From: Ectocarpus siliculosus
Lineage: Eukaryota > Sar > Phaeophyceae > Ectocarpales > Ectocarpaceae
Assembly (NCBI GenBank): GCA_000310025.1
Contig: FN648069.1
Location: 412,960-476,959, forward strand
DNA: 64,000 nt
Direction of reading: 5' to 3'
A model generated the notes under the pieces. The model worked only from the letters and a program-made list of their open reading frames with translations, was not told where the DNA came from and did no database searches. Shown here in pieces: positions 1 through 64,000 of the stretch. Numbering within the stretch: the first letter of the stretch is position 1; every line of letters starts with the position of its first letter. The position numbers and the translations under genes were made by a program.

Positions 1-344
1 CCACGTTGTGTTAAAATGGTCAAGCTTCCTCGAGGCAGTTACACAGTGCTTACAACTGTCTCTGGAAGTGAAAGCACCAGAAAATAAATTAAGTCATACG
101 TAGCTGTCATCCGTACGCAAGGAAGTAAGCACAAGATGCCGAACACCCTTAGCAGGATGCAGCTCACCCTTCATGCGACTCGCCAAATACCTCACGGCGC
201 TTCGCGCTTGGTGATGTGAGAGCCTGGTCCGGTGAGAACCCGGCGTGCTCCGTCCCGGCTTTGTAGGGATGCGAGGTCAATGGTCAAACGACTACGGCAT
301 GCACGACTATGAGTACACACACCCCCCCCCCCCCGTCTGGGCAG

Positions 345-557
345 GTGGCCCACAGTACCGGCTTGTGGATGCTGCGATGGCGCTCCGCCAACGCGGCTGA
401 AGAGTGGTTCACGCGCGGACAGAAGCTCGTAAACACGATCGTGAAGGACAAGTACCGTACGCTGCTCGCCCTGAACCCGGGACACATGCGGCGGCTCCTT
501 GGCTGTGTGGAGCGCAGCACCACTAAGCTCTTGGAGTGTACGGAGCGGGGCGTGTAG
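345..557 (+). CDS. 3'-terminal exon of a gene entering from the left
   Basis: An open exon of 70 codons plus a TAG stop follows a strong acceptor, a run of 14 C then GTCTGGGCAG at 335-344. It opens with VAHSTGLWMLRW and includes WFTRGQKLVNTIVKDKYR. The composition is protein-like (amphipathic, basic, no low complexity) and the frame has no upstream start of its own, so I read it as the last exon of a gene whose other exons lie left of position 1. I do not recognise the family. Just upstream (about 268-320) lies a degenerate copy of the repeat found before three UTP20 exons, which also argues that 1-344 is intron. An isolated open frame is the alternative. Confidence 0.45.
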   Translation: MAHSTGLWMLRWRSANAAEEWFTRGQKLVNTIVKDKYRTLLALNPGHMRRLLGCVERSTTKLLECTERGV

Positions 558-2387
558 TTGTCGATGTCATTTCTGTGCAAGGGGGGAAGCGTTATTGACC
601 GTTCCGCCCTGTAGTCAATCCTAGAAAATGGTCGGCTTCGCGAGAGGGGCTTACGTCATGCACGCGGTATCTAGGGCGTAGGGACGTTGCCGATTGGCGT
701 GTTCTATTCGTGCTGTTTCTCTGTTGTTGGAATTATTTGTTATTGTTGGGTAGTGGGAAAAACTTGTTGGTCAGGTACGTTTTTCGTGGCTTAAACGCGT
801 AACGAAAGTGTGCATCGTCATGTATCAAGATGCGAAGACGAGTATACCAGACGTGGCAGGAAAAAGAGGGGTGGAACGGCGAAAAATATGGTACCCATGC
901 CTCAAGCTAGCTTGGGGTAAGGTTTTCCTCGTGACTGGGATAGCGTTTTGCTTTGTACGAAAGTGTCGTGTAGGTGTTTTCTTCTTGTGTACCAGTAGTC
1001 GTTTTTTTGGCATTGTGGATGACGCTGAAGGTTAAGAGTCGTGATATGCACGCAGCAACGACCAACACTGCCGTGCAAGGCTCTTGGCCGCATGTGGGGC
1101 TGGAAACACCCAAAGGTTGATCACGGCTTCAATTCGGGCATTCTTTGGTCTCAGAAGCCTTTAGATGATGTCATTGGGACAGATAGATGCATTGCGGATT
1201 CTGGACATTATTTTATTTTGACTCTCGAGTGACGACGAAGCTTGCAACGCAAACCGCGGAAGCGCAATGCAAGAGCTTGGTTTCCCGAGCACTCTGCTGT
1301 TTTTTGTTAGAATTGATTCCAATGATGATGGTGTTGTTGCTAGCGCAGTTGCTACCCGGGGTGTCTGTGTACTTGGACCACGGCCGCACATTGGCCCTCT
1401 TCCAAATCTTGCAGCTACGGTGATTCGGGGTCCGTAGACAAAGCAGCCAGCGCCGTTTCCCTCTACTCTTCTGTTGTCATGTGTTATGTTTTCTGTACCT
1501 GGTTGCTTGTGTTTCGGGCGCCTGTGGCTGTAAGCTCCCAGCGGCACGCAAGTCATCGTATCCGAATAACATATTGCTTTCTTTGCTTCACCTCACCAAC
1601 TTTATATGGATGGCCATCCATCTGGTAAGCGGGGACGACCAAACCGAGGAGGCACTATGTTCGCAATCAACGTACTTGTTGAAGTTCGAATCGTGTGCCG
1701 CAGCACCCTTGACTTCTGAGGAGAAACACGGCAGGGGCTACAGGCCTGTTGCTACTTACATACACCAATCTCCGACAACAACGTTCAGGGCCCCGACGTA
1801 CTTGTAGTGAGGAAAATCTCTCGCAGCGATCTTTGTACTTGTCGTAAACCACAACAAAGGAGGGGGGGGAGGGGGTGCACTTGGGGCTGCTGTACACCGC
1901 GTGGTCCACCAGGCATGCTTTATTCTTGAATGTCTTGGAGCAAGAACAGTAAAAGAGCTGCGACATCGTTGGAGGCCGTTGGTATGTGATCTTCTGGAAG
2001 AATGAACGACTTTTAGACTATACTCCTATCTTTGTTGTGGTCCGGTTCTAGCCTCCTTGATGGAACCACCTCATCGTTCGTGTTGGTGGTTCTACCGAAA
2101 GATCCTTTGCCCATTTTTTCACACGAGGGGGGCCACCGCGTGACAACAATCGGCATCCGTCTCAAGTTCAACCATGTCCGACATCATCCACCGAGGAATT
2201 CGTCGGCAAGCACATCCTCTCAGAAAGACCTCATTTCCAGGCGGTAGCTCCCAGATGGTGCGGCGGAATTTGAAGTGACGGTTTCAGCCAATCTCGCCGC
2301 GTGACGTTGTTGATTGAGCCGCACATCCGCACATACATACAGCAGTAACCAGTGTCGTAACCACACTTCACCTCTCATCTCTCCATC
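558..2387. other. Intergenic, no gene recognised
   Basis: Open frames here are short, start in several frames at once and show no family motif, splice partner or codon character I can support. There are T-rich tracts near 730-800 and 990-1010 that could be 3' flanking sequence of the upstream gene. No tRNA-like cloverleaf or long repeat was seen. Confidence 0.4.
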
Positions 2388-3580
2388 ATGATCGCCCCCG
2401 GTGTGGCATGGTACATGGCGCAGCGCAACGAGCCCTTTCAAGGTGGCAGTCAGGACCGCGAACTGCCCCATGGTAGGGTCGAGCGGGCGTGTGCGAAGCT
2501 CGATCTGCACGAGCTACGACAGTGTGATCCATCTGCTATCAATGTTACACACTTACTTGAGGTTTGTCGCGATGATGATGGGGCACAAATCACTTAGGAT
2601 TATGCGGTACATGGTAAAGGAGGTCGGGATCTGTCCTTCTGATGCTCTTGATGTAGCTTGCGGTAAACGAAACGCGGAGGGATTGATCGCGCTAGGGGCG
2701 GACGCAGGACATTTCACATTCTTCAATAGCGACTCCTTTCGTGAAGAGGGTCGTAGTGGTACTAGTCGACTTGGACGTTTATACGGGTTCGAGTGCGCCT
2801 CCAACTTTAGTCACTCAGAGAACCTCTTCTGTGCCTTGGGTGTGCGTATTCTCGCGGGTGCTGTGCTACCTGTGCATGTCGAGATATGGTTTAACACCAT
2901 GGCACTTACCCATGACCTTCCCTTTAGTTCTTGTAGCACGCTCATTCATCGAAAAGCTTCTGGGGCAGCCGTGCTATTGGACGGATGATGACTGGAGTCA
3001 CATCGCACGCTGTCACAACACATTTGAGGAGCAGGGGATGCTTGGCGTGGTGAAGGTGCAATTTCCTATGATACCTGATGCGCACTTGGTGCAGAAGTAC
3101 GTAGACGTGGTCATGCGTGCGGTACGAAGACACAGGTACCTTAGCGACCGCCCTTCAGTGAACTATGGGGAAGAGTTCCCAGAGGTTTTCGGGAAATTCT
3201 CGAAATTTCTCGCGAGGTACAGGATTTACAAGAAGACGTTGCCTGTCAAGATTTACGTGCAACGCGTACTAGCATTCGACGACCAAGTGGGGGTTTCCGG
3301 CCAGAAATTGTTGGGTGCGGGTTTGTGTGAAGACGATGTGGAAGCATTCAACAGGCGCATGGACCACAAGAAATCTTTCTTGTTGCACGCGGGCCTGCCG
3401 TGTCATGAGCTTGAGAACTGCGTGATCGGGGAGGAAGCGAAGACGCTTGCGGGAATGCGTGATGATGTGAAGCGCAAGAACTGCGTACGCCAGAAATCCA
3501 AGTCCACCGACTTGTACGCGCTTGTGCAAAGGGTTCTGGAGCAGCGTGATGTCTGCAAGATTGTGATGTATTTTCTTTGA
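2388..3580 (+). pseudogene. Ankyrin-like reading frame broken across three frames
   Basis: Protein-like sequence runs through three successive plus-strand frames. The first starts at ATG 2388 and ends LLEVCRDDDGAQIT at 2597. The second carries an ankyrin-like helix pair, PSDALDVACGKRNAEGLIAL then GADAG, around 2630-2705. The third, about 2940-3580, is a long clean frame with CYWTDDDWSHIARC and a basic C-terminus ending in TGA at 3578-3580. I saw no convincing donor/acceptor pairs joining the frames, so frameshift decay is my first reading; an intron-containing gene with poor splice sites is the alternative. Ankyrin proteins are abundant in brown algae and in their integrated phycodnaviruses, but nothing here specifically indicates a viral origin. 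Confidence 0.35.
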
Positions 3581-3835
3581 TTCATTTTGTTAGAAATATT
3601 AGGATCAACTGATAAAGACTGCTGTTATAGGTATTATCTTGAATACAACACAGTAAACGATGTCATATACATCATGAGCGATTTCAGTAGCACAAAACAT
3701 ACCGGTTTCTGTATACGTGACAGGGCACACAAAACGCCCTAAAATCGGCTCTTACGGAAGTAACTTCAACTTGAAGAAACAATATTTCAGGAAAGTATCT
3801 AGAACGATCCACTGATGGATGCGGTAGGTTCAGTA

Positions 3836-4016
3836 ACGGTTCTAGCAATGTTTCCTAGATTGGGCGTACTTTGCTAGAACGGTTCTCAGGAACGTTCTCA
3901 GGAAAAGGCCAGAGCAAGATCAGAAAGGTTCCCGGAACGTTGCCGGAACAGTACTTTTGGTCTTATAGAACGGTATTTGGTTCCCGGAACGTTTCCGGAA
4001 CGTTTCCGGACTGGTA
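3836..4016. repeat. TTCCGGAAC-type degenerate repeat cluster
   Basis: The core GGTTCCCGGAACGTT and its variant GTTTCCGGAACG recur at least four times. Looser forms (GGTTCTCAGGAACG, GCTAGAACGGTTCT) precede them. Each core is an inverted repeat around CCGG. No gene overlaps. Confidence 0.6.
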
Positions 4017-4792
4017 CTGAGGTTCTTCGTAGTTTCGTCGGTAATCGACAAAAAAGACTGGCCAGACAGAGCGCACGCCCCCCACGGGAGCTCACTCTGT
4101 TTCCTGCCCAGCTCAACAATAAAACAAAATTGTACAACATATTTTTCTCATTTCTCTTTGAACCAAATACCTCATTTGGTTGTAGACTCACGTCTACAGT
4201 GCACCTCCGGACACCTGTCAACAAGGTGTGGCACACGCTCCTGTTACGCTGCTTGCTCACTGCTGCAACACCCTTGGCACAGGTCACTTGGACAGATAGA
4301 CTGCTGACTTGCGTCATCAGCCTATTATGTTGTTTTCAGTGAGGACCGCTTTTCAGCAGATCTGAAGTTCGCTGAAAAGAACACAACGAGCAATCTAGCA
4401 TAACCAAACCACCAGGGAACTGTTCTTGACTACACAGTCTTAGCAGGCCCTAAGCCTTTGATTCCCAACACATTTGGGGACGCGTAGAATAATGGCGTAT
4501 GAGTGACACGTTGTTTGGAGAAACCTGGCTAAGATATATTTTTTCTACCCCTTGATACTTGAACGAACTACCAATCAAAGACACTTTGGAAGGCCTGCCA
4601 TCTCCGGGCAAGACCCTCCCTGATTCATCCGGTGCGATCAATCACCGCGTCCGAGACCGTGGAGGCTACGTTACGACCCTCGCACGGGACTGCGGCAGGG
4701 GCTTCATTCAGGCCTGTTGTTTCTCCTTGTTGCTTCTCGAACAACCATTCGTGGTCTACCACCGGAAATTACATCTCCCTGTCAATGAATCA

Positions 4793-4967
4793 CGGCCATT
4801 TCGAATCCTTCGGTAGGCTTCTATCAGGGGCCATTTCGAACCCTCCGGTAGGATTCTATCAGGGGCCAATTCGAACCCTCCGGTAGGCTTCTATCAGAGG
4901 TCATTTCCAACCCTTCGGTAGGCTTCTACTTGAATCAGAGGCCATGTCGAACTCTTTGTTAGGCTTC
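4793..4967. repeat. Minisatellite, unit about 40 bp, 4-5 copies
   Basis: Successive units read GGCCATTTCGAACCCTCCGG then TAGGCTTCTATCAGG, with point differences (Rcc/Rtc, CCT/CTT). The last copy carries an insertion, CTTCTACTTGAATCAG. Intergenic. Confidence 0.8.
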
Positions 4968-7900
4968 CATCCTGGACAAAGTGCCCAAAGGCAGAGGGCA
5001 AGGGTCAGGTTCACTACGCTGGCTACGACTATCCCTTCACTCTTTTGGTTATTTGTGCAATCTAAAACCCTTACACTATTCCTTCCAACGCTGCAACGCG
5101 GAATCCCGTTCGAGTCTGGCCGACTATGCATGCCACACACCCTTTTTCTCCGCTTTGGGTGGCTGTTCAGAGGAGACCCCTTCACTTGGGGCACAATCTC
5201 CCCAACGTCTGTCCAGGAAGATTTGATTCCCTCAACACACACTGGCGTCGACGACGGGATATTCTATGTTTTAGCATTTCTGCCGCCAAGAAGGCTTGTT
5301 GCGAATTGTATCGAGGGGCGTCTTCTATCTCGCGTCGTCCCTCCATCTCCACCTCGATACCACGCCAGAGGCAGAGTAGGCGAACAGAGAACCCTCCGCC
5401 TCCGTCAGTCTCGCGAGAGAACCGGGCGTGCTCAGGCTGGAAATTAGGAAACGAAACACGAGGCAGACAGACACATCAAACCGTATGATAATCTCAGCAG
5501 TTGGACAGTTTTAAGTGGTCCAGGGTATGATACGCGGGGGGTGTAGTCTACGATTTGCATGGACGTGAATTATATTGGTTTTTGTCTCGATGGAGAACCG
5601 AGCGTCCTCAGGCTGGAAGATGAGGGAACGAAGTGAGAGACAGGTGGAGGAACCTAGTACCAGCAGCAGCAGTGTACTAGTTGTCCGTCGTCCAAGGTAA
5701 CATGAAGCGGGGAAAGCGTGCACTATGAGGTACATGAGGGTGGCTTGCTTTGACAGGAACGAAGACAAACCGTGTGCGAGCAGATACAGCTGGGGTGTTC
5801 TTGGCCAGTTGTTACCGCTGACCTTTCAGTGTACAGGCTGAAACAGACTCAAGCAAGTCCAGTATCCAGCAGTTTTATTCTCACCAACAACAATATTCAA
5901 GACTTCAACACATCCCTTCGATTGGGGCATTGTCTCCAGCGGTATATATCTAGTTTTTCGGCGATATAGTAGTGTGAGGACACAGGCTTCCGTTAGAAAC
6001 CGGAGCCGGTGCCATTGCAGTATTCTCCCACAGCCAAGGGCGGCTCCTTCCTTTCGTGAGATGTAACGAAGAGAGGGGTAGAGAAAGAGTGGCCTCCAGA
6101 GGGCAGGAGAAGGAGAGTCGAAGACTCTCCGTCTCTATCCTCGGCAAGCGGCCAAGTACTTCGGAATAGACCGATCTCAAAGGTGTATTACTTGTCACTT
6201 CTCCCGATGGCAAGTTACTCCAATGGCTCGTATGTTCCTATACTTTATACTTGCCCAAATGGTTGGTTATATTTCCCACAGGCGTCCTCCACAAGTGTGT
6301 TTTGTTCTAAAAATCAGCGCTTAAACCGGGCGACAGGAGCGCCAGTCTTGCGTGCGAACAAAACGGCCATGAGGCAGTAGACGTGAACGAAAACAAGAGA
6401 GCAAAGGGGTAGAAGTAGAAGCAAACAACAGACGTAGTCTAAGCCGCAACTTGTAGAGACAGGAGCTACAGGTACCGCTCACACTATTATAGAGAACATA
6501 TAGTTTTGCCGAGGCTGGGATTCTTAAATCCTCTTGTGGGCTACAAAAGGCCGCTATACAGGTGTTAGCGTAGGGGTTCTCCACCGGGCTCACAAATGGT
6601 TCTCAACTTCTCATGTTCTGTTAACGTTGAGTCGGTAAGCGCGGGCGCTGTCTGTACATGGCATGGTCGATACTCCGGGTGGTGTAGAAAGGTATTCCGA
6701 GGTTGAGGCTCGCCAGTAAAGCCGTACAGGGAAGGTGGCTTGGGTGCTGGCTGAGCGATACTGAGCAAACCAGCTGGAGGTCACGTTATCATTTGACACA
6801 ATACACGCCCTATTTGTGTAGTACAGAGTCGATTACTTCGTAAGACTGTAAATTAGACTTGAAGTTCTTCTTTTTAGTTCGTTGAGGTTCGCTGGGCTAT
6901 TTGGGTCAAAAACACGTCAGCTGTATGAGCTGTTCGAGCTTGAGAAACGTCATTTACGGGAGCTGGCAATCAGCCGTGGGTAGTCCTGCTGCCTGGATTT
7001 GTATCCATCTTGCACCACCCTTGATGGCACTGTGCCTCTCGTGAGCCCACTTCGGAGGGATCACTTGCAAGCGTTACGTATCGTTAACCCAGAGGACCAT
7101 CTCACCGATAAAGCCGGCGGCCATCGAAGGCCCGGTGTGCCCATATATATCCTGTGTCGTATCCTGCGTCCAGAAAGGCACAAAAGAATCACAGAGAGGG
7201 GAGAGAAGCAAGGACGTACGAGCACCAACGCGCGACCGAACAATGAGCAAGTGACTACTCACGCGAAAGAGGACATGACGAGTCTACGGCCATTGCCTAA
7301 TCCCCCACAGAGAGAACATTACAAATGCGGTTACTGCCTAATCCCCCACCTATTTAGAGGATATGACAAATGTACACGGTCCTCGCCTATTCCCCCACCT
7401 AGGAATAGCGTCCTGCCCACGAAGGTGGCACACGTACACAATGCCCCCGCGTCGAGATCTTCACCGCTGTCGTCGTCGTCGTCGTCGTCGCCGTTACGGC
7501 TGCTGCTGGTCGCGGGCGGCTTGCCGCCGCCTAGACCTCCGCCGTGCCTGATACAGCAGTTAGTAGTGTCCAACCAGAGGGCGCGTTAGATTTCCCTGGC
7601 ATGGTTCATGTGCCATATCGTACTAACACGAGACGGCATGCAGACATAGAAGGAGCGGTAGGACGGTGGTGCACACACAACAACGGGCTCAGGCAAGGCC
7701 TGTGGGAAAAAACAACGGCAACGAAAATACAACAATACCGTGCTATCGCTACTGCTGGTCTCTCTGCCCCAATACACCACCGTCGTGATGCACTCTCTGT
7801 ATTAATGGCAGCATCCGTACCCCAAGGGAGACAGAAAAGTGGACCATGCACCCCCCAAAGTCAAGCCAACGTCAACGGCTGTTTCACCTCCACGCCGATC

Positions 7901-8282
7901 GTTCTGCTCGGTATCGGGCATTTTACCCACCCACATCCAACGTCGTGCCGATCGATAAGCCTGACACCCGTTCTTGCAATCGATCGAACAAGCGGCGTGC
8001 GCAATAGGGGGGACCCAAACAACAAGTGGGAAACCTCCACCCAACCATTCAATGACACATTATTTTGTTAGTACGTATGATACTCCAGGGGTACCCGCAA
8101 AACGTTTGCTTCCATGTCTAGGTACCCATTTTTTTTTACTATAGAGAATTTCGAGGGGGGGAGGGGGGGGGGGAGAGAGCCGGCAGTCTAATTCCTATAC
8201 AAAACATAGGGGGTCCACGGGCGCGATACCTTCTCTACCCTTCTCTTCTCATTGCCCAACCCCTCTCCTGGTAAAATGGCAC

Positions 8283-9927
8283 CTACATGCTATCGTGCCG
8301 CGGTGCCGTCTCTCTCGCCGGCCACAGCCATCGGTAACGAGAAACGCTCACCCACTCCGCCTCCAGAGCACCGCCGTCACCGCCGCCGCCATGACCACCA
8401 CCACCACCACCACCACCACCACCACCACCAACTGGCCTCGATTTCACTCCCGCCGCGGGAAACTGTCCGAACGACGTCGCCCTAGCGGCGCTGAGGATGC
8501 GGCAGAGGCGCGGCGCGCGGTGGGTAATTCCACGCCCTCCCGCGTAGACGTAACCTTCGTCGTCGCTGTCGATGCTGCTGCTGTCGGAATCTGCGGTCCA
8601 GGACTCCATCCGCGATAGGGCCACCGACCCGATCGAGGCCCCGGCTACTAGATGCTGAAGCCTGCCGAGACCTGGTGAAAGCAGCAGTTTTTCACGGGAG
8701 AAATATTTGATCTATCCAGCTGCTAGATACCTGGTACAGGCAGTCGGCCGCTACACGTTGAAGCTTGCCGAGTCCGGGTAAAAACAGCACGTTATCATGG
8801 GGAGATGTATTTTTTCTATAGAGGTGTCGAAGCCTGGTCACAGGCCGTTGGCCACAGGATGCAGAAGTATCAATTTCGGTCGCGAAGCTCAAACGCTGTC
8901 CCGCCAGGCGGGTCGGGCGTGTAACTCACGAGCCAGTTTTTCGCTGTGATGACAACAAAAAAACTTGACTCGTGAGAGTCGCGGACGATCTGATCTCACC
9001 TGTGGCCACTCGCGCACACCCGGGCTTCTCGGCAACGCCAGGGGACGGCGAGGTATCCACATCGACAACCGAGATGTGAGCTCCTTTGGACACCGCTAGC
9101 AGCGGTGGATCGTCACTACCACCATCACGGTGGCCGTTGTTTCCCTGATGTCCAGCCGTTGTATCACTGAGCGACGCCGCGTGGGAAGGTGGCCCATCGA
9201 ACAGCGCATCTACCGTAGGGAGTTCCGAGGAGGAGAAGGCTAAACACCTGTTGATTGGACAAACAGGTACATTCCGGGGCAGAACACGAAGATGAGACGT
9301 TTCTTGGGCGGGATCCAAGCGTGGCGCTATTGGCGGGCAGTTTTGGTCGGAACTATTTATGAAACAGTAGTTACAACACCCCGGGAGCGTGAGGATGTGA
9401 ATCGCGTGTGGGATCATTGTAAGGGTTATATGCCGCGCAGTTCGGTCGGGGCTTGTGACGAAACACACAATGCGAAACGTGAGGTGTATGGTTGACCAGG
9501 ATCCAAGTGTGGGGATGTTTGTAAATAGGGAGTTCGGTTGGAACTTGTGATGAAACAGGTACACGTGAGAAAGTGAGGACGGGTATCGTTGTGGGGGATC
9601 TCGGTTAGGGGCATTTACGGGCACCACAGTCGGACCTTTTGAGGAAACACGTGTACGCCAAGAACGTGAGGGCGTGTTTCGTGGGCGGGATCTACGTTAG
9701 GGGCATTGGCGAGCAGTTTCGGCCGGACGTTTTGCCGTAATAAAGAGTTAGAAAAAACAGGCCACGTGCACCAAGACGCTATCGATACGGACGCATACGG
9801 GGGCGGGCAACCATGGAGTAAATGAAAGGACAGTGTAGGTGTCTTTCCGTGAGAATGTGTTCGTTTGTGTTGCGTTTGTGTGGCTTCCCAACTCTTGAGC
9901 AGCAACGGTCGGCGACATCGACGGAGT

Positions 9928-9978
<51 letters not shown>

Positions 9979-12900
9979 AGAGAAGGAAAGATACATCAAT
10001 CTGAGAGAGAGCTATACATACATACACCAAATCTCCGACTACAACAAGTCAGGGCCCCGATATAGCGAGAATCTTCTGGCAAGGATTTTGCGACTAAACG
10101 AGACCCTACACATTCCCCACTCCGTCAAGAGGGAGGGGACTGGTGAACCCTTCTCGCGTTAAAAATCGAAGGCAAGCACCACAGGGTGGCGGGGGGGTGG
10201 GGGGGTGGGGAATTGACCAAAAAAATCCGACGGTTGCTCCGGCGTGGCCACAACCCCGACTGATGCGTCAATTATAACGAAAGGTACGTTGACCAGTGCC
10301 GCAGATGAGCCTGACGTATTTTCATTGGTGAGCCGGTTAGCGTGGTCGATGCAAACTGTGAAAGACAAATACACAGACACACATACACCAGCTGACTGTA
10401 TTACGTATTTAGCCGCACTGAGACTGATGTATTGTCGTCCGGTAGCGCGGTCGATACTATTAACGAAGACAAACACACACGCCTTTAATCCGGAGAATAG
10501 CTTAGCCTCCCCCATGACGCCCCCTCACGGGGTACAAGTCCATGGCATTCGGAAGCGTTTTGTTTTTCAACTACACTGAGACTGGGGTCTTTTCATTGGT
10601 CAGCCGGTTAGCGCGGTCGATGCAAACAACAAATAAACACACACACACACACACACACACAAGATCACACCTGCTGACGTTTTCGCGCTTGTAGCCGCGC
10701 TGAGACTGGCGTCTTTTCATTGGTCAGCCGGTTAGCGCGGTCGACGCTAACATTAAAGACACACACACATAGACACCAGATCACAACTGTCGACTATTTT
10801 TCTTGTGGGCGGACACTTTTTTTTATTTGTTGGCCTCGCTGAGTCTGACGTACTGTCATGGGTCAGCCGGTTAGCGTGGTTGCAGCAAATAACAAAAATA
10901 CATACGCGCGAAACAGACACAAGATGATCGCACCTGCCGATCGCCACGAGGCGGTACGGGTGGCAGAAGCCGCCGTAGCGGAAGACGGGGTCGAGGGCGT
11001 CGCCCTCTGCGGACACCGACCACACCACGACGCTGCCGTCTAACGCGCCGCTCGCGAGTCGCTTGCCGCCGCCCGTCCACGTCAACACCTGTTGTTGTTG
11101 TTGTTGTTGTTGCTGTCGTTGTTGTTGTTGATGTTGTTGATACTTTTGTTGTTCATGCGTCAGGCGTTTCGACAAATGTCACCGTCAAAAGGTGAGGGAC
11201 GGAGCAGCGGATGTTCAACCACATCGTTGCCTCTTCCTCTGCGTAGCATCACTTTCCAATCTTGACCTTCGGTTGCAACGCCCATTAAGAATTCCCTCAT
11301 ATTTGTCCCTCTTCGCGTGTTTTCTGGTATTCATAGAAACAACTATACTTGCTCCATCGATAGTTGAGGATAAACCCAGGAATTAATTCGCCATGGATTC
11401 AGAGTGTTCTACGACGACGGCTGCTTGCGGACCTTCTGTAAGTGTGGAATGACAGTTCAAAGGGGTTCGGAACGTCGACACCGCCCGACGGCTTGTGACG
11501 CCACACGTTGAACATCTTGTTTGGCAACACTTCCAAACAACTTCTCAATGACCGATGGCTGCTCTGCGTTCTGGAGGTGCGCATGGCGCATGGAACACGC
11601 AACACCTCAAAATCCTCCCTGCCGGTGGTGTCCATGCGCGTGGTTGACAGTCCCGCCGGGAGTTCGGAATCACGCGCTCGCGGAAGCGGGTTTTTCCTAC
11701 AGGTTAGGTGACATCAGGTACCATAACCCCTGAACCATAAAAGGATCAGTTACTCCACGACGAAGGATGTACAAACCAAACGATACATACGTCAACGGAA
11801 AGCTCTCGACGAGACGGTCCCAACGCCGCCATTTTCGGCACCGCCATCTATGTGCCTCTTACAAAAATCGAGCTACGAAAGTCGGTCCTGGGGGTGTGAT
11901 ATCTTACGTCGCCTACGGTACTCGCCTGAACGCTGTCCGAGTGCCCCTGCATCGTCTGTAGCCTCTGGGAGACAGGAAAAACATCCCACACCGCTATCAT
12001 TCCAAGAGAATCGGCACTCACAAGCCTTCATGCGTGTTGGCGATGGGAGGGGGGGGGGGGGCGTAACGTTTAAAGGGGGGGGGGGGGGGGGGGGGGNNNN
12101 NNNNNNNNNNNNNNNNNNNNNNNNNNNNNNNNNNNNNNNNNNNNNNNNNNNNNNNNNNNNNNNNNNNNNNNNNNNNNNNNNNNNNNNNNNNNNNNNNNNN
12201 NNNNNNNNNNNNNNNNNNNNNNNNNNNNNNNNNNNNNNNNNNNNNNNNNTTTGGGGGGGGGGGGGGGGGGGGGGGGGTATGATCAATGGGTGCGGAAGGG
12301 GAACGTGGGCAAACAATAAACAAAACCGTTCAGCCGGAGATACTTGAAAACCAACAGCGCCTGTGTTTCATCACGTAAGCAGGCGGGATGAAAGGCTCCC
12401 GTCGCATGTTGGCCAACGTGTCAAGTAGAGCGCGAAACGAATCAGCCGGCAACACTACCCTCTCGCCTCTCACCCCTGCCTAAGAACAGCTCAAGAGCAG
12501 ATTGGCCGACGAGCGTGCTCGGAAACGTCAGGCGCAGAGATGACCCACAAAAAGTAACGGTTCAGCGGCATCTTGTTCCTGCCTCTGCTTGCACCAAAGC
12601 ATAAACTCTGCTGCGTGCGAGCCGAACCATCCCCTAACCCCGCGGAAAACTCGCTAGTGTACGTTTCCTCCGGAACGATTGTGGTCACCACGTCTCTCGT
12701 GTCGGTACCGTCTACCACCGCGCTTGCCGCGTGGTCGTGTTTGCGGCTGGCTCACTACACGCTGGCAACAAAGCACAGGAGGAGGGGGGGGGGGGGGGAC
12801 GCGGGTCTTGGGGGGGGGCTTTGTTCGCACCTTCCAGTCTGGTGAAAAGCTAAGCACCGCACTCCGCTCTCGTGCCCCCGTAGCCGCCTTACCCAGTCGC

Positions 12901-15900
12901 AGGTGGGCACCGAACGCACCCGGATCGTGCAGTCGAGGGACCTGAAAAAATCAAGAAAAGACCGCATAAAAAGCGCATGTGTGTGGCCTTTTCCCGATCG
13001 CGTCCAGAGACGGGGGGCACGCGACACCCTATGGGATGACAACAAAAATTATACAATGGGCATATAGTCACACCCCATGGACAATATCTGTGCTACGTAG
13101 CCCCGATTTTCCAACAATGATGTATTTCGACTCTTTCGGTTACGATAAACGTCGGTATATTCCGTTCCCGGTAACAAACTTAAGATATACTTACATCTGC
13201 TGTTCCTCGGATTCTCGTGCCCCAAGTTCCACCAAAGGCACACGTGGACGACACTTGATGGTAAAAATACTGTATTTGGTTCCTTTCTTTTGCATGTACC
13301 GAATTTTGGGGGTAGCGCTTGACCACCGACTTTCATTCTTGCACCTTGGAAGGGTAGGAAAAAGGAGGTGCCGGGAGAGGACGGAGCGGTTTCTAACGTT
13401 GAAAAGTACCACAGCCACGTTCAACAACGAAGACAGCTGCAACCAGCGAGTGGCCTGAGTTTCGCAACGGTAAAAAATATCAGCCCCAGGCTACTCTTGA
13501 GTGTAATGAGCACATATGCTGGCGACCATTTGCATGCTGGTGGCAGGAGCGTTCGGAAGGGAACTTGTCGCCGTTCATGGAATACTCAGCAACGTGTCTC
13601 CTAGCTCCCCTCCTCGTCTTGAACGCCATTTTCGAGTGAATTTGATTGACACTGCTGTCTCTGATAAAGATGTTACAGATCGCGTAGCGGATTGCTGATA
13701 ACTGGTGTTTATTTTGTTCTAAAAAGACACTTGGAACGGCGAAGAAGCCAAGGTTCCATCTCGCTATTCTTTTCTTGTCTTTAACAACCTCCCGGTCAGT
13801 CCGCAAGTCCCGCTCTGAAACCCACCTTGCGAAGAAAATACTCTTCTCGCGGTCCAAAAATGTCAAAAAATCTGCCACACGCAGTAGTTTGCGACAAAAC
13901 ACAAGACCCTGACAACAAGAGTTCACGCCGCCAAAAGCTAAAGCTGAAAAATGATGCTTCAGCAAGAACAAAATCGTACATGCACACGAAAATCGTCTCG
14001 ACCCTCACCCTGTGGCCACCATATCACCCGCAGGAGAGGCGGCCAGACAGCGGATATCCCTCTGGTGGACTTCCGCTGCCACCGCTGCTGCTTCCCCTAA
14101 GCCCTCCTCCTCCTCATCGTCAGCACTTTCACGATCTCGCTCGTAGACGCTCTCCCCGGTTGAGAACCCCCTCTCGCGCTGCCACTTGTAGTTTGCACCA
14201 GAGCTCTCGGGTCCTCCCCCGCCAGAAGCGGCAGCAGCACCAGCAGCACTAGCCGTGCCGGCAGCACCAGCACCAGCAGCAACATTGACGGCAGCAGCAG
14301 TAGTAGCACCACCAGCAGCAACATCGACAGCACCACCAGCAGCGCTGGCATCGAAGCCACTGCTGTCTCGTTTCTGACACAGCCTCTGCCTCTGCTTCCA
14401 CCTCTGCTGCTGGACAGTGACTACGGGAAGACGCTCCCCACCCAGGCTGAAGAGGGACAGCTCGGTGGTGCAGGTGATGGCGACGATGGGAGGGTTTGAA
14501 GCCACAACCTCCATGAGCACGTCTTGCTTCCCTCTGCCCCAAGCGAGGGTTGAGTCAAGCGTTGCGGTCAGCGCAACAAAATGCAAGGGCCAAAATTTCG
14601 GGAGCGGCTTCACTGATTTCTCCCCCAACAAGACGAAAACGCAAGACGAACGCCCAAAGGTCTAACATTGACAGGACGCCATTGCAGGTGGAAAGGTTGT
14701 GCCTGGTAACGGCAGAACGATGTGCGTGTGGCGAGGGTGAACAACAAACAGGTGTTTGCAACCCGCACGCGCTGATCAGACACTGATGGGTGGCGATGGG
14801 TTTGGACTTCCTGCTAATGAGTGCGTGGGTCTTTCGATGTCATCACACGATACCGATTGGCGGTTCTCATGGAGGCGCGAGTTGATGAGGTTCACGGAGC
14901 TGTGCGAATCCTTGGCCCGGTGATCAGGAAGGGCACCAAAATGTGCACGGGAAGTGCTGTTCTGTCGTTGAAACCAGGGGGGGGGGGGCAGTCGTCTTTT
15001 GGTCAAGGCCGCAACTATAGTCCAATCATGAGCGGGGCGGGGTAGCAGAACCAAAGACGTTTCGTGTTTGACTCCAGACAGGGATGCAGCAAGTTCAACT
15101 TCCGTTGCTTTCCAAACAGCTACAAGTACATGTCTCGTGCCATTGGCGTGTACAGTAAGTGGTTGGCGGCGGAGATCACATGCGGCGAGAAACGTTTCGT
15201 TTCGTCTTCCTTCCTCTTACCGACCAGTCCCCGCGCATGTCAGACACTCCACCAGGCCAGAGCTAAATCGATCTCACCACCAACACCAGTACGGAACTCA
15301 CCTCCGCTGTCCCGCGAACGAAAACCTTTCTGACGGCTTCCTGCACGTCACCAGGTCCCCCCTGAGCCGCATCTTCCAGCTCTTCCGCTGCTGCCACGCA
15401 CTTCCGGCTGGGCCGCCCAATCGCCGCTGCGCCTCCCCCAGTCCGCCGACGACACCGCCTGCTACGTCTCCCGACGGCAGCTTCGGGGAGAAACAGCCCC
15501 CCGGCAGCGGAGTAGCACCAGGCAAGCCTTCGCTTGGAACAGCACCGGTGCCCCCGGCGACGCCTTCGTGAGCGGAAACCCCGCGACCGGGTGATGATCG
15601 CGCTCGTTTTCGGGCGATTGAGCTCTCCGGCTCCTCTGCCAGTGCCTCCGGCGGGTGGGGCGGCGGCCCGACAGGCTTTGTGTCAGGATGGTGTAGTTGG
15701 CGAACGCTGCGGACCGTGGTGGTGCTTCGTAAGACCGGTTCGTACGGCTGACGAAGACCTCGTCGGTCGGTGGGGTTGCGGCGAGGTGGCGATTGGAGGA
15801 ACGCGTCCAGGGGGTCGTCCACTGCGGCCAGCGTAGCGTAAAGCCTGCGATTCCCCACCCGCCGCCGTGAGATTCAAGAACGCGAACGTTATGACGAGGG

Positions 15901-16471
15901 TTAGACATGTGAACCCACAGGGCAGAAAAATATGGAACAATGGTGAACAACGATCCGCTGTCGCAGGAGGTGGAACATGGTAAGAGCCACGCGGGCTTCA
16001 AAAAAGCTTTGTCCGAGAGAGCACGCCCAACACGACACAACACTTTCCAAGAAACAGATGCCAGCATGGAACAAAGTCGAACAACCCCCCGCTGTCGCAG
16101 GTGGAACATGATAGAGCTAAGTGGGCAAACAAAACGTATTTTCGGCGAGAGTACAGTACACCTCACGCAACAACTTTCCAACAGACAGATGCCAGTACGG
16201 CACAAAGTCGAGCAACCCTTCGATGTCGCAGGTGGAATATGATAGAGCTATGTGGGCTTTAAAAAAGTCTCTTCGGACAGAGCACGCTCCGCACGGCACA
16301 AATCCAAGAAACAGATGCCAGTACACGTCGACGATGAGGTCCCAACCTGCCGAAGAGCTGCCCGTCGAGGGCGGGGGAGGCTAGGGTGTCTCGTAAACTG
16401 ACGCAGCACGTGGACAGCGTGAGGGAGGACCTCAAGCCCGCCGCCACTCCAACCAACGACAGCATCTCGCC
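8283..16471 (-). CDS. WD40-repeat protein, 5' end not found
   Basis: Seven minus-strand exons: 16471-16347, 15844-15302, 14533-14009, 12941-12831, 11088-10934, 9247-9000 and 8644-8283 (TAG). All joins are phase-consistent except 12831 to 11088. WD40 blades are visible: RDIRCLAASPAGDMVATG joins SLDCTIRVRSV; GHESGVRCLAFHQTG; then GKRLASGALDGSVVVWSV; then LLAVSKGAHISVVDVD. Between blades lie an Ala/Gly-rich linker (about 14140-14340) and acidic DSDSSSIDSDDEG in the last exon, followed by a poly-Gly run encoded by a GGT repeat. WD40 propellers scaffold protein complexes; I cannot assign the subfamily or compartment. The first exon listed starts inside the protein, so upstream exons are missing. 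The phase break falls in the intron containing an N-gap, so one small exon (length 1 mod 3) may lie in the gap. Confidence 0.7.
9290..9740. repeat. Intronic repeat of about 100 bp, 4-5 degenerate copies
   Basis: Copies share GGCGGGATC(C/T)A, TTAGGGGCATT(T/G), GTCGGAAC and GAAACACGTGTACG-like blocks. The array abuts the acceptor of the WD40 exon at 9247-9000, and its units resemble the acceptor-proximal sequence, so the 3' end of the intron appears to have been tandemly copied. Confidence 0.65.
9930..9976. repeat. (GA)n microsatellite
   Basis: An almost uninterrupted GA dinucleotide run inside an intron of the WD40 gene. Confidence 0.95.
10320..10934. repeat. Intronic repeat starting at a splice donor
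   Basis: The block CATTGGTCAGCCGGTTAGCG, then CGGTCGATGC, a (CA)-rich tract and AGATCACACCTGCTGAC recurs near 10320, 10590, 10715 and 10855. On the minus strand each unit begins with a copy of the donor region of the exon ending at 10934 (GCAGGTG followed by TGATC), so the unit includes a duplicated donor. A (CA)n run lies at 10637-10663. Confidence 0.7.
11700..11920. mobile_element. MITE copy, one terminus degraded
   Basis: The right terminus reads GGTCCTGGGGGTGTGATATC then TTACGTCGCCTACGGTA, matching the terminal inverted repeat of the element at 44694-44911. The body shares CTCCACGACGAAGGATG and GAAAGCTCTCGACGAGACGG with it. The left end is eroded. It sits in a WD40 intron. Confidence 0.6.
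12097..12249. other. Assembly gap (153 N) inside a G homopolymer
   Basis: Flanked by G runs of more than 20 on both sides. It lies in the WD40 intron where the exon phases fail to match, so a small exon could be hidden here. Confidence 0.98.
15945..16330. repeat. Intronic repeat of about 120 bp, three copies
   Basis: Each copy has GCTGTCGCAGGTGGAACATG (or a close variant), AAAAAAG(C/T)CT, a CGAGAGAGCACGC-like block and AACAGATGCCAGTA. The array lies in the WD40 intron just downstream (minus strand) of the donor at 16347. Confidence 0.75.
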
Positions 16472-19371
16472 CTGATGATGTCACCAGATAGGCACCGAGG
16501 GAGCACAGGCGCGACTTTCGATCCGAGGGGTGTCGGCAGCAGCGGCAACACCAGCAACAATCACAGCTACTGTCTCTTGCTTCGCTTCTTCCGCCACTGC
16601 CGTACATCGCTGCTGTGTGTAAGAAACACAAGGTACCGGGTGATGGGCTGTAGCAGTGCACAAGGGGTCGGGCACATCTGGCATCTGGCACATCTGGCAT
16701 CTGGCACATCTGGCATCTGACGCTCTCAAGCAAGTTGGTCTTGGTTCCGTAGTCGAACACCCTTTCTCCACCCCACGCCATTACTGCTGTGCACCCTTTC
16801 TCCATCTGAACTTCTCGCTTACGAGTCTTCCTGCCTTCGGGACGTCTCGCCTTGCTGCGGGGAAAGCATCTTGTATCCACACTCCTGTACGTGAGACCTG
16901 TAGATGAGGCTTTAAGAGCAGCCGATGCGGCTTCGTGCACACATGATAACGTCCTGCACCTTGTTTCTTTGCCATAATTTGAAAGTTTGTACAAGTCGCC
17001 CCCGTGGAAGGCCGGTGAAATGGCGTGACACGGATGGAATATTCAAGTTGTCTCACATGTTCTGAAAAGCACCGGGTGCCCGGTATGTACAGCCAGCCAA
17101 ATCCCTCGACATTTGGCATCTACAAGGCCGATACAGGGTGCACTGCTGTGGCGGACACGCACTAAATACTGCATCACTACTACTGTAGAAGCATGTGTGC
17201 ACGGCAGCACAGAGCAGTCATCTACCTGACTCCAAAACAAGCCAATGTCTTGCCTCCACAAAGAAAGCACTTCGATCGCCGACCAAGGCACATCGTCGTC
17301 CCGTCCGCTCCACACTACACAAAATATACCGTCACACCAGTTGTTCTCCTGCAAGTAGCAACGCGTCTCCTTACGCGAAAAGACTTCACAGCCAACACAA
17401 CAATGAGATTCCAGTTCCCACTGCATCCTATCGAAAGGTCCACCGCCGTATGTCCAATACCAGAATGTTTCAGAGTCTTCATAGTCCTCGTACCGCACCA
17501 TTGAGTGAGTTTCGGGTCCCATTCTACGCTTAGACGATGTACACAACATGTACTAGACACTGCTGTGCTACAACGCTGCTGTTGTGCGAGAGGTATCAGC
17601 AATGATGTACACTGGAGGACGAACAGTATTTTCTCCAGCCTGTGGACGTATCTGTAATGTACACAATTACCTCGAGATATTGGAGTCCGTAGCAGCGAGT
17701 TGGAGAAACTCCTGGTCGCGTCGGTGCCCGGCTTGGGGAGTGCGCCATGCTCTCTGGCGGTTGGCTCCGTTATATTGTAAATAGTCACAGCCGCGCTGGC
17801 AACTCGTCCGCGAGATATGCACAGCAGTAGGCACAGAACTCCGCAATATGTGCACGCAAGCGGAAGGCACTTTGTTGCGCGCACACACTTGCAACGTCTT
17901 CGAACGTTATGGAGACGACCGAAAACTGGATCGACTCATGGAGGATGGACCTAGAGCTATCCGGAACCCGCCCTTGATCACACTGCGACGTGTCCACGCG
18001 CATCGCTCATCAAACTGGAACTGGAAAGCGGGGGCGTCGGTGTACTGTATTGGATTTTCATTACCAACCAGTATATGTTTTTCTGCAGTTGGGCAGTCTG
18101 CGAGGCCCCTCGTGACATCTCGCAAGCATCTCGCATCTGCGCAAGCAGCGTTGCTGCTCCGCAGTCTATCTCTCCCTGCTCCGTTGACCACCTTTATAAA
18201 GTCCGACCGCGCCAGGAGCACATTGAACACATTCGTGAGACAGGTGAGCACACCTGCTACCATGTGCACCCTTTTCTTGTCCTAAGTCGCGAGAGTGACT
18301 ACTGTAGCGACATGTGCCTTCCCGTAACGGTATTTGCAACGTTTCCCGGTTCAGCACCAGCGGGAGGAGCACGGCGACATGTATCGGGACAGAGGGACAT
18401 TGGGCAGAAAAAACCTCCGTACGTAGAGTTTTTATGCGTAAAGACAAACAAAGAGGGCAATCAAAGCTCGGAAGGCGTTGCCAGGAATGATGTAGGAAAA
18501 CATGCACACCAAGCCAACACCTGTATTTGACGGAGTATACCACCCCCTGCGATGCTGTTATCTTCCGTTACGCTAACTGGCTGTCTAGCGGCATCCAACG
18601 TTGTCTACACATAGAACGTGCTGTCAAGAGCTTTCCGATAATGCGATTGTGCTTTGCTAGTGTGTCCTCCTCGTTGGAAAAGGGCTGGCCTTCAAACTTG
18701 CCCTGACAGGGGGGTGTGCAACGCTCAGTTTCACTCACAGACGACGATACCCGCAACAGGTGTATCCTGCAGTAACCTGCTGTAGATACTCTCGAAGGAA
18801 TGTCCAAACGGAACCAATGAATGCACCCCGGACGAATTCCCACTTTTGTGCGTGTTGGCCTGGCGTGTTTGCCTGGAAGGGGGGAGGCGTGAGGAGGTCG
18901 AACCCCGGGCAGTAGTAGCTTTTGTTGAGAAGCACGATGACCACTGTAGACCACTTACAGTCAGCGCTGACTATTATGGTGGTCAAGTGATCATCGTGCT
19001 TTTTAGAAACAAACCTGAATGACTCGATACCTACAGCCGTCCTCGCGACCATGGTCATCCTCGCAGACATGCCTGCGTCTGAAGTGAGATAACACTTGTT
19101 GAGCTGAATCCAGGATGAGCGGCACAGCAGAGAAGCCAACAGCACTGCTCTCACTTGGTGTTCTGTATGTATGCATGTATGCACCATGGTAGTTCGCCTC
19201 GTCCAAAGTCCTCAAGCCCTTTCCTACAACATTGTTGTTACGCCGCGCCGCAGCGCGGGTACGCAGGCGATCTCCCGAGGCAGCGCATGATAGAGCGATA
19301 GCAGGAGCTTGCCCCGTCGCCCGTCCTGTCCTCTACTGTCCGCAGCGGGTCAGCAGGAGCGCCGGTAGACC
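16472..19371. other. Intergenic or 5' intron of the WD40 gene
   Basis: Missing 5' exons of the WD40 gene should lie here, but I found none with a matching phase-0 donor and protein-like composition. A short tandem repeat of CATCTGGCACATCTGG lies at 16676-16722. Open frames at 17.0-18.5 kb on both strands are Cys/Arg/Ser-rich and mutually overlapping, with no motif. Confidence 0.35.
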
Positions 19372-20121
19372 ATGTTCGATTGGTTCAGAGAAAAAGAGGA
19401 AGCTGAGAAGGATCCCTGCTTGGAGGCCATGGGCGCCTACGTGAGGTTGGTGAAATCAGGCACAGTCACCGCGCATAGTCCGCGATGAGAGGTCTACGTT
19501 GGAATCACTTCGTCCAATGCTTTCCAGAGGATCAAACGACGATGAGTTCCCATGATTGTACAACCGTATATTGATTGTCCTTCCAGCGGCATCTGTTGCG
19601 ATGACACCTGCTAGACACTGCTGTCCCTCATTCAGTCAGCGTTACCAGCAGGTTTGGGAGCGTCCAGCCCTCTATCGGCGATGATGTCATCTGCATTATC
19701 CCCGCCCTTGTTGCCAGTAGCCTCACTCACAAGTTTCACCAACACCGTGCACGCGCAAACGTCCTTGCTTCCAGGTGAACAGACGTGGCAACAACGGCGG
19801 AAATAGCCTTTTTTTCGTTGCTGTTCACGTAAATGTCCTGTAGCCAGCGCAACTGATCTGCCTTCGCTACTCATTCTTCCTTCCGTCCGTTCTCGTAGCT
19901 GATCATTATTTCCTTGGGCGGTGATGGCACCATCGTACAGGTGCGTGGAAGGCAAGACCGACGGGCTACGGGAGGGGGACGAGTGCACCGAAGAGGTCGA
20001 AGCGTACAAAAAGTGCCGCCAGCTGGTCAGGGAAGCAAAGAAGCTTGCAAAGGCCGAGGCCGCCGTCCCTGCTGCTGCTGGCACAGCAGCTGATGATGGC
20101 GGCAAACAGCAGCCGCGATAG
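19372..20121 (+). CDS. Twin CX9C (CHCH) small protein
   Basis: Two exons, 19372-19445 and 19941-20121 (TAG), encode 84 residues. Exon 1 ends with the first two bases of an AGG codon at AG|GTTGGTGAAA, and exon 2 follows GTACAG with G|TGCGTGGAA. The join recreates Cys16-x9-Cys26, and Cys40-x9-Cys50 follows, the twin CX9C spacing of CHCH proteins. The N-terminus MFDWFREKEEAEKDP is acidic/basic and the tail is Lys/Ala-rich. CHCH proteins are usually imported through Mia40 into the mitochondrial intermembrane space and serve respiratory-complex assembly or structure. I cannot name the orthologue. The length is typical of the family. It is convergent with the YchF-like gene, 729 bp away. Confidence 0.75.
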
Positions 20122-20850
20122 CACAGCGCGTGGTGATATGTCCTTGAGGTTGGCACGGCAGCGAGAAATAAGAGTTCGGTCATCGTCGCCTGTAGCTGTA
20201 GTAGGTCCTCCGTGGGTGTAGTCGGGATCGTTTGTGGCGAGGATGTTCGGAAGGCTGGTGGAAGGCTGGGAACGGTATTGACAACCTTCGTCTCTAGTTC
20301 AAACCGGAGCTGCAGTTTGTCATCTTTGCTCCGCGCTTATCTTGCAGGCGGTGCACTACCCTCGCCGTAAGCGAGCTCTCGCCGCGGCAGTTGACATGAT
20401 GTCGAATCAAGCGATGTCGGCCGTCTAGAACGCCAAGCTTGGGGCTGCGAAATATTGTGAATAACATGAAGGGGGACTGCGGCTCCACCCTTGGTGTTGC
20501 TTTCGGCGGCGCAAGTCACAAGCACGTTGCACATTCGATTGGCGCCGTCTCCCTCCTAAGCTTGAATACATATTTCTAAGCTCGAGCTCTATGCACGGGC
20601 TTTGGCGGACGTTGAGCGGTTTCAATATTTCTGAAGAGTTGTCTCTTCATGTGTCCACTGTCCATGCCCATTAATCTAACGTTCGGAGGGCGGGCCTCCC
20701 TCCCTCGCCTCCTCTCAAAGTTGAGGGCTTTTTACTAAACACCACGGGAGGTTCACGAGGCCATGTTCTCTAAACGTCGTCTTTCGTGCACAGGGAATCA
20801 AAGCTATCACGAGGCCATAATTCTCTCAGTGGATAGTACATAACCCCTCC
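20122..20850. other. Intergenic between convergent genes
   Basis: No supported coding sequence. It should contain the 3' UTRs of the CHCH gene (plus) and the YchF-like gene (minus). No canonical AATAAA was noticed on either strand. Confidence 0.45.
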
Positions 20851-23800
20851 CTACGCAGGTACCGCTCCTGTTCTAGGTGCCTTGGTTTCACCCGGCCGCC
20901 GCCGCTGTTGAGTCCGCTGTTGCGTTTTTCTTCGTGGACTGTTTGCGCTCTTCCTGAGCTTGGGATCGCGGCTCAGGAAATCCCGAGGGATGGCTTTGAA
21001 CACCTGCGCACGGAACGCCGACGTTCGTATTCCGGTAGAGATGTGGGCAAGCAAACAACAAGGAGAAACGACAAACGGTAATTTGTTTGAAGAGTTAGAT
21101 AGTCTAACTACAGCAACAAGTGCCTCGGCAAAGCAATCGGTGATCGTAATTGTCCGTAAGTCTGATTACTTTGCATTGGAAACTAACAACTAGCACGTTT
21201 CCTCGCGGCGGTGATATTCGTAGAGTTTGCTGTGCCTACAGTATTGATGGAATAGCATAGGAATGCCTCCAATGGATGCCTCAGGGGGTTGTTCCTGGTA
21301 GAGGGACGTTCGAACGTATACAATCAGCATGCTGGCTGGTCTACACGCATGTGTTTCGAGCTATGCTCTACTCTGCATCGACTGTACACGTGCCTCAGGG
21401 CCTCCGCCAACTCACAGAATGCGGCAAAAACAACGGTAGTTTGAGTAAGACCGAAGAATTCCGACAGTTTCACAAAAAAATACACAAAACACAGCAAGCA
21501 CCCACGATATCACAGCCAGCCCAAGCATCTCACCGCCGCTCCGAGAGCATTCTGTCCTTCTGGATTTCTCAGGCACCCCACAACGACGGGCGCGCCGTAG
21601 TCGCGTTTGAGACTGACCACCTTGTCCGCGTGTGCGAGGGCCACTTTCCTGACGGCTTCCCCTGATTCGGATGCCTCTTTCGGTTCGGCGTCGTCGTTGG
21701 CATCGTCATCCTCATCGCTAGACGGCGCCGCTTCCGACGGCACGTTGGCGACGTACACAACGGGTTTGGGGGTCAGGAACCCAATTTCCTGCATCAGTGC
21801 GGTAAGCAGCGGTCGCGCCGTGATGCGAAGTGGGGAACGACGGCCGTGCACGCTTGAGAAGTTGTGGGAATAGGCGTCATGGCGATGCGAAGCGAGTCGT
21901 AAGTTGCCCATACGTAGCCTGCGGGGTACGTCCATGATGGAGCTGACAGTCCGCCAAGTGTCGGGCTCGTTGTCAACAACAGGCTAAGAAGTCCAGACGG
22001 CTATCTAACTAGCAGAAATTACAAGGGTATTTCCGCCGGTATATACCCTACCGAGCGTCTCGGTACCCTTCGGTATCGCCCTCCATACCTACCGAAAATC
22101 GCGGCGCCTTGGTACAGCCCTCCGTACCTACCGAAAATGCCCGGTACGCCTCGGTACAGCCCTCCGTACCTACCGAAAATCCCGGTACGCCTCGGTACAG
22201 CTCTCCATACCTACCGAAAATCCCGGTACGCCTCGGTACAGCCCTCCATACCCTACCGATACCCTACCGAGCGTACCCTTACCGCACCGGACACACCCTT
22301 GGAACATTCTTTCATCAGCTAGGCTGACTCGTTTGGTTACCGGCCACGCGAGCAGGGCCTCGTCCCTGTTTCGACTGTCAAACGGGGCAAGATAGTCCTC
22401 GCTCATACCTCAATCGCCGCCCTCCGCTTGCTCCTGTAGAGCGTAGTGCCGTTCTCTCCCGGTTCGTCGCGTAAGCAGCTGTTTCGGAACCCGGTTCCAA
22501 CGGGCTCCAGCACGCCACCACTGGCGTAGGCGTCTTCCAGCAGCGGTGTCACCAACGCGATGGCGGCCTTTTCGTTCAAGGCGCGGTTCCGGTTCCGCCA
22601 GAACCACTTGGTGTGATTCGTTCTTCGTACGCATGACGCGAGGTGGTGGCGGGGGGCAGCAGAAGAACGAGAGGTTACGAAAGAAGCGAGCCTTGCTTGA
22701 GCGAGTATGTTGAAGCCACACGCAATTCTTGCACGGATGTGTCGCCAGAGTGGCTGCGGAAAATGTATATTTGCCGCGTTCTGCTCCACCCCCCCCCCAG
22801 GATAACCCACCGGTTGCACGAGGGTAGTTTGTACGCATCCCCAACCGAAACCCGATACAAAAACGTCCGGATCGAACACGGTGTCAATTCCGTCGAGCCA
22901 ACTGCACGCCATTCCTGCAAATACAAGGACTGCACGTACTCTACCGCGCTCTATTTTTGTGTCAGTGGCATGGCAGCGAGGGTTTTCCGACTCACTTGTG
23001 CCTCTCCTCGATGAACTGAAGGTCGGCGTAGGCCATTTCAGCCCTCGTTTCCTTGATGTCCTCCAGCGGCGTTGGGGAAAGCGGCCAGTCGATCTCTTCC
23101 TCTACTTCCTCACCATCCCCGCCCCCCTGTTTAACCCCCCCTCCCAGATTCGACAGCAGTTGTGTTGCCGGTGCCTCGTCAACCTCGTCACCCGGTCGGT
23201 CTTCCTCCTCCCTCCCTGCCCCCCTCCAGGGTTTGAACGGCTTCGGCTCGAAGAGATCGAAGCACCGTACCACGTGTACGAGGAGGTCGCAGTGCCGTAG
23301 AAGGCTCAACTTTCGCTCGCCCTTGCCCTTCATCTCCGACAAACACATGTTTCCCGCGTCCACAAGCTTTATTTTCGCGTTGCCCTTGTGATGCTTCGCG
23401 ACCTGTTACGCGGAGTACAGGCGCAACGTGATCAATTTTAGGCGTTTAGCATTCTTTCGTATTGAAGGTCTACTTGTCTTAACTCATCGCAACAATGGAG
23501 GGTTGACACACATCGTATATGGAATGCTAAACCACACACATCTATATCTTTGTCAAGCTATGTAGAATATCCTAGCAGAACATACAAGGAGAGAGCCGGC
23601 ATCAACTACGCACAACACGCTACAGGAGAAGAGCTGGTTGTCACACAAAGTTCAAGTCTATCAAGCGATATATCGATCATGTTGATGTACGCTCTCTTTT
23701 TCAGCCACATGCGCAAGTGTAACCGTTGGCTATTCGCAAGTCTATTCGCAAGTCACTACCAAATATAGGCAATCTGGTTGATCACACACCATGATATATA

Positions 23801-24563
23801 TGCCTAGGAATGCTGTAAGACAAACAAACACCGCCTTAGGGGGCCTTGGTGCTTACGGGCCCAACTGCTGTACCTTGAACTCTGTCGCGAGTCACTGTTA
23901 TCGCTCCGTTTACCTTGTTGACGACATCATGATAAAAAACGAGATGCAGTAGGACAGACGACATGCGCTGTAGGACAGACAGTGCTTGATGGCGGTTATG
24001 CGTTCAACTGCTCCTGTACACTATACCTTGAACTCGGTCGCCCGTTTGAGGTAGGCTTCCACCGCCCCGAGCGCCTGAGCTCGTCCAGCACCATTCGTCC
24101 CAACAAATCCAATGTACAACGAGTCGGGGTCCTCCTGCTGCAGCTTTATCAGGCGACGGCCCGAGCACGCGTACCTCTCTCGGAAGTAAGCGCGCCTCTC
24201 GCGCTTGGCCTTTCGTTTTGCCTTCTCGGACAGGATGACCGGCGCGGTGCTCTTCTCAAGGTTGCGTTGCCTGGCAATCACGGTCTTCAGGCGGTTTGAT
24301 CTCCCCATCATGACCACTCTGCTGTTCTTATTACCGCCATCTCTACTGGCGACACGAGTACAGCACCAGCGCGCGGGCCTATATGAGTTGGGGATGAGTG
24401 CTCTAGTTGATGCAGTCAACCTGCCGTCTGAGCAAGCCGCAGGAGGAGCGGTCGAGTCTCCGGCGCTGAGTCGGACCGCTGTTTGGAAGGCAAGAGCAAC
24501 CGCGGCGAAGCAAAGCATCACCAAGGTCTCGATGGCAACGCATCGGCAGCGCTTCATCTTCAT
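20851..24563 (-). CDS. Plastid-targeted YchF/OLA1-like protein, degenerate P-loop
   Basis: Five minus-strand exons: 24563-24027, 23402-22996, 22622-22409, 21788-21534 and 21003-20851, giving 521 residues. Residues 1-25 are a signal peptide ending VALAF, resembling the Ala-Phe cleavage motif of heterokont plastid presequences; a Ser/Arg-rich transit region follows. YchF similarity is clear: VDAG at 193-196, then KGKGERKLSLLRHCD and HVVRCFD at 222-228 (the family's G3 and following helix); PLEDIKETRAEM and ADLQFIEER; FLTPKPVVYVANV at 390-402. Bacterial and cytosolic YchF/OLA1 bind ATP or GTP and act at ribosomes. Here the P-loop position reads GTNGAGRAQA (155-164), lacking the Lys-Ser/Thr that binds phosphate. 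The C-terminus is short and basic, with no recognisable TGS domain. The start of exon 3 is the weakest border. The gene is divergent from UTP20. Confidence 0.7.
22092..22270. repeat. Intronic minisatellite, unit about 40 bp, four copies
   Basis: Units read TACCGAAAATCCCGGTACGC then CTCGGTACAGCCCTCCGTAC. A shorter CCTACCGAGCGT-type motif flanks the array on both sides. It lies in the third intron of the YchF-like gene. Confidence 0.9.
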
Positions 24564-24879
24564 ACACGACCGCAGCCGCGCGGTTAGCAGCAGATCTTCC
24601 CGCCGCGGTGCGCTGGGCAGCGTAGAAGGAGGGACAGAGGAGCGGACGTACGTGCGACGACGGGACTGTACAACAGATGACATGCCAAGTACGTGCAACT
24701 CCGAAAAATTGCGCCGCGTTTTTCCGGGTGTCGTGTTGCGTGGATGGTTCAGGCAACCAACTCCACAGCTGCTGTGCGCTTGTCCGCTCTGACAGAGCAC
24801 CAGCGATCTGTGCCTCTGCACGGGACGTTGTTCTCGCCTAGGACATAGCCGGGTATCGCCGGGGGGTGTCCTGAGGAGC
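24564..24879. promoter_or_regulatory. Shared divergent intergenic region
   Basis: The start codons of the YchF-like gene (minus) and UTP20 (plus) are 316 bp apart, so both promoters must lie here or in overlapping 5' UTRs. I see no clear TATA box. Co-regulation of two ribosome-related genes is an inference from position only. Confidence 0.5.
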
Positions 24880-27800
24880 ATGGACAACAGATATGGAATT
24901 GGCCAAAAAGGCCTCAACACCACGGGTGGCAGCAATCGATTCAAGTTTCAGGGCAAGCAGGCGAGAGCCAAGCGCATCGATGTGGACGTGGCCCACAAGG
25001 TCCGCGCCGAGGGGTTCCTCGACGCCGACAAGGCGCAGAACCCGGAGGTGGAGGGCGGCTCCTTCTTCCAGCAGGAGCTTGACCGAAGCAAGGAGCTGAA
25101 CGTCACGCCGCCGTTCAAGCGCTTCTACTACAAGGTGGGTTGCATGCATGCATGTGGTGTATGGCAAAGAGGCCCGGTGGCAGCTGTTCAGTGTTGTTGT
25201 TGTTGCTGCTGTTGTTTGCTGCTGGTGCTGTTGCTGGTGCTGTTGCTGGTGCTGTTGCTGCTGCTGCAATATACAGCTTCTACCAGTTTGTCGTTCCATG
25301 CGATCCCCCTTCGTTGTCGTTGCGGCCGCTGCGACACCAAGCCGTACAACCGCTGCGTAGCGGAGAGAGAGGCAACGTGCATGTCTGGAGTCCGACCCAG
25401 CACGTTGCTTGTCTGCACCATCCTCTCACGCAAGAGCTTGTCTTCTCAGAGTCAACGCGCAGCAGTTGAGTCTCTCGCGTGCTCTCAAGTTTGTCCTCTT
25501 CAAGCCACGAACAACCTCCCTTGTTGCCTGCCGTGCGACAGGTCTGGCCTTTGGTCCAATCTCTGCCGGAGCTCCTGCACCATGCCCCGGCTGTGGTTGA
25601 CATGCTGCTGGCCTTGCTGGAGGACCCTGTGGTGGTGACTCAGGTGAGGGCAAAACCACCCCGCTGCTTCGGCGCTTTTTGCGTATTCATGCAAAGGCCA
25701 TTTCCCATAACACCCGCTTTCCGCAGGGTGTACATGTGTAGATACTTGATGCATATCTTAAGATAAAACACCCCCTTGTACCAACACCCCCTTTAGTACC
25801 GATGGTCAAAGCTCGACTATGATATTCCACGACGAAGAGGATGCCAACAGCAAATGGTATGTATACATTTTTGGAGAGCTCTCGACGACGAGACAAATCC
25901 AAAGCTGCCACGCCCGGCACCCTCAGTGTTGTTGCTGCAGAGCATTCGAGATTTGAAAACCGGTCAAGGGGTGTGGTAGCTTCTGCTAGGGTTGCCTTGG
26001 CTGGTGGCACATCAGATTCGCCGGACAGGTGCAGATACAGCGTATAGCACGTCCTTTCACGGGCGGTGGGGTGCCGGTCGAGGACCACTTCTTGTAGGCA
26101 TGCCGCAAAGTTCCTGTTATTCACCAGAGTCGGGCTTCGGTACAGCTGCAGCGATGCCGTGTTTGAAAGTGCCCGGATTGCAGGTCTTGTATTTACAAAC
26201 CACGCACGTGCGAGGACGGTTACTTCGCGTGTGGTACAATGCTGCACGTCATGCGTCGCACTTGATGTGCTGTGGTACAGAGTGTACGCCTCACCGGGGC
26301 GCTGCTAACTGCTTTTTTATATAAACTTTTAATTCCAATGACGCTTGAAAGACCTTTAAACCACTGAAAATGCGTTGTTGTTGTTGCTTCCACGGCTTGG
26401 GTTGAAGCCGTTCGTTGCTTAACTTGCTCCCTGGTATTCTGTCTAGTCATTGGCATCCCAAGCCAACTAACCGCGCCTCGTGTGCCTCCCCCTCTTCCCT
26501 CCTCGCCGCGACCACGATAGCAACTATTTTTGGTTCCGTCCCAGCTCCCAACCGGTATAGATTCTACATTGCCTTGATAAGTATCTGGTACATAAAAAAA
26601 AACATCACGCCTCCCTGCCCTACCGCTCTTCCTCCGCTAACTCAGGCCGGAGAGGAGACCCTCCAGCTGCTATCGGTCCTCGCACGCGACCTCCAAAGCT
26701 CCTTCTTCCCGCACTTCCCGCGGGTGTCCACCGCTCTCATCGGGCTCATAGCGTCCCCCGACGTCTCCCCCGAGATCTGCGGCCGGGTCCTCCGCTGCCT
26801 CGGCTTCCTCCTCAAGTTCGTGGCCCGCCCCCTGTCGAAGGACATGGCTGCCGTGAGGGCGCTCTACGCCCCGCTCCTGGGGCACAAGAGGGACTTCGCG
26901 AGGAAGATGGCGGCGCAGACGCTGGCGCCCGCGGTGCGGCGACTGAAGCCGAAGGCCATGCGGCGGCACGCGAAGCAGCTGGTCGGGGCTCTCGCGGCTG
27001 GGAACGTCGAGGCTGCTGCGGGCGGCGCGGAGGCGGGGGCGAGGAGGCTGAGGGCGGACACACTGGACGGGTGCAGCCAGCTTCTGTTCTTCTCTGCGAA
27101 GGGGGTACACGGACGAACACATTCTCAGGTAAGGGTGGGTGGGAGTACGCACAGAAGCAAGGAGGAGGATGGACGCGTTATGAGGAAAAATAGTTTCGCT
27201 AAACAACAAATACAGGCATGCTGATATTTTATTTTGCGGCCTTATTTGTTGTTGTTCTTTGTCGTTGCGCCCAGGCTCCCGTATTGCTAAGAGTCCTGCT
27301 GGACTCTCTTCTGCCCCCGAAGCTATCGGACGCAAACGTGGCTCCAGGGGAACGGGCGGGAGAGGAGGACAACCTCAGTCGGCGAAAGGAGCTGGAAAGG
27401 GGTTGGTGTTTCGAGCTGGCAAGCGCCGTCCTCGCCCTCCTCGTCGAGCACGTCCGCTCCCCCCACAGCGCGGAGCTGTGGCTGGAGCTGCACTACGGCC
27501 TTGGCACCGCCACGGCGCGGCATCGGGCCTCGCTGCCGCCCCCCCCCGCGCCTACCGGCGACAGGGGCGACCAGGAAGAGACCGCGCCTACCGGCGACAG
27601 GGGCGACCAGGAAGAGAGCGCGGAGTGCGCCGCCGTCCGCCGCACGGCAGACCTCCTCTCCCAGGCGGTGGGCCACATGGGCGGCATCCTCCTGCGAGAG
27701 GAGGCCATCGGCGTGAAGCAGGCGGCGCTGCTCGCCGAGGCCCTGGCGGAGCTGACGTCTCCGGAGATCTTCTGGCAGCCGGTGACCTCCCCCGGGTGCA

Positions 27801-30800
27801 GGAGGGCCGTGGTCGAGCTCCTGGCCGTCTCCCTGTGCGGCCTGCACAAGCAGCAGCGCCTCGTCAAGGTGATGCCGAGGGTGATCCGGGCGGCGGCGGC
27901 GGCGGCGGCGGCCGCCCCCCCAGTCGCCGTACGCGGGGAGCGTAGGGCAGACGACGGCACCACAGCGGCGGTAGAGTCTCTGGTAGCCGTAGACACCCAC
28001 CCGGCGCTGGCGCTGGCGCGGTCTCTTCTCGGCGGAGTCGGTGCCGAGCGCACGGAGAACAAGCCCCCGCCCATGCGCGTTACCCGCGCGGTCGCCCTCC
28101 GCCCCCTCCTGGAGGCGTGTTCGGGGCCTCTGTCCGGGCAGGCGGGGGTCGCCCTCGAGGTGCTGGTGCGAGTGATTCACGGCACTGGGGTCGGGCTGGT
28201 GTTTGCAGGAGACAAGGTCAGAGGCATCGGGGCAAGGAGACGCGCGGAAGTCGGCCGTGATGACGACGAAAGCGAGGTGGAGGAGGAGGAGGAAGAGGAC
28301 GAGGGGGGCGTGGGAGCGCTGGCGTCCGTGGCTGGGGCGGAAGGCCCTGGGTGTTTGCCCATGGGGGTTGCTGAGGGACAACAGGTGTGTTTGGTGGCAC
28401 GAAGTGTGTCTCTCCCAGCGAGTGGTGTGCGGAGACCTCAGAGTAGAGCTCTGGTCGAGGGTCGAAGGGATGCGTGGTAAATAGGCTTGCTAACCTTGCC
28501 GTGTTTGTGGTGCACCCAACTTTTTGTGCCAGACTTGGATCTTACCCCGTGCGTTAAGCGTTAAAGTAGTTCCGTTCTGTCCTCTGTATGTGTTTTTGCT
28601 CTCTGTGCTGTACGCCCAGGTTTGCACTTGCAACCCCTTCAAGTTCAGCCAATTTATTTTGGTCCCACATTTCGTTCTTGCTACTTGGTGCTCTCGGTGC
28701 CACGTGCCGAAGCCTGCAACCCCCCTCTCCCCCCCGCCCTCCTCCGTGTTGCTCGTGTCATAGCTAGTGGATGTCTGCTGCGCCAGCGTGGAGCTCGCAA
28801 CGACGTCATTGAAAGGCTCTCATTCCAGGTACGTACCACACATTTTGTTTTTTTCGTGAGCAGCACTACAGGTGGATCATTTGCGTGTAAAGTTATTTGC
28901 ATCTTTACGCCTTCTCCGAGTACAGTTTATTTTTGCGGATACTCATACCGCTTTCATGCGGACACCCCTTGCTGCTGTGCGCGGTGCACAATCTACCTTT
29001 TTAAACGGCGACACATCGGTGTCCCGATGCCGATTGTCGGTGCCCCTGTACACGCCTCCTCCACACAACCTCACACGGCCTTGAACAATACCGCCTCCGC
29101 TATATCCCCCCGCACGGTCGACGACAGCAGCAGCAGCTCGCCATCGGCACACGGTGTTCTCCCCGCGGAAGCCTCGCGTGCCCTGGCCGCCCTCCGCTGC
29201 CTCCCCGTCCTCGTGGGAAGCTTCGCGGCGACCGCAAGCGCCAGGCGGGAGGCGGCCGAACCGCCGCTCCTCGCGATCGAGGCGCTCTTGGCCGCGTGCT
29301 CGGCTGCACTCAACGGCACCGAAGCCGGTTCGGAAAACCCAACGCCCTCTGCAGTTGCCCAGGGTACAGGTACGCCGGCGGCAGATCCCGGCAGTGGTAG
29401 CGGCCGCCAGCGCCGTAAGCGCGGCGAGGGGAAGAGCGGCGGTGGCGCGGCCGCCGCCTCCGCTGCCGGTACGACTGTCGAGGGATCAAGCGGTGGTGGC
29501 AATGATGGAGGCGGCGGCGGCGGCGGCGGCGGGGGCGATCAGGCCGGCGGAGAGGGGCGTGGCGACGAGGGCAAGGTGCTGCGGGCTTACGCCCTGGAGG
29601 CTGGAGTGGGCCTGTGCTGCTTGTTGCCGGGGGGGGACGAGGGGGTGGCGCGGAAGGAGACGCTTGAGAGGCTGGTGGTGTGGCATGGAAGGTGGGATAT
29701 AGGATTATCGGAGCGCTAGTAGGGTACTCCTTGGTGTAAAATGTGCAACAGAGCTACAGCTGGGTGGATTTATCGGCACGGAGTGTTTTGGTGTGGTTGG
29801 GGGAAAATGGTGTTGACACGGCCTGCATGCGCGTGGTCATTCGCTTGTCGAAGCATCCTTGTGGGTGCGGTTCTGTGCGTGCGTTTGTCCCTCCTTGAGG
29901 CACGGACGCTATTATACTACTGTAGTGCAGGTTTCGGAAGGAAACGATAATAGCGGTGTAAGGAGACAGGATGCTGGACGATACCGTACCAGAAACCTGA
30001 AGTGCCGCGAGACAGCGGTGACGTCTCGGGGTCCTAATCCTCGATCCCCGTCTTTGTCTCTCACCCACCTGCACCCCACCCTCCACACGTCTGTGCACCG
30101 TAACAAAACACCCCCACCCCCCACACGCCTGTGCACCGTAACAAAAACCACCAGGGCCATGGAGTGGCTGAGCGCCTGCCCTTCCTCCATCTCAACCCTC
30201 CGCGCGGTGGCTCTTCTTCTCCGCGCCATCCGCGCCGCCGCGGGTGGCGACGGCACCCCCCCCCCCTGCCTCTCGGCGGATGCCTCCTTACCGGTCATCG
30301 CCCTCCTCGAGCCCAACCTGGCCTCTGACAGCCGCCTTCTCCGCCTTTCCACGGTACGGGTACTGGCACGGTACGACCCGCTTCCCCTGACGGAAGAACC
30401 CGCAGCAGCAGGAGGAGTAGGCTTGCCGCGGCAGAGCCAGGGCGAGTCCAGCTTGCTCGAGCTGGCGGAGGCGGTAGAGGAGCTTCCGGTCTCCGTTGCC
30501 GCAGAGCGGGACCTCATGTGGAGGCTGGGTCAGCTGGAGGTGCTGGGGCGTTCGGGCCGGCTGCCCCGCCCGTACGCCCGCCTGCTGGCCACCCACGCCC
30601 TCGGCCTGCTGCGGGTCAAGTTCTCGGCCGTGTGGCCGCGGGCCGTGGCGATAGTCTCGGCGCTTTACCGGAGGTCCCACCAACGCGAGGTGGTGTGGGA
30701 GCCGGTGCGAGCGACCCTCCGCAAGGTTATGCCGCCGCCGGCCACGCGCCAGGAGGTGGCGGCCGTGCTTGAGGAGCAGCAGCGGGCTGCTCTTGTGACC

Positions 30801-33800
30801 GGGCTCGAGGAAAATCAGCAGCAACAACAACATGATGATGCAGCAGCCGCCGGAGGGGATCAGTCCAAAGAGACCGCTGCTGAAATCGGAGCTGCTGCGG
30901 GGCCGACCAAAGGCCCTGAAAACGGCGACGACAAGGGTAGCAACGACGTCGAGCCGGTAAATCATCATCCGCAGCAGCCGAGACCCTCCTCCGGGCTGCG
31001 AGCGGCGATACCCCCGCCGAAGCCCTGGGTCCCCAGGCTCCTGCCCCACGCGGCGGCGCTTGACGGGGGCCCCGCGAAGGAGATGGACCTACCCGTGGCC
31101 TTGCAGGGCGTGTTCCGGGACGAGACCGTCCGGACCGGGCTCCAGCCGGAGTCGGGCGAGGTGCCGCTGTGGGCGAGCACCGACGCCGATTCGGCGTTCG
31201 CGCAGGTGATTTGGCCCGGTGCCAAGTATACCATCTCCCTTCCTCCTTTTTCGACGGTTTTTGTTGTTGTTGTGGTTTTAAGTTTTTTGTTTCTGCTGCC
31301 GAGAAGTGATCGCGGAATCGTTTGTACGCAGTCTGGGTTTGACTTCTCTCGACGTGTTTTTTCGTGTTTGTCCAGATTTTTTTCTGCTGCCGAGTAAGTG
31401 TTCGCAGCAGTGTTTGTCAGGGAGTATCGTACTTTTTTTTTTTTCAGGCGTGATCATGGAGTGAGAGTGCTCCAAACGTGTTGCCGTTGTGTGACTAGTT
31501 GCTGCCGATCGCCTGTTACTTTAACTAGAACGCGTGACCATTTTCCGGTACCAGTCGTCACTTCTGCACCCCCTCCCCACACCCGGCATGCAAAAACATG
31601 AGCACAACCCCCGCCAACCGACGTCCTTCTCAGGTGTGGGGAGTCCTTTCGCAGTGCCCCGAGCTCCTCCAGCAGCACAGCCGCACCGTCGTCCCCCTCT
31701 TCCTGGGCTTCATGCAGTACCAGTACCTCGGGGACGCCGCCTTCCCCGATGACCCGGAAACCCGCTCCGTAGGCGTTTCTTCGCACCTGACGCCGTCGGA
31801 GCGCGCCAGCGAGGGGCCCGGCGGTTGGGGCCCCGTGGTGCGAAGGGGGGGTAAGGGTGAAGGCGGGGAAGGGGAGGGGAGGACGGCCGATCGCCGCAGC
31901 GTGCGGGGGCGACTGGTGGCCCTGCTCGGTGTTTTTGCCGCCGCGCCGGGACCGAAGAGCCTGTACAAGCAGCGGGTGCTGTTCGGGGTGTACCGGGCGC
32001 TGATGGTCATGCCGGACGACAAGGTCGCCGGGCTGGCGCTGCGGTGCATGCTGGCGTACAGGCCTCCTTACCTGGTGCCGTACAAGGCAAGCAAGCGCCT
32101 TTGCAGATACCGGGCAAAAAATCAGCTCTTTGTAGGCTGCTTCTATTGTGGTTCGTAGCATTTATTGGTCGTCGTTGTCGTTGTTATCACGCATGATTGT
32201 GGAGGTCAGTACCTCCAACCGCCTCTTGAATGCTAATACGACAAACATTTTCAGCTCAATCGCGTTCCGCAAGAATAGTTGTATATTTTTTCAATTGGAC
32301 CATTCCCTCTCTCTGGCGCTCTGCACCATACCCCCCTGCTTTGTCACAGGCGAACCTCGAGGGCCTGATGAACGACGAGACATTCCGCGACGAGCTGGTC
32401 ACGTTCTCGCTCGAAAGCGAGGTTACCAGCAACGTCGGCAGCGGTGACGTGTCCATCATATCCTCGGGCTTGGCGGCCGCTGCCGATCCCGCGACAATAG
32501 ACCCCCTCCACCGGCCGCGCCTCATCCCGGTGGTGATCCGTCTCGTCTACGGCCGCCTTGCCGCGTCGGGGTCTCGCGGCCGCGCCGGGGGGCACGGGGG
32601 CCCCGCGGCTCGGCGCGCGGCGGTGCTGGCGTTCCTCTCCGGCCTGGCCTCAGAGGAGCTCTCGGAGCTGTTCGCGCTGATGGTCCGCCCTTTTCTCACC
32701 CCTGCGATCATGACGTCATCGTCGTCGGAGGAGCAGGAGAGAGACGAAGGGCCGGCGGCGGAGTGTGAGGAGGCGGAGGATGTGGTGAGGGCGGTCCGGG
32801 TGCTGGAGAGGGCGGCCGGGATAACCCAGGCGCGCGTCGGGGGCGTGTCGGCGTCTCGGCAGGCCGGGTTCCTGAAGATGGCGAGGGAGGTGGCGAAGCA
32901 GCTCGGCCAGAAGGCGCTGCCGTACGTCGAGACGGTGCTCGGGCTGGTGCTCGTCCTGCTGGAGCACTCGAACGCCGCGTCGGAAGCCGACCAGCGAAAG
33001 GCCGACGCGGGTAACAGCAGCAGCAACAACCAGGCAGGCGACATGGATGTGGACGAAGACCAAGTCGACGATGACGACGAGGCGGGTGGGACTCCGGCCG
33101 CCTCTTCCGTTGTCGCTGGAAGGCGTTATCCTTCAACAGGGAAGATTTCTCCAGGGGCGCTCCGCACCCTGTGCCTCCGCGCGCTGTCGGAGCTCTTCTC
33201 CCAGTTTTCGACCACGTTCGACTTCGCCGCCCACAGCGGAGCCCTGTGGCCCGCCCTCGCCGGCCCAATTGCCCGCCTCCCGGCCTCCACCATCGGCGCC
33301 ACGAGGAAGCCCGCGTTGCTCGCCTTCGCCGAGACACTGTCCGAGAACGAGGCGCTGCTGCCGACGTTTTCGCCATCGTCGACCGGCGGCGGCGGCGGAG
33401 AGGCTCTCATCCCGGCTGTTCTGGACTGCATCTCGGCGGGCAGCGCGAGCGGGCGCGTCGCCGGCCCCGCAGTCGTGGGGGCGGCGCTGACCTTCGTGGA
33501 GCGGTTGCTGCGGCACGACGGCGGTTCCCTCCTGGCCCCCCACCTGAACCACCTCATCTCAAACTTCGCGGCGCGCCTTAGCGTACGCGACACCTCCGGC
33601 GGTAGCGGCCGCGGGTTGGACTCTCACACCGAGCAGGGGCTCGCTATTCTCGCCCGGGTCGCCGAGATGACGACTTCTTCCGACCCCCCTCTCAGCAGCG
33701 GCGGCGGCGGCGGCGGGGCCGTGGACCCCGCGTCCATGTCGAAGCTCGTCGCCCTGCTGATACCGTCCCTCCAGCCCGACCACCGCCGGGGGTCCGACGA

Positions 33801-36800
33801 GGCCAAGATCTCGATCCTCCGGGCGGTGGCGGCGTTGGCCCTTCGGGTAGACTCCCCCGGCGCCCGCAAGGCCTGGCCAGCGCTCTCCCGCCTGCTGGGA
33901 CCAGCGGGCGCGCGGCCGTCCGGCATGGCTGCGGCGGCCCCGCGCGGGGAGCTCGTGCGCGCCCTGGAGGCGTTGGCGGGGCGGCCGGACCTGGCGGCGG
34001 CGGCGGTGGCCGCCGTCGCCCTCGTCGCCGAGCTGAACGCGCGGGACGCGGCGGCTCTCGACGAGCCGGACTTCGGCCGCGTCGTGCCGGCCTTCAACTC
34101 TCTGTCCGAGGGGACCGGTTGGGCGGACATCGTTGCGGCAGGTGGGGCGGCGGAATCGGTGCCGGTTCGGGAGCGGGAGGAGGTTGTTGCTGCCGGTTCG
34201 CTGGGCGGCGCTCTCGCCGCGACCCCCGTCGCACAGCACTGCCTCCACGCCATGCACGATCAGGAGGTGGCTCTCAGGGGAGCGGCGGGGGCGGCGCTCA
34301 AGCGACTCGTGCGGGAGTCGGCGGCGGCGGCGGTGTGCCGAGATTCAACCTCGGTGGTGGGGACGACGACGGCGACGGCGACGGTGCGGTGCCCCTGGGA
34401 AGGCTTGATGCGCACGGTGGTGATGCCCGGGCTCAGGGCGGGGATGGCGTGCCGCGTGGAGGCCGTGCGCAAGGGCTACATCTCGCTGCTGCGGGAGACC
34501 GTGTCCGTCTACCAGGCAGCGGCGGCCGGCGGCGGCGGCGGGGGCGGTGGTGGTGACGGAGGAGGAGAGCGGGTCGGGGCGGCGGCCGTGGTGCCGACCG
34601 ATCTGTGGGCCCTTGCGAGGGCGGACGATCCCGAGTCGGACTTCTTCCTCAACGCTTGCCACATGCAGGTGCACCGGCGGGCGCGAGCTCTCGCGAAGGT
34701 CAGGAAGGCGATCGAAGACTTCGAAGCCGCTTCGGCGGCTGCGGAAGCGGCCGCCGGCCGCCCAATCGTCGCAGGCGCAGAAGTGGAACCTTCCGGCCTT
34801 GCTGGTCGGGGACCGCAAGCACCGGTAGGAGGAAGAGGACAGGCGGCGGGTGCTGCTGCTGCGGCGGCAGGGGCGGCCGGAGGCCCGTTCCGCGTGTCTA
34901 CCCTGGTCCACTTTCTCCTCCCGTTGGCGCTTCATCCTCTGCACGAGGCGGCCAAGTCGTCGGAGGCCGGGCTGGTCGGCCAGGCGGTGCAGCTGGTCGG
35001 CGCCATCGCGAGGCACCTCCCGTGGACGCACTACAACTCGGCGCTGCGCGGGCTCATGCAGCAGGTCGCCGGCGGCAAGGGCGAGTCGGACAGCCACAGC
35101 CCCGAGAAGGAGCGGGCCATGATCGGCGCCGTGTGCCAGGTCCTCGACGGTTTCCACTTCGCTTTGATTCCGCCCGGCGTCGTCGCCGAGCCTGCCGCCG
35201 CTTCCGCCGCCGCCGAACCCTCTTCTTCCACCGCAGTTGTCGTCTCGAACGGAGACGGCGCGGCGGCACCGGCGGAGATGGTGGCAGGGGGGGGCGACGC
35301 GGTGTGGCGCGCCGTTAACGATCGCTTGCTGGGCTCTCTCCGCTCCCTCCTCGTCAAAGAAGTCCGCGGGAAGTCCGGGGGCAAGGAGAAGGTGCTTCGC
35401 GCGCCGGTGGCGGTGGGCATGCTAAACCTCATCCGGAGGCTGCCCACGGACGCGTTCGAGCTGCAGCTCAAGCCCTTGCTGATGACCGTGTGCCAGAGCC
35501 TCAAGTCGAGGGACTCCAACGCCCGCGACACGGCCAGAGATACCCTCGCCAAGATGGCGAGAGACCTGGGCCCGGACTACCTGCAGCAGGTGGTTTTCGC
35601 GGGCCGGCCGGCCCCTGGTCTGTGCATGCTTGCGTTGGTGTTGGTTGCATATTGGTCCAACAGTTCGTCGATTTGGCGGGACGTAACTGACATCCTTTGT
35701 TTGCCCACGTAACAGTTTCGGGGTCAGTGTCCCACCGTTCGGTGGTTTACCGAACCATCGGCGTTATCTACAATATAAGATACCGGCGCTCGTGCCACAG
35801 ATGCCTGGCGAGCTTTGGGCATGCGCGGGAACGTACCAACGAGCCTATTCGCGCCCCTCAAAAGGCAGCCCGAGAAAAGATTCGCTGCCGCCACGGGAAG
35901 ATGTGCCTAAGCACCACATATATCCAAACCTTGTAATATGTGTTCCTCGTTGCTTTAGGTCGTTTCCTTGACTGATCCACTTTTGTTTCCTTGTCGGTCA
36001 GTACTACTGCCGTTTTTCCTTCCCCCTTCGTGCTCTTACTCTCTCACTTTCTCTCTTGTCTCTTTCTCTCTCGCTCCCCCGTTTACCTCTATCCCCCCCA
36101 CAACTCCGAAGGTCATCACGGAGCTGAGGACCTGCCTGGTGACCGGCTACCAACTCCACGTACGAACCTTCACCCTCCACACGGTCCTCAAGACCGTGGC
36201 CGACTCGTACAAGCCGCCCAACCCCCCCTCGGTAGACGTCCGCAATACCAAACCCGCCGAACCCGCTTCTTCTAGTGCCACCACCGACGCAGCAGACGCC
36301 GCGGTGATGGATGTAGACGGCGAGGAGAGTTCAGCGGCGGCGTTAGTGGTTCCCGCCGTGCCGTCTTCGCTGGTGAAGCCTTCCTTCGACGCGTGTATTC
36401 CGGAGGTGGTGGAGCTGCTTATGGAAGACCTCTTCGGGGAGTCGGCTGCTGCTAAGGAGGTTAGCGCTTACGGTCCATGCACAACAACAAGTTGTCCGTT
36501 CAGGTTCCGCGCGACAATTTTTTAAAGAAAACTATGCATAGGAGCTCGTGTTTTGCTAGTAGCAGGGGGGGCGCCGGAGCGTTATCTGCTGCACTGGTTC
36601 GCCATGGTCGTCTTTGGTCCATGTCATTTTCGCCGCTCTCTCACTTTTTCGTGGTTGTAGCAGTGATTACGTCATCGCTGATGAAAAGGGAAGCCGTGCT
36701 CTTCGTTTTTGAAATATGCAGCAGAAAAATGAAAACATGCCCGTTGGAGATAAATCGAAGGGATGGGATGAAGTCTCTGCAGCGAGTGTTGAGAGGAAAC

Positions 36801-39800
36801 TTGTTGGACATTGGTCTTTGTGAGAATTATGTGTTCCAAGCCTCTACGCTGGGAAAGCACTGACGCCAGCCGGACCAAATACACCTATGAATAAAGGTCT
36901 TCATGTGAACTCTGTAGAGAACGTCCTTGTACAGTGCACATAGCCTGAACGACGGTTTGAATTTGTTCTCGTAAACGTTTCGTCCGATGGCAGCCCAAAG
37001 GACATTTTCTCTCTTCAGGAAGCTAATACATTAAATGGCCCCCTCCCGTTCCGTCCCGTTCCGTCCCGTTCCGTCCCGTCCCGTCCCGTCCCCCCCCTAC
37101 ATCCACAATGATCGCCTTGGAACTCTCCCCTCTAGGCCCAAGGAGCAAACGTTGCCTCGTCCAAGATGAAGGAGGCTAAGGGGCAGAAGGCCTACGACTC
37201 GTTCGAGATCGCGGCGAGGACCATGCTCTTCCGGCCGACCTTCACCGTGCTAGCGCCGGAGGACGCGGCTTCGGCATCGTCGGTGCACGCCCTGGTGGGC
37301 CCCGTGCTTTCCCTCCTGGAGGGATGCGAGAACGCAAGGTGTGTGTCTGTGTGTTTATTGTTAGCATCGACCTCTACATCCTGCTGACCAACGAGAAGAC
37401 CTCAGTGCCCGCGGGAAGAATTAGGGTGCCTGGTTGTGAAGTCTTTGTACCAATGAAAACGCTTCGTTGTCTGCGGCGTGCATCCATCTATCACCCAATT
37501 CTTGGACCGATCGCTCACGGCCTTCTTATGCTTGTGGTTTCGGGCGTCTTCGTTTCAGGTCGGTGGGAAAGGCTAACGAGGCCCTCACAAGGATCGGGAT
37601 GGGCCTGGCGGCTAACCCCAGCGTGACGGAGTCGGAGATGCTCCTCTACGTTCACGCGACCGTGGCGCCGTTCCTTCTCCCCCAGGTGACCTCATCGCCC
37701 TAGTGACGTCATCACCCAAGTAGAGACGTCTTTACTCTAGTGACGTCATCATCCATGATCGTCAACACGCTAGTGATGTCACTATGGTGGTGGCGTCACC
37801 ACCCTAGTGACGTCATCACCACCCTAGTGATGTCATCACCCTAGTGACGTCGTCACCCTAGTGACGTCATTACTCTAGTGACGTCATGGGCCATGGCGTC
37901 CGGAGCATATGCTTCTCTCCTTCACCACCGTTGCCCTTGGTACACCTGTATACACCTGTAAACACTCGTACCCGCTTTAACAGCAAAAACTTTTGAAGCG
38001 AGGAAATGTCCTCAACCACATACCCTCCTGCTGCTGTAATAATTATACCCTCCTGCTGCTGTATTTTGGTTGTTTTTTCCTTTCTAGCTTCGTCAAGCTT
38101 GTTTCGATTTCATCCTTGCTGTGCGCCGCCCCCCCCCTTGTTGTTCCGCCGTCTGTCAATATTCTTTTTTTTTCGGGGGACCTTTGGAGACAGACGTCGG
38201 AGGAGGACGACGACGACGAGATGGAAGAGGGAGACAGCGAAGACAGCAGCGACAGCGACAGTGGTGCGGAGGGGCCGACCGCCGCGAGAAAGAAGGCCAA
38301 ACGGGGCTCCGCTGGCGGCGGGGCGTCGTCCTCCGCCCGGCAGGTATGTGGGTAGATTTTATTTCTGCCGGACCCCGGCTCCTTCACCCGAAATTGTGTG
38401 ATTGTCCCGCTCGCCAATTGTTTTGTTTGATCCTTCGCCTCGATGTTTTGGCTTGGTATAACAGGAGTCAGTCTGATGAAACGTCCTAAACGTCCTAACC
38501 GTTGGAATCACAGCGGTCAGTGTTAGTGTTGATGAATCCTCCTCATTCTTGGTATATAATCATACAATAGCAGTCAGTGTTGATGAGCCCTCCTCAACCT
38601 CGCTTTGAAATCAGAGCCCCCACAACTCGCCTAGAACTGGTGAATATTTCCTCACCTATGCATATTCTTCCTCTGTCCCATAAGTCTAGTCCGGTATGGG
38701 TGACAAGTCTTTCGTGTACTCAGAGGTTGATCCAAACCTTATAGTTGGATTCGTTGGAAAGCTGGCGCGTAGACGATGCTGATGAAAAAAAAGAAAAAAT
38801 TGTGCTTGTCTACAAACATTAAGGTCTGAAACACCCCATTTTGGGAAAAGTTGTTATGCTTGCAGATTGGGTCTGAGTAGTGTAGAACGTCTAAGTGTAA
38901 TGGTTTTAGTGTGGAACCCCCACGTGTCTTGGTTTTAGTGTGGTTCCCCAAATGTCTTGGTTTTAGTGTGGGTTCACTATTATACTGCTTGTATTATGAG
39001 GGGACGTGACATGGATCGTTGAGGAGCGAGGGGACAGGTTTCGGGTTCGGGATAATTATTGTTTTTTTTGCCTTGTTTTGGGTTAATGCACCCACCCTCC
39101 CGCTGGAAGGCGTTAAATACGGCCATTTTTGGCCTGACTACTTTTTTGTCAGTCGTTAGCCCATGCAGGGTAGTGCGCAAGAAGAAAAAAAAAATGTACT
39201 TCAAGTATGTATTCTCAACAAACGGCCCGTAGTTCAACCCCCGCCTCCAAGGTCCACCCCGTCCCTCACTCGCGTGGTCATGGAAAAACATTCCTCCCCT
39301 CCCAATCTCACCTACTTCCTTGCCTTCCCGTCTCCCCTCCACCGAAATAACAACAACAAAAAAGTGGATGGCCTCTGAGGGTAACCTGAAGGGGCACTCC
39401 CGCCTCGCTGCCGCCGGCGAGAAGCGTCGGCGAGAGTGGGAGTCGGTACAAGTCTTGGACGGCGCCAGCGCTCCCAAGCACACCGGGCGTGACCGTCACG
39501 ACGGCCGCGCCGCCGGCCGCCAGCGTCCGACCGTGGGGGGTTCCGCCGCATCATCACCTTCGTCGTCGCGGGTGAGGGGGGTCGACCTGGGCGACCCCGC
39601 GGCGCTCGGGGCGGTGACGCTGGCGATGGGGCTGCTGCACTCGAGGCTGAAGGCGGAGGCGACGGCAAGGGGAGCCGGCAGACGGGCGGCGGCGATGAAT
39701 AGGAGAGGGGAGGCGGTGCGGGCCATGGCGGACCCGTTCGTCCCGCTGCTAACGAGGTCCGGTATGGGTTACTTTCTACATACCGAGTGTTAGATGTTGA

Positions 39801-42800
39801 GAATGAAATACATTGTAGATAGCGTTCAAGCAAGCCCTGGCGTATGTATGCGTACGTGCAGTACTGTAGTTCGAACTTGCATTTCCCTTGTTTTGGGGGG
39901 CAAGAGACTGTGAGCTCCCACGGAGNNNNNNNNNNNNNNNNNNNNNNNNNNNNNNNNNNNNNNNNNNNNNNNNNNNNNNNNNNNNNNNNNNNNNNNNNNN
40001 NNNNNNNNNNNNNNNNNNNNNNNNNNNNNNNNNCCAGGGGGGCCCGGAATCCCTGTCACCCCCCCCCCCCCCCCCTCGTTTTTGTTGCGCCGCTGCTGAC
40101 CTGACCCCCTCTCCTCCTCATCGCCCGCCCGCCTGCACATACCCGCCCGCGTGCATACACAAAACACATAATCCATGTGCATCGCTATGAACTCCCACAC
40201 CCATCTCGAGGACGCGTGGTCAATGGTCTAACCGCTAACGCATGCAAAACATGAGTATGCCCCTCCCGTCACCCTCCCGTCCCCGCCGCCGGCGCGTGCA
40301 CGGAAAAAACTGTAGGTGCATCGGTAAGAACCCGCACACCCCGGTGGTCCTCCTCTCCCTAAAGAGCCTGGGCTACCTGCTCCACTGGGACCTGCCGTCG
40401 ATGAAGCGTTGCGCTCCCCTCGTGGGGAGGCACGTGCTCGCCCGACTTGTGAGGGGAGGGGTCGGCGGTATCAGAGGAGAGATGGGCCAGGCGTGCTTCA
40501 AGGCTCTGTCGATGCTGTTCAAGAGCCAGGTGCAGGTGTTTGGGGTCCCTGGTGAGGAGGCCGGGCGGCGGAAGGGGAGGGGGGGGGGGTTGTTTGGCCT
40601 GGCGCCGAAGCGGCTGAGGGCCCTCCTGGTGGTGTTGCAGATGGCGGTGGCGGAGACAGAGCACCAGATCGCCACCTTCACGCTGATCAAGGCCGTGGTT
40701 GCCCGGAGAGTCATGCTTCCAGAGGTCCGTGTTAGTTTTATTCTCTTCTGAGGCACGTCGATAGGGCTGGAAGTAGTAGGTTGGGCGGTCATGGGCTCGA
40801 ATACAGGACCGCGCGGACACGGCAGAGAAAAGCCCCCAATCTCCTCGTTTGGCACCACATCCATCACGATAGAAGTTCGAGCTGTCTACCGTAGGTTGTG
40901 TAAGTTGCCACACCCCATGAACTGAATTTCAAAGCTCGAGTAGTTGCCTGAAGAGCCATGCTGCCCGATATCGGTGTTGGTGTTGCGTGAGGCGTCTCAT
41001 CATGTAATGTGATGCGCAGCAGTTGAGCTAACGTAGGTGACGCAAGATACCACACACCCCGGACTGCCCGGTTTGCAGAGCTCGATTCCTCCACGACGAA
41101 GAGAGAGGATGCTGCCACAATCGAGTAATGTGTTGTCGGAGAGTTCTGGGCAAGACGGTTCCAACGCATCCCGCCATTTTTGGCGGCACCGTCACTGCTG
41201 TTGCTGCTGCAGCGTAAGCTGGCTTTGAAAATTGGTCCAGTGCGTGTTACCTTTTGCAACCGACGGTATTTCTGTACGGCTAAAGTTTTACGTGTTTTGC
41301 TGCGTCCTGCTGACTGTTGTAACGGTGAAAGCAAACGTGTTTTGCTGCGCCCTACGGACTGTCGAGCCTTTTTTGTCTGGCATATGTTTCCTTAACTGCG
41401 CGGGCCCGCACTACCGCTGCTGTATGTGACCGACGGCAGGTGTACGACCTCATGACCAAGCTTGCCGAACTAGCGGTCACGAGCCACCGACCGACGCTGC
41501 GCGCCACCTCCGGCCAGACCTTCCTGACCTTCCTCCTGCACTACCCCCTGGGGGAGAAACGGCTGCAGTTTCACCTCAACCAGGTCCGTCGGTGATTGGT
41601 TGACTTTGCGTGCGGGGGGGCCGGGTTGGAGGAGCCACGGGTGCTGTATGCCGTGCCCCTGCTGTTGTCTGCAGGAAATGTTGAGACTTTTTAGTGGGGT
41701 GCTTGAACGGAGCGATCAAGTCGAGAGACAACAAACGTGTACCTGGTAGACAAAATGTTTAGTTTTTGTTTCGAGGACGATGTCTCGATATGTAGCGCAC
41801 ACGGGGGTGGCTTCATATTTAACGCCGAGGGTGAGGCTGCTACGGCTGTTTGAGCGAAGTTTCTTCTTCGAGCTGCGTTGTATACCTTGTTCTGAAGCGT
41901 TTCTTGCCCTCTGGTTGTCCTCAACACTACGTGTGACAGCTTTTGATATGCCCCAAGAAGACGACTGTCATGGCCTTTTTGCCGCCCGTTTACCTTCTCC
42001 GTTGCTTGCACAAAGTTCTCTCCCTCGCTTTGCCCTGTCAACCCCCCGCGCGCTCAAGAACATTGTTCCTACTAGATAGATAGTTTAAAACACTTTTTTG
42101 AGCCTCCTTTGGCAAAGTAGCAAGGAACGATTGGCCATCGGTGATCGGTCCTGTAGGAACACTGCTCCTCTCGAGGACGCGTGGCCAATGGTCTAGCAAC
42201 TACAGCATCGTTCTGAAACATGAGTACACCCCACCCCCCCTGCTTCAATTTGTCCCGACCAATCAGATCGTCAGCGGGGTCTCCTACGAGCACGCCGAGG
42301 GGCGCCTCGCGGCACTCAACCTGTGCTCCCAGCTCCTCCGACGGCTCCCGGAGCCCAACCTCGACCAGCTCTCCAGCGTCTTCTACCTCGCCCTGGTGGT
42401 TCGCCTGGTCAGCGACCAAGCGGGGGAGTGCCGCGCCGCCGCGTCCACCGCCGTCCGGACCCTTCTTGACCGCGTGTCCCCCGCTGTGTTCCAGGAGCTC
42501 TTGGAGTTCACGGGGCAGTGGTTCGGGGAGAAGGATGCGGGGGCCCCGTCGGGGGCGGGGGGGGGGGAAGAAGACCCCGGGCTCCGGCGAACGGCCGCTC
42601 AGGCCTGCGGGATTTTCGTACAGGCGAGGCCGGAGCTCGTGCGGAAGGCGGCGGGGACCGGCGGCGGGGGCCGGTTGCCTTGGATGCTGTCGGCGCTGTC
42701 CTTGATGCTCCCGCGGCGAGCCGCCGAAGTCATTGCCGCGGCCAGGAGCGCGGGCTGGGGGGACGCCGGCGGTTCAGTTGGCGCCGCCGCGGGGTCTTGC

Positions 42801-45800
42801 GGCGGCGGCGGCGGAGCGGATGGTGAATGGGAAGGCGTTTACCACGCCGTCCTGTCCATAGGGAAGGCTTTCGACGCCCTACCGGGGGCGTGCAACACCG
42901 CCCTCAGCGGCGTCGGCGGCGGTGGCGGCGATGAAGATGATGGGCTGTTCGATCGGCTACTGGAGGTGTTGCTGTACCCGCATGCCTGGGTGCGCCTCGC
43001 GGCCGCCCGCGTTTGGGGATCGTTCTTCTCGAAGAGGGATCCAGGGACCCTGGCCGTAAACACCGGCGGTGGCGGCGGCCAAGTAGAGGGAAGCCAGACA
43101 CCGAAGCGAGTCCAAGGTGGCTCAACACCCGGGAAGTTGAAAGGGAAAGGCCGAGGCCAGCGGCGGGGTGATGTTGCCGGGGAGGGAGCTGGGGTAGGCG
43201 ACGGGGGGCAGGAGTTCGCTTCGAAGGAGACGTGTCCTGTTCCGCCTGTGCCAGAACCTGTGCTCTCAGCTCAACAGGTCGCAGGTGCGTGTCACAGGGA
43301 GGCAGTAGATGAGAGTGCTGCTGCTGTCGCGGGGGGGAGGGCGTGAACGCTTTCGTGTCATAGGCGTGTGTGTGCCCGCTAAGATGTATGTTGCTGCTCC
43401 GCCCCCCCTCCCCAGCTCCACCCGGTGTGTTTGCCGTGGTCGTGTCTGCGTTCGGTGGAGCAGACGCCGGGATGTTGATGGAATGATGGTCACCTATATC
43501 TACACTTTTGAGAAAAGTACTATTGGAGACCAAGGAGGGAGGGGGGGGGCAGAGAGAGAAAACATCTCGTGTGAGGCTAATTTGTCGTCCCAGGGCGTTT
43601 CAGAAGGGCAAATCAGGCGTGGACCGTTCGCGTGATGCTCAAAACTCTCCCATAATCTCAAAAGAGAGTCATCGTGTGCACAAGGGACGCAAGAAGTAGT
43701 TTGTTGGGGGAAGAAAATTCCTCTCGGTTGCTTCAGTTTCATCTCTCATTTCCCAACTCATTTTTGCTTCATTTTGTACAAGGACGCCAGTATCGAGTTT
43801 TTTCCGGTGGAGCTTTCCAGGAAATTTGCTCTTGGCTGATTTATTTTCATCTCTCAATTCCCCACCTTGCACAGGTGGACCCGAAACTGACGGACCAGTG
43901 CGTCAAGAACCTGGTGTTTATCGGCCGTGCGATGCACCTCAACCCGGAGCTGTGCTTCGCCGAGGACGCCGGCGAAGAAGAAAACGCTTCTGGGACGGAA
44001 AGCCCGGCGATGGAAGAAGCAAGCGACAGCGAGGGGGTTGATGATGACGGCGGAGATGACGTCGCCGCCACCGCCGCCGATTCTGCCGATTCTTCTGCTG
44101 CCGGCGGCGGTAAGGCTACCACGTCCGGTGCCGCAGACCCGTTGAGATGGGTGTTCAACCGCATGTCCCACATGGTGGTGCACAAGGGAGAGGCACGGAG
44201 GCGAGCGGTGTTCAGCTGGTTCCTGGCGATGGTGGCCGTCCACGACCCCGCCGTTTCCGTGGCCCACCTGAAGCTCATGCTTCTGCCGCTGCGGAGAGCG
44301 GTGTTAGACGCCGAGGCGGGCGGGGTGGAGCACAAGGCTGGGGGGTCTCATGCCGGCGGTGGCGGTAGCGGTGGCGGGGGAGGGAGCGCAGCTGCTGAGA
44401 AGGAGCAAACTGCTGCGGAGCTAGCGACGGAGGTGAGTGGAGAGTGGCGCTCAAACGGAGCAGGTACTAGAGAGTGGTTGTCAGAAGGTGCAGACAGCTG
44501 TTGCGTTGCCACTTTCCGATCGCCAGAGCGTCTTTCGAAAGGTGCAGCTATATTGGCGTTGTCACTGCCGGGTGGTCCAAGCGGCGAGACTTGCTTTCCG
44601 TTGTTCCCCTCTTCGACGTGTGTTCCCGCCCGTTTGGCCGCTCCGCCGCCGTCCCCCGTCTCGTCCTGTCGACGACGCGTGATCAATGGTCTACCGTATA
44701 CGACTCAAGATAACGCACTCCCTGGACTGATTTTCAGAGCTCGCGTACTCGACGACGAAGAAGATGCACAAACGAAACGATACGTTTTCGGGAAAGCTCT
44801 CGTCGAGACGGCTTCAGCGCCACCGTTTTTGGCGCTGTGACTCTTTTTGCTGTTGAGAAGTCTAGCTTTGAAACTCGGTCCAGGGGGTGTGTTATCTTGT
44901 GTCGTATACGGTAACCGCTAATGCATGCAAAACGTGAGAGTACGCACCCCCCCATCGTTTTGCCGCCTCACCCCAAGGTGATGGAACTCCTGGAGGAGAA
45001 GGTTGGCAGCGGCCGCTTCCTCGAGGCCTTGACGGGAGTCAACATGGAGATCTCTCGGAAGCGGGTGGAGCGAAAGCGGCAGCGTGCGGTGGAGAAGGCC
45101 ACGGATCCGGCTGCGGCGGCAGAGCGGCGAAGGGAACGCACAGAAGCCGGGAAGGTGAGCTATCACAGGACAGAGTTCGAGGGTTGAAAACGCGAAGTTG
45201 TCGTTAGCTCTCCGAGAGAAGCGACCACTCCAAAGGGTTACTCCAGATATGATGCCCCCGACATACGGGAACATAAACGCCTGTGGCAAATTTGACGTTT
45301 CTGCTACTACCTTGTGGAGACGTGCGCGTGCCCACATGGATGTTCGACGATTCGAGACGCAAACTTGACGACTGGTACGTTAGCTCTCCGAGAAAGTGAC
45401 CACTCCATCGGGGTCCCCCAGATCTGATACCCCAAGATGCAACAACATAAAACACCTCTCGCAAGTTCGACCGGTTCAATAAACAGCGTGCGCCGCCTGA
45501 TGTGTAAACAAACTTCCTCTAAAATACGATTAAGTTTCACGAGTTGTGGAGATGTGCGCGTGCCCACATCGATGCTCGCTTTGTCTTGTTGAGTGTGGTG
45601 CAACAGAAGGACGATCGTGACTGACGACAGAAAGAGAGGGACATGCCAAGATCTACAAGAGGACGATAACTGTTTGGTAGCGGAGAGCAATCGGCGCCAC
45701 ATTCTTGGGGAAGTAAAATGGACGTATGAATGCCTCTCTGCTCCTTGTGCTCGAGCTCGCTGCGAGTCATAGGCATTCTTTACCTCTCTGGCTCGCATCA

Positions 45801-46178
45801 TCTCAAGACTGAACCCACAAGGCCAACTTTCTGATCACCACACATGCCTCTCTTACCCACTCGCCCCGCCGTCCCTCCGAACCAACTTCTTGGCAGATCC
45901 AGAAGCGGAGAAAGGTGGAAGAGTCGGCCAAGCTCCGAGGAGGGACCAAGCGCATGCGAATGGGGGGCATAGGCATATCCGGCCCTGGCGCCTCAAGGAA
46001 TGGAGGGGGGCGCGGTGGACGAGATAGCAGTAGGGGCGGTATGAGGGGGGGGCGGGGTGGCGGCAGAGGCACGGGGCAGGGGCGAGGTGGTGGTGGGCGT
46101 TTTGGTGGGAGAGGGGAGGGGAGGGGAAGAGGCGAGGGCGGTGGTAGGGGCGGAGGCGGCGGACGTTGTCGACGATAA
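24880..46178 (+). CDS. UTP20: UTP20 (DRIM), U3 small-subunit processome scaffold
   Basis: Twenty exons: 24880-25134, 25542-25643, 26646-27128, 27275-28384, 28764-28828, about 29128-29691, 30155-31205, 31634-32086, 32350-35589, 36112-36459, 37136-37338, 37559-37685, 38194-38343, about 39365-39756, 40316-40724, 41440-41583, 42267-43284, 43875-44432, 44978-45154 and 45897-46178 (TAA); about 3,709 residues against roughly 2,800 in animals. UTP20-like blocks occur in order: N-terminal KRIDVDVAHKV and PLVQSLPELLHH; ARDLQSSFFPHFP; LGLLRVKFSAVWP; ELRTCLVTGYQLHVRTFTLH; YDLMTKLAEL and LLHYPLGEKRLQFHLNQIV; C-terminal RKRVERKRQRAVEKATDP. UTP20 is a nucleolar HEAT-repeat protein needed for 18S rRNA maturation. 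The extra length is Gly/Ala/acidic low complexity, plus an RGG-type tail. Exon 5 and the starts of exons 6 and 14 are least certain. Exon 8 ends at a GC donor; exon 17 has one surplus base. Confidence 0.88.
25738..26000. mobile_element. MITE copy, degraded
   Basis: It shares TTCCACGACGAAGAGGATGC and GAGAGCTCTCGACGACGAGA with the intact element at 44694-44911. The right end GGTCAAGGGGTGTGGTAGC is a mutated terminal repeat. It lies in UTP20 intron 2. Confidence 0.55.
37045..37092. repeat. CCGTT/CCGTC pentanucleotide repeat
   Basis: About nine copies of a CCCGT-type pentamer in UTP20 intron 10, close to the acceptor of exon 11. Confidence 0.9.
37686..37890. repeat. TAGTGACGTCATCACCC minisatellite
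   Basis: Around ten units of 16-18 bp, several with the palindrome TGACGTCA intact and others at one mismatch (TGATGTCA, TGACGTCG). The array starts at the exon 12 donor of UTP20, where GTGACCTCATCGCCC is itself a diverged unit. TGACGTCA is the CRE/ATF bZIP consensus, but an intronic tandem array does not by itself imply regulation. Confidence 0.85.
39926..40033. other. Assembly gap (108 N)
   Basis: It lies in UTP20 intron 14, followed within 35 bp by a long C run. The exons on both sides join in frame, so no exon need be missing. Confidence 0.98.
40205..40262 (+). repeat. Pre-acceptor intronic repeat, empty MITE site
   Basis: The sequence TCGAGGACGCGTGGTCAATG, then GTCTAACCGCTAACGCATGC and AAAACATGAGTA, ends about 54 bp before UTP20 exon 15. 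Related copies precede exon 17 (42171-42235) and exon 19 (44668-44955, split by a MITE). The TA at 40229-40230 is the uninterrupted counterpart of the MITE target. Confidence 0.75.
40889..40990. mobile_element. MITE fragment (left terminus)
   Basis: CCGTAGGTTGTGTAAGTTGC then CACACCCCATGAACTGA matches the terminal repeat of the 44694 element (same order of CCGTA, AAG, CACNCCC, GAACTGA). The body fades out before the next copy. Confidence 0.5.
41031..41266. mobile_element. MITE copy in UTP20 intron 15
   Basis: It begins after TA with ACGTAGGTGACGCAAGATAC and ends with a mutated inverted repeat, GGTCCAGTGCGTGTTACC to CGACGG before TA. The body has CTCCACGACGAAGAGAG and GCCATTTTTGGCGGCACCGT, as in the other copies. 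Confidence 0.65.
42171..42235 (+). repeat. Pre-acceptor intronic repeat, second copy
   Basis: CTCGAGGACGCGTGGCCAAT, then GGTCTAGCAACTACAGCATC and AAACATGAGTACACC, lies upstream of the C-rich tract of UTP20 exon 17. It is homologous to 40205-40262. Confidence 0.75.
44694..44911. mobile_element. MITE with TA target duplication, 218 bp
   Basis: The ends are inverted repeats: left CCGTATACGACTCAAGATAA then CGCACTCCCTGGACTGA; right (reverse complement) CCGTATACGACACAAGATAA then CACACCCCCTGGACCGA. TA flanks both sides (44692-44693 and 44912-44913). The host sequence GATCAATGGTC-TA-ACCGCTAATGC matches the unfilled GGTCAATGGTC-TA-ACCGCTAACGC at 40219-40240, so the insertion event is visible. No coding capacity. 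TA duplication fits a Tc1/mariner-mobilised MITE. Confidence 0.85.
45200..45580. repeat. Intronic long repeat, two to three copies
   Basis: GTTAGCTCTCCGAGA(GA)A, GCGACCACTCCA, CAGAT(A/C)TGATNCCCC and GGAGACGTGCGCGTGCCCAC-like blocks recur at about 170-bp spacing in the last UTP20 intron. Confidence 0.7.
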
Positions 46179-48229
46179 GGGACCCGGTTGTCGTCGTTTA
46201 GCAAGCACGTTGTAGCGAGGGAGCCGGCGATGAGGATTGGCTTGTCAAGGAATGAGAGGGCGACTAGGAGAGAATCTTTGTGCGCTTTGCGGAACAAAAA
46301 ATGGCGCACCGATGCGGATTCGGATTCAATGTTTTCGACGTTTAATTCGCGAAGGTGCGTTGAGTCCCAAGCTGAAGTCATGCTGCGGAAGTCAGCCACC
46401 AGGACAGGCCCTCTCACAGCCGGTCAGAGACAATTGTCCAACCTACCCTCTAATTGTGACGCGAAGAGTGCCCATACCATACATACTGTCTGACTCCCGG
46501 CTGGTTAGCCAACCATACACGTATCCGTAGGTATAGACTGGCGCGCAGAATAGGGAGTAAGGCGAATGGCAACACACACTAATGATCAGATATCCGCAAT
46601 GAGACAGACGGGCGTTTGTTGAGGAAATACCCCCGTTGGTTGGCGATTACGCGCCAAAAAAGACCCAAGCAACGCTGACAAACGTCACGAGATTGCGCTT
46701 TAGTAGTCAAGAAATGCGGCCTCGACAAAAATTGAAAAATCTAAGAACTTGGCCGTAAGAACACGTGCTCAGTTCGATGTGGTCTGGGAACAAGAACCCG
46801 GACATTTATATGTGGTGTACCAACGCGCATACCGAAGAGAACAGAGAGCCCCAAAAGGTGGCCGGTGCAAGTCAAGACCGCATGAACGGGGGGGTGACGA
46901 GAGACCCGTCAATGGAAGGGAACGCACACACTGAAAGTGACATGAACGAACGAAAGGACGAGAGAGAAATCTCGGCAACATTTTTGGATTCGTGCACGAC
47001 GATGAAGTCACCGCTGTCGCATCGCTGAAATAATGTCGATACCATCAGACCTGGGTAATGATATCTTGCGTCACGCGGCGGAAACAGCTCATATTCAAGA
47101 AAAAAACAGACGACTGACCGGAAGGACCTCAATCGCTGATCGACGCGATGCAAGCATGTCACTAAGCCCACCCTTGGGGATAAAACCCTCAAGTCTACCT
47201 CAGGCAGAGGTGCCTCGATGATGACCGATTCTATCGGATCACACGCGACCAAGCTGGTGTCGGTTGTTTCCTCTCCACCAGTCACCGGACTTGAACCGGC
47301 CTCAGCCGTGTATTGGTGGAGCCCTGCGGGCAACTTCAACGCCGAGAAGAGAAGCGAATTTACCCTCACAGACCCCCGCTGCCTCAAATGTTTCCCCAGA
47401 CGGTGAAGGCGCGAAAATGACGAGCCAACAACGCCTGCAGCCACCTTCTCCGATCTTAACGGCCGTGCCGGAACCAGGGAAATGTGCAAGCGGTATTCTA
47501 TAGGAAAACAGAAAACGGCCGAGCATAACTGTACGTCAGTATTTCCTGCCCGCCCATACAGGTTCATCAACGGACCTGACTTCGAGCGCACCACAACCCG
47601 CGTAAAGCTTTCAATAATGGATGTCATTACAGGGTGATCGACACCTCACGACCAGAATCAATCGAATTGCTGTGTTCAGCGGAGTAGCTCGCCCAGAACG
47701 GAGAAAGGTATCTGACCTGTCTGACAAAAGCAACAAATTCAAAGCAACTCGAGTACCTAAGACAACGGCCAATATTGGACAAAACTGATTGCATTGGGAG
47801 GCAATTCCGCTCCCGAGCAAGGTATAGGCCACCACATGCTCAAACCTACCAGATTTGGGATGAACTCACAAGGAAACACGTTACATATACGAGAGAAAAC
47901 ATGTAGGGAAAAACATTAAGAACCCGTGCACTGGAGCGGCGATACCGCCGAATAACGCAAAAAACGGGAAACCGAAAGGATTAGCAAAAGGCGCCGACAG
48001 CGTCGGAAAACATGTAAGGAAGTACAAGGCGCTTGTTGAGAGGATGACCATAATCGCATGGAAAACGGGTAAGCCTGGCGGCACATGCAAGGAAGCGTCT
48101 CCCAAGACCCAACCTAGACGGGTTAGTCTTGCCATATGTAGATAATAAGCTTAAATTTGTTAAGAGTACAACGGAACGGGATGCCCTCTCCCTGTTCTCC
48201 CCCCCATGTTTTAACACTAGCACAACGGA
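46179..48229. other. Intergenic between UTP20 and the kinase gene
   Basis: It holds the 3' flanks of two convergent genes. One minus-strand open frame of 251 codons (46872-47627) is long, but it has no recognisable domain or splice context and its composition is not distinctive, so I do not call it a gene. No clear repeat structure. Confidence 0.4.
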
Positions 48230-51200
48230 TCAAGTGATCACACAACTGCAACGTGAAGCTGCAGGTGGTTCGCGTGGTTCCGGGGCCATCGGCCTAACTG
48301 GGCTACGGGCGCTGCTGCTTGCCCGCCTTGCGGTCGCGCTGGTACTCTTGACGTTACTCGCCTTCCACTCTGACATATGTTGAGGGCAGACCCACCTGTT
48401 TCGGGTGGCAAAAGGGCATTGTTCGGAAGGGGAGGGTCAAGAACGAGGTCGAAAAGCGCACACAAAAAGGGTAGGATACGATTGAAGAACATGTTGGGAG
48501 AGAGCGCAGCCTGCAACATGAGGTAGGACACCAGAACAGAAGGTTGACAAGCAAAGGCTCGGCGCCGCCTGTATATTGTGTGCTGCTAGATCAAACTCAA
48601 AACGACGACAAACACGAGTGCCATGCTCACCCCATGACGCCGTCGGCGGAGAAAGTTCGCTCCATTCCCCCCATCTGTCGATCCCATCCTGGACACCTCG
48701 TGTCCAAGAAGTCCAACACAGAACGGTATTCCGCACCCGTGACCTCCTTCACCCGTTCGAGGTTGGTGGGCGCGCCCGCCTCGCCCTTGGTAGGGTCGAG
48801 GACATCGCTGACGTCGTCAAGCATATGGTCCATTGCCTCGCCCCCAACGCCGGACAGAAAGCTGTATGCCTCATCCAGGTCGATCACCTCGAACGGCAGC
48901 ATCAACGAAGCGGCGATGGGTCCCATTGCTCCTCCCGAAGCGGAGTTTCCAACCACAGCGGAAGCCGCAAGGATGGCCATCACAGAAACTCGCAAGAGCG
49001 TTGCGTGCTTTTTCATCCACTCCTGTTGCAATGTGACGTCAGGGGAACGTGTCAAAATTCTTGATGGGGAAACCGTGTTTGAAGCGCTCTGTTGCGCCAC
49101 GCGGAGCTAGCCTGAGAAACGTACAACCTACACGCAACGGGCAGAATAACGGATATCGTCGACCCGCCTACCAGAGTCCCACTTGTCTCACTCAAATCCG
49201 CGTGGGGTCCCGCGAACATGCAGGCCACCAGCAACATCTAATACATCCGATGCGAGCCAGTCAGTCACCTTTGGTTGAGCCACAAGGAAGCCAGCACCAT
49301 CCTTTCCGCAAGGCACCAACTCTAACCCGTGGGCACACACGAAGTGCAGTCTTCCCCTGTCGGCGAACCATTGCTTTGGTCGACGAAGCTTTCGCTGCTC
49401 CTCGGGAAGGACCAAGAACGTGTGTGGCATTCTCATCTCGTCCATCGCCACATGCTCTAGCACGGTAGACATCGCTGCGACTCGGCGTCGAAGATCGAGC
49501 TGCTCTTGCAACACGCGCCCGACGTTGCCGGAAATGGTTCCTGTTCGCCTAAGTACCTCCTGCTGGTCTTCAGACATCACCGCGAGCATTCGCTTGAGGG
49601 ACTCCATCCCTCTAGTCTTACTGACTGTTGAAACGAGCCCCTGGATCCCTCGCGTGAACGCTTCCAGCACTTCGCCTGCTGTCCCGCGCTCGTCGACGAT
49701 CCTTTCCAGGGCAAGCCCGAGGGAGCACCGCCACGCCGATCCACGAACGCTTCCAAGATCGACACGAAAGTTGTCTTCGACAAGGGTCTGCTGTGCTTGC
49801 TCACGGAGCTGGGCGATGGATACTTCCGTCCGCTCCACCGGCGATGGGAAGTAGGGCGTACCTCCTGTCGACAAGTAGTACAGCACCATCCCAAGCGACC
49901 ACACGTCCTGACGAGAAGATTAGGGCGGCAAGCAGGACGATTCGATTGCCATACGCCTATTGCGATGAGTGGGTACAGAGCTACATCGGGAGCACGAAGT
50001 CCTCGGAGTAAACGTTGTCGAGCTGTGGAGGACAAGGTGACAAACTCTTGCATTCACTGGTGAAAGTCCAATGCATGCGGTCGGCCGAATTCTCCCCAAG
50101 AGATTGCCCATTTCGTTTTGGCCTCCACTAAGCTTCGATTGGGTGGATCTATGCGACCGCGGGACAACTGGCGCCAACCTGATAGTATGGGACATCGACA
50201 AAACACAGCAAAACGTCCGAGAACGTTTCGAGCGCTTCAGGCGGGAGATGGAGTAGGGTCGACGTGCGCACGTCCGCGTCGTCGGTCATCATCAACTCGC
50301 TTGACAGTGGAAAAGGAAGCATCGAGTGAAAAGGCGGCGAACAACAAGGGGCCATCTTCGTATTTACCGTTCCACCTGTATGTTTCGCAACGAAACACAC
50401 CTGGCTGCGACGAGCCACGCAAGGTACACCCTGCCGGTCCGCTCTCGCCCTCTCTGGTGCTCCATATTGAACCGACCAGGCAAACTGATCGCTCGGTCTC
50501 GACGTGAACGAAGTGTCAGCAGCGGCTCCTAGCTCTCGCTGGGCAATCGATCCGACCTCAACACAGGTGGATCCGAAGTCCACCGCAACCAGACGGTCCC
50601 CACGGAAGACGTAGTTGTCCGGCTTGACGTCGCCCCATACGACCCCAAGGCCGTGCAGAGCCACCACCACCTGGCATAGTCCAAAGGCACGAAGAGTAAA
50701 CGTGTGTTCATCACTACCGTAGCAGAATACATGCGTGTTCCCCACCTCGCTCGCTCACATATGAGCCGCGAGATATAGCGTTCAAACACTTCTCAACGCC
50801 AGCGCATCTACCTGACAGGCTTGTTGTCCCCACAACGCAAGGTGTGTGTTCCGCTCAGAAGGCGGTAGTCTTTTCGATTCCTCCACCCGCGCCGTGAGGT
50901 TCTGACCCCCTTGTTCCATGGCGATGAAGTTGTGCTCGGGCGTGCTGTAGGCCTCCAGCAGTTGGACCACAAACCCTGCCGCTGCTCCCCCCGGTCTACT
51001 GAGATATTGAAGGACGCGGCTCTCTCGGAGGTAGGCCCCGGGTTGGTCCTTGTCGGAACGCTTAAGAACCACAGGTCTCGTTGCCGTTGATTCCGGTCCA
51101 CCGATGAGCTGGTTGGCTGTGAAAACAGTTGCCATTCCGCCACGGTCACGCAGCTGCATGAGGTTCACGAAACTGGCGCCGGCATTCGCCGTGGACGAAG

Positions 51201-52623
51201 GAACGCCGAAGACATCTGGTTTCGAGCGGAGGGACTCCATGGCTGCCATGAAAATTCCAGCCTCGTACCTGGCAAACAGTGAGTGAATCATACCAAGGCA
51301 AACACACGCGCAAGGGAAGAGTCGGGACTACGCCTTGAGATGAGAGGAGCTTCAATCGGTGTGTCTGAAACGCTCACGTTCGAACGTATCTTTCTTGCCA
51401 CACCACAACACTAAACATGTCTGGTAAGATGCTCACTTGTTCATGTTCAGGTCGATAACCAGTTGCTGCTGCGCTTCCCTCTGCTGAACTTTGAGAGCAT
51501 GGGTGCTGCTGATTCCCAGCCCCTCGAGGCCGGCGCAGAAACGGGATGCTTGGGCATCGTTAAAATGTGCTTCCATTTTGAGCCAACGGCCCATTGGAGT
51601 GTGCAGAGCTTGCTGCTGTTGGAGAGCTGCTTTTTCGAGCGCAGCTACTTCCAAACTTTGCCTCTCTGCCTCCGCTTTCGCAGCAGCGTCATTCTTCCGC
51701 GCCAGAGCCTCCGCCTCCTGAAGCTCCTTGTTCGTCCGCTCCACCTCCTGCTGGCGGCGCCTTTCCTCTGCCGCGGATTCGGCGCGCTGGCGAGCTTCGA
51801 TGAGTCCTGTTTCCGCTTCGACGCGGCGACGGTCTTCGTCCTCCTGCGCGAAATGTGAATGTGGAATAGTGCGTGGGAGTCGTCAATCTCAAAGCACTCT
51901 TCATCATACAGCGGTTGCTCCAGCATCTCCAATCACGTCAACGCAAAAAACAAAAATGGACAAGCTCGTGAACGAGGCACGGCATAACGCGCTTGAATGC
52001 CCCACGCGGAGCAAAAGCGAAGTGAGTGCTGAGTTATAACTCTCCATGTTCTGGACAACTATGAGTTTGAGAAAAGCATGACGGTTTAACCGGAATCACG
52101 GCAATACCCTCTGCGGAGACAATCAAGTACCCTGCACGCGCGGTCTTTCTGTACAGAGGTCATGCAAAACCCATGTTCCTACATAACATACCTTGCGCCT
52201 CCTGCGCCATGCTTCCATGACAAGAGAAGCCAGCACATCAGGCATCTCCACCTTTCCAAGTACGCCCTCCAGGGTTTCCTTGTCTATCGCGAAGATTGCC
52301 TTGGGATTATCAAGATGGCAAGCGCGGATACCGACACCGAAGACCGCCGAACTTCTACCATCGAAGCCGAGATCTTGGTGCAACCAACGACCAACGTCCC
52401 CACACTGCCTTCCAAGTTCCTGCTCGGCCCGTTCCTGCTCGGCGCGTTCCTGCTCGGCGTGTTCCTGTTTGGCCCGTTCCTGCTCGGCCCGTTCCTGCTC
52501 GGCCCGTGTCTTGTCAGCCAACCTCGACTGCAGCCTGATTTTCCACGCCTCAAGTGACTCGTTCGGCCCAGGTCCCCCTGCAAGAGCGGGAGGGAAACTT
52601 GTCGCCGAATCTAACATTCTCAC
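48230..52623 (-). CDS. Protein kinase with SAM-like and coiled-coil N-terminus
   Basis: Seven phase-consistent minus-strand exons: 52623-52192, 51843-51437, 51268-50812, 50670-50401, 49907-49192, 49086-48631 and 48395-48230 (TGA), giving 967 residues. Residues 41-69 are AEQER pentapeptide repeats. Two SAM-like segments, GRWLHQDLGF (about 79) and GRWLKMEAHF (about 229), flank a Glu/Arg/Ala coiled coil (145-226). The kinase domain has RGGMATVF (Gly-loop variant), VVLK349, GDVKPDNY with Asp446 and Asn450, VDFGS with Asp463, GAPER, and DVWSLGMVLYYL from 523. The HRD motif reads VWGD, so the His-Arg is absent but the catalytic Asp is kept; activity is plausible. The C-terminal region has WMKKHATLLRVSVMAI and a short domain ending DGVMGWVCPQH. 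I infer a cytosolic Ser/Thr or Tyr-like signalling kinase of the stramenopile-expanded type. Substrate unknown. Confidence 0.82.
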
Positions 52624-52828
52624 ATTTTATCACGTCTTCAGCAGGTGCACACGGGGCTCGACTATGCCAAACGCTATCTCAACATTTAACATTTTGTGTT
52701 CGCTGTAGGTCTCACTCGTGAGGTTGGAAAACTTTACCTCAGGGCGGGTCGGAAATGTCGGCATATTAAATCACAGTACTCGCTACAACACGTGCAGGTT
52801 TGGGGACTACGTTAGAGGGCGTTGTTTA

Positions 52829-53018
52829 GGGGTACTCAGCACTCGATACGGATCTCCGGAGATCTAGGGGGTTTCCTGTATCATTGGTGTTACGTGATTG
52901 TAGAGGTGCGGTCCCCCTTCTGTTTGCATGGGCAAGCATGCCCTGGGCACTCGGTAATATAAAGGTCTTGAGTCAACCTTCTCTTCTCTGCGCTTCTGAC
53001 AACAAGCTGCCCGCCTCC
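52829..53018 (+). repeat. Direct repeat, left copy (LTR-like)
   Basis: It opens GGGGTACTCAGCACT and contains GTATCATTG, AGCATGCCCTG, an AT-rich ATATAAAGGTCTTGAGTCAA and CTTCTCTTCTCTG, and ends ACAAGCTGCCCGCC. A diverged copy in the same orientation lies at 57889-58056. ATATAAAG followed by a pyrimidine tract resembles an LTR promoter. Confidence 0.6.
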
Positions 53019-56000
53019 AAATACAATCGATCGGGCCTGGTTGAGGGCAGCCGGTAGGAGCGTAAGATATACAAGAGCGCTTCGCGGTCGCCGCTACGCT
53101 CGTAGGTTGAATGGCGATGGCAAGTGTGTGCGGGTTGAGTTTTGAAATGAGAGGAACGAAGGAGAGTGCTATAAAAAGACCAAAGAAGTGCTGTGAACAG
53201 GAAAGTTGTTTGTTCTTATTTGTTCGAGAGCGGAGACGCACAATAAAATTAAGCTACAGTGATGCGACGGCCGGAGGACAGTATTTCAATAATAAACTTG
53301 TTATAAGCAACAAAGGCTCGCTTCTCTCTCCCTTTCCCCTTCTCCCATGTGTGCTACCCACCGCCCCTCCCTCAGCGAGACGGTACAGAGAGCCGAATAC
53401 ATTTTGCTTGTAGGGTGTGTTCTTCGTATGTACAGCGGTCGGTGGTGAGAACCGGGGTTGAGTACGGGAGGCGAGGAAAAGCAGCAGCGCAAATTATTTT
53501 AGCTTACTTAGCACGTTTTGAGTGTGCGTGTGTTGTCGTCCTACTTCCTACTTCTTTACTACGGCGAAAGTCCCCCGGTTTTTCGTGGTGAGACGTGTAC
53601 CACACTTTTCAGTGTATGTACTATACTATCAGTGTTAAGTAGAGTACTACACTTTTCAGTGTATTTTTCGTACAACTACAACCATCCAGGGTCACGCAGG
53701 AGGGGGTAAACACCAGTTTTTTCTTTCTCATTTTTATTTATTCATTTTCGTGCCCAACCTTCCTCCTGCGGTGCGTGCTGAGTAAAAGCAAAAAAAGCAA
53801 GCAGAGAATATCAGAAATGCGGAGAATTTATCTGAACCAACAACGCATAATGATTTTCTTTTCTCTCTCGGGCGGGTGTAGTTTTGCAGACAGCAGCTGT
53901 GCGCACGACACCGACCGCTGACGCCCCCGCTTTTCGTCGGGATCGAAAGAGCGACGCTCTACAGCAGCTGCAGAATGCTTTGTCTCATGTCCTGCAGAGA
54001 CTTGGTTGCTTGGTTGTCGCGTGTGGCGAGGGTGTGTAGCCAGCGCATACGCACCACGACCAGCCGCTTGCAGAATGCATGAATGGCCTGCGCTGCTGTC
54101 AAGAAATCGGGGTCTGATTGGTGGAGTCACGGTAGATCTCGGAGACGCGACTTTCTGCCCTCGGTAGCGCTCGGCGACGGCCGCCCCGAGAGCGGGTCGC
54201 GCACGGGCGAGGCCCTCGCGGCCCAGGGCTACCGGCAGACACGACTCCCGCAGCGGAAGGAGGTGTACGGGCGGAGAAACCGCGAAAAAAGGGCTCTAGG
54301 CTCACGAGAGCATCAGAGTCGGAATGCTGCACAATATCGTGAGCCCTCAGCCCGTAGGAAACCCGTCTCCAGGTCTATATTGCTGCGAGACGTGCTACAG
54401 CTTACAACTTGTGTGGGGGGCCGTGTCACTTCCGGCACGGCAGCGTGGGTGGTATTTTTCTGAGAGCCGTATCACCTTCGGAACGGCGGCGTGGTGTCCA
54501 ATCTGTGTATTGTGTGTGCGTGATCAGCAACTTCTTCTGGAGCTGGTACGTCAGGAAGGCCGACGTGTGACGCATGGCCAAGCCGGAGCAGCCATCGCTC
54601 CTAGGGGGGGAAAGAAGCGCTGCGCGCGAGAATCAGCGGGAGACTCCGTTTCCCCAATTTCGTACGGTTTCTGGCGCGGAATGCGGCAGCACCTGCGGCG
54701 ACTGCACCTGCTCCTGGAACTGTCGCTGGAGATGACGTGCGTAGTTTTCGGAGATGCGGCGGAACTCGGTGCACTGCTTTGAATCCTTTTGTCGATAGGG
54801 CTACGGGTCACGTGCTCATGAGTGGTGCTAGGCGTCTACAGGGAGGAGGTAGCAATGATCAGCAGACACAGCAGCAGCAGCAGCAGTGGGGTGGTTCTCG
54901 CCAGCAAGGCCTGTAGCGGCAACAATGGTTTCGTGTTGCGTGGGGGTAGTGTTCCGCAGCGGCTTCCGTATCGACACCAATCGTATCAACGCCAACGGCG
55001 TCCGTCCTTGCCTCGTGCTGCCTCACGGCGACCCTTCTACGGTAAGCCGTAGTTTGGGATTGGGGGAAGTTACGACTGCGGGAAGAACGCGGGGTACCAT
55101 CAGCCGGACTCGCCGCCTCAACCGAACATGCCGTGTATGGTGTGGAAAACATGGACACAACGCTATGCACTGTGCTACACCGAGGCGGTTTGAGGCCAAG
55201 TGCTCCACCACTGCCGTGAATATGGCCACATCTCAAACATTTGTGTCATGCGTGGTGATGGAGTGGTACACCAGCATGTGAACGCCGTTGCGACACCTGT
55301 GACGACATGGTCCATTGCGGGGGAAATGTCCGCGGAGGCGGGGTTGACTTCTTCTTTCGCGAGGAGGGTTCCCAGTTTACAATCACTTCAGACTGGTCCT
55401 TTGCATTTTCTGTGGCGCCCGTATTCGCGGTTGGACCCGCGGCGACGGCGAAGTGGTGGTGTTTTCCCTGCTCTGGCGGCGGGGAGAATGGCTGGAGAGC
55501 CCGCGGTGGCGGCTGCGGCGGTGACATCGGCGGCACCCCCAGCGGCGACGGCGGAGGCGGCCAGAGGTGGTGTTTTCCTCACTGCGGTGGCGGGCTGAAC
55601 AGCCGGAGCGCCCGAGTTGGCGGCTGGAAAGGCGGGATCGGCGTCCGTGGCACCGGCGGCCACGGCGGCAACAGAGCAACGCTCCGTGGCGATAGTGGAG
55701 TCGCCAACACAGCTTGTGCAACACCAGTACCAGCAGCCGGAAGAGATGAGGGATGTCGCCTTCGGAGGTGGAGCCACCACTGCTTGGCATCCGTCAGGAA
55801 GAGGCAGAACAGACGGACGACACCGACAGCAGCCGCAGCAGTGATGATGGAAGGCACGCCGAGGAGGTCGGCGCCAGCAACAGCAGCGGCAGCAACAGCC
55901 GGGGCAACGACGGGGGTTGGATGTTGCCTGGTTTGGAGCATAGCTCCGCTCCCTCGACCCGGGGAAACGAAGCATCGGTAGCAGCCGCAGTGGTGGCGGA

Positions 56001-57888
56001 CGATACGCCGAGGAAATAGGCGACTGGAACAGCAACACCAGCAGCAGCAGCAGCGGCAGCAGCAGCGACGAAGGGCTCGATGAGGCCTGGTTTGGAGCAT
56101 CGCTGCGCCCCTTCGACACGGGGAAACAGCTGACGGCGAGGGTTGGGCGGGGCGTGCTGGGGGTGGACACCCCTTTCGACCGTGGAAAGGCGTTGGGGCG
56201 GCGACGGCCGGGGCGCATGCGTTCACAGGCGGAGCAGGGGAGGAGGATCTGGGGGCCACGGGAGCTGGGCGCCGAGACATCTTGGCGGGAGATTCCAAGT
56301 CTGGCCCGATGCGCAACGCGGGGAATTTTCCAGGTTTGTGTAATATTTTGAGCGGTCTCTAGATGCAAGGTTCTTATTTTGGTTGACAATCGTGGTCAAG
56401 TGTTTTGCTGTTCAATTTCTCGTTTGTGTGTGTTTTGTTACAGAGGTGTCTGATCATCTTTTGTTGCAGATAAGCGTACGATCGTGATGGAAGACAGAGA
56501 CATAGGAAACCTTCGTCTCCAACCACTGTTGCTCGCTGTACACAAAGCTGAAAATTTGACGATGTTGAACGTGACAGCAGGCGGTGTTCCCCAAGAACCG
56601 AGTATTTGCAACACGCAATTGTGTAGATCAGCTATTCGACCACAGCCACTTGACGAACTTTTGCAAGGCATTTATCGCAGGAAGTCGATTTTCAGTGTCA
56701 TAGGGCACGCTGGTAGACAATGTGGTGGGTGCTTATTTCTGTACATATCTGTTACTGTGCTTGACCTGTAGCACATTGCGGGACGTTCGCCTTGACGGAT
56801 GAGATGAAGGACGCACGTTTGGGGGACGAGGTATTGTAGTATGGGTTTACATGTGTTAGCACTAGTGGACTTACGAACCACTTTGTCCAGAGTTTGGGAG
56901 GGGGGCATCGGTGATTGTATCACGATGGAACAAGGAACGGGGTTGGTCACCGACTGCGATGTCGGCACATGGGGGTTACTGCTTTGATATGACTTGTGTG
57001 GGGTATTTGGCTAAGGTGTGTTTATGGGATGCGTTGTTAGCCGGATCGCGTTTTACCTGCGAACTTGGTGCCTGAGTACTTTAGGGAGGTGGTTCTAGTC
57101 GCGTTTTACCTGCGAGCTTGACACTTTGCTTTTTTGTCTCTAGCGGGAAGGGCCTTTCACGTTCAATTTCTCGTTGGGGGTCGGCTATTGGTGTTTGGCA
57201 TTTTGTCTTAGACGGGGGTGGGCGCTTTGCGTCCATATCCTTCATTGCCATTGTTTTCTGGCAGCTCGTTGCTGACGTTGTGTGGTGCTTCTGGCGGTTG
57301 CTGCGTATTCGGAGTGTCGATTGGCATGATGTTGGATGTTGTGCAGATCACTGTTGGTTGTTCTGCTGTCGAAAATCATGGGGGGGGGGGGGATGTGATA
57401 CCATGATGCCCGCCGCAGTACTGCTTTTTGCAGTATTTCTGCTGACACGAGTTTTTGGTATTTGATGTTCGGATTGGGTTTCTTCTTGTATCACCACAAG
57501 TATTTTGCTTTTGAGGGTCTTGATTTGGTTTATATTTTCTGAGAGGAGGCCTCGGAAGGAAGGGTGGCTGTTGACTATCACTTCATGTTTAGGTATCCGC
57601 AGTAAGTCGTAGGTTTCCCTTTGTGTTTCCGTACACATTTGGTTTTTACTTCGTCTTGGCTACTGCATATATTTCTGTGTATTTTAGAGGAAGGATTTGA
57701 TTTAACCTTGACGGACCTTGAGACACTATTCCGAAGGAAAATGAGTTTGACATCGTAAGGTTCAGGGGAGGTCACATAACTATGTTTCGCGGGGTTTGAT
57801 TGGATGGCATTAACCTTATCGCCGTTTTACCTTGTGATAGTTGAAGAGTTTCCTAGATCATATCGAGTACCGAGTGGGAGGGCTTTTT
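53019..57888. mobile_element. Decayed retroelement-like interval
   Basis: The two direct repeats bound about 4.9 kb without an intact gene. On the plus strand at 55115-55260 there are two zinc-knuckle-like Cys/His clusters: CRVWCGKHGHNAMHC (one residue over the CX2C spacing), then CREYGHISNIC in a shifted frame. Both are typical of Gag nucleocapsid regions. The 55.4-56.2 kb part is Gly/Ala/Cys low complexity with internal repeats (GGTGTTTTCC- and CCTGGTTTGGAGCAT-type). I found no protease, integrase or reverse-transcriptase motifs, so the element is non-autonomous or too decayed to classify. Confidence 0.4.
55115..55260 (+). pseudogene. Frameshifted zinc-knuckle (Gag-like) remnant
   Basis: A first Cys/His cluster with C-x3-C-x4-H-x4-C spacing is followed, after a frame change near 55200, by a second with C-x4-H-x4-C and His residues where the leading Cys pair should start. 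Tandem CCHC knuckles are characteristic of retrotransposon Gag. The frame change means no single product is encoded. Confidence 0.45.
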
Positions 57889-58056
57889 GGGGGTACTCAG
57901 CACTACGGATCTACGGAGATCAACGGGGTTTTTGTGTATCATTGTGCTACGTGTATTCCGCGTGCATGCGCTAGCATGCCCTGCGCACTCGTTCATGATA
58001 TAAGGTCTTGAGTCAATCGTCTCTTCTCTATGCTCCGACAACAAGCTGCTCGCCCC
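57889..58056 (+). repeat. Direct repeat, right copy (LTR-like)
   Basis: The right-hand counterpart of 52829-53018, with the same order of motifs: GGGGTACTCAGCACT, GTATCATTGTG, AGCATGCCCTGCGCACTCG, GATATAAGGTCTTGAGTCAA, TCTCTTCTCT and ACAAGCTGCTCGCCCC. Several indels separate the copies, so an insertion would be old. Confidence 0.6.
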
Positions 58057-59683
58057 AAACTTGACATGCCTCTCCGAAGGGATTGAAGCCAAATAGACTA
58101 CAATATAGTTCAAAAAAGAGGTGAAAAAGAGGGCTGCTGGCCTGTACTTTTGACACAAATTTAAACCGCCCCAAGCGTCGACAGCCCAAGCTGAAGGCAT
58201 GCGCTGGTCCGCCTTTCGATGCTCGTTTTTTACGTGGGCTGCTTACTTTCCCAGCTGGCAGCGGGATGGGGACGCTTTTGGTGCGATGAGCCGCCAGGGA
58301 GAGCAAGCCCAAGCTGCAGGGGGGGCACTCATGACAGGAAACGCACCCCCCGGGGCATGCGTTGCAGGTTACGTCCCCCCCTTCGACAAACCCTGCTTGT
58401 GCACCTTGATCTGACCTGCAGGGTGTAACGAAGACTGAGCAGCGCGTACGGTGTAGTGCCAGCCGATGCGAGTTTCGTCGAGGGCCGATGGGCACATGTA
58501 GGTCCAAATCTTGGGTGTGATTTTTGTGCCAGGCGAGGTCAGCAGAGGGATGACGAAATGCTGTCGCGGGCGGTGTGCAGGTCGGACGGTGTTAAAACTC
58601 GGCACACAGCAGTTGTGTGGACAGTGTTAGCGTTGGCTGTCCGAGTTTCGTGGACGTTCGTGAGCAGGATGTGGAGTTATCGACCCGGCAAAACTATCGT
58701 GTGCCGTACTGCTGTGGGCGGCGCAACTTGACGAGAAAACCAGCCGAAACGGTGTTCGTTGCCTCGTTCGCTCGCCTCGCCACCGTCCTTACCGAGACTT
58801 GCGCAGCACGCCTACTTTGTCCTAGTGCATGAGCCGCGGCCAGCATGGGGCTGTATCTTGCTCGGTTGCGGAGAACGCCGTAGCGAAAAAATGCAAGGGG
58901 TGACCCAAGAGGGGAGCCTCGGGATTTGTACTTTTTCGCTGCGCTGCCTGCGACGCGAGGTGAAACACGATGTCCGCTAGTCCTTCAATGACAGATAGAA
59001 CTACTTGTTGCGCCCAGAGAGGCTCCTTCGCTAAGACACTAAGACGATGTTGTCCGTGTCGCGCGTCGCGAGTGATGTGTTGGGCGGAGGGGAGGTCATG
59101 CTCGTGTGTGTGCGTATGTAGTCGGATCTGTAGAAGTGAAACGCTCGGCGTGCTGGCGAGGGCTAGGGTGTGCGCAGGCAGGGCCGCGAACCTCCTCGTC
59201 GTGGCGTTATCGTGGCGTTGTTGAGCTCAGAGAACTCAGCTTCGGCAATGAAGAACAAAAAGGAAGATACACTAAAAACACGTTAAACGGATGCTGATAA
59301 GGCTGAAGCAAGATAAAATGCCTGCGTTTGACACCAGTGTCACTTCGATTGAAATTCCTTGTACCGGGCAGCAGGCGTGGGTCGCGCGAAGGCACCGCCG
59401 CGATTTCGTGCGCGTAGCTGTCGCGAGCTAAGAGAAATCGGCCGCGGTCAAGATATCATGGTCAAGGAACCGCTTTCACACCGGTGCCAAAAATTCTGTT
59501 GGGTTCGTTTGCTTCCGTAGCAGAAACCACAGGATTGGAACAAAAATGACATCCCACAGCTAAGGGTGAAGGCGAGCGATTTGTTCTAAAACACGTGACC
59601 CGAAACAACACTTGCTCTAAAAGATGTGCCCCACTACCGCTTCTATGGCATTCATGAAATTACTCTTTGGTTTGGTTGGTTAG
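58057..59683. other. No gene recognised
   Basis: Overlapping short frames on both strands without motifs or splice partners. No GTPase, NB-ARC, kinase or transmembrane exon that could complete the neighbouring LRR exons was found here. Confidence 0.4.
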
Positions 59684-59754
59684 GAACTATTTCCCAGGAG
59701 TTTGGAGCTCTCAGCAAGCTGAAGCGCTTTCCCTTTCCTTCGGCCAGCTTTCGG
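59684..59754 (+). pseudogene. Decayed LRR exon
   Basis: After GGTTAG the frame gives TISQEFGALSKLKRFPF, matching the first half of the LRR consensus; the second half has lost LxLxxN. The exon is 71 nt rather than 72, so it would shift the frame. The donor GTAAGA is intact. Confidence 0.6.
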
Positions 59755-59971
59755 GTAAGAGGCGGGCACCATTTTCCCGTGAAGGCATATTTTCAAAGTC
59801 GCTCCGCTGGTTCTTGAAACCTACTTGCCGACGCAACGTAAACGTATTTTGGGGCGTGATGCACTTTTTGTCGCCGGCTTCTAGGACATGTGTTCATCCT
59901 ACGCCACGCGCATGCACGATTTCATAAATCTGGTGTGACGTAAACGCGCCGAGTCTGTCGGACAGACTTAC

Positions 59972-60043
59972 CGCTGAGTTTGTTTCCGCGGAGGTCCAGC
60001 GTTTCCAGCTTGACGAGCTGTCCTAGCGACGCCGGGATTTCGC
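59972..60043 (-). CDS. LRR exon, 72 bp
   Basis: CAG acceptor, GTAAG donor, phase 1 at both ends. It encodes EIPASLGQLVKLETLDL then RGNKLSG, a plant-type LRR (IPxxLGxLxxLxxLxLxxNxLSG). This is the first intact minus-strand cassette. Confidence 0.75.
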
Positions 60044-60226
60044 CTGCACGATGGCAATTGGGGGATGGGAAGGGTACTATAATTTAGTTCGTAGGTGGAT
60101 CGTGGAGCACAGACGTAAATTATTGTAAAGCATCGATGTGCGTAAATCGATACTACTGTACATGTTCCAGAAGCCGCAGGATCCACGTCCGGAACTCTCT
60201 AAAGTTTACTTTTGCGTGCGCTGCAG

Positions 60227-60298
60227 GTCCCATTCCCCCTGAGCGGGGGAACCTCGGTGCCCTGGAAACGCTCGACCTGGGATTCAATGATCGAACAG
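60227..60298 (+). CDS. LRR exon, 72 bp
   Basis: After CTGCAG it encodes PIPPERGNLGALETLDL; the Asn position is kept (FND) but the end is RTG rather than LSG. Donor GTGAGA. It is followed by a head-to-head palindrome at 60355-60410. Confidence 0.75.
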
Positions 60299-60480
60299 GT
60301 GAGAACAAATCGAGCAAAATTGGACGCTGTTCTTATTCTTCTAGAACAAGACGGTTTCCGTAGATGCTGTCCCGCCAACGCAGTGGGCGGGACAGGATCT
60401 ACGGACATCGATTTTGAAATTTTAGCGTGCCACGTGAGTATCCATCTCTCTTCCAATTCTCCGATGTCATGTTTTCGCAG

Positions 60481-60552
60481 GACAAATCCCGACGGAGCTA
60501 GGGAACCTACGCATGCTGCCAATGCTTTGGCTTGCCAACAACAAGCTTTCTG
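60481..60552 (+). CDS. LRR exon, 72 bp
   Basis: After TTTTCGCAG it encodes QIPTELGNLRMLPMLWL then ANNKLSG. Donor GTGAGC, phase 1 at both ends. It faces a truncated minus-strand cassette tail to tail. Confidence 0.8.
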
Positions 60553-60628
60553 GTGAGCACGACAAAATATCCTGAGTGTGGAGGTAATTTTGTTTTCGAC
60601 ATGGGTACGTGAATCCCGCGTATGCAAC

Positions 60629-60681
60629 CAGGTCGAGCAGCGCTAGCTTATTTTGAGCGCCGAGCTGCGCCGGAATCGCAC
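60629..60681 (-). pseudogene. LRR exon truncated at a palindrome
   Basis: After CTGCAG it encodes AIPAQLGAQNKLALLDL and then runs directly into GTTGCATACGCGGGATTC, the arm of the donor-side palindrome family. The last 19 bp and the donor are gone, so the breakpoint coincides with the palindrome. Confidence 0.75.
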
Positions 60682-60749
60682 CTGCAGAAGAGTCACACAT
60701 TAGCGGGGGATATAGAAATAAATCACCCGGCTCTCCTTTTTCGGGATGT

Positions 60750-60809
60750 TCGATCTCCGTAGATCTTGTCCCACCCACTAGTGGGTGGGACAAGATCTAC
60801 GGAGATCGA
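60750..60809. repeat. Perfect 60-bp palindrome between two LRR acceptors
   Basis: Two 30-nt arms with no spacer. The left arm contains GATCTCCGTAGATCTTGTCC then CACCCACT, and the right arm is its exact reverse complement. It separates the acceptor of the minus cassette at 60681 from that of the plus cassette at 60871. Confidence 0.95.
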
Positions 60810-60870
60810 TCAAAGCCAACGGGCAATTGTAATTTTTTCCCCCGTGTTCGGACGACTCTTCTGCATGCAG

Positions 60871-60942
60871 GGGCCATCCCGCCGGAGCTGGGAAAGCTCG
60901 CAGCGCTGCGACGGCTCAACCTTCGGGGTAATCAGCTATCGG
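60871..60942 (+). CDS. LRR exon, 72 bp
   Basis: After GCATGCAG it encodes AIPPELGKLAALRRLNL then RGNQLSG. Donor GTGAGT. It is almost identical to the minus-strand cassette at 61775-61704, flanks included. Confidence 0.85.
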
Positions 60943-61045
60943 GTGAGTTGTTTGTTCAAGTGTAGTATGAATCCCGTGTATGCGCGGGATTCATGCATGT
61001 TGAGAACTCGAAAAGAAAAAACGCCCTTCGATCTGCTCAACTCAC

Positions 61046-61117
61046 CATCTAACCTGTTGAAGGAGAGGCGCAGGGACTCGAGGGCCCCAAGATCTCCTAG
61101 CTGAGGCGGCATGTGGC
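61046..61117 (-). CDS. LRR exon, 72 bp
   Basis: After CTACAG it encodes HMPPQLGDLGALESLRL then SFNRLDG. Donor GTGAGT. It is related to the plus-strand cassette at 62293. Confidence 0.8.
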
Positions 61118-61284
61118 CTGTAGATGAACGAGTCAAAGAAGAGTAATTTAGCGGGGTAAAGCAAAAAATGTCCCCCGAGTTCTAGAACACTGGTCCCGCC
61201 TACAGTAGGCGGGACCGACGACTAGAAAGCGTGGGGTTTATTTTTTGTCCTGCTCAGTTACTCGTTCCGTCCGTCCGCTTGTAG

Positions 61285-61356
61285 ACCCCATACCATCCGA
61301 GCTGGGGCACCTTTCGGCACTGTAGGAGCTCGACCCTACGTACAACGAGCCAAGCG
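61285..61356 (+). pseudogene. LRR exon with in-frame stop
   Basis: After CTTGTAG it encodes PIPSELGHLSAL, then TAG, then ELDPTYNEPSG. The exon is still exactly 72 bp with a usable GTGAGC donor, so splicing may persist although translation would stop. Confidence 0.8.
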
Positions 61357-61526
61357 GTGAGCCAACACGTGATTTGATAGCCCTTTCCCGACCGATTTTG
61401 CGTGAGTCTCGTGTATGAATCTCGCCGATGGGTGGGTGGGACAAGATCTACAGAGATCGGATATCCCAAAAAAAGAGTCGGGTGATTTATTTCTATATCC
61501 CCCGCTAATGTGTTAATCTTCTGCAG

Positions 61527-61598
61527 GTGCGATTCCGGCGCAGCTCGGTGCTCTAAATAAGCTCACGCTGCTCGACCTGCCCTACCACTAGCTCAGCG
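61527..61598 (+). pseudogene. LRR exon with stop and lost donor
   Basis: After CTGCAG it encodes AIPAQLGALNKLTLLDL, then PYH, then TAG and LS. The donor dinucleotide has become TT (GCG|TTGAGA). It is the same LRR type as the minus cassettes at 60681 and 62564. Confidence 0.8.
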
Positions 61599-61703
61599 TT
61601 GAGAGACTGATGAAATTTGATACTTTTCTTTCTCGAACATAATTATGTGTCCATTCACGCATACACGGGATTCATACTAACTGCACTTGAACAAACAACT
61701 CAC

Positions 61704-61775
61704 CGGATAGCTGATTACCCCGAAGGTTGAGCCGTCGCAGCGCTGCGAGCTTTCCCAGCTGCGGCGGGATGGCCC
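61704..61775 (-). CDS. LRR exon, 72 bp
   Basis: After GCATGCAG it encodes AIPPQLGKLAALRRLNL then RGNQLSG. Donor GTGAGT. It differs from the plus cassette at 60871 by very few bases and lies in opposite orientation. Confidence 0.85.
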
Positions 61776-61951
61776 CTGCATGCAGAAGAGTTGTCCGAAC
61801 ACGGGGAAAAAAATTACAATTGCCCGTTGGCTTTGATCGATTTCCGTAGATCTTGTCCCGCCCACTAGTGGGTTGGTGGGACAAGATCTACGGACATTTG
61901 CAATAGTCTTGATTTTTTTTCAAAGTTCTCTTCCATCCCAAATTCATGCAG

Positions 61952-62023
61952 GTGAAACACCGGCGTTGCTAGGACAGCTCAGGAACCTGCAGGTGCTCAG
62001 TCTACGCAGAAACAAGCTCACAT
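61952..62023 (+). CDS. LRR exon, 72 bp
   Basis: After CATGCAG it encodes ETPALLGQLRNLQVLSL then RRNKLT. Donor GTGAGT. The next minus cassette has been deleted, leaving only its donor scar at about 62163-62172. Confidence 0.75.
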
Positions 62024-62173
62024 GTGAGTTCTATGGCGGATTTGAGTGCGTCGTGGTGAAGGGTTTTCTTCCCGGCCTGATTCCACCGATGAATCTCGCC
62101 TACTGCATACGCGGGATTTATGCATGTTCAGAACTCGAAAGAAAAAAAATGATTTTCGATCTGTTGAACTCAC

Positions 62174-62235
62174 CCCGAGTTCTAGAAGATCGGTCCCGCC
62201 TACGCGTAGGCAGGGCCGATCTTGTAGAACTCGGG
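62174..62235. repeat. Acceptor-side palindrome, second sequence type
   Basis: CCGAGTTCTAGAAGATCGGT and CCCGCCTACGCGTAGG are followed by the near-complementary arm ending CTTGTAGAACTCGGG. It shares the GTCCCGCC/GGCGGGAC core with the other acceptor-side palindromes but has TTCTAGAA in place of GATCTACGG. Confidence 0.85.
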
Positions 62236-62292
62236 AGATTATTTTTTGCTTTCCCCCGCTAAATTACCTTGCTTCGACTCGTTCACCTACAG

Positions 62293-62364
62293 GACACATC
62301 CCGCCGCAGTTTGGGGATCTTGGCGCCCTGGAGTACCTCAACATCTTCAACAACGACTTAGATG
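62293..62364 (+). CDS. LRR exon, 72 bp
   Basis: After CCTACAG it encodes HIPPQFGDLGALEYLNI then FNNDLDG. Donor GTGAGT. Confidence 0.8.
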
Positions 62365-62492
62365 GTGAGTTCAACAGATCGAAAATCATGTTTTTTTCTT
62401 TCGAGTTCTGACCATGCATGAATCCCGCGTACGCAACAGCGGGACACATAAAGTTGGAGAAAAAAAGTATTCAAATTTCATCAGTCTCTCAC

Positions 62493-62564
62493 CGCTGAGC
62501 TGGTTGACGGACAGGTTGAGCCACGTGAGCTTTTTGAGAGCGCCGAGATGCGCCGGGATCGCAC
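62493..62564 (-). CDS. LRR exon, 72 bp
   Basis: After CTGCAG it encodes AIPAHLGALKKLTWLNL then SVNQLSG. Donor GTGAGA. It is the intact member of the type broken at 60629 and 61527. Confidence 0.85.
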
Positions 62565-62704
62565 CTGCAGAAGGAGTAGACATACAAATAAATCACCAGG
62601 CTCTCTTTTCTCAATATATTCAATCTCCGGAGATCTTGTCCCACCCACTGCAGTTGGTGGGATCTATTCTAGAAATTATAACACATGCCAGCGCCCTGAC
62701 TCAC

Positions 62705-62776
62705 CGCTTAGCAAGTTGGCACCAAGGTCGAGGTGTCGCAGTGCTGCGAGGTTCCCGAGCTCCGACGGGATGGGGC
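62705..62776 (-). CDS. LRR exon, 72 bp
   Basis: After CTTACAG it encodes PIPSELGNLAALRHLDL then GANLLSG. Donor GTGAGT. It is related to the plus cassette at 63671. Confidence 0.85.
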
Positions 62777-62963
62777 CTGTAAGCAGAAGTGCAATACACA
62801 TCAAGCGGGGAATAAAAAATAAATAACCCGCCTCTCTATTTTGAAGACAACTCATCTCCGTAGATCTTGTCCCGCCTACTAGTTGGCGTCCGCTCACGTA
62901 GTTCGTAGGGCACAACCTACATCAATTTTGAGTTTTTGTTTTTTCGCTGCCGTGCACTTGCAG

Positions 62964-63035
62964 GTCACATCCCCATGGAGCTAGGAGCTTTCAGCGAGCT
63001 GCAGTTGCTCAAGCTTGAGGAGAACCAGCTTACCG
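62964..63035 (+). CDS. LRR exon, 72 bp
   Basis: After CTTGCAG it encodes HIPMELGAFSELQLLKL then EENQLTG. Donor GTAAGT. Confidence 0.8.
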
Positions 63036-63175
63036 GTAAGTTCTTTGCGGTGAAAGGAAGACTTAAGTTTTCTTGGAACACGCATCCTGCGCACGCGTGC
63101 GCGGGGTTCATCTTGGAATACGGCAACTTGGCAGAAGAATATTAGAACTGTGCGCTACGTGCCTTAGTGACTCAC

Positions 63176-63247
63176 CGCTCAGCTCGTTCACGTTGAGGGA
63201 TAGGGTTTGGAGCGCGGTTAGGTTTCTCAGCTCCGCCGGGATGGTGC
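63176..63247 (-). CDS. LRR exon, 72 bp
   Basis: After GGCAG it encodes TIPAELRNLTALQTLSL then NVNELSG. Donor GTGAGT. Confidence 0.8.
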
Positions 63248-63428
63248 CTGCCAGACGAAGGGGTAACAAGAAGTTAGCGGGAGAAAATACAAAAAATATC
63301 CCCCAGCGTCTAGTCTAGAAAAACGGTCCCGCCAATGCAGTTGGCGTCCACTCAATGGTCTAGAAGCCGGGGCATTGTTTTTGTTTTGACCCGTAACCAT
63401 CACTCCGTTTTCTTTCTTCCACTTACAA

Positions 63429-63500
63429 GCCCCATCCCGCCGGCGCTGGGAAAGCTCGCAGCGCTTCAAGATCTGTACCTCTACGGGAACCAGCTAAGCG
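63429..63500 (+). pseudogene. LRR exon with both splice sites lost
   Basis: The frame gives PIPPALGKLAALQDLYL then YGNQLS and is open, but the acceptor reads ACAA instead of ACAG and the donor reads AT instead of GT. Decay here has hit splicing before coding. Confidence 0.75.
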
Positions 63501-63670
63501 ATGAGACACTGTTGAAATGAGTTAAGAAAAATACCCATGAATTTTCAGGATGAATCTCGTGTATTGCGTAGGTGGGACAAGATCTACGGAGATGAGTTGT
63601 CTTCAATATAGAGAGGCGGGTTGTTTGATTTCATTTCCCCGCTTGATGTGTATCGCACTCCTGCTTACAG

Positions 63671-63739
63671 GCCCCATCTCGCCGGAGCTCGGGAACCTCG
63701 CAGCACTGCGACGCCTCGACCTTCACTCCAACATAAGTG
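63671..63739 (+). CDS. LRR exon, 69 bp
   Basis: After GCTTACAG it encodes PISPELGNLAALRRLDL then HSNISG, one residue shorter than the others but in phase. Donor GTATGT. Confidence 0.75.
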
Positions 63740-63867
63740 GTATGTGGTATAATTTCTAAAATAAATCCCACCAACTAGTGGGCGGGACAAGAACTACGGA
63801 GATCGATATAAGCCAGCGGGCAATTGTAATTTATCCCCCCGTGTTCGGACAACTCTTCTGCGTGCAG

Positions 63868-63939
63868 GGGCCATCCCGCCGGAGCTGGGAAAGCTCACAG
63901 CGCTGCGATGGCTCAATCTTCGGAGTAATCAGCTATCCA
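63868..63939 (+). CDS. LRR exon, 72 bp, last before the edge
   Basis: After CGTGCAG it encodes AIPPELGKLTALRWLNL then RSNQLS. Donor GTGAGT. Third member of the type at 60871 and 61704. The array continues beyond the window. Confidence 0.8.
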
Positions 63940-64000
63940 GTGAGTTGTTTGTTCAACTGTAGTATGAATCCCGTGTATACATACGTGGGAATCATATACC

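Follow-up and report, generated by a model that had tools for sequence, protein, structure and literature searches.

Single-LRR exon cassettes with common ends in Ectocarpus siliculosus: a possible natural system for exon shuffling

Arrays of single-LRR exons in the genome of the brown alga Ectocarpus siliculosus suggest that a eukaryote has a natural machinery for shuffling exons. Each exon lies inside a cassette of ~236 bp, a terminal inverted repeat of ~13 bp (GCRTNSGCGGGA) is common to both cassette ends, and neighbouring cassettes usually abut across a 2-bp core, mostly GC. The cassettes are probably shuffled via recombination at these common ends, with sense exons being spliced and antisense exons silent. 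This reading, which is favoured with some reserve, is drawn from three features of the sequence: the random orientation of the exons, the near-identical copies of single cassettes at different places and the fact that, at most comparable ends, identity is lost at the site centre. Somatic recombination was proposed earlier as a possible builder of Ectocarpus immune receptors, and in 2012 Zambounis et al. reportedly described a shuffling of LRR exons for ROCO genes of brown algae.

Exons and junctions of the window

The window, i.e. the whole stretch of DNA analysed, comprises 64,000 nt of the assembly GCA_000310025.1 (contig FN648069.1, positions 412,960-476,959 of the forward strand). Using a position weight matrix, 17 LRR exons of 72 bp were located at 59972-63939, 11 on the plus and 6 on the minus strand, with scores of 44 to 92 versus a best score of at most -22.8 in every one of ten shuffled versions of the window. 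A profile search with nhmmer added two degenerate LRR exons at 59682-59760 (+) and 60629-60688 (-). The array total is 19 LRR exons (12 plus, 7 minus), the same as in the original prediction, which had also described the exons as nearly all 72 bp long and uniform in phase; 17 of the 19 have this length, and the 72-bp exons share one reading phase, in which nucleotides 3-71 encode 23 residues.

The gene strand of the window is minus, as set by the N-terminal exon. The sense exons at 59972-60043, 61046-61117, 61704-61775, 62493-62564, 62705-62776 and 63176-63247 (all minus) are intact, and the match at 60629-60688 is a degenerate sense remnant. Antisense exons on the plus strand are found at 60227-60298, 60481-60552, 60871-60942, 61285-61356 (with a stop codon), 61527-61598 (stop codon and broken donor), 61952-62023, 62293-62364, 62964-63035, 63429-63500 (broken acceptor and donor), 63671-63742 (broken donor) and 63868-63939, in addition to the degenerate one at 59682-59760.

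The palindromes that had been described at the junctions are two like cassette ends meeting, and both kinds are present in the window. Two upstream ends meet acceptor-to-acceptor at 60747-60812 (core TA, 33-nt arms, 97% complementary), a palindrome for which 12 places were matched, each inside an LRR array, and two downstream ends meet donor-to-donor at 60967-60994. Further upstream-end palindromes lie at 61192-61216 and 61852-61885. Upstream ends are likewise joined at 62867-62896 (core TA) and 63323-63353 (core GCA), and downstream ends at 62419-62448 and 63081-63110 (both core GC) and at 63965-63994. Between plus-strand neighbours, a downstream end is joined to an upstream end at 61416-61445 and 63551-63581 (core TGC), and the junction at 63762-63791 has the core TA; the minus-minus junction at 62635-62666, upstream to downstream, has the core TGCA. 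Remnants of a missing palindrome or exon had been noted as frequent where exons of the same strand adjoin. By eye, they were seen at three of the six plus-plus junctions of the window (60298-60481, 60552-60871 and 62023-62293); in the first, the upstream-end palindrome read from the sequence is at 60368-60395.

Cassette ends and junction cores

Both half-sites were located at 202 of 270 junctions, and one or both were missing at the other 68. The spacing of the half-sites was exactly 2 bp in 109/202 junctions, the core being GC in 94 of these and TA in 12. Half-sites were 0-4 bp apart in 142/202 junctions versus 3/186 in a shifted control; the spacing fell outside 0-8 bp in 54/202. A 2-bp spacing was about equally common at head-head (26/53), tail-tail (30/49) and same-strand junctions (53/100). 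The exon assumed to be missing at same-strand junctions is usually not needed, since both half-sites were found in 100/134 of them, 76 of these with a spacing of 0-8 bp. Gap lengths were 194 for head-head, 136 for tail-tail, and 165 and 160 for same-strand neighbours and were additive (difference from the additive value -2.0 bp, 95% CI -9.25 to 6).

Long palindromes are a minority outside the window: above the 99% shuffle level, they occurred at 25-26% of opposite-strand and 8-10% of same-strand junctions (248 junctions). They are in the minority there because the ends fall into several diverged families. The TA core was tied to upstream ends (head-head 9/35 versus tail-tail 0/34, p = 0.002). 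Some cores were 3 bp long; an imprecise joining of unlike cores as the origin of 3-bp junctions was rejected, the predicted effect not being significant (p = 0.23). Exact matches to the end patterns were confined to LRR arrays in 40/40 and 24/24 of the places listed for 189 Mb, i.e. among these none was found outside an LRR array. A viral source of the ends was also dropped, as one end variant had 0 matches in viral contigs.

Orientation and order of the exons

In 24 stretches of the Ectocarpus genome, 321 LRR exons of 72 bp were found, 159 on the plus and 162 on the minus strand, and the array pattern recurs in 21 of the stretches. The strand switched at 146 of 297 neighbour pairs versus 145.1 expected by chance. 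Exon orientation is random, and the term 'alternating' used in the original prediction was too strong.

The order of neighbours between arrays was close to random as well, and single flips are therefore untraceable. Conserved neighbour pairs with changed orientation numbered 36, 27 and 13 at three thresholds versus 26.3, 19.1 and 11.1 in permuted data, counts which were reached in 16, 21 and 95 of 300 permutations; those with consistent orientation numbered 14, 13 and 8 versus 9.0, 6.7 and 3.6. With changed orientation barely above chance, a flipping of single cassettes in place is weakly indicated at best. At two paralogous loci, both array ends were kept and a counterpart was found for only one of 16 interior cassettes.

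Cassette copies and breakpoints

Six pairs of cassettes had 100% identity over 203-236 bp; the copies were on different contigs in five pairs and in the sixth lay within a single array, facing opposite ways. Between near-identical cassettes at different places, identity often stopped at the site centre. Copies with ≥ 95% identity and the site at the same offset (78 and 90 pairs) showed an identity of 0.91-1.0 inside versus 0.19-0.41 at 20-40 bp outside. The alignment ended ≤ 10 bp from the site in 114/186 cases on the left and 111/178 on the right. Among 84 pairs with ≥ 96% identity and both sites located, the identity ended ≤ 5 bp from the site on both sides in 25, on one side in 42 and on neither side in 17, whereby pairs share members and such counts are not independent. 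As only 25 of these close pairs end at the site on both sides, other exchange also happens.

Sense and antisense exons

Overall, 271 of the 321 exons were intact; the profile search yielded 37 further degenerate matches outside this count. With some gene strands assigned from Roc matches below Pfam's cut-off, 140/150 sense exons were intact versus 84/113 antisense exons (Fisher's exact test p = 3.4e-5, within-stretch permutation p = 5e-5), 29 of the latter being broken. The effect was weaker when the exon at either end of each array was omitted (broken: 9/134 sense versus 18/91 antisense, p = 0.0057), and p was 0.006 with strands flipped by stretch. A match to the N-terminal exon was found in 14 stretches, and each of these had a single such exon, on one of the two strands. 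Together with the more frequent damage to antisense exons, this argues against the suggestion that one stretch of DNA feeds two interleaved receptors.

Of the 24 exon-bearing stretches, 11 had a Roc match no further than about 10 kb away, six above and five below Pfam's cut-off; among those listed, none was near the window's own array (contig C476). A protein search aimed at transcripts gave matches that were swamped by unrelated LRR proteins.

Codons 13, 14, 16, 18, 19 and 21 differed at 15.0%, versus 3.8-4.9% in the flanks and 2.3% in the other codons; thus, the variable ligand-face codons 14, 16, 18 and 19 were confirmed in the arrays. In 43 very close pairs, differences averaged 1.2 bases in the variable codons versus 1.1 in the flanks. 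Selection is taken as enough to account for the variable codons, and targeted hypermutation is considered the less likely source.

Proposed mechanism and alternative explanations

A cassette consists of an upstream end, an intron piece with the acceptor, the 72-bp exon, the donor with another intron piece and a downstream end. Because the same terminal repeat is present at both ends and a short core lies between neighbours, each junction is a roughly symmetric site regardless of the direction in which the cassettes face. We infer that an enzyme may cut this site at its central dinucleotide, or close by, and rejoin any end to any end, which would lead to inversion, loss, gain and transfer of cassettes. 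Since the exons are of one phase, any that face with the gene could be included by splicing, with the N-terminal exon before them and the C-terminal part (the Roc GTPase in ROCO members) after them, and those facing the other way would be skipped as intron and retained as a silent reserve. Single repeats would be flipped and moved, and the binding surface of a candidate immune receptor would be rebuilt in this way. Of the earlier idea that inverted cassettes recombine at palindromes, it holds that palindrome-forming ends bound the units and that the sequence bears evidence of movement there. A programmed exon inversion, in which a dedicated recombinase would use symmetric GC-core sites, flipping LRR exons and transferring them between receptor genes during the alga's life or in its germ line, and which would provide a combinatorial immune repertoire without lymphocytes, is a tentative and rather doubtful extension read from the same sequences. 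A genome search ignoring introns yielded a single partial match each for PF00239 and PF00589, both away from the examined arrays; the PF00589 match, which bears on a tyrosine recombinase of the Rci type, is at C76:55488, on a contig without an examined array.

The cassettes might instead be non-autonomous, MITE-like DNA transposons with a captured LRR exon, which insert into each other and duplicate 2 bp of the target. Tandem MITEs should display terminal inverted repeats, a 2-bp core between the units and copies at several loci, as the cassettes do; the confinement of the exact end patterns to LRR arrays (40/40 and 24/24 places listed) disagrees with this, as does the preference of the TA core for upstream ends, since a target duplication should be independent of the inserted end. 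We consider this origin unlikely. It is also fairly improbable that no dedicated enzyme is involved and hairpins formed by the palindromes break, the pieces being reassembled by ordinary end joining or template switching. Palindromes are fragile, some junctions do have long ones, and 3-bp cores occur, but same-strand junctions, which rarely have long palindromes, equal the others in 2-bp spacing, and hairpin repair is expected to leave ragged junctions.

Ordinary homologous exchange and gene conversion between the tandem LRR exons, together with an inversion now and then, would explain the longer blocks common to many copies and the 17/84 close pairs that end away from both sites. It predicts neither breaks at the site centre nor a 1:1 orientation. 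The NB-ARC stretches L038-L040 of the same alga, considered as a second case of mixed orientation and rejected, bear on this: they have repeated units, and inverted repeats of at least 60 nt were absent from these three, which were chosen from 27 matches. Such exchange is very unlikely as the sole explanation. For decaying pseudogene arrays without function, a highly improbable reading, speak the broken antisense exons (29/113), the 37 extra degenerate matches and the Roc matches listed, none of which is near the window's array; most exons are intact (271/321), sense exons more so, and change is fastest at the ligand-face codons while the scaffold is conserved. An assembly error, finally, is hardly credible. 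Repeats of 200-240 bp are difficult with short reads, but many arrays lie within megabase contigs, the pattern is present in 21/24 stretches with neighbours differing between copies, and the three NB-ARC stretches of the same assembly show no inversions.

Comparison with known systems

MITE-type transposons are short units with terminal inverted repeats. The cassettes are like them in both respects and unlike them in that the exact end patterns are confined to LRR arrays among the places listed.

Shuffling of LRR exons has been described for brown-algal ROCO genes (Teng et al. 2024, PMC11378527). The LRR-ROCO genes as presented there share with the arrays the single-LRR exons of 72 bp and uniform phase (nucleotides 3-71), the positively selected sites 14, 16, 18 and 19 and, for arrays with a Roc match nearby, possibly the order of LRR followed by Roc; LRR-only loci were proposed as a reservoir (PMC11378527). 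The main text of that paper uses no term for palindromes, inversion, opposite, reverse or antisense orientation, or transposition; cassette ends, core and random orientation are additions to the described model. According to this paper, reports of recombined ROCO loci or of site-specific recombinases are lacking for brown algae (PMC11378527). For the question of somatic recombination, the cassette ends offer concrete sites, with breakpoints that are predicted, a dinucleotide core and targets for PCR.

The arrays had been called a possible shufflon. As in the shufflon of IncI plasmids, inverted repeats bound several coding segments, which there are reassorted in orientation and order (PMC5430464) and here are found in mixed orientation. 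The plasmid segments are alternative C-terminal parts of PilV and rci adjoins them according to that account (PMC5430464), whereas here the segments are exons predicted to be spliced, no recombinase is linked to them and no Rci-type gene was found beside the array. Shufflon sfx sites are described as asymmetric (PMC11852207), and the cassette sites look symmetric. 'Shufflon' is more a description of how the arrays may work than a claim of class membership. In the lamprey VLR system, LRR modules likewise lie forward or reverse near the receptor genes; as described, they serve as templates for copying into an incomplete gene, and their own arrangement does not change (PMC3308329). The cassettes, in contrast, are exons between a start exon and the remainder of the gene and have common terminal repeats. 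If the units still move, exon inversion between symmetric sites would diversify receptors in a way that differs from V(D)J joining, VLR copying and alternative splicing.

Genome stretches and array extent

The genome searched comprised 189 Mb in 492 contigs, with the window at G000:C476:412960-476959. The 19 LRR exons of the original prediction were recovered in the window with strands and phase as described, and the array runs on past the window edge to C476:477586. The sample consisted of 34 stretches of the same genome, which were selected by sequence similarity to a single cassette of the window (a unit of about 236 bp, in which the 72-bp LRR exon and its intron pieces lie between an upstream and a downstream end), LRR protein search, Roc matches and end-pattern matches, three of them via NB-ARC matches; this choice is biased toward relatives of the window's array. 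The stretches L014 and L015 adjoin on one contig. A total of 321 LRR exons of 72 bp was found in 24 stretches. At G000:C476:356511, some 56 kb ahead of the window, there is an LRR match within an open frame with a reported length of 18,877 residues; this frame is a giant repetitive protein or else a repeat free of stops.

Cassette ends and junctions

Median gaps between neighboring exons were 194 bp head-to-head, 136 bp tail-to-tail, and 165 and 160 bp for same-strand neighbors. The same-strand median equals half the head-to-head plus half the tail-to-tail value (difference -2.0, 95% CI -9.25 to 6). Since the gap lengths are additive, each exon forms one unit with about 97 bp before and about 67 bp after it. 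A model-free count of 8-mers on either side of the exon already reveals the ends among the most frequent ones. A motif search seeded with these sequences gave A[CT]GCGTNGGCGGGAC for the upstream end and A[CT]GC[AG]TNSGCGGGATTCAT for the downstream end; the former exceeded the 99% level of shuffled sequence in 67% of the flanks, the latter in 73%. Judged by sequence, both motifs are one repeat, pointing inward at either end. The two kinds of palindrome originally described, between facing acceptors and between facing donors, are an upstream end meeting an upstream end and a downstream end meeting a downstream end, respectively.

Both half-sites (the terminal repeats of two abutting cassettes) were located in 202 of 270 junctions. 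They were 0-4 bp apart in 142 of the 202, versus 3 of 186 in circularly shifted control sequence. The spacing was exactly 2 bp in 109 of the 202 junctions (94 with a GC core, 12 with a TA core), and this spacing was similarly frequent in head-to-head (26/53), tail-to-tail (30/49) and same-strand junctions (53/100).

Orientation

The 321 exons were divided into 159 on the plus and 162 on the minus strand. The strand switched at 146 of 297 neighbor pairs, 145.1 being expected under random order within each stretch, and the four neighbor types occurred 67, 63, 63 and 67 times in the first 20 stretches. Orientation was mixed in 21 of the 24 stretches.

Near-identical cassettes and turnover

Pairs of cassettes from different places with at least 93% identity were extended (202 of 218 candidates). 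The alignment ended within 10 bp of the site center in 114 of 186 cases on the left and 111 of 178 on the right; of the 84 pairs with at least 96% identity and both sites located, 25 ended at both sites, 42 at one and 17 at neither, whereby pairs have members in common and are not independent. Per-position identity was determined for pairs at least 95% identical with the site at equal offset (78 upstream, 90 downstream). It was 0.91-1.0 inside the cassette and 0.19-0.41 at 20-40 bp outside; in the first bases outside it drops, some positions being kept high by the shared repeat. Six pairs were 100% identical over 203-236 bp, five of them between different contigs, and one such pair (L027_10 and L027_17) lies in opposite orientations in one array. 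Between contigs, the orientation of copies was arbitrary.

L009, which holds the window's array, and L026, also on C476, share flanks at 80-95% identity. They have the first two and last two cassettes in common, in the same order, but of the 16 interior cassettes of L009 only one could be paired with an L026 cassette at 80% identity or more. Several of the loci (the tail of L009 and L010, as well as L014, L017, L038 and L041) are adjoined by a repeat that reaches about 600 bp, has 83-97% identity between copies and occurs in both orientations; it is probably a transposable element.

Gene strand

An N-terminal exon (MAQTDREALVALY...) was matched once each in 14 stretches. Its minus-strand match in L009 (7257-7433) is located about 1.3 kb past the window's right edge, so that the window's gene is most likely on the minus strand. 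For five further stretches (L016, L021, L025, L031, L032) the gene strand was taken from Roc matches, that of L025 being under Pfam's cut-off. Both indicators agree in 6 of 6 stretches (L022, L023, L024, L027, L028, L030), with four of these Roc matches under Pfam's cut-off. A Roc-domain open frame of this genome has 96% identity over 62% of the query to the Ectocarpus fasciculatus protein P0002, and the E. fasciculatus protein P0053 combines an N-terminal stretch of such kind, LRRs and the start of Roc. Among the matches listed, no Roc match was found near the window's array, which may therefore belong to an LRR-only gene or a reserve. L031 (C19:2042810-2043095) has a Roc match and no more than two 72-bp LRR exons, both of which oppose the Roc strand.

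Exon integrity and selection

Exons were considered intact when without stop, preceded by AG and followed by GT or GC. The 19 strand-assigned stretches contain 150 sense and 113 antisense exons, of which 140 and 84, respectively, are intact (p = 3.4e-5); the strand-unassigned stretches have 47 intact exons out of 58. A further 37 degenerate matches (14 sense, 20 antisense, 3 unknown), outside the main counts, came from a profile search; with these scored as broken, 140/164 sense versus 84/133 antisense exons are intact (p = 1.2e-5). The p-value was 3.2e-5 without L025, 0.0011 without L025 and L018, and 1.0e-5 with strands from the N-terminal exon alone (111/117 versus 68/93 intact). Within-stretch permutation gave p = 5e-5 and flipping strands by stretch p = 0.006. 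When first and last exons were omitted, 9/134 sense versus 18/91 antisense exons were broken (p = 0.0057). Of the 20 exons in the window's array, which include three beyond the window edge, 7/7 sense and 8/13 antisense ones are intact, a tally that omits a sense remnant (60629-60688) and an antisense remnant (59682-59760).

In 156 near-identical pairs, codons 13, 14, 16, 18, 19 and 21, picked after inspection of the data, differed by 15.0%, versus 3.8% in the upstream flank, 4.9% in the downstream flank and 2.3% in other codons. Four of the six are reported as positively selected by Teng et al. 2024 (PMC11378527). For whole exons the pooled nonsynonymous/synonymous ratio was 1.05 (130 pairs); sense-sense pairs gave 1.0 (n = 37) and antisense pairs 1.47 (n = 18).

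End patterns in the genome and control loci

The 18-base downstream-end pattern had 40 listed genome matches (0 for the reversed pattern) and the 16-base upstream-end pattern 24 (1 for the reversed pattern); such exact patterns are blind to diverged ends. The same counts, 40 and 24, were obtained inside the bounds of the sampled arrays, hence no listed match lies outside them. The long palindrome at 60747-60812 matched 12 places including itself, all in arrays. At the three NB-ARC control stretches, which have repeated units, candidate TPR exons, beside an NB-ARC match, inverted repeats of at least 60 nt were not found. The arrays adjoining the NB-ARC matches in these loci (L038, L039, L040) are direct. 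In L040, units are mostly spaced by about 745 bp and are 66-98% identical to the reference copy, many above 90%, which looks like a recent expansion.

Proposed rejoining at the core

As far as sequence comparison reaches, discrete units with common ends, a short core, random orientation and loss of identity at the core are established. A putative enzyme would cut near the core, and any two cut ends would then rejoin; because core and arms are symmetric, both inversion and loss would be possible. Three stretches have uniform orientation: L022 (seven exons, upstream end at one, downstream end at three), L032 (five exons, upstream end at three, downstream end at none) and L031 (two exons, upstream end at one, downstream end at two). 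The scarcity of ends in the two longer ones, a small sample, is consistent with this model.

Whole-genome searches gave a single partial resolvase-type match (PF00239, C16:5122087-5122275, minus strand, E = 1.6e-5, 122-residue frame) and a single partial phage-integrase match (C76:55488), both over Pfam's cut-off, and for neither was a tie to the arrays found. Among the listed titles and abstract beginnings, none describes LRR exon cassettes of a eukaryote that are inverted and have their ends in common, although an earlier mention of reversed exons is possible; a term search of Teng et al. (PMC11378527), on LRR exon shuffling in brown-algal ROCO genes, gave no mention of them.

The core was TA in 9 of 35 head-to-head and 0 of 34 tail-to-tail junctions (p = 0.002). 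The core therefore seems to be a property of the end, and in this it apparently differs from a target duplication.
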